A DNA stretch of 37,519 nt from an uncultured Rickettsiales bacterium (lineage in GTDB: Bacteria; Pseudomonadota; Alphaproteobacteria; Rickettsiales; UBA1997): positions 91,557 to 129,075 of the forward strand of contig CAJQHK010000004.1 of NCBI GenBank assembly GCA_905478165.1, written 5' to 3'. The notes under the pieces are model-generated. The model was given only the letters and a program-made list of their open reading frames with translations, ran no database searches and was not told the origin of the DNA. The first letter of the stretch is position 1. Each line of letters opens with the position of its first letter. Positions 1 through 37,519 of the stretch are shown piece after piece. The translations under genes and the position numbers were made by a program.

Positions 1-401
1 GTTTTTGTGGCATTTATTTGGTCTATTGTTATATTAGCATCTTCCAAAGATTCATAGACCACTTCTAGCAAATGTCTTTGCCTAGTGTCCATCTTATCAG
101 CTACATTAGGATAGATATTAAAAAATTCAGCATCAAATTCCTTCATACCACTAATGAAGCCACCTTTTTTGGTTTTTATTTTACCGGATTTGTTGGGATC
201 TGGATCGTAATATTTTTCTATATTCCAACGATCAGAAGGAATGTCGGTGATGCAGTCACGCCCCTCTTTTAAGGCTTGCCACAAACTATCTGCACCACGA
301 ATATCGCCAGGAAACCTGACACCCATACCGATGATAGCAATTGGAAATTTTTTAACTGAAGATTTTTTAATGCTTTTGACAGTGTGATTGTTCATTTTCA
401 T
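1..401 (-). CDS. Polyketide synthase, N-terminal ketosynthase domain (partial, cut by window edge)
   Basis: The visible 133 residues are the beginning of a modular type I polyketide synthase ketosynthase, which catalyses decarboxylative condensation of acyl units. After about 18 basic residues the KS fold begins with PIAIIGMGVRFPG (residues 20-32), followed by SLWQALKEGRDCITDIPSDRW (about 39-59), the GGF element (80-82), EFDAEFFNIYP (88-98) and MDTRQRHLLEVVYESLEDA (104-122). These follow the family pattern, but the usual FFGISP and MDPQQR motifs read FFNIYP and MDTRQR. The catalytic Cys and His residues lie beyond base 1 and cannot be checked. The ATG at 401 is chosen; an in-frame ATG at 395 is possible. 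No docking or loading domain precedes the KS, so this subunit starts directly with condensation. It lies downstream of fumC on the same strand, separated by 136 bases in which I see nothing. Confidence 0.85.
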   Translation of the reverse strand, partial: MKMNNHTVKSIKKSSVKKFPIAIIGMGVRFPGDIRGADSLWQALKEGRDCITDIPSDRWNIEKYYDPDPNKSGKIKTKKGGFISGMKEFDAEFFNIYPNVADKMDTRQRHLLEVVYESLEDANITIDQINATK

Positions 402-537
402 GGTAATTGAATTAAGAGTATTAAAATCAATTGTAAGAAATGTTGCTTGTGAGTAATCTAAAATTCAAGTATTTTAAAGTCAAGACAAAATGGTAACTTA
501 GCTAAAGAACATGTTTATCAGACTTAAAAGATAAAAT

Positions 538-2091
538 TTATACCATTTTTTTTGGATCAACCCACTCATCAAATTGCTCTTCGGTCAGTAATTCTAACTC
601 TAGAGCAGCTTTTTTTAAGGTACTACCATCCTTATGAGCTTTTTTAGCAATTTTGGCCGCATTGTCATAACCAATATAAGGATTTAAAGCTGTAACTAAC
701 ATCAAAGAATTATTTAGCAGTTCATTAATCCTGTCATGATTTGGCTTGATACCATTTAAACATTTATCAGTAAAGCTATTTAAGCCGTCAGAAATTAAAT
801 TAACCGAATTAATAATATTGTGTATTATCATTGGTCTAAACACATTTAACTCAAAATGACCATTAGTACCACCAATTGTTATAGCAGTATGATTGCCAAT
901 AATTTGACATGCGATCATAGTTAAAGCCTCGCATTGTGTCGGGTTAACCTTCCCTGGCATAATTGAAGAACCTGGTTCATTCTCAGGAAGGCAGACCTCT
1001 CCAAGTCCAGACCTGGGACCAGAAGCTAAAAATCTAATATCATTAGCTATCTTCATAATTGAAGTTGCAATAACATTTAAACAGCCCGACAAGCTAACCA
1101 AAGCATCGCAAGTTGCAAGAGATTCAAACTTATTATGACTAGAAATAAATTTACTTTTTCTATTAACGAACTGCTCTTTTACCTCAGTCCAATCATTATA
1201 AGAAGTAGCTTTTTTAATTATCTTAGTAATCTCAACCTTAATATCGGTAATTTTTGAAATATTGTCAGCAAACTTTCCCGAAAAATCCTTATGAGAATTA
1301 ATTCCGGTACCGACGGCAGTACCACCTTGGGCTAAAAATAATACACCATCAATTGCATCATTAAGCCTTAAAATATTGTTAAAAATTTGATATTTATAAC
1401 CAGAAAATTCTTGTCCTAAAGTAACGGGGGTAGCGTCCTGTGTGTGAGTACGACCAATTTTAATGATATCTTTAAATTCCTCCTCCTTACTTTGCAAAGC
1501 TTCGTAAAAATTAAATAAAGACGGGAAAAGATTTTCGCAAATTGTTAACGTCGTTGCTACATGCATAGCGGTTGGGAAAGTATCGTTGGAAGATTGCCCT
1601 AAATTGCAATGATCATTGGGATGAACAGGGTCTTTTCCCCCCTTCTGTCCCGTTGCAATTTCATTAGCAACCGAAGCAATAACCTCGTTGCAATTCATGT
1701 TAGTTTGCGTACCAGAGCCAGTTTGCCAAACAACCAAAGGAAAATGATTATCATAAAAATAATCAAAATCAGTAAAAATTTTATCAATAGCTTGGTCAAT
1801 TAAGTCAGCTACTTTTTCAGAAAATTTGTTATATTCCTTAGCGTCAGGATTGGCAATCATTATTTGTTTATTAGTTAAGGCTGCTGACTTCTTAACATAA
1901 AGCATAGCTTTAATCATTTCTTTTGGCATTTTATGACCCTTATTATCAATGCAAATAGCAAAATTTTGGATTGATCTCTGGGTCTGCGCACCATAATAAG
2001 AGCTTGCTGGCACTTTAATATCGCCGAATGAGTCCGTTTCTATACGAAAATTATTATCTGTCATTTCTTTAGTTAAATTATTCATTGTCAT
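538..2091 (-). CDS. fumC: Class II fumarate hydratase (fumarase C) with internal insertion
   Basis: Interconverts fumarate and L-malate in the TCA cycle; soluble homotetramer. Family motifs are all visible: [10 protein letters not shown] (residues 19-28), [14 protein letters not shown] (123-136), [13 protein letters not shown] (165-177), [10 protein letters not shown] (213-222) and the signature [11 protein letters not shown] (374-384). At 517 residues it is about 50 longer than usual. Part is N-terminal: the ATG at 2064 (residue 10, preceded by AAAG) gives a standard [14 protein letters not shown] start and may be the real one. The rest is an insertion of about 30 residues around 287-316, between the [10 protein letters not shown] helix and the [12 protein letters not shown] segment, where FumC normally has only a few residues. 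The insertion is charged and in frame, so the enzyme may still fold. The gene stands alone, with GNAT upstream and the PKS downstream. Confidence 0.95.
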
Positions 2092-2161
2092 TTTAATTTT
2101 TATTTATTTTTAAAAAAAATAAAAAAGAGATTATTAAAGTTAAATTTGATAATTGACGCAC

Positions 2162-2578
2162 TCACCTTTTTAAAAAATTTATCCCATCAATAACAAAACC
2201 TTCCCTCATAAAGATTTTGTGAGATTCTTTTCTTTCAGAAGATAGGTTTGACATAATAATATCAGTCTTAAATTCTAAAGCTTGCCAATCAACCCACTTT
2301 AAAAGCATCTTACCAGCGCCAATGCCACGATTTGAACGACAAATCATAAAATCCTCAATCCTAACAATCTTGCCGTATTTTATATTATCACAGACTATAA
2401 TACCAATTACAGCGACAATTTTTCCCTCCTTATAAACTGCTGTCATTTTGTAGCCATTAATAATAGCATTTGAAACATTTATAATGTAAGTTTTTTCGTC
2501 CAAATCTTGATAAATTTGAGACATGATTTTAAAACTATCCTTAATTTCAATATCTGTTGCTAATTCTTTTATTTGCAT
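2162..2578 (-). CDS. GNAT-family N-acetyltransferase
   Basis: A 138-residue single-domain Gcn5-related acetyltransferase, which would transfer an acetyl group from acetyl-CoA to an amine substrate. The acetyl-CoA pyrophosphate loop appears as CRSNRGIGAGKMLLKW (about residues 79-94), matching the family R/Q-x-x-G-x-G/A pattern, preceded by the beta strand KIVRIEDFMI. The C-terminal part has the usual ESHKIFMREGFVIDG, where a residue pair before F-Y/M and a GF turn close the fold. Substrate is not predictable from sequence. It is divergently oriented from argG with about 110 bases between them, and 70 bases separate it from fumC on the same strand, so the two might be cotranscribed. Confidence 0.85.
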   Translation of the reverse strand: MQIKELATDIEIKDSFKIMSQIYQDLDEKTYIINVSNAIINGYKMTAVYKEGKIVAVIGIIVCDNIKYGKIVRIEDFMICRSNRGIGAGKMLLKWVDWQALEFKTDIIMSNLSSERKESHKIFMREGFVIDGINFLKR

Positions 2579-2687
2579 TTTAAAGGAAATTAATTTGTAA
2601 TTTAACGAATCCTAAAATATTTATTGAAGAATTTGGGTTAAAGATCACAATATTAACAAAATTAAATTATTTCAAGATAAATAAAAT

Positions 2688-3881
2688 ATGTCAAAGAAAA
2701 TAAAAAAAGTAGTTTTAGCTTATTCTGGAGGTCTTGATACTTCAGTGATCCTGGCTTGGTTAAAAGAAACTTACAATTGTGAAGTTGTTACTTTTACTGC
2801 CGACCTTGGTCAGGGTGAAGAATTAGAATCGGCAAGAAAAAAAGCAGAAAAATTTGGCGTAAAAGATATTTTTATTGAAGATTTAAAGGAGGAGTTTGTT
2901 AGAGACTACGTCTTTCCAATGTTTCGTGCTAATGCCGTTTACGAAGGTAAGTACCTTCTTGGCACCTCAATTGCTAGGCCATTAATTGCCAAAAAACAGA
3001 TTGAAATTGCTAAAAAAGTTGGGGCTGATGCAGTAGCTCATGGAGCAACTGGAAAAGGCAATGATCAAATTCGCTTTGAAATGGGTTACTATGCCTGCAA
3101 TCCCAATATTCAAGTTATTGCCCCATGGAGAGAGTGGAACCTGAATTCTCGCGAAAAACTTATCTCTTATGCTGAAAAACATGATATTGAAATTGCCAAA
3201 GATAAAAGAGGTGAAGCGCCCTATTCTGTTGACGCTAACCTACTTCATACTTCGTCCGAAGGAAAAGTTCTTGAAGATCCTTGGAGCCAAGCTCCAGAAT
3301 ATATTTTCCAAAGAACAAAACACCCCAGAGATGGCAAAAAAGATGGAGAAACTATTGAAGTTGAATTCAAAAAAGGTAACCCAATCGCTATTAATGGAAA
3401 AAAATTATCACCAGCTAATTTATTAGCCAAATTAAACGAATATGGTTATGAAAATGCGATTGGTAGAATTGATATTGTTGAAAATCGCTTCATTGGCATG
3501 AAATCTCGTGGTGTCTACGAAACACCAGGTGGCACAATCTTACTTGACGCACACAGGGCAATTGAATCCATCACCTTAGATCGTGAAGCGGCGCATTTAA
3601 AAGACGAAATTATGCCAAAATATGCCAAATTAATCTATAATGGTATGTGGTTTGCACCAGAAAGAGAAATGTTACAAGCCTTAATCGACAAATCACAAGA
3701 AAATGTTGAAGGTCTTGTGAGGTTACACCTCTATAAGGGTAATATTATTGTTCTAGGTAGGAAATCTACAAAAAGCCTTTATAAGGAAGAATATGTTACT
3801 TTTGAACAGGATGAAGTCTATAACCAAAAGGATGCAGAAGGTTTTATTAAGTTAAATGCCTTGAGATTTATTATGAAATAG
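2688..3881 (+). CDS. argG: Argininosuccinate synthase
   Basis: Joins citrulline and aspartate using ATP to give argininosuccinate, the penultimate step of arginine synthesis. The N-terminal PP-loop is [15 protein letters not shown] (residues 11-25). The family motif [14 protein letters not shown] lies at about 118-131, and the citrulline/aspartate-binding [13 protein letters not shown] at about 273-285. Length (397) is normal and the frame is intact. Neither argH nor any other arginine gene is in the window, so it is an isolated pathway gene here. The start ATG follows a purine-poor leader without an obvious Shine-Dalgarno, as in most genes of this window. sodB follows after 45 bases on the same strand. 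Confidence 0.97.
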
Positions 3882-3926
3882 TTAGTTTAAATATATTAAA
3901 TAATAATTAATTGAAATTACAAAATC

Positions 3927-4523
3927 ATGACTATTACCTTACCTAATTTACCTTATGATAAAAAAGATTTAGAGCCTTTTATTTCAGAAAATACCTTAAA
4001 TTTTCATTATGGGAAGCATCACCAATCTTATGTTACCAATCTTAATAAGTTAATTGAAGGTACTGAATTAGAAGAAAAATCTCTTGAAGAAATCATTGAA
4101 ATTTCTAGAAAAAATAATCAGGCCGGAATTTTTAATAACTCTGCTCAAATTTGGAACCACACATTCTACTGGCATTCAATGAAAAAAAATGGCGGCGGTA
4201 AAGTTACGGGTAAGCTACTTACAAAAATTGAGAAAGATTTCGGTTCTTTTGAAAAGTTTGTAGAAGAATTTAAGATAGCAGGAGCTACTCAATTTGGCTC
4301 AGGATGGGCTTGGCTAGTTGCTGATGAGGATGGTAAATTAAAAGTTATTAAAACTTTAAATGCAGAAACTCCACTCGGAACTAACCTAAAGCCATTGATT
4401 ACTATGGATGTTTGGGAGCATGCTTATTATCTTGATTTCCAAAATGCTAGACCAAAATACATCGAAACCTTCTTAAATAACTTAGTTAACTGGGATTTTG
4501 CTTTAGAGAATCTTGAAAAGTAA
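3927..4523 (+). CDS. sodB: Superoxide dismutase, iron type
   Basis: Dismutates superoxide to oxygen and peroxide in the cytosol. Metal ligands of the Fe/Mn family are visible: His27 in NFHYGKHH, His78 in QIWNHTFYW, and Asp161 and His165 in MDVWEHAYY. Gln74 in NNSAQIWNH is in the position where iron enzymes carry the active-site glutamine, while FGSGWAWLV (123-131) is shared by both types. I therefore call it Fe-dependent, with cambialistic activity not excluded. The 198-residue length is typical. The coding end overlaps the start of the downstream methyltransferase by 11 bases, which suggests translational coupling. Confidence 0.96.
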   Translation: MTITLPNLPYDKKDLEPFISENTLNFHYGKHHQSYVTNLNKLIEGTELEEKSLEEIIEISRKNNQAGIFNNSAQIWNHTFYWHSMKKNGGGKVTGKLLTKIEKDFGSFEKFVEEFKIAGATQFGSGWAWLVADEDGKLKVIKTLNAETPLGTNLKPLITMDVWEHAYYLDFQNARPKYIETFLNNLVNWDFALENLEK

Positions 4524-5226
4524 TCTTAAACATAATTTTAACAGAGCGGCAAAAATCTATAATCAAAATGCTATTTTGCAACAACAAGTAGCAAAAAACT
4601 TAATAGATTTTTGCCCACCTGAAACTAAGAATTATCAAAAAATTATTGACCTTGGATCTGGAACCGGATTTTTATACGACCTAATATCACAAAATATTAA
4701 AATTCCTAATTTTTTTTCCTTAGATTTAGCAGTCTCTATGCTAAAACAGTCAAACTGCAATTGTAATATTAATGGCGACATAAATCTTCTACCATTAAAA
4801 AACAATTTGTTTGACTTGGTTATTTCGTCTCTTGCCCTACAGTGGATTGATGATTATAAGCAAGTTTTTGAACAAATTCATAATATCTTGATTAAAGATG
4901 GATTATTTTGTTTCTCAATTATTGCTAAAAATAGCTTAAATAATATAAAGAATGTTGGAATAAATAACTTAAATATTAACCCATTTCCTGATCAAGAAAT
5001 TCTTAAAAATTATTTAAAAATTTTCTCCTCATACAAACTTATTGAAAAAAAAATTACCATAAAATATGATAATTATTATTGCTTATTACAATCAATAAAA
5101 AAAATTGGCGCCGGATATTCTGTTAACAAGAATTCCAACCTAAAAATTTCTGACTTAAGAAAATTAATGAACATAAAAAATATTTCTGAGAATTGGAATA
5201 TAATTTATGTAATTGCAAAAAAATAA
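4513..5226 (+). CDS. BioC-like SAM-dependent methyltransferase
   Basis: A 237-residue class I methyltransferase. The N-terminus FNRAAKIYNQNAILQQQVA is the pattern seen in BioC, which methylates malonyl-ACP to start biotin synthesis. SAM motif I is IIDLGSGTGFLYDLI, the acidic loop is FSLDLAVSM, and the post-motif region SSLALQWIDDYKQVFEQI also follows BioC. It starts with TTG at 4513 inside the end of sodB; no in-frame ATG occurs early enough to keep the conserved N-terminus. No other biotin genes are in the window, so a role in methylating another acyl or quinone substrate is possible. Methyltransferase is certain, BioC is likely. Confidence 0.75.
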   Translation: MKSNLKHNFNRAAKIYNQNAILQQQVAKNLIDFCPPETKNYQKIIDLGSGTGFLYDLISQNIKIPNFFSLDLAVSMLKQSNCNCNINGDINLLPLKNNLFDLVISSLALQWIDDYKQVFEQIHNILIKDGLFCFSIIAKNSLNNIKNVGINNLNINPFPDQEILKNYLKIFSSYKLIEKKITIKYDNYYCLLQSIKKIGAGYSVNKNSNLKISDLRKLMNIKNISENWNIIYVIAKK

Positions 5227-5308
5227 ATCGCAGCAAGGTTACTAAAACTAAAAAAAGAAATTAAGATAATTTAAAATTACTTTTTATAGTTGCAATAAAA
5301 ATACCAAA

Positions 5309-6544
5309 ATGAACATCACAATCATAGGAACAGGATATGTTGGACTAACGGCTGCAATTTGTTTTGCAAATAATGGCCACAAAATTATTTGCATTGATAA
5401 GGATCCATCAAAAATTAACCTATTAAAAGCAAAAAAATCTCCAATTTATGAAAAAAATATGGAAAAAATGCTTTGCAAGGCGATTGATAATGGTAATATT
5501 GAATTTTCTTCTGATTTAGAATATGGTGTAAAGAGTTCTATCATTAATATTTTAGCAGTTGGCACTCCGCAAAATGAAAAATCTGGTGAAGCTGATTTAT
5601 CATATATAATGTCGGCATCTAAGGAGATGGCAAAATATATTGATGAATATAAACTTATCATTATCAAATCTACCGTTCCCATTGGCACCAATCAGAAAAT
5701 CAAGGTAGCTATTGAAAAAAAATCAGGAATAAAGATTGACATAGCTTCTAATCCAGAATTTATGAGAGAAGGTTTTGCAATTGAAGATTTTATGAACCCA
5801 GATCGCATTGTTGTTGGTATTGAAAATAAAAATTCTCAAAAATTAATAGAAAATCTTTATCTATATTGGATAAAAAAAGACTTTCCAATTCTTTTTACTG
5901 ACATCAAGACCGCAGAATTGATTAAGTATAGCTCAAATGCTTTTTTGATGACAAAGATTGCCTTTATTAATGAAATTTCAGATCTTTGTGAAGCAAGTAA
6001 TTGCAATATTTCTGATCTCACAACAGCAATGGGAATGGATGAAAGAATTGGCAGTAAATTCCTCAATCCTGGTCCTGGAGTTGGAGGCTCTTGCTTTCCT
6101 AAAGATTCTTTAGCTTTGTCACATATTGCTAAAAAATATAATCAAAAACTATCCATCCTAGATCAAGTAATTGACTCAAATAATCAAAGATTTATTAATA
6201 TGGCAGAAAAAATTAAAAAAATTGCCAAAAATGATCGAAAAATTGCTATCTTAGGATTGTCTTTTAAAGCAGGGACTGACGATGTTAGAATGAGCCCTTC
6301 TATCGAAATTATTAAGCACCTCTTAAAAGATAACTTTCAAATTACCGCTTTTGATCCAGAGGCAATAGAGAATAGTCAAAAAATGCTAGGAAACAAAATT
6401 ACTTACTCAAAAAATACTCAAGAATGCTTCGATTCTGCCAAACATATTGCAATCCTGACTGAATGGTCGGAATTTAAAGAAATAAAAAATTACGACAATT
6501 TTAACAATAAAATTATTATTGATTTAAGAAATTTGTTAATTTAG
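5309..6544 (+). CDS. ugd: UDP-glucose 6-dehydrogenase
   Basis: Oxidises UDP-glucose to UDP-glucuronate with two NAD+, feeding surface polysaccharide or lipid A modification. The Rossmann motif is IIGTGYVGLTAA (residues 5-16), the substrate-binding segment NPEFMREGFAIEDFMNPDRIVVG (split around 148-170), the Lys/Asn pair in IKYSSNAF (205-212), and the catalytic Cys262 in GPGVGGSCFPKD. The C-terminal UDP-binding domain with LGLSFKAGTDDVRMSPS is present. At 411 residues it is slightly shorter than the common 430-450 form but complete. It faces the autotransporter gene tail-to-tail with 10 bases between stops, so no separate terminator fits there. Confidence 0.95.
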   Translation: MNITIIGTGYVGLTAAICFANNGHKIICIDKDPSKINLLKAKKSPIYEKNMEKMLCKAIDNGNIEFSSDLEYGVKSSIINILAVGTPQNEKSGEADLSYIMSASKEMAKYIDEYKLIIIKSTVPIGTNQKIKVAIEKKSGIKIDIASNPEFMREGFAIEDFMNPDRIVVGIENKNSQKLIENLYLYWIKKDFPILFTDIKTAELIKYSSNAFLMTKIAFINEISDLCEASNCNISDLTTAMGMDERIGSKFLNPGPGVGGSCFPKDSLALSHIAKKYNQKLSILDQVIDSNNQRFINMAEKIKKIAKNDRKIAILGLSFKAGTDDVRMSPSIEIIKHLLKDNFQITAFDPEAIENSQKMLGNKITYSKNTQECFDSAKHIAILTEWSEFKEIKNYDNFNNKIIIDLRNLLI

Positions 6545-6554
6545 ATAATTGGCA

Positions 6555-9500
6555 TCACTTCTCAGAAGACCTCATTAATCTTGAGTTAAAATTATAACTA
6601 ATCTCTGCCATAAAGGAATGAGATATAAAATTATCCGAAACCATAGCATTGTATTTTAAATTAAACACTGGATTAACATGAAACTGACTTGCGGATTTAG
6701 AATATTCAGCATTGACGGCAATATTTATATAATCTGATGGTAATGTATAGGATTTTACATTAAAATATTCTGCATTATTAACAAAAGATATGTTACTAGA
6801 TTGCTCACTATTACCTACATATTTACGCCAAGAAATATCTAACATTGGAGAAAATAAGCTTTTTTTACCAGTATAAAATTTACCACCCACATTAAAGCCT
6901 GCTGCAAAAATCATATTACTAAATTTTTCTTTCTTAACATTAAAGGCTGCACTGTTTGAGCCAGTTTCATTATAAGAATCCCTAGTATCAGAAAAATATT
7001 CTAGAGCTATTTTTGGCGACAGAATGGAACTCTTGACAAAAGGAATATGATATCCCAATTCAGATCTAAAATTCATTGAGGAGCCAGAAATATTAGATTT
7101 AATATCTTCTCTTATATTTGGCAATTTAACCTGCCTGCTATTTTCATAATCATTAATAATATAATTAAGACTATTTACATTATAAAAACCTTTTGTAAAT
7201 TTTGATCCAAACTTATTATACACAGAAACTCCGCTTGAAGTAACTATAGAAGTAAAATTACCTTGATTATCATTTTTAATCTCTGACCCAGAAGAAAAAC
7301 CTCCAATACCGAACACACTACCACCATTAACATAATCATAACCAATTAAAAACCCAGAACCGCTTGATTCAAAACCATCATAAAACTTATTTTTATCCTC
7401 AGACTGAGTCATATTTGAAATAAAAAGATCTCCCCAAAAAGATTGCCTGTTTCTTTTGGGAAATAATGAAATATTCCTAATTCTTTGAGAGATTGTGTTG
7501 TTTATGTCATTATTAAGAGTGATATTATATTTCAATAATGCGGCACTATTTGGCAATCTTATTGACTCCATTGCATTTTCTAGATCATTCTGACTACCAA
7601 TCGACATAATATCAGCAGCAATATTACTTCTCTCAAGGGCATTATTTAATATTTGATTATTAGATTCTCCTAGATCTTCTTTATTAAAAATTTCCTGATC
7701 TTTAGAAATAGCGGTTTTAATATTATTACCATCCAAACTTAAAGAATGGTTAAATAAATAAGAATTATCAGAAACAGAAATATCATCGAGAGTGTCAATA
7801 TTACTTGTATTTATAATATTATAAATTCCACCATTATAATCAAAGTTTAGAGCGCTATTCGTCAAACTAGCATAATCAAAAAATATAGTACTATTATTAA
7901 GTGTTAAATTATTAGAATTTAATTCAATTTTACCAAATGGATTACCCCCTGCATTTGCAGAAGATAATCTAAAATTAACATTCTTGCTACGTAAATCCAT
8001 ATCACTAGTAATATCCAAATTACTATTACTCATCATAGTTAAATTATTACCACTATATTGAAAGCTAGTAGCATAAATATCACTATTTAATATTGCCCCA
8101 ATAGAATTAGAAATTGTTATCTTATTAATTCTTTGACTAGATTGACCAATATTAACATTAATATTTTGAGCAGCAGATCCAGATAATACAACATCACCAG
8201 AACCAGAGATAATACCGCCAGCAGCAGATCTAGTAATATCACCTTCAATATCAATTATTGCATTAGAATTTAAATTAAGATTTCCGTCAGAATTTAAAAT
8301 CACATTACTAACGTAAATATTATGATTTAAATTAATATTATTTGAATTTGAATTGGTAATAGATGCTAACCTGCTATCAAAATCTGAACTACCACCTAAT
8401 ATTACATCAGTTACAGATTGTGCAACAGATCCAGTAAAATTAATATTTCCTAAATTACCTATAATAGTTTCTGAAGATCCATCTTGACCTTGAATATTTC
8501 CAGTAATATTAATTGTATCTTGTAAAGTTAATTTTTTACCAGTTGATATATTTAAATCTTTTATTATTTTACCAACTGATCCTAAAAATATTGCATCTTC
8601 AACAATATTAACAGTTTCAATATCCATTATCGCACTATTTCTAATAGTTGCCGCACCATTAATATTTAAAGTTTTAATGTAAGAATCCTGAGAAAAGTTA
8701 ATTTGTTCATTATTACTAATCTTAACTATATTAAATCTATCAGTAGAAGTTCCAATTTTAGCATTAATATTTTGATCAGAAGAGCCAGAAAGTAAAAAAG
8801 ATCCATCGCCAGCTGAATTAATAATAGAGGCGTCACTAGAGTTACTATTTTCAACATTACCTGATAAATCTAATGTTTTTAAACTTCCAGATAAATCAAA
8901 AATTGCTTTTGAATAATTATTAAAATTGATATTAGTAGCAGTAACATCATCATTAAAATTAACCTCATTTAATAAAGAGCTAGAAATATTAATATCACCA
9001 ATTCTATCCTGACCGTTACCAATAACAGAATAAACCTGCTGATTATTAGTACCGTTAAAAGTTAAATTAGTAATAGATCCTTCAATTATTCCACCTTTAT
9101 CATTAATACCTATATTACCAGAAATATTAATATTATTTGATAATGTAAGAATATTATCAGTTGAATCGAAGATAATATCATTAAAATTTAAAATTGCAGT
9201 TCCTGATATTTCTGAATTTGTATTAATCACTAATTTATTAGCATATAAATTAGATGCATTAATAATAAAATTATTAGTGTTTGAAATAATTTGAGAGAGT
9301 CTTTGATCCTGATCAGCTATATTGCCCTCAACATTTAATGTTGTATCATCGCCATTGAAACTAATTGAACCATTATTATCTCCATTGGCTTCAATTGATG
9401 ATATTTTTTGCGTATTTCCAGTACCATTGATAGTTAAAGAGCCATTGGTATCAAAAATAATAGTATCTACATTAGTATTTTCATTAACATAATTATCATA

Positions 9501-9608
9501 ATCTTCGATAGTTTCGTCTCCAATAGAACCAATAGTAAAATTAGCAGCTAATATATTTTTAGCATAAAAAATAAAGATAATTAAAATAATTTTTATATAT
9601 AATTTCAT
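6555..9608 (-). CDS. Autotransporter (type Va) with Asn-rich repeat passenger, Sca-like
   Basis: A surface protein of 1017 residues read from the ATG at 9608 (an upstream TTG adds one residue). Residues 1-22 form a signal peptide with a long Ile/Leu/Phe core ending ILAANF. Residues 25-700 are a passenger rich in Asn, Ser, Ile and Asp, consistent with a beta-helix. It contains at least four degenerate units at about 184-230, 272-317, 390-438 and 476-520, sharing a Gly-Ser/Thr-x-x-Gln core, then I-G-x4-R and a short NxDIYAxN-type tail. Residues 725-1017 are an autotransporter beta-barrel starting SFWGDLF and ending MAEISYNF followed by nine residues, so the usual terminal aromatic is not at the very end. 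The architecture resembles rickettsial Sca/OmpB antigens, but I see no specific family match. Likely adhesion; ligand unknown. It follows glmS by 40 bases. Confidence 0.9.
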   Translation of the reverse strand: MKLYIKIILIIFIFYAKNILAANFTIGSIGDETIEDYDNYVNENTNVDTIIFDTNGSLTINGTGNTQKISSIEANGDNNGSISFNGDDTTLNVEGNIADQDQRLSQIISNTNNFIINASNLYANKLVINTNSEISGTAILNFNDIIFDSTDNILTLSNNINISGNIGINDKGGIIEGSITNLTFNGTNNQQVYSVIGNGQDRIGDINISSSLLNEVNFNDDVTATNINFNNYSKAIFDLSGSLKTLDLSGNVENSNSSDASIINSAGDGSFLLSGSSDQNINAKIGTSTDRFNIVKISNNEQINFSQDSYIKTLNINGAATIRNSAIMDIETVNIVEDAIFLGSVGKIIKDLNISTGKKLTLQDTINITGNIQGQDGSSETIIGNLGNINFTGSVAQSVTDVILGGSSDFDSRLASITNSNSNNINLNHNIYVSNVILNSDGNLNLNSNAIIDIEGDITRSAAGGIISGSGDVVLSGSAAQNINVNIGQSSQRINKITISNSIGAILNSDIYATSFQYSGNNLTMMSNSNLDITSDMDLRSKNVNFRLSSANAGGNPFGKIELNSNNLTLNNSTIFFDYASLTNSALNFDYNGGIYNIINTSNIDTLDDISVSDNSYLFNHSLSLDGNNIKTAISKDQEIFNKEDLGESNNQILNNALERSNIAADIMSIGSQNDLENAMESIRLPNSAALLKYNITLNNDINNTISQRIRNISLFPKRNRQSFWGDLFISNMTQSEDKNKFYDGFESSGSGFLIGYDYVNGGSVFGIGGFSSGSEIKNDNQGNFTSIVTSSGVSVYNKFGSKFTKGFYNVNSLNYIINDYENSRQVKLPNIREDIKSNISGSSMNFRSELGYHIPFVKSSILSPKIALEYFSDTRDSYNETGSNSAAFNVKKEKFSNMIFAAGFNVGGKFYTGKKSLFSPMLDISWRKYVGNSEQSSNISFVNNAEYFNVKSYTLPSDYINIAVNAEYSKSASQFHVNPVFNLKYNAMVSDNFISHSFMAEISYNFNSRLMRSSEK

Positions 9609-9651
9609 CAATATTTACTATAACAAAAAATAAATTATTAAGTTCTTAACG

Positions 9652-11487
9652 CTATTCTACTGTGACTGATTTGGCTAAATTTCTTGGCTGATCAACATCA
9701 TTTCCTTTAAAAAGAGCAACATAATAAGCAATCAGCTGAACTGGTATCACATATAGTAGTGATTCGGCTATTATATCAGAATTTTTAGCTATATGCAAGG
9801 AATTTGAAATAATATTTTTAATATTATCTACTCCGCCCTTACTAGAGATAAGGATAACATTGCCATTTCGAGCAGAAATTTCGGCAATATTAGAAGATAT
9901 TTTATCAAATAATTCATTTTCTGGAGCAATAGCAATAACATAGCTATCTTTATCAATCAAAGCAATTGTCCCGTGTTTTAACTCTCCTGCTGCAATGGCA
10001 GATGAATTTATATAAGAAAGTTCCTTTAATTTTAAAGCAGCCTCCATAGAGGTAGCATACGAAATGCCACGACCAATATAAAGAATATTATCGGCATCCT
10101 TAATTTCATGAGCTATTTTCTTAATATTAGTAACATATTCTTTTGATAAAGTTTGCTGCATTAAATTCGGCATTAAATTTAATGAAGAAATTAAATCATC
10201 TACCTTTTCCTGCTTCAAAAACCCCCTTTTCTGCCCAAAATCAATAGCAAAAAGAATTAAAATAGCAACTTGAGCTGTAAAAGCTTTAGTTGAAGCAACG
10301 CCAATTTCCACTCCTGCTGTAGTTAAAATTACATCATCAGCTAAATGAGCCATTGTACTTTTTGGCGCATTAACGATTGCTAGTGATTTTTGATTTAAAT
10401 ATTTAACATATTTCATGGCAGCAATAGTATCTGCCGTCTCTCCTGACTGAGAAATAAAAATAGTTAAAGAATTTTTTGTTTGGGGTGGATTTCGGTAACG
10501 AAATTCTGACGCAATATCAACCTCAACATTAGCTCTTGCTAAAGACTCAATTAAATATTTACCAATCATACCAGAATAATAAGAAGTACCGCAAGCGACA
10601 ATAGTAATTTTCTCAATTTTTTTTAAATCAAAAGAGAATTTTGGCATCAAGACTTGATGATTTTTTTTATCAAGATATTTAGCCAAGGTCTTTTGGATAG
10701 TTTCTGGTTGCTCATAAATTTCCTTAAGCATAAAATGATCAAAACCATTTTTGCTAATTTTTTCACTATTTTTATCAATCTCTTCAATTTCTCTGGTAAT
10801 CTTATTTTGATTTATATCAAAAATATCGATCTTATCCTTAGTTAAAAAAGCAATATCTCCATCCTCTAAGTAGCAAATATTTTTAATATAGTCATTAATA
10901 GCAAAGTAATCTGAAGCGATGTAATTTTCACCATCACCAAAACCAACGAGAAGTGGTGATCCTTTTTTAGCTGCAATTAATAGGTTATCCTCATCTTGAA
11001 AAATAACACCAATAGCAAAACTACCCTCAATCATTGACAAAACTTTTAAAATAATAGTCTTTTTATCAAAATTTTTTTCTAAAAATGAAGCAATAAGATT
11101 AGTTATGACTTCGGTGTCCGTTTGGCTTTTAAAAACAAAACCCTCTTTTATTAATTTATCCTTAATTTCTTGGTAATTTTCAATAATACCATTGTGAACT
11201 ACACTAACCTTATCAGTAAAATGCGGGTGAGAATTTTCCTTATTTGCAACGCCATGAGTCGCCCACCTAGTATGACCGATAGCAATATGACCTTTAAAAT
11301 CCTTATCTTCTTTAATTGAGTTTTCTAGATTAATAATTTTACCCTCCTGCTTATGGGTTTTGATAATATTATTACTTATTATTGAAATTCCCGAAGAATC
11401 ATAACCACGATATTCCATTTTTTTAAGACCCTGCAATACCTTATCTTCTGAATTTTTACTTGATATAACGCCAATAATTCCACACAT
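9652..11487 (-). CDS. glmS: Glutamine-fructose-6-phosphate aminotransferase (isomerizing)
   Basis: Makes glucosamine-6-phosphate from fructose-6-phosphate and glutamine, the first step toward UDP-GlcNAc for peptidoglycan and lipid A. The N-terminal nucleophile Cys2 is in MCGIIGVISS. The glutaminase domain includes YRGYDSSG, GHTRWATHG and HNGIIENY (first ~240 residues). Two SIS domains follow, with ACGTSYYSGM, SQSGETADTIAAM and SYINSSAIAAGELKHG, and the C-terminus ends in the conserved DQPRNLAKSVTVE. 611 residues, full length. Genes upstream (CysQ-like, 60 bases) and downstream (autotransporter, 40 bases) are on the same strand, suggesting an operon for envelope functions. No glmS ribozyme is expected in this lineage and none was recognised in the short leader. 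Confidence 0.97.
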   Translation of the reverse strand: MCGIIGVISSKNSEDKVLQGLKKMEYRGYDSSGISIISNNIIKTHKQEGKIINLENSIKEDKDFKGHIAIGHTRWATHGVANKENSHPHFTDKVSVVHNGIIENYQEIKDKLIKEGFVFKSQTDTEVITNLIASFLEKNFDKKTIILKVLSMIEGSFAIGVIFQDEDNLLIAAKKGSPLLVGFGDGENYIASDYFAINDYIKNICYLEDGDIAFLTKDKIDIFDINQNKITREIEEIDKNSEKISKNGFDHFMLKEIYEQPETIQKTLAKYLDKKNHQVLMPKFSFDLKKIEKITIVACGTSYYSGMIGKYLIESLARANVEVDIASEFRYRNPPQTKNSLTIFISQSGETADTIAAMKYVKYLNQKSLAIVNAPKSTMAHLADDVILTTAGVEIGVASTKAFTAQVAILILFAIDFGQKRGFLKQEKVDDLISSLNLMPNLMQQTLSKEYVTNIKKIAHEIKDADNILYIGRGISYATSMEAALKLKELSYINSSAIAAGELKHGTIALIDKDSYVIAIAPENELFDKISSNIAEISARNGNVILISSKGGVDNIKNIISNSLHIAKNSDIIAESLLYVIPVQLIAYYVALFKGNDVDQPRNLAKSVTVE

Positions 11488-11547
11488 ATGTTTTTATAAT
11501 ATATAGCTCTTAGTAAAGTTAATAAGAACAATTTAAATCTCAGTAAA

Positions 11548-12369
11548 TTATTCTGAAGAAGAATTAAAAGAATTCAATAAATTTATTTTGATATAATCGA
11601 CAACCTCCTTCGAGCGAAATAAATTAAAACTTGGAATAGAAAAATCTTTTATCATAGTTTGCAAAGTAATTTCATTACCTTCTAAATCTAAAAATTGATA
11701 ATTAAGAAATTTTAAAATTCCAAAAGCTGCTGCCACATCCCAAATTTTCATATTTCCTCTTCTGGGGTAAAAATCGGCAACCCCTTCGGCAATTAAACAA
11801 AATTTATAAGAACTTGCTGAATGGATATTTTTTTTAATCAATAAACTCTTAAATTCTTCAAGTAGAATTTTTTGCTCCCCTCTGCCAAGAGAAGAAATTT
11901 GGATTATGCCATTATTTAAGTCATTTCCATCTTTTTTTAAAATTTTTGCGTCCTGAACATTAATAATTTTATAAGAATTTTGATAATCACTATAATATAA
12001 AATATCTAAAATCGGCACATAAATAAAGCCCAGCAAAAACTTACCACCCTCCACGTAACCTATATTAATAGTAAATTGCGACTCTTTACTAATAAAAGCC
12101 TTGGTACCATCGATTGGATCAATAATAAAGATCTTACTTTGCTTTGAAGCTTGTAAATTTTCCTTCTGACAATTTTCTTCAGAAATAATAGAGATATTTG
12201 GATATAAATTTTCCAAAGAAGACGAGATATAGTCATTAACAGCAAAATCAGCCTCAGTCACTGGGGAATCATCATGTTTTTTCTGAATGTCATAATCCTC
12301 ATCATAATATTTCATGGCAATTTTACCTGCCTCAACAACAATTTCCTTTAATTTTTCTATATCTAACAT
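11548..12369 (-). CDS. cysQ: Inositol-monophosphatase family phosphatase, CysQ-like (3'(2'),5'-bisphosphate nucleotidase)
   Basis: A Mg-dependent phosphatase of 273 residues. Metal-binding motifs are SPVTEADFAVND (about 35-46), SEENCQ (the Glu ligand, about 63-68), IDPIDGTKAF (about 82-91) and WDVAAAFGIL near the C-terminus. The SPVTEAD variant and overall order match CysQ, which hydrolyses 3'-phosphoadenosine 5'-phosphate, rather than SuhB. No sulfate-assimilation genes are in view, so the physiological substrate is inferred only from family resemblance. It begins the minus-strand run that continues to glmS, and is divergent from the dehydrogenase at 12421 with about 50 bases between the starts. 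Confidence 0.85.
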   Translation of the reverse strand: MLDIEKLKEIVVEAGKIAMKYYDEDYDIQKKHDDSPVTEADFAVNDYISSSLENLYPNISIISEENCQKENLQASKQSKIFIIDPIDGTKAFISKESQFTINIGYVEGGKFLLGFIYVPILDILYYSDYQNSYKIINVQDAKILKKDGNDLNNGIIQISSLGRGEQKILLEEFKSLLIKKNIHSASSYKFCLIAEGVADFYPRRGNMKIWDVAAAFGILKFLNYQFLDLEGNEITLQTMIKDFSIPSFNLFRSKEVVDYIKINLLNSFNSSSE

Positions 12370-12420
12370 AAGATAAATTTTATAAGCTGATAATTAAAAA
12401 GCGAATTTAATAATAACAAA

Positions 12421-13302
12421 ATGCTACTGAATAAAAACCTAAAATCATTGAAAATTGGCTATGGAGGAATAGGAATAATGGGCTCGGCAATGGCAAAGCA
12501 TATTTTTCAAAATGATTTTGACTTAACCATTTATAATCGCACCAAAACTAGAAAAAATTATCAAAAACTACTTCAAAAAGGGATCAAAGAGGCCAAAACA
12601 TTAGCAGAATTAGCAAATTGTGATATCATTTTTACCTGCCTTGACGATGAAATATCAGTCATAAATTTTGTAAAAGAAATATTGCCAAACCTGCAGGAAA
12701 ACTCAATTATCGTTGATATCACAACTATTGGAAAAAAGGCAGCAATTAAAATTGAAGATATTTTAGCCACCAAAAATTGCATCTTCCTAGATGCTCCAGT
12801 TACTGGTGGCGACAAAGGTGCAATCGCCGGCACTCTCACTATTATGATTGGTGGTGATGAAAAATATTTCAACTATTTGCAACCAGTTTTTCAAACATTC
12901 TCCTCTTTAATAAAATATTGTGGTGAAACTGGTTCTGGACAAGCACTAAAATCAATCAATCAATTACTTTGCGCTATAAATTTAACGGGTGTTTGTGAAG
13001 CTTTTATTGCCGCTAAAGAAATGAATATTGATCCCAAAATGATTATTGAAATTTGTGGTTCTGGCATGGCCGGAAGCAAACAATTAATGGCTGTAGGATC
13101 GGAAATTACCAAAAATAATTTTAACCCAGGATTTAAAGCAAAACATTTAACTAAAGATCTTAGATTGCTATTAGAAGGAATCAAAAACAACCAATTACCA
13201 ATAACAAGAAAAATCTTTAATGATTTGCAGGACTTAATCAAGGATGATAATTGGTCAGAGATGGGAACGCAAATTTTACTAAAATATTTGGAAAAATCCT
13301 AA
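12421..13302 (+). CDS. 3-hydroxyisobutyrate dehydrogenase-family NAD(P)-dependent oxidoreductase
   Basis: A 293-residue beta-hydroxyacid dehydrogenase. The nucleotide-binding motif reads GYGGIGIMGSAMAKHI (about 14-29), the substrate loop is DAPVTGGDKGA (about 124-134), and the catalytic lysine segment is GSGQALKSINQLL (about 177-189), matching the family K-x-x-N signature with one Asn. The C-terminal all-alpha domain with the LTKDLRLLLE stretch is present. Members reduce or oxidise 3-hydroxyisobutyrate, tartronate semialdehyde or glyoxylate-type substrates, and sequence alone does not choose among them. About ten residues precede the Rossmann strand, so a slightly later start is possible but no ATG is there. 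Its end overlaps the hisD stop by four bases, tail to tail. Confidence 0.88.
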   Translation: MLLNKNLKSLKIGYGGIGIMGSAMAKHIFQNDFDLTIYNRTKTRKNYQKLLQKGIKEAKTLAELANCDIIFTCLDDEISVINFVKEILPNLQENSIIVDITTIGKKAAIKIEDILATKNCIFLDAPVTGGDKGAIAGTLTIMIGGDEKYFNYLQPVFQTFSSLIKYCGETGSGQALKSINQLLCAINLTGVCEAFIAAKEMNIDPKMIIEICGSGMAGSKQLMAVGSEITKNNFNPGFKAKHLTKDLRLLLEGIKNNQLPITRKIFNDLQDLIKDDNWSEMGTQILLKYLEKS

Positions 13303-14588
13303 CTCCTTCTAATATCTAGGCTTAATTTATGAGCCTCAAAACCTTCAATCTCAGCGAGTAAACTAGCCTCGGAAGAAATATCAGAAAAACCCTCCTTAGA
13401 ACAATCAATGATTGAGATTCTTTTTAGAAAATCAAACACAGATAGGCCACTGGAAAATCTAGCATTACCCAAGGTTGGTAAACAATGACTCGGACCTGCA
13501 ATATAATCCCCAATTGCTTCTGGTGAATATTTACCTAAAAATATAGCTCCAGCATTAATAACTTTTTTTGATAATTCCTTAGAATTTTGAGTAATAATTT
13601 CCAAATGTTCTGGAGCAATTTTATTAGAGATTTCTACCGCCTCATTTAAATTTTCCACCAAAATAATGGCAGAATTCAAAATTGATTGATAAATTATTTC
13701 TTTTCTAGAGAGTTTTTTAATAAATATATCAATTTTTTGATTAACTTTCTCTGCAAAACCCCTGTCATTGGTAATTAAAAAAGCTTTGGAATCAATTCCA
13801 TGTTCTAATTGTGACAATAAATCAGCAATTATCCACTCCTCGTTAATATCAACGCCATCAGTAATAATGGTAATATCAGTTGGGCCAGCGATCATATCTA
13901 TACCAATCTGTCCAAAAAGCTCTTTCTTGGCAATCGCTACATAGCTATTTCCTGGACCAACAATTTTATCGCATTTATCAATATTTTTTGTACCAAAGGC
14001 GGCTGCCGCAACAGCTCCGGCGCCACCAACTTTATAAACTTTATTAATTCCGCAAATTTTAGAAGCAGCTAGAATATTTTCATCAATTTTACCATTTTTT
14101 GATGGTGTAAAAATAGAAATATCTTTAATACCAGCAACAATTGCCGGAACGGCAGACATTAAAACTGAACTTGGATAAGCGGCTGTGCCAGAAGGGACGT
14201 AAATGGCAATTTTTTCAATAATTTGCCACCTATTTCCCAAAATATTACCCTCCTTATCACTAAATTCGAAATTTTTTGGTAACTGTTTTTGATGATAGGT
14301 TTTTATTCTATCGAAAGCCTTTTGCATAGCTTTTTTAATATTTTCCGACACCTTGTTAAAAGCAGAATTTATTTCATCATCACTAACAATTAAATCCCTC
14401 CCCTTAGTAAAATTTGCCTCATCAAATTTATTACAAATTTTTATTAAAGAATCATCGCCATTGTGCTTTACATCCTCAATAATTTCTTTAACAGAATTTC
14501 TAACATTCTCATCTATAGAAATATTATTAAAAATAATTCCTTGAATTTGATTTTTGTTTCCAGAATCGATAATTTTTAATTTACTCAT
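13299..14588 (-). CDS. hisD: Histidinol dehydrogenase
   Basis: Catalyses the last two steps of histidine synthesis, histidinol to histidine, with NAD+ and zinc. All hallmarks are visible: VPSGTAAYPSSVLM, VGGAGAVAAAAFGT, CDKIVGPGNSYVA, the zinc ligands Gln and His in SQLEHGID, the catalytic Glu-His in APEHLEI, the Asp ligand in IGDYIAGPSH, and the C-terminal His in FEAHKLSLDIR. 429 residues, normal length. Because every catalytic and zinc residue is kept, a functional enzyme is likely. No other his gene is in the window. The start ATG overlaps the stop of the upstream unknown gene by ATGA, indicating translational coupling in the aroB-metG-unknown-hisD run. Confidence 0.96.
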   Translation of the reverse strand: MSKLKIIDSGNKNQIQGIIFNNISIDENVRNSVKEIIEDVKHNGDDSLIKICNKFDEANFTKGRDLIVSDDEINSAFNKVSENIKKAMQKAFDRIKTYHQKQLPKNFEFSDKEGNILGNRWQIIEKIAIYVPSGTAAYPSSVLMSAVPAIVAGIKDISIFTPSKNGKIDENILAASKICGINKVYKVGGAGAVAAAAFGTKNIDKCDKIVGPGNSYVAIAKKELFGQIGIDMIAGPTDITIITDGVDINEEWIIADLLSQLEHGIDSKAFLITNDRGFAEKVNQKIDIFIKKLSRKEIIYQSILNSAIILVENLNEAVEISNKIAPEHLEIITQNSKELSKKVINAGAIFLGKYSPEAIGDYIAGPSHCLPTLGNARFSSGLSVFDFLKRISIIDCSKEGFSDISSEASLLAEIEGFEAHKLSLDIRRS

Positions 14589-15127
14589 ACATTATTAAAT
14601 TGACCTCGTGTCAGAGAATAGTCTAGACACGGGTGAAGGACTCTATCCTGTTGTAACATAAGGTCTGGGCGAAGAAATTGTGAGGCAGCACTACATTCTT
14701 CCCCCTCTTGTTGAAGCTTATTTTCTTGCCAAAGTTGAACCTCACCCTTCATAAATGTCGGTAAATTATTAAGTTTTCTTTCGTCATGATTGTCATTCAC
14801 GGCGCTAAAAATATCTTCATTAATATTTTCCCGACTCCTAACTGTTTTATTCATGATTAGTAAGTATTTAAATGCACACCCTCTCACCGCTAAAAGACAG
14901 ATTTTTTGACTCCACCTTAATTCATCAAAAAGCAAAAAGTAAACATTTCTATCCTCCATTACAGATTCCAAAGTAAATTCTCGATTATCTACTGATTCAA
15001 GAGGAGTCTGATTATAAAATTTAACAGAATTACTAGATAATTCTATCCTTAACTCTTGATATGTGATAGCGGTCTCAATATTACTATTACTATTACCATC
15101 TCCACTCCTAAATACAGCTCTTACCAT
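14585..15127 (-). CDS. Protein of unknown function between metG and hisD
   Basis: A 180-residue protein that I do not recognise. It starts 12 bases after metG and overlaps hisD by ATGA, so it sits inside a tight operon and is probably translated. No signal peptide is visible. The first ~110 residues are of mixed composition with one hydrophobic stretch (RNVYFLLFDE, and KYLLIMNK after a Cys pair). The last ~40 residues (after QQEGEECSAAS) have a different feel, FLRPDLMLQQDRVLHP then CLDYSLTRGQF, and the DNA encoding them carries an 8-bp inverted repeat (14605-14633). This looks like in-frame acquisition of a palindromic repeat. Alternatives are a fast-evolving lineage-specific gene or a decayed one kept open by chance. 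Confidence 0.5.
   Translation of the reverse strand: MVRAVFRSGDGNSNSNIETAITYQELRIELSSNSVKFYNQTPLESVDNREFTLESVMEDRNVYFLLFDELRWSQKICLLAVRGCAFKYLLIMNKTVRSRENINEDIFSAVNDNHDERKLNNLPTFMKGEVQLWQENKLQQEGEECSAASQFLRPDLMLQQDRVLHPCLDYSLTRGQFNNV
14605..14633. repeat. Inverted repeat inside the 3' end of the unknown gene
   Basis: CTCGTGTC (14605-14612) pairs with GACACGGG (14626-14633) across a 13-base loop, eight pairs including one G-T. A second small palindrome, TGTTGTAACA, follows around 14652-14661. There is no T-run, so it is not a terminator. It lies just before the hisD start and could shape coupling, or be the core of an inserted palindromic element. Confidence 0.5.
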
Positions 15128-15139
15128 CCCTATTTTTAA

Positions 15140-16681
15140 TTATTTTATTCTTAAAAAAACGGCCTCTATTTCATTGATTTTACCCCCTTTTTGTAACTTT
15201 TTACTAAAATAAGAAAAATTTTGATGATTTTTATTAACATTTAAAAAACTTAAAATCATTTGGGCAGAATGCTCAAGAAATGGTAATAATAAAATAGCGA
15301 TTTTACGGATATTCTCTGCACTATTGCTTAAAATTTGTTCCATCTCATCAATTTTACCCTCTTTTTTTAGATTCCAAGGCGCATGATCATTAAATTCCTT
15401 ATTAATTCCGTTAGAAAAATCAATAATTTCATCCAACGCCCTATCAAATTCTAATTTTTCAATTTTCTGCCTGATATTTTCAATAATTTCTGGATTTTCA
15501 GGACAATTTGGATCCTTTTTAATAATTCCTTCACAATTTTTGTGAATCATAGCCAAGCATCTCTGAGTTAAGTTACCAATATTATTAGCTAACTCACTAT
15601 TTACCCTATTAACAAGCTGCTCCTTGGCATAATTACCATCTGACCCAAAGGGAATCTCCTTGATTAAGAAATATCTTAGATAATCAATGGCTGTTTTTTC
15701 CTTAATTTCTTTAGATTTTAGCCACTCAATTTCTTCAAATGGATCAATGATATTGCCAGTTGATTTAGAAATTTTTTGCCCTTCATTAGTCCACCAACCA
15801 TGAGCATAAATTCTTTTTGGTAGAGGAATTTCTGCTGCCATCAAAAAGGCTGGCCAATAAATAGCATGAAAACGCAAAATATCTTTTCCCACAATATGAA
15901 TTGGTGAATTTTCAGCATTTTTCCAAAAATCCTGATATAACTTTCGATCATCACTTTCATCGTCTTTGGTAAAGTTTAAAGCTGAAAGATAATTAACTAA
16001 AGCATCCAGCCATACATACATTACATGATTTTCGTCACTGGGAACTTTTACTCCCCAATTAAATGAGGTTCTGGAAATAGACAAATCTCTTAAACCAGAC
16101 TTAATAAACGAAACAACTTCATTTTTTTTAGAATTTGGCGAAATAAAATCAGGATTATCCTCGATATAATCAAGAAGCGGCTTTTCAAAAGCAGATAATT
16201 TAAAAAAGTAACTTTCTTGCCTTTCCCAAATAACTTCCGCCCCCGATGGCGCCTTACCATCAATAATTTCATCCTCATTATAAAAAGCTTCATCACGAAT
16301 GGCGTACCAACCCTCATAAATATCTTTGTAAATAAAACCTTTTTCCTCTAAAATTTGCCAGATCTTTTGAGCAGTTTTTTTATGATTTTCATCAGTTGTT
16401 CTAATAAAATAATCATAAGAATAGCCCATGAAATCAGCTAATTTTTTAAATTTTATTGAAATTTCATCACAAAATTCCTTTGGTGATTTATTTTGTTTGA
16501 TTGCTGATTTCTCAACTTTTTGACCATGTTCGTCAGTTCCAGTTAAAAAAAACACATTATAGCCATCTAGCCTTTTAAATCTAGCTAAGATATCTGCTGC
16601 CAAAGAAGTGTAAGCATGGCCAATATGAGGCTTATCATTAACATAATAAATTGGCGTTGTTACATAGAAATTTTTTGTCAT
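15140..16681 (-). CDS. metG: Methionyl-tRNA synthetase
   Basis: Charges tRNA-Met and initiator tRNA with methionine. The class I HIGH motif is in NDKPHIGHAYTSLAAD (about 15-30), FLTGTDEHGQKVE follows, and the KMSKS-equivalent is GQKISKSTGNI. The connective region WYAIRDEAFYNEDE and GAEVIWERQESYFF lacks Cys-x2-Cys knuckles, so this is the form without zinc-binding cysteines. The C-terminal tRNA-binding EMAP-II-like domain is absent; 513 residues fits the short alphaproteobacterial form. Its ATG overlaps the aroB stop by four bases. Confidence 0.96.
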   Translation of the reverse strand: MTKNFYVTTPIYYVNDKPHIGHAYTSLAADILARFKRLDGYNVFFLTGTDEHGQKVEKSAIKQNKSPKEFCDEISIKFKKLADFMGYSYDYFIRTTDENHKKTAQKIWQILEEKGFIYKDIYEGWYAIRDEAFYNEDEIIDGKAPSGAEVIWERQESYFFKLSAFEKPLLDYIEDNPDFISPNSKKNEVVSFIKSGLRDLSISRTSFNWGVKVPSDENHVMYVWLDALVNYLSALNFTKDDESDDRKLYQDFWKNAENSPIHIVGKDILRFHAIYWPAFLMAAEIPLPKRIYAHGWWTNEGQKISKSTGNIIDPFEEIEWLKSKEIKEKTAIDYLRYFLIKEIPFGSDGNYAKEQLVNRVNSELANNIGNLTQRCLAMIHKNCEGIIKKDPNCPENPEIIENIRQKIEKLEFDRALDEIIDFSNGINKEFNDHAPWNLKKEGKIDEMEQILSNSAENIRKIAILLLPFLEHSAQMILSFLNVNKNHQNFSYFSKKLQKGGKINEIEAVFLRIK

Positions 16682-17754
16682 AATTTTAATTTTTTTACTT
16701 CAATGCCCTCTTTTATTAAAGATTCTCCAATTTTTTTTAATAGAATAAAGGTTAGCGAATTATTTTTAATCTTCTTATCCTTATAAAGGTGTAATATTAA
16801 ACTCTCCTCATCCCATTTTTCTCTAAAATAAAAAGCTGAAATTGGTAGATTGGCATTTTTTAGGTGATCTTCAACCCTCATTACGTCTTCCTTGGTTAAG
16901 AATCCCAGATTTTCAGACATTTTACAAGCCAAAATCATACCAATTGCAACCGCCTCACCATGAAGAATTTCACCACTATAATCACTTTCAGTCTCAAAAA
17001 TATGACCAAAAGTGTGGCCAAAATTAAGAATTCTTCGTAAACCATATTCCCTCTCATCTTTGGCCACTATTTTCGCCTTAATTTCACAGGATTTGGTAAT
17101 AATTTTTTCAAGAATTTTTGAATCTTTTTCTTTAATCTTCTCTAAATTATCTTCTAAAAATTGGAAAAATTCAATATCAATTATTAAACCATATTTTATC
17201 ACTTCAGCATAGCCGGAAAAAAAATCACGACCTGGTAAGGTTTTTAGAAACTTTAAATCACAAATAACTAATTTTGGCTGATAAAAACTACCGATAAGAT
17301 TTTTACCATGATTGCTGTTAATGGCAGTTTTTCCACCAACAGAACTATCAGTCATAGCAAGTAAAGTTGTTGGAACCTGAATAAAATCAATGGAGCGAAG
17401 TAAGATTGAAGCAGCAAAGCCAGAAATATCGCCAACTACCCCACCACCAAAAGCGATGATCAAGGATTTTCTATCAATTGTAAAATTAAGAGCCTCTTCA
17501 GTAATTTTTTCCAAATTAACAAAACTTTTACTCTTTTCGCCAGATTTAAGGATAATTGTCTTAATTGGCAGATTGCTTTTAGCAATTTCCTTTTCAAAAT
17601 TATCTAAATGAAATTTAGCAAGATTTTGATCGGTAATAATAATAATTTTTGAATAATTTTTGCCTATTAAAAATTCATTAATTTTGTTACAAATATCACT
17701 GCCAACAAAAATATTATAGCTATTTTGACCTAAATTGATATGAATTTTCGACAT
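16678..17754 (-). CDS. aroB: 3-dehydroquinate synthase
   Basis: Converts DAHP to 3-dehydroquinate, step two of the shikimate pathway, using NAD+ and a divalent metal. Visible motifs: AFGGGVVGDISGFAAS (NAD-binding glycine loop), QVPTTLLAMTDSSVGGKTAIN, LIGSFYQPKLV, the metal ligands in SGYAEVIKYGLI (Glu), LNFGHTFGHIFE (His) and ILHGEAVAIGM (His). 358 residues, full length. It is the first gene of the run aroB-metG-unknown-hisD. The IS481-like element lies 45 bases upstream of its ATG, so its promoter may now be supplied by, or disturbed by, the insertion. Confidence 0.97.
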   Translation of the reverse strand: MSKIHINLGQNSYNIFVGSDICNKINEFLIGKNYSKIIIITDQNLAKFHLDNFEKEIAKSNLPIKTIILKSGEKSKSFVNLEKITEEALNFTIDRKSLIIAFGGGVVGDISGFAASILLRSIDFIQVPTTLLAMTDSSVGGKTAINSNHGKNLIGSFYQPKLVICDLKFLKTLPGRDFFSGYAEVIKYGLIIDIEFFQFLEDNLEKIKEKDSKILEKIITKSCEIKAKIVAKDEREYGLRRILNFGHTFGHIFETESDYSGEILHGEAVAIGMILACKMSENLGFLTKEDVMRVEDHLKNANLPISAFYFREKWDEESLILHLYKDKKIKNNSLTFILLKKIGESLIKEGIEVKKLKL

Positions 17755-17799
17755 TTGAATAAAGTTGTATCTAACAAAGCTAAGGAACTGCGAAGAAAT

Positions 17800-18866
17800 A
17801 ACTTAAATGTTCAGTCCCTTTGAGTAGTGTAGCGGATTTTTATGAAAAACTTCTGGTATTATTTTATATTGTTCTATTAAGAAATCAAAGGGTGTTTTAA
17901 ATTTTAAAGTTTTTAATCTTTTAGCAATATTGTATGTATGAATGAATTCCTGAAGATATATTTCTAATTGAGAAAAATTATCATAATGATAAATCTTTGT
18001 AGTAGAATCTTTAATTGTCTTATTAAACCTCTCTATTTGTTTATTAGTCCAGGGATTCCTAACCTTTGTTAACCTATGTTTAATTCCATTTAATTTGCAG
18101 ATTAAATCAAAATCATGACATTTCTTTGGCCTCAAAGACTTTAATAGTAATCTGTAGGTAAACTCAGCTCCGTTATCCGTTAAGATAGTATGTATCTTAT
18201 ATGGACAATCACGAATAACCGTTTCTAGGAATATTTTAGAATTCTCTATGGTTTGATTTTTATATAACCTAACTATGGCAAATTTACTAATTCTGTCGAT
18301 TGCAACAAAAAGATAAAATTTATTATCTTTTTCTAAAATAATTTCCGTGATATCAATATGGAAATAACCAATTTCACAATCTTTGAGTTTCTTTTTTTCT
18401 ACATTCTTCTCTTCTAGCTTTGGTAGAACACTAAGGTCGTTTCTTTTTAAGCATCTATGTAGGTTACTTCTTGTTAATTTTGGGATAGAATCTTTTAAAG
18501 CAATAAAACAGTCATCTAGAGGTAAATTAGAAGATTTTCTAAAAATACAGATTGCCCACTCTTCTGCTGGAGTTAAAACGGTTCTTAGTTTCTTAGATCC
18601 CATTGGTTTATCTAGAACGTCACCTCTGTTTTTCCATTTCAAAATAGTTTTAAAATTAACATTATGCTCTTTCGCTAAGACACGGATGCTCTTTTTAGAG
18701 TTTTGAATCTCTTTTCTGATAGCGATCGTGGTCTTGGCGCGTGCATGTAAAATTTGTACCATAAATCTGAAATATGTATGTAATAATATTGAAAATTAAA
18801 TTTCTTAATATGATTAATAGTTGTGCAATTTTATTCCACTACTTAATAGGATTATACACTTAAACA
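17800..18866 (-). mobile_element. IS481-like insertion sequence with imperfect terminal inverted repeats
   Basis: A transposase gene is bracketed by imperfect inverted repeats of about 30 bases, left 17800-17829 and right 18837-18866. Read inward, both share a TTAA-x-TGT block and a better-conserved inner part: TCCCTTTGAGTAGTG on the left against TCCTATTAAGTAGTG on the right, 12 of 15 identical. The left repeat overlaps the transposase C-terminus, so the end is compact. The hexamer TAACTT occurs at 17799-17804 and 18868-18873 and might be a target-site duplication, though the exact ends are uncertain by a few bases. Size about 1.07 kb fits IS481. It separates the ThiE-like gene from aroB. Confidence 0.75.
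17803..18762 (-). CDS. IS481-family DDE transposase
   Basis: A 319-residue transposase that would catalyse strand transfer of its element. The N-terminal helix-turn-helix is at about residues 24-48 (SIRVLAKEHNVNFKTILKWK). The integrase core (rve) follows: first Asp137 in FHIDITEI, second Asp196 in LTDNGAEF, and Glu244 in NKQIERFNKTI, the IS481/IS3 arrangement. RNPWTNKQIERFNKT (235-249) is the typical RxPxTxGKxERFN-like block. The frame is intact and all three catalytic residues are present, so it may be active. The C-terminus reads through the left inverted repeat. Confidence 0.93.
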   Translation of the reverse strand: MVQILHARAKTTIAIRKEIQNSKKSIRVLAKEHNVNFKTILKWKNRGDVLDKPMGSKKLRTVLTPAEEWAICIFRKSSNLPLDDCFIALKDSIPKLTRSNLHRCLKRNDLSVLPKLEEKNVEKKKLKDCEIGYFHIDITEIILEKDNKFYLFVAIDRISKFAIVRLYKNQTIENSKIFLETVIRDCPYKIHTILTDNGAEFTYRLLLKSLRPKKCHDFDLICKLNGIKHRLTKVRNPWTNKQIERFNKTIKDSTTKIYHYDNFSQLEIYLQEFIHTYNIAKRLKTLKFKTPFDFLIEQYKIIPEVFHKNPLHYSKGLNI

Positions 18867-18901
18867 GTAACTTCATATTTTCTAAGTATTAGTAATAAAT
18901 C

Positions 18902-19483
18902 CTAATAAAAAAATTTAAATAAATCAATGCCAGCAATGCCAGTAATATTCAAATTCTGCAATTTCTCAATGTTTTCTGTATTTATTCCTCCTAAGGGGCA
19001 AATTTTGACACCCTCTCCTTCGACTAACTCTCTTAAAACCTCTATTCCAAGTGGTTTTTGCCTCTCATGACTAGTGGTTTTAAAAATTGGCGATAAAAAC
19101 CTAATATCAAAATTTAAATCCTGATATTTTAATATAGATTCCTTACTGTGAAAAGAGCAGGTTACAAAAAAATTTTCCTTAATTTCATCAAAATCCTGTA
19201 AAAAATTATCATAATCAGAAAAATGAACGCTACTAGTAGCAACCTCCTTAGCTAATTTAATATCTTTTCCAATTACCAGCTTAAGATCTTTTTTGTGACA
19301 AATTTTTTGAATTTTACATACTAAATTTAGCCTTCCTACGTAAGTAAGATCATATTCACGAAAAATAACTATGGCTTTTTTTGGGAGTGAAGAGATGACT
19401 TTAATAATATCCACCTTATTCCTATCTGTAAAAAAACAGATATAAAAATTTGGGTCTGGGAATATGGATTTTAGATCATTCAT
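18902..19483 (-). CDS. ThiE/TenI-family TIM-barrel protein (thiamine phosphate synthase-like)
   Basis: A 193-residue protein of the ThiE/TenI fold. Recognisable parts are FREYDL (41-46, matching the family R-x-K/D start), the strand with SVHFSDYD (85-92) where ThiE has GxHxGQxD, FVTCSFHSKESI (106-117) where ThiE has GxSxHs, LSPIFKTTSHE (130-140), PLGIEVLREL (144-153) and the phosphate-binding PLGGINTENIEKL (163-175). The pyrimidine and phosphate-binding motifs are only partly kept, so catalysis is uncertain; a TenI-like or degenerate role is possible. No other thiamine genes are in view. Located between the insertion sequence and pheS, about 105 bases after the pheS stop. Confidence 0.75.
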   Translation of the reverse strand: MNDLKSIFPDPNFYICFFTDRNKVDIIKVISSLPKKAIVIFREYDLTYVGRLNLVCKIQKICHKKDLKLVIGKDIKLAKEVATSSVHFSDYDNFLQDFDEIKENFFVTCSFHSKESILKYQDLNFDIRFLSPIFKTTSHERQKPLGIEVLRELVEGEGVKICPLGGINTENIEKLQNLNITGIAGIDLFKFFY

Positions 19484-19589
19484 TATAAATTACGCGATAA
19501 CAATCTTTAAAATAGTCTCTGAGGGAGTATTTAAAATTATAAGTAACTATATTCTATTATCTTCGCAATAGCATTGATACAAAGATTTT

Positions 19590-20627
19590 TTAAAAACCAA
19601 AATGCTTTAAAAATCGCACATCATTGTCAAAGAACGATCTTAAATCAGTAATGCCATATTTAAGCATAGCTAATCTTTCAATCCCAACGCCAAAAGCAAA
19701 GCCCTGATATTGATCTGGATTAATATCAACATTCTTTAAAACATTTGGATGCACCATGCCACAACCAAGAATTTCTAAAAACTTTTTATCACCTCCAATT
19801 GAAATCAGATTATTTTTTTTCTCATAGCCAATATCTAATTCAGCAGAAGGTTCGGTAAAAGGAAAAAAGCTTGGTCTAAATCTCATCGAAACTTCCTCAA
19901 TTTCAAAAAATTTCTTCAAAAATTCTTCTAAAATCCACTTAAGATGACCCATATTAACATTCTTATCAATCATCATAACCTCCATCTGATGAAACATTGG
20001 CGTATGAGTTTGATCAGAATCACGACGATAAACCTTGCCAATCGTAATCACTGCCAAAGGTGGTTTAGAATTTTGTAATTTACGAATTTGAACTGAAGAA
20101 GTATGAGTGCGAAGAAGTAATTTTTCACCATCATTATCATTAGCATTTAAATAAAAAGTATCCTGCATTTGCCTTGCTGGATGGCTTTTTGGAATATTAA
20201 GGGCTGTAAAATTATGAAAATCATCCTCAATCTCAGGACCAAAAGTAACCTCAAACCCTAAATTGATAAAAATTTCTTCGATTTCTGATATTACCTTGCT
20301 AATTGGATGAATTTTTCCCTTGTTAAATTTTCTAACTGGTAAAGTAACATCAATTTTTTCAGTTTTTAACCTTTCATTAATTTCCTTAAGCTCCAAAACT
20401 TCTTTTTTAATTTGAATTTCTGAAGTGATGTGGTTTTTAAACTGATTAACCTCAGAACCAATTTTCTTCTTCTCCTCAATAGTTAAATCTTTAATATTTT
20501 TCATTAAATTCTTAACCAAACCTTCTTTACCCAAAAACATTAACCTAATATTGTCTAAATCTTGTAAATTTTGGCTATTTAAAATTTTTGAATAAAACTC
20601 CTTCTTAACTTCTTGCAAATTTTGCAT
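19590..20627 (-). CDS. pheS: Phenylalanyl-tRNA synthetase, alpha subunit
   Basis: Catalytic subunit of the alpha2-beta2 enzyme that charges tRNA-Phe. The N-terminal coiled-coil region (about 1-90) is followed by the class II core with HPARQMQDTFYL, the motif 2 segment VYRRDSDQTHTPMFHQ, and motif 3 GFAFGVGIERLAML. 345 residues, normal. The beta subunit gene pheT, usually directly downstream, is not there; the next gene is the ThiE-like one. pheT must lie outside the window. A perfect 15-bp hairpin sits in the leader 47 bases upstream of the ATG. Confidence 0.97.
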   Translation of the reverse strand: MQNLQEVKKEFYSKILNSQNLQDLDNIRLMFLGKEGLVKNLMKNIKDLTIEEKKKIGSEVNQFKNHITSEIQIKKEVLELKEINERLKTEKIDVTLPVRKFNKGKIHPISKVISEIEEIFINLGFEVTFGPEIEDDFHNFTALNIPKSHPARQMQDTFYLNANDNDGEKLLLRTHTSSVQIRKLQNSKPPLAVITIGKVYRRDSDQTHTPMFHQMEVMMIDKNVNMGHLKWILEEFLKKFFEIEEVSMRFRPSFFPFTEPSAELDIGYEKKNNLISIGGDKKFLEILGCGMVHPNVLKNVDINPDQYQGFAFGVGIERLAMLKYGITDLRSFFDNDVRFLKHFGF

Positions 20628-20673
20628 TTATTAATAATAATTTAATGGTTTAGATCACTAGTAAGGTTGTCTT

Positions 20674-20706
20674 ATAGCATTTTCCATTTACAATGGAAAA
20701 TGCTAT
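20674..20706. repeat. Perfect 15-bp hairpin with a 3-base loop upstream of pheS
   Basis: ATAGCATTTTCCATT (20674-20688) and AATGGAAAATGCTAT (20692-20706) are exact reverse complements around the loop TAC. Similarity continues outward imperfectly for a few bases (GTTGTCTT against GTTTGTAA). It lies between the divergent pheS and ABC-2 permease genes. There is no T-run on either side and no Phe-rich leader peptide, so a classical attenuator is not evident. It could be a regulatory RNA structure in the pheS leader, a protein site, or a mobile palindromic repeat. Confidence 0.7.
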
Positions 20707-20804
20707 TACAAACTTCAATCCCAATAATTGGTATTCAAAGCAACCTCTGGTTACTTTAACAAGAATCAGAACTATGAATGATTTAAATATTTTTTTCAAC
20801 CCAA

Positions 20805-21566
20805 ATGATTAATTATTACGGTACATTAACCTTAACTAAAAAAGAAGTCTTCCGATTTCTTAAGGTTTATCATCAAACAATTTTATCGCCAATCATCAAT
20901 TCCCTGTTGCTTTTGGCAGTTTTTTCTATCTCAGTTGGTAATAAAATTCAAATTGGTAATTTAGATTTTCAAATTTTTATGGCCTCTGGCCTAATTATTA
21001 TGACCGCCATGCAAAATGCTTTTGCTAATAGCTCCTCCTCCCTTGTTATGGGTAAGGTTTTGGGTCACATTGTTGATTACCTAATCCCGCCACTTGGTGC
21101 TCTTGAAATTATTTTAGCCTTTACTATCGGCTCGGTTTTAAGAGGAATTATGGTTGGAATTGTAGCTTATGTAGCAATTTGGTTTTTCTTAGATATCGGA
21201 ATTTACAACTTCTTTTATATCGCCTTTTGCCTAATATTTGGCTCAATATTCTTAGGTTTACTTGGTATTTTATGCGGAATTTTATCAGACAGTTTTGATC
21301 ACATGTCCGCCATCACTAGCTACCTCATTACGCCATTAACATTTTTATCTGGAACATTCTATTCTACCAAAAACCTACCCGAGACTCTGGAAAAATTAGC
21401 TCATTACAATCCATTTTTTTATATAATTGACGGTTTCAGGTACGGCATTACGGGCTATCATGATAGTAACTTAATAATTGGAATCTTTGTTATTTTAGGA
21501 GTTAATATTTTATTATTTTCCTTAAATTATAAATTACTTAAAACAGGTTATAGAATTAAAAATTGA
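20805..21566 (+). CDS. ABC-2 type transporter permease
   Basis: A 253-residue inner-membrane permease of the ABC-2 export family (YadH/NodJ-like). After a cytosolic N-terminus with KKEVFRFLKVYHQTILSPI, the typical entry helix of ABC-2 permeases, six hydrophobic segments follow, including the ITPLTFLSGTFYSTKNLPETL loop (signature region, split here around residues 180-203) and NPFFYIIDGFRYGITG. Such permeases export polysaccharides, lipids or drugs with a separate ATPase. Here the next gene is a ZnuC-like ATPase whose ATG overlaps this stop by one base (TGATG), so the pair is translationally coupled; whether they also pair as proteins is not known. Confidence 0.9.
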   Translation: MINYYGTLTLTKKEVFRFLKVYHQTILSPIINSLLLLAVFSISVGNKIQIGNLDFQIFMASGLIIMTAMQNAFANSSSSLVMGKVLGHIVDYLIPPLGALEIILAFTIGSVLRGIMVGIVAYVAIWFFLDIGIYNFFYIAFCLIFGSIFLGLLGILCGILSDSFDHMSAITSYLITPLTFLSGTFYSTKNLPETLEKLAHYNPFFYIIDGFRYGITGYHDSNLIIGIFVILGVNILLFSLNYKLLKTGYRIKN

Positions 21567-22279
21567 TGACAAATCTAATTTCATTAACAAATATTAACCT
21601 AAAATTTGCTAATAAAAATATCTTAGAAAATATTGATATTGATATTAAAAAAGATGATTTTATTACCGTAATTGGACCTAATGGGTCCGGAAAAAGTACT
21701 CTAATTAAAATTATTATTGGCTCATTAAAACCAGATTCTGGCAATATTAAGAGGAGTAAAAATCTAAAAATTGCCTATGTGCCACAAAAAATGGAAATCA
21801 ACAAAACCATTCCTATTAATACTCAATATTTTTTAAAATTAAACCAAAAAATAGATCAAAAACTATTCGATAAAATTATCAATGATTTAAAAATCACTGA
21901 CTTTTTAAACACTTCACTTTCCGAGCTTTCCGGAGGTGAAAAACAAAGAATTCTACTTGCAAAAGCACTTCTATCACAGCCAAACCTATTAATTCTCGAT
22001 GAGCCAGCACAAAATTTAGATATTTCTGGTCAGCTAGAATTTTACAATTACATTAATGAATTACATAGGGAGCAAAAAATAAGCATCTTAATGATCTCTC
22101 ATGACTTACACATCGTCATGTCTTCAAGTAAAAAGGTAATCTGCCTGCACCATCATATTTGTTGTCAGGGAGAACCTAAAATCATTGCACAAAATCCAGA
22201 TTTTAAAGAGATTTTTGGCGATGACATGAATAAATTAATATCAATATATAATCATTATCACGATCACCACCATGGATGA
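21566..22279 (+). CDS. znuC: Metal ABC transporter ATP-binding protein, ZnuC-like
   Basis: ATPase of an ABC importer, about 237 residues from the ATG at 21566. Walker A is GPNGSGKSTL, the Q-loop VPQKME, the ABC signature LSGGEKQRILLAKALL, Walker B LLILDEPAQNLD and the H-loop MISHDLHIV. The C-terminus is His-rich (ending NHYHDHHHG), as in ZnuC proteins, and CLHHHICCQGEP is a ZnuC-type stretch. The permease gene follows with an 8-base overlap. The solute-binding protein ZnuA is not in the window. Zinc is the likely substrate by family; manganese is the alternative. Confidence 0.9.
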   Translation: MTNLISLTNINLKFANKNILENIDIDIKKDDFITVIGPNGSGKSTLIKIIIGSLKPDSGNIKRSKNLKIAYVPQKMEINKTIPINTQYFLKLNQKIDQKLFDKIINDLKITDFLNTSLSELSGGEKQRILLAKALLSQPNLLILDEPAQNLDISGQLEFYNYINELHREQKISILMISHDLHIVMSSSKKVICLHHHICCQGEPKIIAQNPDFKEIFGDDMNKLISIYNHYHDHHHG

Positions 22280-23066
22280 ATTTATTATTAAAATTATTAT
22301 CGCCGCAATTGGAATTAGCCTAATAACCTCTGTTCTAGGATGTTTTGTTATTTGGAAAAAGATGGCCTATTTCGGAGATTCTTTAGCTCATGCATCCTTA
22401 CTTGGCGTTGCTATTGGAATTTTATTTTCCATTGACATCAATCTGATGATTTTAGCAGTTACGATATGTTTTGCTTTAATTTTAGGATTCCTGCAAAATA
22501 GAAATTTTTTATCAAACGATGCTCTACTTGGTATCCTAGCTCATGGCGGGATTTCCCTAGCTATGATTGTAATAAGCTTTTCTGATAATGCTGATATTGA
22601 CTTAGAAGGCTTTCTATTTGGTAGCCTATTATCTATCGAGAATAAAGATATTTTATTAATTTATCTAGCTTTAATCATTATCTATCCAATTATTTTTCTT
22701 AATTGGCAAAAATTGATTCTACTAACATTAAACTCTGATATTGCTTGTTCAATGGGCATAAATCCAGCAAAATACCGCATTATTTTTACTATCTTAATAG
22801 CCGTTACCATTACTATTACTGTTAAAATTACGGGTGTTTTATTAGTTACTTCGCTTTTAATTATTCCGGCATCAATTTCTAGAATCATTAGTAAATCACC
22901 AAATCAAATGCTTCTATTTTCTACCATAATTAGCGTTTTTTCTAGTATTTTAGGATCCATCCTATCTTATCAATTTGATCTAATCTTAGGTCCAGTAATT
23001 ATCACAATTGCCATTGCTATTTTTAGCTTGGTGGTAATCGGAAGAACTTTCGGGTTATCTCGATAA
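22272..23066 (+). CDS. znuB: Metal ABC transporter permease, ZnuB-like
   Basis: A 264-residue ABC-3 family permease with about eight membrane segments. The family landmarks are CFVIWKKMAYFGDSLAHASLLGVAIG (split about 24-49; GDSLAHASL is the signature), LAHGGISLAM, and the coupling-helix region DIACSMGINPAKYR. It completes the ZnuC-type importer. Intact and of normal length. The region after it (23067-23225) has no convincing gene; it holds a weak CTTTCGG/CCGAAAG inverted repeat and a small CTCAAA-c-TTTGAG palindrome. Confidence 0.92.
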   Translation: MDEFIIKIIIAAIGISLITSVLGCFVIWKKMAYFGDSLAHASLLGVAIGILFSIDINLMILAVTICFALILGFLQNRNFLSNDALLGILAHGGISLAMIVISFSDNADIDLEGFLFGSLLSIENKDILLIYLALIIIYPIIFLNWQKLILLTLNSDIACSMGINPAKYRIIFTILIAVTITITVKITGVLLVTSLLIIPASISRIISKSPNQMLLFSTIISVFSSILGSILSYQFDLILGPVIITIAIAIFSLVVIGRTFGLSR

Positions 23067-23225
23067 AGATGTCACCGAAAGAGTAAAAAAGATATAACAA
23101 ACCAACTCAAACTTTGAGGTAATAGGAAATAGTTCCCGTCAGCACAAAAGAACCTACACATGAAAAAACACCCCTACAACAAAACTCAAGCAACCTACTC
23201 AGGATTGCGTTAATTATACAAAGTA

Positions 23226-24089
23226 ATGAACATAGAAAGAAACATAATTTTAATTTTTGGACCAACAGCAAGCGGCAAATCTTCACTGGCGTTAAAATTA
23301 GCCAAAGAAAATAATGGCGTTATTTTTAATGCTGATTCTATGCAAATCTATAAAGAATTACCTACTCTTTCATCACAGCCGACCTCTTGTGAACAAAAAA
23401 TTATTCCACATTTTTTATATGGATTTTTAAATTATCAACAAGATTTTTCGGTTGCAAAATGGTTAGAAATTATTGTACCAAAAATTAAAGAAGAAATTAA
23501 AAAAGGTAAAAAATGTTTTATTGTCGGAGGAACTGGCCTTTATTTTTCCAGCCTTTATCATGGTATTAACAAAATGCCAAAAATTTCAAAAGAGATAAAG
23601 CAAGAAATGCGCGATCTTTATGAAGAGATCGGTCATGAGAAATTTATTAAATTTTTAAAAAATTTGGGTGATAATGACATTAAAAACATTGACTCCCAAA
23701 GATTGATCAGGAGAGCGGAAATTTTAAAGACAACTAATAAAAATTTAACATTTTGGCAAAATCAACAGAAAGACATTTTTTTTGAAAAAGATCAAATGCA
23801 AATAATTAAATTACTACCAGAAAGAAAAGAACTTTATCAAAAATGTAATGAAAGATTTCAACATATTTTTAAAAATGGGGCAATAAATGAAGTAAAAAAT
23901 TTAGAACAACTAAACCCAGATCCAAAAAATTTAATTACTAAAACCATTGGATATAAAGAAATAAATTGCTATCTTAATGGCAGATTAACCCAAGAAGAAG
24001 TTCTTGAGATTGCAACTAAAAAAATTAGAAATTACGCTAAAAGACAAATAACTTGGTTTAAAAATCAATTTCCAAATAATGAAAATTAA
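23226..24089 (+). CDS. miaA: tRNA dimethylallyltransferase
   Basis: Transfers a dimethylallyl group to N6 of A37 in tRNAs reading UNN codons. The P-loop is FGPTASGKSSLAL (about 10-22), followed by NADSMQIYKELPTLSSQP, FIVGGTGLYFSSL, the TIGYKEINCYL segment and the C-terminal YAKRQITWFKNQF that contacts tRNA. 287 residues, complete. The next gene, an alpha/beta hydrolase, begins 11 bases before the miaA stop, so translation is probably coupled. Confidence 0.96.
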   Translation: MNIERNIILIFGPTASGKSSLALKLAKENNGVIFNADSMQIYKELPTLSSQPTSCEQKIIPHFLYGFLNYQQDFSVAKWLEIIVPKIKEEIKKGKKCFIVGGTGLYFSSLYHGINKMPKISKEIKQEMRDLYEEIGHEKFIKFLKNLGDNDIKNIDSQRLIRRAEILKTTNKNLTFWQNQQKDIFFEKDQMQIIKLLPERKELYQKCNERFQHIFKNGAINEVKNLEQLNPDPKNLITKTIGYKEINCYLNGRLTQEEVLEIATKKIRNYAKRQITWFKNQFPNNEN

Positions 24090-24876
24090 CAACATTAAAC
24101 AAAGATTAAAAAAATCAATCCTTGCCATGATAATCTATTGGCTACTTTTTTCTATCATTTTGTATTTTGCTGCCAATTGGATTATTTTTAAACCTTCAAA
24201 AGATGGTATTGATATTTCAAAAATTGCAGAAATTTCTAAAAATTATGAAATCAAGGAAATTTACAAGAAAGATGGAAAGACATTAAAAGCATTTTTTATT
24301 CCACAAAAAAGCAATAAAATTTTTGTCTATTTTCATGGTAACGCTGGTGCCAATATTCACATTGTAATTGATAAATTCTTCAAAAAAACTAATTTAAATA
24401 TTTTGGCCCCAACCTATATAGGCTATAAACCATCAAATGGAAAACCTTCCGAAGAGAATTTTTATTTATCGGCTGACAAAGTTATGGAATATTTATTGCA
24501 AAATGGCTGGAAGGAAGAAAATATTATTATCATGGGAAGTAGTCTTGGAGGAGCTGCAGCAACTTATATTGCTTCAAAATATCCAAAACTAAACCGCACC
24601 ATCATTGTTAATAGTTTTGACTCAATTCACTCAATGTGCCAAGAGCAATATTATATCTTCTGTATTTTTGCCAAAAACATTATCAACTCCTCTAAATATG
24701 CCAAAAATATTGAGGGAAAAATATTTCAATTTCATTCGATATATGATGAAACGGTACCTTATAAATTAGGAAAAAAATTATTTTCTAACATAAAAAGTAA
24801 AGATAAGGAATTTACTAATTTAAATGGCACTCATAATGATTTTTCGTTAGATAAAATTATTAAAAAAGCTATCTAA
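24079..24876 (+). CDS. Membrane-anchored alpha/beta hydrolase
   Basis: A 265-residue serine hydrolase of the BEM46/ABHD13-like group. An N-terminal membrane anchor spans about residues 14-34 (ILAMIIYWLLFSIILYFAAN). The oxyanion segment is VYFHGNAGAN, the nucleophile elbow is MGSSLGGAAA (Ser in GSSLG), the acid loop is HSIYDETVPY and the His is in NGTHNDF. The full triad is thus present. The physiological ester or amide substrate is unknown. It is the last gene of the block that begins with the ABC-2 permease and overlaps miaA by 11 bases. Confidence 0.88.
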   Translation: MKINNIKQRLKKSILAMIIYWLLFSIILYFAANWIIFKPSKDGIDISKIAEISKNYEIKEIYKKDGKTLKAFFIPQKSNKIFVYFHGNAGANIHIVIDKFFKKTNLNILAPTYIGYKPSNGKPSEENFYLSADKVMEYLLQNGWKEENIIIMGSSLGGAAATYIASKYPKLNRTIIVNSFDSIHSMCQEQYYIFCIFAKNIINSSKYAKNIEGKIFQFHSIYDETVPYKLGKKLFSNIKSKDKEFTNLNGTHNDFSLDKIIKKAI

Positions 24877-24891
24877 TATCAAAATCTACAG

Positions 24892-25307
24892 ATGAAACTT
24901 ACCTCAATGAAAGAAAAAATTTTAAATAAATTATCTGATATCGGAGATAAATTAATCTCACTCAGTACAAATACCAATACAGTAATATTTAATTATTCAA
25001 ATTGCTATCTAGGAAGTAATACCAATTCCCACCTTTAAAGAAGTTTTTTTCGAAATATTTTAAAGATGGGAGCTGGTATAATATAACGGGAAAAATAATA
25101 AAAGAATCATTTGGATTGGTTCATCAGACAATTCGTGGTATGGATGATTTAATGAAGTATTTTCTTACAAAAGTACAAAATATAGGAGATAATGCTGTAA
25201 TAAATCTTCGATATCAAGCGGGATCTTATGAGGAAAATGGCTCTAAATGGTATAAATCATATATGTTGATTTATGGTGAAGCGGTTTTAATTGAAAATAT
25301 TATTTAA
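24892..25307 (+). pseudogene. Decayed YbjQ/UPF0145-like heavy-metal-binding-domain gene
   Basis: From 25020 to 25307 one frame is open and its C-terminal part, GMDDLMKYFLTKVQNIGDN then AVINLRYQAG and MLIYGEAVLIE, follows the YbjQ/UPF0145 pattern (helix, GANAVIxxRF, then ATGTAV-like strand). It has no good start, the earliest usable codon being a TTG at 25116. A different frame from the ATG at 24892 encodes about 48 residues (MKLTSMKEKILNKLSD...) and stops at the inverted repeat at 25019-25079. The simplest reading is one gene split by a frameshift at that repeat. An alternative is an unrelated short peptide gene followed by a fragment. Probably non-functional. Confidence 0.5.
25019..25079. 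repeat. 21-bp imperfect inverted repeat at the break in the YbjQ-like gene
   Basis: Bases 25019-25039 and 25059-25079 pair along 21 positions with three non-Watson-Crick positions, one of them G-T. The loop is 19 bases and contains a TTTCGAAA palindrome. Key blocks are CCCACCTTTAAA and TTTAAAGATGGG. It coincides with the change of reading frame, as if an inserted palindromic element disrupted the gene. No T-run follows, so it is not a standard terminator. Confidence 0.6.
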
Positions 25308-25316
25308 AACTGTTAA

Positions 25317-25406
25317 ATAATTTTACTAGAGGTTCGTCTTAAAAAACCTACCAATGTAACCTTAGAAGAATTATCCTATAAAGAATTTGTTATTTTATTT
25401 TTATGA
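25317..25406 (+). other. Possible gene remnant ending in ATGA overlap with the GS-like gene
   Basis: A short open stretch encodes about 29 residues including LEVRLKKPTNVTLEELSYKE and ends with a TGA that overlaps the ATG at 25403. The amino acids look coding-like, but there is no start codon and I recognise no family. It may be the tail of a lost gene that used to be coupled to the next one. Support is weak. Confidence 0.2.
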
Positions 25407-26203
25407 ACAATCTTGAAAAACTACTACAGACCCTTAAAAATCTTGATTTAATTGCGATAATTGGTCTTGAGTGGGAATTTTATCTTTTAGAGAAAAAGCA
25501 ACTATTATCTGAAGAAAAATTAAAGATTTTCTTTCAAAAATTCCTAATTTCTGCCAAAAATCAAAATATTGACACTCTCAAGATTGAAAAAGAACAGGGA
25601 AAGGGGCAGATTGAAATTAAAACCAACCCATATTTAGATATTCCAAAACTTTGTCGAGACTTTCTTTTAATTAAAAAAATAGTTAGAAAAATTTCTTTTG
25701 AAATGAATTTGGAAGCAGATTTTACTGCCCAAAAATATAATGATGATTGCGGTAGTTCATTACAAATTAACCTTAATTTTCTTGATAAAAATAATAAAAA
25801 TTTATTTAACGGCTCATCGGATGATGAAAGTAAGTTATTACTATATTCAATTGCTGGCATTTTAGAGTGTACGCCAAAATTTTTAGAAAATTACATCTCT
25901 TCAAAAGAAGATTTAATTAGATTTGATAAGGATGTAAATATAAAGCTCCATAAATCAGGAAATTATACGGCACCAACAAATCTTTCTTGGGGCTACGATA
26001 ATCGTACTACAGCAATTAGGGTGATTGGTAAAAATGATAATCGAAGATTGGAATTTCGCGTCCCATCTTCAAATTCTTATATTTTTAAAGTGGTCGAGTC
26101 TTTGCTTGAATCTGTCTTGAGTGGAGTAGCAAAAAAAGCATTGCCACAGAAGGCTATCTATGGTAATGCTTTTGAGAGTGACGTAAGTAACTTATATAAT
26201 TAA
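25403..26203 (+). CDS. Short glutamine-synthetase-fold protein lacking the N-terminal domain
   Basis: A 266-residue protein that aligns with the catalytic domain of glutamine synthetase and related glutamate-amine ligases. Counterparts of the metal and substrate residues are Glu23 and Glu25 (GLEWEFYLL), Glu64 and Glu71 (EKEQGKGQIEI), Arg201 and Arg206 (WGYDNRTTAIRV), and Glu217 and Arg219 (RRLEFRVP). The segment that normally reads GSGMHxH is GSSLQINLNF (117-126), so the conserved His is Gln121. The beta-grasp domain that completes the neighbouring subunit's active site is missing and the protein is about 180 residues short. It may be a distinct ligase type or a domain kept for another purpose. 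It converges with the Bor-like gene with a four-base overlap. Confidence 0.75.
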   Translation: MNNLEKLLQTLKNLDLIAIIGLEWEFYLLEKKQLLSEEKLKIFFQKFLISAKNQNIDTLKIEKEQGKGQIEIKTNPYLDIPKLCRDFLLIKKIVRKISFEMNLEADFTAQKYNDDCGSSLQINLNFLDKNNKNLFNGSSDDESKLLLYSIAGILECTPKFLENYISSKEDLIRFDKDVNIKLHKSGNYTAPTNLSWGYDNRTTAIRVIGKNDNRRLEFRVPSSNSYIFKVVESLLESVLSGVAKKALPQKAIYGNAFESDVSNLYN

Positions 26204-26508
26204 TCTTTTTTACAATAAACATTTTCTGTTCTAGGGGTGTATATGCCATAAGTAATAATAGCCAACAAAACATCCGTAAAACTTTGCTTAACCTCAACAA
26301 AATTAACACCATTTGATCTTTTACATAATTCAGAAGCATTACTGTAAGATGTCTGACCTACACCCCCAACAAAAAAATGACTCTTTTCTGAATAATGAGG
26401 ATTAGATTTCGGATACTGTCTAGCATTATTATTATCAACATTAAATCTTTGAGTGGCACAAGATGAAAATAAAAAAAGAACAGATATCAATAATAATATT
26501 TTTTTCAT
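26200..26508 (-). CDS. Bor-like lipoprotein (lambda Bor family)
   Basis: A 102-residue lipoprotein. The signal peptide MKKILLLISVLFLFSSC ends in a lipobox with Cys17 as the lipidation site. The mature part carries the features of the phage lambda Bor family: SHFFVGGVGQ, a conserved Cys in ELCKRS, QSFTDVLLAIITYGIYTP and a final VYCKKD. Bor is an outer-membrane lipoprotein that raises serum resistance in lysogenic E. coli; here the role is unknown. No other phage genes are nearby. It lies 64 bases downstream of the M16 protease on the same strand. Confidence 0.85.
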   Translation of the reverse strand: MKKILLLISVLFLFSSCATQRFNVDNNNARQYPKSNPHYSEKSHFFVGGVGQTSYSNASELCKRSNGVNFVEVKQSFTDVLLAIITYGIYTPRTENVYCKKD

Positions 26509-26572
26509 AATTTTAGTATAAATTTAATAGTAAATAATGTTTTAATTTAGTTTACAAATCTATTGAATCAAG

Positions 26573-27823
26573 TTAAAACTGTATCTCCTTATAATCCATT
26601 ATTTGGTCAATTTTACCAATGGCAGAGAATGTAATGTTTTGCTTAGTTAAGCCCTCTCCATAGCTAGTTAAATCATTTATAGTAATTTTACTAATTTTGT
26701 CAATCAGCTCATTATGAGAAATTATTTTTCCATGATTTAAAATATTATTTCCTAATCTTTGGCAGCGAGAATCAGTATTTTCAAGAGACATGATAAGAGA
26801 TGATTTTACCTGATTTTTAGCCCTCTTGAGCTCAATATCTTCAATTTTACTACCAACCTTAGCAATCTCGCCCAAAGTTACCTTAATCAACTCATTTGTC
26901 TGATCTGGAGTTGTTCCGGCATAAATTCCAAAAACGCCACCATCAAAATAAGCCATGTTAAAAGCGTAAATTGAATAGGCTAAACCCCTCTTCTCCCTAA
27001 CTTCCTGAAAAAGTCGTGAGGACATGCCGCCTCCCAAAATTGAAGATAAAATTTGACCAGTATAATATTGATCATCAAGATAGGAATTAGACTTAAATCC
27101 CAAAACTACATTAATCTGCTCTAATTCATTTTTTTCTTTCCTAAAATCTCCGCCTTGATAGGAAGATTTTTCAATATCAGAAATTTTACCATTATTTAAA
27201 TTAGTAAAATATTTCTTAACATAATTACCAAAATCCTCTTCTGTTAAATTACCTGCAGCAGTGATACAAATATTAGAATTATGATATTTATTATTAACAT
27301 AATCAACCAGATGAGAACGATCAAAATTTTTAATATTTTCTTCAGGTCCCAAAATAGAGCGACCTAATGCCTGATTGGGGAAGGCAACTTCTTGAAAATA
27401 ATCAAAGATAATATCGTCAGGAGTGTCGTTAGTCATGGCAATTTCTTGCAAAATAACTCCTCTTTCCTTGTTCATTTCCTCCTGATCAAAAATGGAATTT
27501 TGTAAAATATCGCTTAAAAATTCGACAGCAAATTCTGAATGTTCTTTTAAAACTTTAACATAATAAACGGTTTTTTCACGAGATGTGTAGGCATTAATTC
27601 TGCCGCCGATATTATCAAATTCTTCTGCAATTTGCTTGGCAGTGCGAGTTTTAGTACCCTTAAAGGCCATATGTTCCAAAAAATGTGAAATACCATTATT
27701 TTCAAACTCCTCATTACGACTACCACTACCAACAAAAACGGCAATTGAAACAGATTCTACATCTGGCATATAATCGGCTGCATATCGAAGATTATTTGGT
27801 AATTTATTTATTTTCATTATCAT
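26573..27823 (-). CDS. M16 family zinc peptidase (processing-peptidase-like)
   Basis: A 416-residue inverzincin-type metallopeptidase. The HxxEH motif is HFLEH (His47, Glu50, His51), with the distal Glu in NKERGVILQEIAM. The Gly-rich and RY-type features of the C-terminal half (SILGGGMSSRLFQEVREKRGLAYSIYAF, split about 254-281) place it with the mitochondrial processing peptidase beta / YmxG group common in alphaproteobacteria. Its ATG overlaps the yebC stop by one base; a second ATG lies two codons in. Likely cytoplasmic or periplasmic peptide degradation; no signal peptide is seen, which favours the cytoplasm. Confidence 0.93.
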   Translation of the reverse strand: MIMKINKLPNNLRYAADYMPDVESVSIAVFVGSGSRNEEFENNGISHFLEHMAFKGTKTRTAKQIAEEFDNIGGRINAYTSREKTVYYVKVLKEHSEFAVEFLSDILQNSIFDQEEMNKERGVILQEIAMTNDTPDDIIFDYFQEVAFPNQALGRSILGPEENIKNFDRSHLVDYVNNKYHNSNICITAAGNLTEEDFGNYVKKYFTNLNNGKISDIEKSSYQGGDFRKEKNELEQINVVLGFKSNSYLDDQYYTGQILSSILGGGMSSRLFQEVREKRGLAYSIYAFNMAYFDGGVFGIYAGTTPDQTNELIKVTLGEIAKVGSKIEDIELKRAKNQVKSSLIMSLENTDSRCQRLGNNILNHGKIISHNELIDKISKITINDLTSYGEGLTKQNITFSAIGKIDQIMDYKEIQF

Positions 27824-28536
27824 TATATGTTGGTAAAAATATTTTGAACATCATCATCATCCTCTAGATTATCAATTAATTTAGTAACTTTTTCCATCAC
27901 CTCCTCACTAACTTCAACTTGATCTTTAGAAATCCAGCAAATTCTTGCTGATAATGGATCTCCAAATTTAGCAATTAAAGCGTCCCTAACTTTACTAAAA
28001 CTTTCCAATTCACAACTAATATGGTGCGACTCTTCAGATGACTCAACATCGCTAGCACCAACCTCAATAGCAATTTCAAACATATCATCTTCTGATGCCA
28101 CTTCAATTCCATATTCAATAACACCTAAATGCTCAAACATAAAATTTACCGAGCCAGTTTCACCAAGAGATCCTCCTGATTTAGAAAAAATACTTCTAAC
28201 TGAAGATGCTGTTCTATTTTTATTATCAGTTAAGGACTCAACAATTACTGCCACACCATTTGGCCCGTAACCTTCATAACGAATTTCTTCAAAATTATCA
28301 CCATCAGTTGTTGACATTGCTTTTTTAATAGCGCCGTCAATTCTATCCTTTGGCATGTTTTGCGACTTAGCAGTAATTATGGCGTTGCGAAGTCTAGGAT
28401 TAAATTCCGGATCTGGATTGCCAATTTTGGCCGCAACCGTAACCTCTTTTTGTAATTTGGTAAAAAGTTTTGCTCTTTTTGCATCTTGAGCGCCTTTTCG
28501 GTGTTTTATATTTGAAAACTTAGAATGTCCTGCCAT
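27823..28536 (-). CDS. yebC: YebC/TACO1-family translation/transcription regulator
   Basis: A 237-residue YebC family protein. The N-terminus MAGHSKFSNIKHRKGAQDAK is the family signature, followed by NPRLRNAI, SQNMPKDRIDGAIKKA, YEGYGPNGVAV, LTDNKNRTASSVRS and GGSLGETGSVNFMF. Family members act on ribosomes to relieve stalling at proline stretches, and some were described as DNA-binding regulators. The sequence is close in style to the rickettsial proteins. It sits between purD (29 bases upstream) and the M16 peptidase (one-base overlap). Confidence 0.96.
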   Translation of the reverse strand: MAGHSKFSNIKHRKGAQDAKRAKLFTKLQKEVTVAAKIGNPDPEFNPRLRNAIITAKSQNMPKDRIDGAIKKAMSTTDGDNFEEIRYEGYGPNGVAVIVESLTDNKNRTASSVRSIFSKSGGSLGETGSVNFMFEHLGVIEYGIEVASEDDMFEIAIEVGASDVESSEESHHISCELESFSKVRDALIAKFGDPLSARICWISKDQVEVSEEVMEKVTKLIDNLEDDDDVQNIFTNI

Positions 28537-28565
28537 TTTATTTCTTTTTTAGATTAAAAGTGATT

Positions 28566-29834
28566 TTATTTTTCTAATAATTTTTTTCCTATGTCTTTTC
28601 GATAATAGCAATCAGGCCATTTTACCTTACTGACAATTTGATAAGATTTGTTAATTGCAGATTTAAAATCATCTGCCAAAGCAACACAAGCCATAACTCT
28701 GCCGCCATCAGAAAGAATTTTGTTATTCTCTAATTTTGTACCGCAATGAAAAATAATCTCATCATCAAATAATTTATTCTCAATATCCTCAATTTCAAAC
28801 CCTTTTTTATAGCTCTCAGGATAACCATTACTCGCTAAAATAACGCAAACTGATTTTTTATCAGAAAATTCTATTGTAATTTTACTTAATTGACCATCAA
28901 TTGTAGCATTAATAATGTCTAAAAGATCAGTTTTCAATCTTGGTAATATAACTTCTGCCTCTGGATCACCAAACCTGATATTAAATTCTAATAATTTAGG
29001 ACCCTCTTTTGTTAAAATAATACCAGCAAATAAAATACCAACAAAAGGACAATTTTCATTTTCCATAGCATCTAAAGTAGGCTGAATAATATTTTCTAAA
29101 ATATTATTTTTAAGATCTTCATTAATAAAAGGTGATGGCGAATAAGCTCCCATACCACCAGTATTTAATCCAATATCACCATCACCTATTTTTTTGTGAT
29201 CGCCTGCTGTTCCAAAAAATTTAGCATTTTTACCGTCAGAAATTGCAAAAAAACTAACTTCTTCACCTTCTAAAAACTCTTCAATAATGATTTTTTTGCC
29301 AGCAGAACCAAATTTACCAGAAAAAATTTCATTAATAGCATTTTTAGCGTCTTCTTTTGTTTCTGAAATTATCACACCTTTTCCGGCAGCTAAGCCGTCA
29401 GTTTTAATTACTGCTGGTAGGTCAATTTTATCTAAAAATTCAATGGCCTCAGAAGCCTTACCAAAGGATTGGTATTTAGCGGTTGAGATGTTGTATTTTT
29501 TACAAAGATCTTTCATAAAAATCTTTGAACCTTCCAATTTAGACGCCTCTTTACTTGATCCAAAAACTCTAATATGATTTTCTTGCAAAAAATCAGTTAA
29601 ACCATCAACTAAAGGCTGTTCAGGACCAATTACTACCAAATCAATATCATGTTTTTGACAAAATTCAAGAATTTCTTGGTGATTATCAGAATTTATATTA
29701 GACGGAGTTGTGATTTTAGAAATTTTAGCATTAGAGGTTGCGGAAAAAATTTTATCAACCTTATTTGATTTTAATAAGGAGTAAATTATGGCATTTTCGC
29801 GCCCACCAGAGCCAATGATAAGAATTTTAGTCAT
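28566..29834 (-). CDS. purD: Phosphoribosylamine-glycine ligase (GAR synthetase)
   Basis: Second step of de novo purine synthesis: phosphoribosylamine plus glycine plus ATP to GAR. The N-terminal strand is ILIIGSGGRENAI (4-16). The ATP-grasp region includes AVIKTDGLAAGKGV, EEFLEGEEVSFF, DHKKIGDGDIGLNTGGMGAYSPSP (split about 207-230) and LEFNIRFGDPEAEVILPRL. 422 residues, complete. Its leader, between cyoD and the ATG, consists almost entirely of the nested palindromic element, 18 bases before the start. Presence of purD implies the organism can make purines, unlike Rickettsia proper. Confidence 0.96.
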   Translation of the reverse strand: MTKILIIGSGGRENAIIYSLLKSNKVDKIFSATSNAKISKITTPSNINSDNHQEILEFCQKHDIDLVVIGPEQPLVDGLTDFLQENHIRVFGSSKEASKLEGSKIFMKDLCKKYNISTAKYQSFGKASEAIEFLDKIDLPAVIKTDGLAAGKGVIISETKEDAKNAINEIFSGKFGSAGKKIIIEEFLEGEEVSFFAISDGKNAKFFGTAGDHKKIGDGDIGLNTGGMGAYSPSPFINEDLKNNILENIIQPTLDAMENENCPFVGILFAGIILTKEGPKLLEFNIRFGDPEAEVILPRLKTDLLDIINATIDGQLSKITIEFSDKKSVCVILASNGYPESYKKGFEIEDIENKLFDDEIIFHCGTKLENNKILSDGGRVMACVALADDFKSAINKSYQIVSKVKWPDCYYRKDIGKKLLEK

Positions 29835-29852
29835 TATTTTGTAAATTTAGGG

Positions 29853-29991
29853 TTATCGCAAAAATAACTTACATTATTTAATAAAATATTTTGGTTTTTA
29901 GATTTTGCTTTTAATCGCAGTCGTAACTGCCTACCTCAAGATTAAAAACAAAAAGATGAAGATTGAGTATGTAAGTTATTTTTATCGATAA
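29853..29991. repeat. Nested palindromic (MITE-like) element between cyoD and purD
   Basis: A segment of about 139 bases is bounded by near-perfect terminal inverted repeats of 22-23 bases (29853-29874 and 29969-29991); both contain AAAAATAACTTACAT or its exact complement, with TTATCG at the outer edge and one small indel. Inside it, TTTTAATC (29909-29916) pairs with GATTAAAA (29940-29947), and at the centre GCAGT-CGTA-ACTGC (29917-29930) forms a small hairpin. The whole could fold as one long hairpin. It encodes no protein. It starts within a few bases of the cyoD stop and ends 18 bases before purD, so it also forms the purD leader. Confidence 0.65.
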
Positions 29992-29994
29992 TGC

Positions 29995-30306
29995 TTAATG
30001 CCCCATATTATAATTTAAGTGGTACATAACCCAAATAGAACCAGCAACTAAAATAAAAATAACAATTAAACTAAAGATAAAGGAATACAAATTCCATCTT
30101 GGCTTATCCTCATCTCCCATATGTAAAAAATAGACCAATTGAAAAATTAATTGCGTAATAGCAAAAACTACAATTGCAATAATAATTCCAATTCTATCAA
30201 AATATTGATTAGTAACGGTAAAGTAGGATGCTAAAGTTAAAATTACTGATGCAATAAAACCGATAATGTAAGATTTGTAACTTTGTGCTATATTTTTTGT
30301 TTCCAT
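29995..30306 (-). CDS. cyoD: Cytochrome o ubiquinol oxidase subunit IV
   Basis: Small membrane subunit of the cytochrome bo3 quinol oxidase. 103 residues with three hydrophobic segments (about 12-28, 41-60 and 76-95). The family block FQLVYFLHMGDEDKPRWN (about 55-72) is clear. CyoD helps assemble the CuB centre in subunit I. In most genomes it follows cyoA, cyoB and cyoC, but here the gene upstream is rnd and none of the catalytic subunits is in the window. It is therefore displaced from the operon or orphaned. Confidence 0.9.
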   Translation of the reverse strand: METKNIAQSYKSYIIGFIASVILTLASYFTVTNQYFDRIGIIIAIVVFAITQLIFQLVYFLHMGDEDKPRWNLYSFIFSLIVIFILVAGSIWVMYHLNYNMGH

Positions 30307-30365
30307 AATTTGATAATGATAAATTTATTAATATTTTTTGGATTGCAGGATTTTGTTGCCAAAAA

Positions 30366-30980
30366 TTAATGGCTAAAAATATCTATATTTTCAAGACCTA
30401 TTAAATCCAATTTACTCCTAACTTCCAGAAACCTAAAGCAATCTTTTGCTAAATTTAATTTATTTTCTTTTTCCAGCATCTTTACTAAATTATCTTCTAA
30501 ATCATGAAGGTATAAAACGTCAGATGCGGCGTAATTAATTTGCTTTTTTGATAATTGATCAGCACCCCAATAAGAAGATTGCTGCTGTTTAGAAATTTCA
30601 ATATTTAAAATTTCAGAAAGTAATGATTTTAAACCATGGTGATCACTATAAGTTCTAACTAATTTTGAAGCAATCTTGGTACAAAAAATATTTTTTATCT
30701 TAATATTAAAGTTGAAATTAATCATATTGACATCAAATCTAGCAAAATGAAAAATCTTTTGAACCTGATCATTTTCTAGAATTTTACGAAGATTGGGGGA
30801 GGAAAAATCATAATCCTTTTCAAACTGCACTAAATGAGCGTTACCGTCTCCAGAAGAAATTTGAAAAACACAAAGTCGATCACTTTTAACCTTTAAACCC
30901 ATGGTCTCGGTATCAATTGCGACTGATTTACCTAAATCTAAATTATCAGGAAGATCATTTTTATAAAGAAAATTACTCAT
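30366..30980 (-). CDS. rnd: Ribonuclease D-like 3'-5' exonuclease
   Basis: A 204-residue single-domain DEDD exonuclease acting on tRNA 3' ends. Exo I is AIDTETMGL (Asp23, Glu25), Exo II is in KIFHFARFDVNMI, and Exo III is YAASDVLYLHDL, the DEDDy form with Tyr. It lacks the HRDC domains of the E. coli enzyme, as is usual in alphaproteobacteria. The ATG overlaps the nagZ stop by one base, so it belongs to the feoA-feoB-nagZ-rnd run. Confidence 0.92.
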   Translation of the reverse strand: MSNFLYKNDLPDNLDLGKSVAIDTETMGLKVKSDRLCVFQISSGDGNAHLVQFEKDYDFSSPNLRKILENDQVQKIFHFARFDVNMINFNFNIKIKNIFCTKIASKLVRTYSDHHGLKSLLSEILNIEISKQQQSSYWGADQLSKKQINYAASDVLYLHDLEDNLVKMLEKENKLNLAKDCFRFLEVRSKLDLIGLENIDIFSH

Positions 30981-31903
30981 TAATTTATTAATTTATTTAA
31001 GACATTATCATCAATATAATCAAGTGAATCATTAATTTCCAGCATTTCTTTTATATCACCATTACAATGCAAAATTAAATCACAACCAGCATTGAGAGAT
31101 TTTTTTACTTTCTCAGTAAAAGAACCTTTTAAAGCCTTCATCGATAAGTCATCAGTCATTATGATATTTTTAAAACCTATGTCATTCCTAATGATATCTA
31201 TTATTTTTTTAGACATCGTTGCTGGGTTTTGATTATCAATTTTTGAATATAAAATATGAGCTGTCATAGCGAACTTAATATCTGATAATTCCTTAAATGG
31301 TACAAAATCAGTCATTCGCAACTCTTCCAAACTAGCATCAACTATTGGCAGTTCTAAATGGCTATCGGCAAGAGCACGACCATGACCTGGAATATGTTTA
31401 ATTATTGGAAAAATTCCATTATCAAGATGAGCGTTAGAAATAACCCTACCTAAATCACTGATTTGTTTAGAATTTTTACCAAAGGAGCGACACTTAACGA
31501 CGTCATGAGTATCTTCAAAATTAATATCTAAAATTGGAGTACAGTTACTATTAATACCAACTTCCTTAAGATCATTACTGAGGTCTGTAAAATTTTCATA
31601 ACATTTTTTACGGGCTAAATCAGGATTCTCTAAATAAAGATTGGCGAAATATTCTCCGGAAGGATATTTTTTCCAATTTGGCTCAGACATTCTTTGTACC
31701 CTACCCCCCTCTTGATCAATTAAGATAAAAATATTTTGACCACAAAGATCTTTCAAAGAGTCAGTTAGTTTTTTTACCTGTTTTTTATCTCTAATATTTC
31801 TGGCAAACAAAATAAAACCAACTGGCATTACTTTTTTGAAGAAAGTTATCTCCTCAAAATTTAATTCTAATGATGTTAAGCCAAAAATTACTGATTTTTT
31901 CAT
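30980..31903 (-). CDS. nagZ: Beta-N-acetylhexosaminidase (peptidoglycan recycling)
   Basis: Glycoside hydrolase family 3 enzyme that removes GlcNAc from muropeptides in the cytoplasm. The substrate-binding motif KHIPGHGRALADSHLELP (about 172-189) contains the catalytic His of the GH3 NagZ loop, and the nucleophile Asp is in IMTDDLSMKAL. The N-terminus has ILIDQEGGRVQRM. 307 residues, a little short but complete. Start is four bases after the feoB stop. Presence implies a peptidoglycan cycle. Confidence 0.93.
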   Translation of the reverse strand: MKKSVIFGLTSLELNFEEITFFKKVMPVGFILFARNIRDKKQVKKLTDSLKDLCGQNIFILIDQEGGRVQRMSEPNWKKYPSGEYFANLYLENPDLARKKCYENFTDLSNDLKEVGINSNCTPILDINFEDTHDVVKCRSFGKNSKQISDLGRVISNAHLDNGIFPIIKHIPGHGRALADSHLELPIVDASLEELRMTDFVPFKELSDIKFAMTAHILYSKIDNQNPATMSKKIIDIIRNDIGFKNIIMTDDLSMKALKGSFTEKVKKSLNAGCDLILHCNGDIKEMLEINDSLDYIDDNVLNKLIN

Positions 31904-31907
31904 AACT

Positions 31908-34061
31908 TTATATTAAAATAGCTAATTGATAAAAAATAACCGCCACAATATAAGCGATGGAAGTTGACCAAATCGCGCTTAATATAGCCCACTTTTTACC
32001 AATTTCTTTTTTAGATGTAACCAGAGCCGTCATACAAGGAGAATAAAGCAAGATAAATAATAAAAAAGCAAAAGCGCCTATTTTACCATTAAACTTCTCT
32101 CTCATACTCTTAAAAGTAGAAATTTTAACCTCTTGCTTTTGTGATTCGATCTCCAAATTTTTAATATTGTCAATTCTTATTCCTATGGGATCGGTAATTT
32201 TATTAGAAAGATCAATTAAATTATTATTAAGAGTTGTAAAAGCTAATCTAAAATCAGAGAGAAAATTATAGTCACTATTGTCGCTTTCCAAATCTTGATT
32301 ACCGTAAAGATTATCTAAAGTTCCGACCAAAACTTCCTTGGCAAACATACCAGTAAAAATTCCAACCACTGCCTGCCAATTATCCTTCTCAATACCCATT
32401 GGATAAAAAATTGGTGCCGTAGCTTTACCAACCTTAGAAAGGATAGAATTTTCATTATTTTTTTGAAAAGAAAAATCAGTTCCAAAAGAATTTAACATAG
32501 TCAGGACAATAATTATTGGAATAAGATTTTTTCCAGTACTGAAAATAAAGTTTTTAACTTTTATATAGCTATCCTTAATAATAATGCCAAATTTTGGCAT
32601 GGAAAAGGGCGGTAAATCTAAGATTATACTTCCAGATTCACTCTTTACAAAACTTCTATTTAGAATAAATCCTGTAATTATGGCCAAAATTAATCCAGTT
32701 AAATATAGTAAAAAAATAATATTCTGTCCATTTTCTGGAAAAAATGCTGCAGCAAACAAAATATAAACTGGCATCTTAGCGCCACAAGAAACGAAAGGTA
32801 ACATAAAATTTGTTATTACCCTATGTTTAAAATTTTTCATAGTTCTGGTGCTCATAATAGCTGGCACTGTGCAACCAAAACCCATAGCAAGCGAAACAAA
32901 GCTTTTGTCAGGAAGCCCTGCCAATTTAGTAAATCTCCTTGAAATAAAGGCCAGTCTTGTCATATAGCCTGTATTTTCTAGTAAATTTAAAAACAAATAT
33001 AAAAAGAAAATAATTGGAATAAAATTACATAAGGTTTTAACAGCCCCGCCAACACCGTGAGAAAGGATAATTATCAATGATTTAGGGAAATTTAAAGAAG
33101 AAAAAATAATTTCAGTAAAATCAACGAAAATCGAGCCAGCGATAATATCAAAAAAATCAATGAAAGAACCTCCAAGATTAATAGCAAAGAAAAACATTGA
33201 ATAAAGCGTTGCTAAAAATACAAATATTCCAACAAAAGGATTCATGATGATATGATCAATTTTATCGGAAATATTACGAGTAAAGATAGAATCTTTTCTT
33301 AAAATTGAAGTAAGGATAGTGTTAATAAATTTATAACGATCATTAATAATATTAAAGTCAATCTTATCCCCAGAATTTTGAGAAATAATTTTTTCTTCTT
33401 CAGCAGTAAATTTAGATTTTGATTCTAATTTAATTTTTGATTCTTTTAAATATTCTAAAGTTTGCCATTTATTAAGATTGGTTTTTTTAGAAATTACGTC
33501 AGTTGCTTCATTAATTTTTTTATTAAATTCCACCCCCCTTTTTGGTAGATTTTTATTTTGACAGATATCAACAATAGCTCTTTTTAATTCTTCAATATTA
33601 TTATCCTTAGAGTTAATTTTAACAATTTTAATACCAAATATTTCTGACAAACGATTGGTGTCAATAAAAATTTTAGCTTTATCATGCAAATCCATCATAT
33701 TTAAAACCAAAATCATTGGCTTATTGAGATCAATTAATTCTGTAGTCAAAAAGAGTGATTTTTCTAGATTTGAAGAATCAACAATGTTAAGAAAAATTTG
33801 ATCTTCATTTTCTATGATATTTTTTTGAGAAATTTTTTCATCCTCAGATTTAGAAATTGCAGAATCAAGAGAATAAATTCCTGGTAGATCAAGGATTTGA
33901 TATTGTTTACCCTTTTCTTTAAAAAAACCATATTTTTTGTCAATAGTAACGCCAGACCAATTACCAGTTTTTTGATTTTTTCCAGTTAAGAGATTAAAAA
34001 TTGTAGATTTTCCAGCATTCGGATTACCAATTAAGGCAATTTGTGGAAACTTTTGATGCAT
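31908..34061 (-). CDS. feoB: Ferrous iron transport protein B
   Basis: Inner-membrane Fe(II) transporter with an N-terminal G domain. The ATG at 34061 gives MHQKFPQIALIGNPNAGKST, the family start; an upstream TTG at 34088 would add nine unneeded residues and overlap feoA. G-motifs: GNPNAGKST (G1), NWSGVTIDKK (G2), LDLPGIYSL (G3), NMMD (G4). The Gate regions have VGGAVKTLCNFIP and MGFGCTVPAIMSTR with a conserved Cys, and FVSCGAKMPVYIL. About ten membrane segments and 717 residues. It follows feoA by one base. Confidence 0.95.
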   Translation of the reverse strand: MHQKFPQIALIGNPNAGKSTIFNLLTGKNQKTGNWSGVTIDKKYGFFKEKGKQYQILDLPGIYSLDSAISKSEDEKISQKNIIENEDQIFLNIVDSSNLEKSLFLTTELIDLNKPMILVLNMMDLHDKAKIFIDTNRLSEIFGIKIVKINSKDNNIEELKRAIVDICQNKNLPKRGVEFNKKINEATDVISKKTNLNKWQTLEYLKESKIKLESKSKFTAEEEKIISQNSGDKIDFNIINDRYKFINTILTSILRKDSIFTRNISDKIDHIIMNPFVGIFVFLATLYSMFFFAINLGGSFIDFFDIIAGSIFVDFTEIIFSSLNFPKSLIIILSHGVGGAVKTLCNFIPIIFFLYLFLNLLENTGYMTRLAFISRRFTKLAGLPDKSFVSLAMGFGCTVPAIMSTRTMKNFKHRVITNFMLPFVSCGAKMPVYILFAAAFFPENGQNIIFLLYLTGLILAIITGFILNRSFVKSESGSIILDLPPFSMPKFGIIIKDSYIKVKNFIFSTGKNLIPIIIVLTMLNSFGTDFSFQKNNENSILSKVGKATAPIFYPMGIEKDNWQAVVGIFTGMFAKEVLVGTLDNLYGNQDLESDNSDYNFLSDFRLAFTTLNNNLIDLSNKITDPIGIRIDNIKNLEIESQKQEVKISTFKSMREKFNGKIGAFAFLLFILLYSPCMTALVTSKKEIGKKWAILSAIWSTSIAYIVAVIFYQLAILI

Positions 34062-34062
34062 T

Positions 34063-34278
34063 TTAATGACAGAATATTTTACTAGCAATGTCAGCAGATA
34101 GAACTAACCTCATATTATCTTTAGCAATTATTACCGCATCGCGATATTTTTGTAAAATTCTTACCTTAGCGCCAACACCAAAATTCATCACCATTAATTG
34201 ATGATTATCATTGGACGACTCCTCTAAGGCAGAAATCACTAAATCTTGGTTAATATTGGCCGCAAAAAGATTTTTCAT
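34063..34278 (-). CDS. feoA: Ferrous iron transport protein A
   Basis: A small SH3-like accessory protein of FeoB, 71 residues from the ATG at 34278. Hydrophobic core positions, VMNFGVGAKVRILQKYRD, then AVIIAKDNMRLVLSADIASKI, follow the FeoA pattern. A longer reading from a TTG at 34335 would add a poly-Ile/Leu stretch that is simply the translation of the Fur-box-like sequence, so the later start is much better. FeoB follows immediately. Confidence 0.85.
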   Translation of the reverse strand: MKNLFAANINQDLVISALEESSNDNHQLMVMNFGVGAKVRILQKYRDAVIIAKDNMRLVLSADIASKIFCH

Positions 34279-34293
34279 ATCATAAATTTTAAA

Positions 34294-34312
34294 GATTATG
34301 ATAATGATAATC
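34294..34312. promoter_or_regulatory. Fur-box-like operator upstream of feoA
   Basis: GATTATGATAATGATAATC matches the E. coli-type Fur consensus at 16 of 19 positions and is itself a palindrome with GATTAT/ATAATC arms. It lies 16 bases upstream of the feoA ATG. Iron-loaded Fur would repress transcription of feoA-feoB and whatever is cotranscribed (nagZ, rnd and possibly cyoD). The transcription start was not determined. Confidence 0.7.
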
Positions 34313-34381
34313 AATAACAATTTATCAATAGTCAAGAATATTCACAAATTTTAGTATGTACCGTAATAAACTTTCGTTAGT

Positions 34382-34549
34382 TTAGTATAAACTCCCACCA
34401 AAATCTTTAATTCTGGCGAGGGTTGTATTAATAAAACTATATTTTCTAGAACTACTTAATATTCCATTACCATATAATGACGTGATTTTATTTGATTTTA
34501 TGTATCTTTCAGGCAGAATCTTTAAGAAAGCTAAGATAGGTTCTTTAAA
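34382..34549 (-). other. Intergenic open frame without a start (possible remnant)
   Basis: In the spacer between feoA and the RNA methyltransferase, the minus strand is open for 55 codons and reads like protein (EPILAFLKILPERYIKSNK, then SLYGNGILSSSRKYSF). It has no ATG, GTG or TTG near its beginning. I recognise no family. It may be a decayed gene or chance. Confidence 0.2.
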
Positions 34550-34563
34550 TTAAAATAATAAAA

Positions 34564-35859
34564 ATGAAATTAGAAATTAAACACATCTCCAATCTTGGAG
34601 TTGGAATTGCTATTGGCGCTGAGTTAGGTAAAAAAAGTAACAAAATATTTGTTAGCAAAACCATCACTGGAGACGAAATAGAAGCCAGAATAACTAAGAA
34701 ATCTAATAAATTTACGGTAGCTAAATTAGAAAAAATTATTAAAAAAAGTGATTTACGAAAAGATGCTGAATGTGAATATTTTGACAGGTGTGGAGGATGT
34801 TCATTGCAGCATTTAAAAGATGATTTTTATCTAGACTTTAAAAAGAAGAACATACGTGAAGCAATCGCAAGAAATAATCTAGACTTTAATGATGAAATTA
34901 ATTTTATTGAAATTGGTAAAAATTCACGCCGTCGTGTTAGTTTCCACGTTACTAATGACAATAATTTAGGATTCTTTCAGGAGAACAGTAATGAGTTGGT
35001 AAAAATTTCACATTGCTTAATGTTAGAAAAAGACTTGAGTGATTTAATACCAGATTTGCAAAATCTTTTAAATAATCTTCCATCTGGAATAATTGATTCA
35101 ATATCAATTTGTAAATTTGACAATGTCTTAGATGTAGTTTTTGGGTTTAAGAAGCTTGAAATATCGCTTGAGGTTAGTGAAAAATTATCCGAATTTGCAG
35201 AAAGAAATGGCAATGTCAATTTAAGCTCAAAATTTACCACTAGTATCACTCCAATATTTCAAAAATTTAAACCACGAATAAGTCTGGGAGAAATTAATAT
35301 CGACTTACCAAATGGTGTTTTTTTACAAGCAACCAAAAAAGGACAGGAGGCTATTATTAAACAAATATCAGAATTTGTTAAAAATAATAAAATCGAAAAT
35401 GTCGTAGACATATATTCTGGAATTGGAACTTACGGATTCTCAATCTTAAATAATGTCTCTAAAATAAGCGCCTTTGAAGGTGAGAGAAGAATGGTAAATG
35501 TTATTAATAAAAATGCCAAATCTAACATAATATCTCATAAAATTGAGGCGTTTAAAAGAGATTTAGATTCCAATCCATTACAGGAAGACGAGTTGCATGG
35601 TTTTGATTTAGCGATAATTAATCCACCAAGGAATGGAGCCAGATATCAATCTTTAAAATTAGCAAAATCATCTATTAGAAATATTATTATGGTCTCGTGT
35701 GACTTAGTAACATTTGCTAGAGATGCTAAAATATTAATTGATAGTGGGTTTAAAATTGATAAATTAACTTCCATAGATCAATTTTATTATACACCTCATA
35801 TTGAGCTGGTCGCAATCTTTACAAAAGAGTTAAACTTACAAATATCTGGTGGAAAGTAA
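34564..35859 (+). CDS. RlmD/TrmA-family (uracil-5-)-methyltransferase
   Basis: SAM-dependent enzyme that makes 5-methyluridine in 23S rRNA or tRNA. The iron-sulfur cysteines are Cys70, Cys76 and Cys79 (CEYFDRCGGC), with a fourth near SHCLML. SAM motif I is VVDIYSGIGTYGFSIL; the catalytic region reads INPPRNGARY where most have DPPRxG, and VSCDLVTFARD with the nucleophilic Cys. An N-terminal TRAM-like stretch is present but short. 431 residues. RlmD versus RlmC/TrmA is not decidable by eye. tsaE starts 11 bases before its stop. Confidence 0.88.
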   Translation: MKLEIKHISNLGVGIAIGAELGKKSNKIFVSKTITGDEIEARITKKSNKFTVAKLEKIIKKSDLRKDAECEYFDRCGGCSLQHLKDDFYLDFKKKNIREAIARNNLDFNDEINFIEIGKNSRRRVSFHVTNDNNLGFFQENSNELVKISHCLMLEKDLSDLIPDLQNLLNNLPSGIIDSISICKFDNVLDVVFGFKKLEISLEVSEKLSEFAERNGNVNLSSKFTTSITPIFQKFKPRISLGEINIDLPNGVFLQATKKGQEAIIKQISEFVKNNKIENVVDIYSGIGTYGFSILNNVSKISAFEGERRMVNVINKNAKSNIISHKIEAFKRDLDSNPLQEDELHGFDLAIINPPRNGARYQSLKLAKSSIRNIIMVSCDLVTFARDAKILIDSGFKIDKLTSIDQFYYTPHIELVAIFTKELNLQISGGK

Positions 35860-36280
35860 AATTTTTATTAAGAATAAAGCGGAAATGGCAAATTTTGCCA
35901 GAAAAATAGCAAGAAATTGCCCTAAAAACCAAATTATTGCATTAAATGGGACATTAGGATCTGGAAAAACATTTTTTGCTCAAAATTTTATTTTAGAATT
36001 AATAGATGAAAAAGAGGAAGTAACAAGTCCAACTTTTAGCATTTACCATCATTATATCTCAAAAGATGGAATTAACATCTATCATTTTGACCTATATCGC
36101 ATTAAAAATGAGTCAGAATTGGATAATATTGGCTTTTATGATCTTTTAAAAGATGGAATATGCCTAATTGAATGGCCAGAAATTGCTAAAAGATATCTGA
36201 AAAAAAATATTACAAATATCTCAATTAAAATTCTAGATGGTGAAAAAAGGGAAATTAAATCTGAAGATCTGCCATTCTAG
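35849..36280 (+). CDS. tsaE: tRNA threonylcarbamoyladenosine biosynthesis ATPase TsaE
   Basis: ATPase that works with TsaD and TsaB in making t6A37 in tRNA. The P-loop is NGTLGSGKTFFAQ (about 33-45), then VTSPTFSIYHHY, YHFDLYRIKNESELDNIG and LIEWPE, all family landmarks. 143 residues. It starts with GTG at 35849 inside the preceding gene; an ATG at 35885 would remove part of the first helix. Two RNA-modification genes thus form a coupled pair. The next 346 bases have no convincing gene. Confidence 0.94.
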   Translation: MESKIFIKNKAEMANFARKIARNCPKNQIIALNGTLGSGKTFFAQNFILELIDEKEEVTSPTFSIYHHYISKDGINIYHFDLYRIKNESELDNIGFYDLLKDGICLIEWPEIAKRYLKKNITNISIKILDGEKREIKSEDLPF

Positions 36281-36626
36281 GTTGTCGGCAATACTGATCT
36301 AGCGATGAATGGATGTGGGAACGCGTTCCGGCGTCGCGCTCCCACACCTACGTTCTCAGCCTGTGGAGAAAGCCTTATGCGCTCCACCCATACTCACAGA
36401 GTTGACGCATACGATCATTGCTCAATATTAACAAAAGGCAACAAAAGGAAAATATTACTTACTGTAGATCATGACATTTCCTATACAGATATTATGGATG
36501 AAAGAAATACTCAAATAACCGCGTAATCTGAACTCTCTCAAAAAAATAAATAAAAATCAAATTGCTATTTTTACAAATTAAAAATAATCTCAATTTATTA
36601 CAAATTCCGATCAATTTTAACAAATC
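36281..36626. other. Spacer holding a G+C-rich hairpin element (36311-36411)
   Basis: The stretch is unlike its surroundings: 36311-36411 is rich in G and C in an AT-rich genome. Three inverted repeats are visible. TGTGGGAACGCG (36314-36325) pairs with CGCGCTCCCACA (36335-36346) at 11 of 12 positions around a 9-base loop. GTGGAG (36363-36368) pairs with CTCCAC (36382-36387). TATGCG (36376-36381) pairs with CGCATA (36406-36411), and TTCTC (36353-36357) pairs with GAGAA (36366-36370), as alternatives. No T-run follows. Open frames here overlap the palindromes and look non-coding. 36430-36626 is ordinary AT-rich sequence with nothing recognisable. Confidence 0.65.
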
Positions 36627-36881
36627 ATGACCAAAAAGCCAAAAACAATTATCACATATTTAATTGACGGCCTACCAAATGGCTTTAAAACACTTTCAAT
36701 TCTAAATAAAACTTGTAAATCCTTAATTATCCCAAGATCGGCAATGGATAAAATAAAAGATAGAGAGGAACTTTCACAGCCTTCGCTTTATTTCTTGTTA
36801 AATGACAAAGACACAGTTCAAAATATAAACTGCCTACGCACAGATATTGATGAAATTGTCGTACAAATCAAGGAATCATAA
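36627..36881 (+). pseudogene. Truncated GIY-YIG/DUF4357-type nuclease N-terminus
   Basis: The first ~62 residues (MTKKPKTIITYLIDGLPNG, then IIPRSAMDKIKDREEL and SQPSLYFLLNDKD) match the N-terminal lead of GIY-YIG family nucleases that carry a DUF4357 tail. The following VYIG motif and catalytic domain are absent; 20 residues of other sequence follow before the stop. So only a fragment of about 84 residues remains. It abuts the Fic pseudogene, whose ATG directly follows the stop. Similar proteins occur near type I restriction-modification genes. Confidence 0.5.
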
Positions 36882-37408
36882 ATGATATTACAAAATAAGT
36901 TAAACATAACAAGCCAAACAGCTCTTTGATAGCGAAGATATTAACAAAGCCACTATTGGCACTTTTGAAGGTCTTAGCTTTATTCATAAATACCTATTTA
37001 AAGAGATATATGATTTTGCAGGAAAAATTCGCACAGTAAATATTGCTAAAGGAAATTTTCGTTTTGCACCCCTAATTTATTTGGAAGCTGCCTTAAAAAA
37101 TGTCAACATCATGCCGCAAGGCAATTTTGATAATATTATTGAAAAATATGTTGAAATGAATATTACTCACCCATTTCATGAGGGCAGTGGCAGGGCAATG
37201 CGCATTTGGTTAGATTTAATTTTAAAGCAAGAAATTAAACAAGTAGTGGATTGGAATAGAGTAGATAAAAACGACTATCTTACAGCAATGGAGCGTAGCC
37301 CAGAAAGACCTTGAAATCAAAATTTTGCTAAAACAAGACTTAACAAAAGAAATTGATGTTAGTTATTACTATGAAGGTTATAGTAAATTTAAAACCGAGG
37401 AATTGTGA
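36882..37408 (+). pseudogene. Fic/DOC-family AMPylase, frameshifted
   Basis: Three reading frames together encode a Fic protein. Residues MILQNKLNITSQTAL end at a TGA (36927-36929). The next frame gives LFDSEDINKATIGTFEGLSF, KYLFKEIYDFAGKIRTVNIA and the active-site motif HPFHEGSGR (canonical HPFx[D/E]GNGR with Ser for Asn), up to ERP and a TGA at 37312-37314. A third frame then carries KDLEIKILLKQDLTKEID and SYYYEGY, the usual C-terminus, ending at 37408. A few residues near the first break also appear deleted. Fic proteins transfer AMP to target proteins; this copy should be dead. The active-site His is still encoded. Confidence 0.8.
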
Positions 37409-37410
37409 GC

Positions 37411-37519
37411 ATGAACAATATAAACTTTTTAGAAAAACTTCCGAGATAGAGTGGAAGAAATTGAGGGAAGTAGCGGAATTTAAAAAACAAAACAAATATT
37501 TAAAAAAATCTTTGAATTT
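37411..37519 (+). pseudogene. HsdS-like remnant (type I restriction specificity subunit N-terminus)
   Basis: ATG at 37411 gives MNNINFLEKLPR and stops at 37447-37449. In a shifted frame from 37446 the sequence continues IEWKKLREVAEFKKQNKYL to the window edge. Together these follow the N-terminus of HsdS proteins, which start MxNINFLEKLLxGVEVEWKxLGEVAE. The gene is therefore broken almost at once. The rest lies outside the window. Confidence 0.5.

Follow-up and report, generated by a model that had tools for sequence, protein, structure and literature searches.

The window analysed here, a 37,519-nucleotide stretch of a contig from an uncultured Rickettsiales bacterium, contains an open reading frame (ORF) that resembles the catalytic domain of glutamine synthetase (GS) but is little more than half as long as GlnA. 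The locus raises the question whether this gene is the remnant of a full-length GS or encodes a functional protein, and if the latter, what the protein does. A preliminary description, made from the DNA sequence alone, suggested a maintained stand-alone protein, either a new type of glutamate-amine ligase or a regulatory derivative of GS.

The window encodes a stand-alone GS catalytic domain

The ORF is intact, with 266 codons, and its position, length and strand agree with those given in the preliminary description. We refer to the protein and its short homologs as mini-GS. The gene and the stretch preceding it are as follows.

25403–26203 (+): mini-GS gene, encoding a 266-residue catalytic-domain-only GS-fold protein, plus stop codon; assigned by ORF, Pfam and structural model, and equally long at the sister locus (L061/L002)
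24877–25402 (+): 526-bp stretch with no intact gene, preceding the mini-GS gene; contains a 63-residue ORF (25116–25307) of no recognised family

An HMM search, one of the checks proposed earlier, found PF00120 (Gln-synt_C) as the sole Pfam family in the protein (hmmscan, E 3e-34; 119 bits, cut-off 24). The NCBIfam GS models matched far under their cut-offs (GlnA, TIGR00653: 72.9 bits against 429), as did the curated amine-ligase family models, among them that for gamma-glutamylputrescine synthetase (NF045547: 36.4 bits against 650). The match to the GCS2/YbdK type model TIGR02050 was not significant (E 0.24). The top single-sequence match in the PDB was glutamate-methylamine ligase.

Structure prediction yielded a confident AlphaFold model (m1cb29087f403; mean pLDDT 93.8, pTM 0.91) with the GS catalytic fold. 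In a Foldseek search of the PDB, GS catalytic domains were the best matches (8tge, TM 0.86, E 2e-16), and the matches included 1-naphthylamine GS (8wwu) and gamma-glutamylmethylamide synthetase (9qur). Both sequence and fold matches were to classical GS, and none were to PafA.

The absence of the N-terminal beta-grasp domain, which carries D50 and S53 in GS, had been proposed earlier and is borne out by both sequence and model. Further parts are missing relative to E. coli GlnA, namely about 40 residues between the ExE motif and E212, and about 60 C-terminal residues. The mini-GS of several relatives (L005–L009, L012–L014, L017) carries an extra N-terminal extension of about 60–100 residues, with a basic/aromatic helix and, in most cases, a short conserved motif like Y-x-I-x-P-x-x-F-Y. 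The extension was considered as a substitute for the beta-grasp domain, and rejected because, where it spans about 90 residues, it was modelled as a low-confidence helix and disorder.

The ATP, metal and glutamate sites are conserved, and the ammonium site is absent

In GS, a conserved set of Glu and Arg residues binds the metals, the ATP phosphates and glutamate. Residue conservation was counted in an alignment (A4) of 39 diverse mini-GS members, which share only 27–41% identity with the window protein, with the exception of one sister sequence. The sites concerned are listed below, with E. coli/Salmonella GS numbering in brackets.

25469–25477 (+): E23-x-E25 (E129, E131), end of the GhExE motif, metal/ATP/glutamate site; 39/39
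25592–25615 (+): E64 and E71 (E212, E220), n1 metal ligands; 39/39
25763–25771 (+): Q121-x-N123 (H269-x-H271), HxH to QxN switch; both residues fixed in the window's family (20/20)
25919–25975 (+): R173 (R321, glutamate carboxylate) to P191, enlarged 19-residue flap without E327; R173 in 37/39
26003–26020 (+): R201 and R206 (R339, R344), phosphate-binding arginines; 39/39
26045–26059 (+): R215, E217 and R219 (R355, E357, R359); 34/39, 38/39 and 39/39, respectively

The eight catalytic residues named in the preliminary description (E23, E25, E64, E71, R201, R206, E217 and R219) are indeed retained. All but E217 are invariant in the alignment, and the single exception at the E357 position is a gap in a truncated copy. 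The position of N264 varies among members. The ammonium-site residues D50, Y179 and E327, as well as S53, are lacking or not conserved across the 39 sequences, and a protein without the beta-grasp domain is unable to build this site in the manner of GS.

The hallmarks of the GS-fold ligase superfamily are all present. The GhExE motif on core strand 1 corresponds to G21-L22-E23-W24-E25, the acidic residues on strands 2 and 3 to E64 and E71, the [HDQ]x[NH] motif on strand 4 to Q121-x-N123 (HxH outside the window's family, NxH in Wolbachia), and the arginines in strand 5 and the preceding loop to R206 and R201, within the modelled GS catalytic-domain fold. The mini-GS belongs to the superfamily of GS-fold carboxylate-amine/ammonia ligases, and does not pass the tests for a glutamine synthetase proper. 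Compared with GlnA type I (TIGR00653), it shares the catalytic fold and the equivalents of E129, E131, E212, E220, R321, R339, R344, E357 and R359, but lacks the beta-grasp domain, D50, S53, Y179, E327 and the C-terminal part (266 residues versus about 469), and in the window's family has Q and N in place of H269 and H271.

The preliminary description treated the replacement of a single His by Gln as the defining trait. Gln121 does occupy the position of H269, but Asn (N123) stands in place of the second His, H271, so that the change is a two-residue switch from HxH to QxN. Q and N are fixed in the 20 members of the window's family, while among the other 19 members each position is His in 18 (Wolbachia wStur deviates at 269, with Asn). 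Along with the switch, an otherwise invariant Lys (position 110) and the His of 'EHR' (position 218) are lost, and the flap carries a 10-residue insertion: the segment R173–P191 has exactly 19 residues in all 20 Q-type members, compared with 9–10 in most H-type members and 9 in GlnA. The motif published for PafA at the same place is [HQ]x[NH] (Iyer et al. 2008, PMC2588565), which QxN fits, and Gln and Asn here therefore need not mean inactivity.

The pattern of retained and lost residues resembles that of the gamma-glutamyl-amine ligases (GlnA3, GlnA4, PauA7, GMAS, PuuA), in which the glutamate and ATP sites are kept and D50, E327 and Y179 are lost. GlnA3, GlnA4 and PauA7, which have these losses, glutamylate amines other than ammonia, and in GlnA3 and GlnA4 the losses accompany activity on polyamines or ethanolamine (PMC5403932, PMC6529630). 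The flap is altered in the window's family as it is in PauA7 and GlnA4, although theirs is much larger. Unlike the mini-GS, all five of these enzymes are full-length proteins with the N-terminal domain.

Mini-GS is a core gene of the Rickettsiales

The protein is not peculiar to one locus. Short homologs were found in 42 of the 49 Rickettsiales relatives (33 of the 35 that are at least 90% complete); these short forms are separate from full-length GS (about 470–500 residues), which matches weakly. Within the Anaplasmataceae, 67 of 68 genomes have a match and 66 the short form (the match in G385 is a longer GS frame). The gene is split into two frames in G336 (L117) and in G356 (Neoehrlichia mikurensis, L118), reflecting either recent decay or sequencing error. 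Among 41 Wolbachia genomes, 39 carry the short form, one of them partial, and 36 lack a Gln-synt_N match; the genus (g264) was taken as Wolbachia because its nine sampled copies are 72–84% identical to the wStur copy. Across the class, the top matches from outside the order are full-length proteins.

The phylogeny proposed in the preliminary description was carried out with 79 sequences (quick search, midpoint root). All short forms are grouped to one side of a branch supported at 99% (SH-aLRT), with the window's family nested inside (97%), which favours, but does not prove, a single origin of the short forms. Among named records, the closest is L061, a Rickettsiales MAG (80% identity), and in this sister genome the syntenic mini-GS likewise has 266 residues. 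A full-length gene of about 450 residues at this locus, which according to the preliminary description would mark a simple truncation, was sought in relatives and not found. In the literature searched, we found no paper on this short Rickettsiales family.

Mini-GS is under purifying selection

Comparison of the window gene with its sister gave dN 0.118 and dS 0.329 (dN/dS 0.36), and ten Wolbachia copies gave a median dN/dS of 0.11 over 45 pairs; in Wolbachia, purifying selection on the gene is strong. In-frame stops in Wolbachia fall at the end of the gene, and the sampled frames are intact over 245–260 codons. With short forms throughout the order and dN/dS well below 1, the earlier proposal of a maintained, functional, stand-alone protein is supported.

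The DNA of the window at 25600–26520 is mostly 91–97% identical to that of the sister genome (with one 100-bp dip to 79%), compared with about 70–88% for the flanking genes. Synonymous divergence amounts to 0.11 over the final third of the mini-GS gene and to 0.13 in the adjacent lipoprotein gene, versus about 1.0 in the M16 peptidase gene, yebC and purD. This segment looks like a recent recombination tract.

The gene neighbourhood does not name a substrate

The neighbourhood had been described as decaying. This holds only in part: the 526-bp stretch at 24877–25402 has no intact gene, but the remaining surroundings are densely coding. The stretch separates an alpha/beta-hydrolase gene from the mini-GS gene, and trxA occupies its place in the sister genome. 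The 63-residue ORF within it recalls YbjQ by eye, and has no Pfam or PDB match. Downstream, the window and sister genome share the order Bor-like lipoprotein, M16 peptidase, yebC and purD. The Bor lipoprotein family is known from phage lambda. The lipoprotein gene (26200–26508, − strand; PF06291, E 6e-20) is convergent with the mini-GS gene and overlaps its stop codon by 4 bases.

The mini-GS gene is immediately preceded by a thioredoxin gene in 12 of the fetched loci, all from the window's family as judged by protein similarity, and xseB is present in 9. The window lacks this arrangement, and the trxA of its genome is on another contig (C19). In other loci an MFS transporter gene (G028, L074, L075) or pstC (Ehrlichia) stands upstream. 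No constant partner gene was found across the fetched loci, and the context therefore fails to name the acceptor; assignment of a function from the neighbours was rejected, the thioredoxin/XseB arrangement being limited to one family and other genes taking its place in others. A link to phage or defence was likewise rejected: PADLOC gave no hit, a single unnamed PHROG has the length of GS, and viral fold matches comprised only weak amidoligases.

Mini-GS is probably independent of GS, glutathione and Pup systems

Of the 42 carriers, 16 have no Gln-synt_N protein, and 11 of these genomes are at least 90% complete. In G028 (100% complete) and the two Wolbachia genomes tested, no PF00120 protein other than the mini-GS was found. 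Many other Rickettsiales carry both mini-GS and a real GS. In the window's genome, the only Gln-synt_N protein is a 351-residue GlnII-type GS (L097:1164–2219, − strand, contig C10), which scores under the GlnII cut-off (439 versus 500 bits) and replaces the 470–500-residue GlnA of many relatives. The occurrence of carriers without another GS and of carriers with a separate one indicates that the mini-GS neither needs a GS partner nor is a simple spare, and a role as partner of GlnA was rejected.

The upstream thioredoxin, together with GshB, raised the idea of a gamma-glutamylcysteine ligase for glutathione synthesis. The idea was rejected because such an activity would be unnecessary: the window's genome has its own GshA (PF08886), as do nearly all GshB-bearing relatives, and mini-GS also occurs without GshB. 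PF04107 was not found in the window's genome. No Pup homolog (PF05639) scored over the cut-off among the 49 relatives, and a pupylation-like system was likewise rejected. The mini-GS shares with PafA/Dop and GCS2 the GhExE motif, the acidic strands 2 and 3, [HQ]x[NH] and the arginine fingers, but has no significant sequence match to them. Glutathione synthesis and Pup ligation are both unlikely, as are a truncated gene and dependence on GlnA.

Discussion

The invariant ATP, metal and glutamate residues, together with the missing ammonium site, point to a glutamate-amine ligase as the likeliest class, in line with one of the two earlier suggestions. We consider it probable that the mini-GS is an order-wide, ATP-dependent glutamate-amine ligase reduced to its catalytic module, with an open acceptor site. 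As a Rickettsiales-specific stand-alone GS-fold ligase, it would bind ATP and two divalent metals in a cradle formed by E23, E25, E64, E71, E217, R201 and R206, with Q121 and N123 replacing two His residues. E25, E64, R173 and R219 would hold glutamate, or a glutamyl compound, by its alpha-amino and carboxylate groups. Phosphorylation of the gamma-carboxylate would give an acyl phosphate open to attack by an amine larger than ammonia, which may enter by the side left open where the beta-grasp domain of the neighbouring subunit is lost. Since the beta-grasp domain and the C-terminal ring-forming parts are gone, a monomer or small oligomer is expected instead of a dodecamer. We infer catalysis, glutamate as the substrate, an amine acceptor and this oligomeric state; loss of the subunit-interface parts could have removed catalysis as well. 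Also against this reading stand the low scores with family models of known amine ligases, the variability at the N264 position and the lack of a conserved neighbour that would name the acceptor.

The acceptor, or the glutamate donor, might instead be a macromolecule, as for PafA, with the open face serving a protein or peptidoglycan-type substrate. We regard such a protein or peptide ligase as unlikely, though ahead of the readings that follow. Q121-x-N123 fits the PafA motif (PMC2588565), the site is uncovered by beta-grasp domain or neighbouring subunit, and the gene is universally conserved without a metabolic partner; however, no Pup homolog scored over the cut-off in the 49 relatives, the protein matches classical GS and not PafA, and no small-protein neighbour is conserved save thioredoxin and XseB, in one family only.

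It is improbable that the mini-GS is a minimal but true GS that uses ammonia, with other residues replacing D50 and E327, and that substitutes for the lost GlnA in Wolbachia. Most Wolbachia genomes do have mini-GS and no Gln-synt_N, and a GS was reported in one Wolbachia genome paper (PMC5068953), but D50, S53, Y179 and E327 are all absent, and many Rickettsiales, like the window's genome with its type II enzyme, keep a separate GS. From its profile, the GS reported for Wolbachia is probably the mini protein.

We give similarly little credence to a GS derivative without catalytic activity that serves in regulation or binding, such as a sensor of 2-oxoglutarate, glutamate or ATP. That the parts closing the active site are gone would suit this second of the earlier suggestions, but the Glu and Arg residues for phosphotransfer and metal binding are invariant or nearly so, which binding alone does not need, and the idea is further weakened by the 16 relatives with the short protein and no Gln-synt_N and by the genomes in which it is the sole GS-fold protein. 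Finally, decay of a full-length GS gene to a truncated form or pseudogene, to which the upstream gap and a C-terminus shorter than in some relatives might point, is highly improbable given the same-size syntenic sister, the order-wide short forms, the low dN/dS and the lack of a full-length gene at the locus, and is already refuted for the family.

The mini-GS is kept in nearly all sampled Rickettsiales, including Wolbachia genomes of only 0.7 Mb, and likely has a needed function. It is an unusually small GS-derived catalytic module, and offers a natural test of GS chemistry without the ring. Claims of GS-based ammonia assimilation in Wolbachia may be founded on the mini-GS, which is without the features required for ammonia use. 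A more speculative proposal, to which we assign a minor probability, is that beta-grasp-free GS-fold ligases across the Rickettsiales add glutamate to a macromolecule or to some other acceptor not yet recognised. If true, a core function of obligate intracellular Alphaproteobacteria would have been hidden so far under the label 'glutamine synthetase'.
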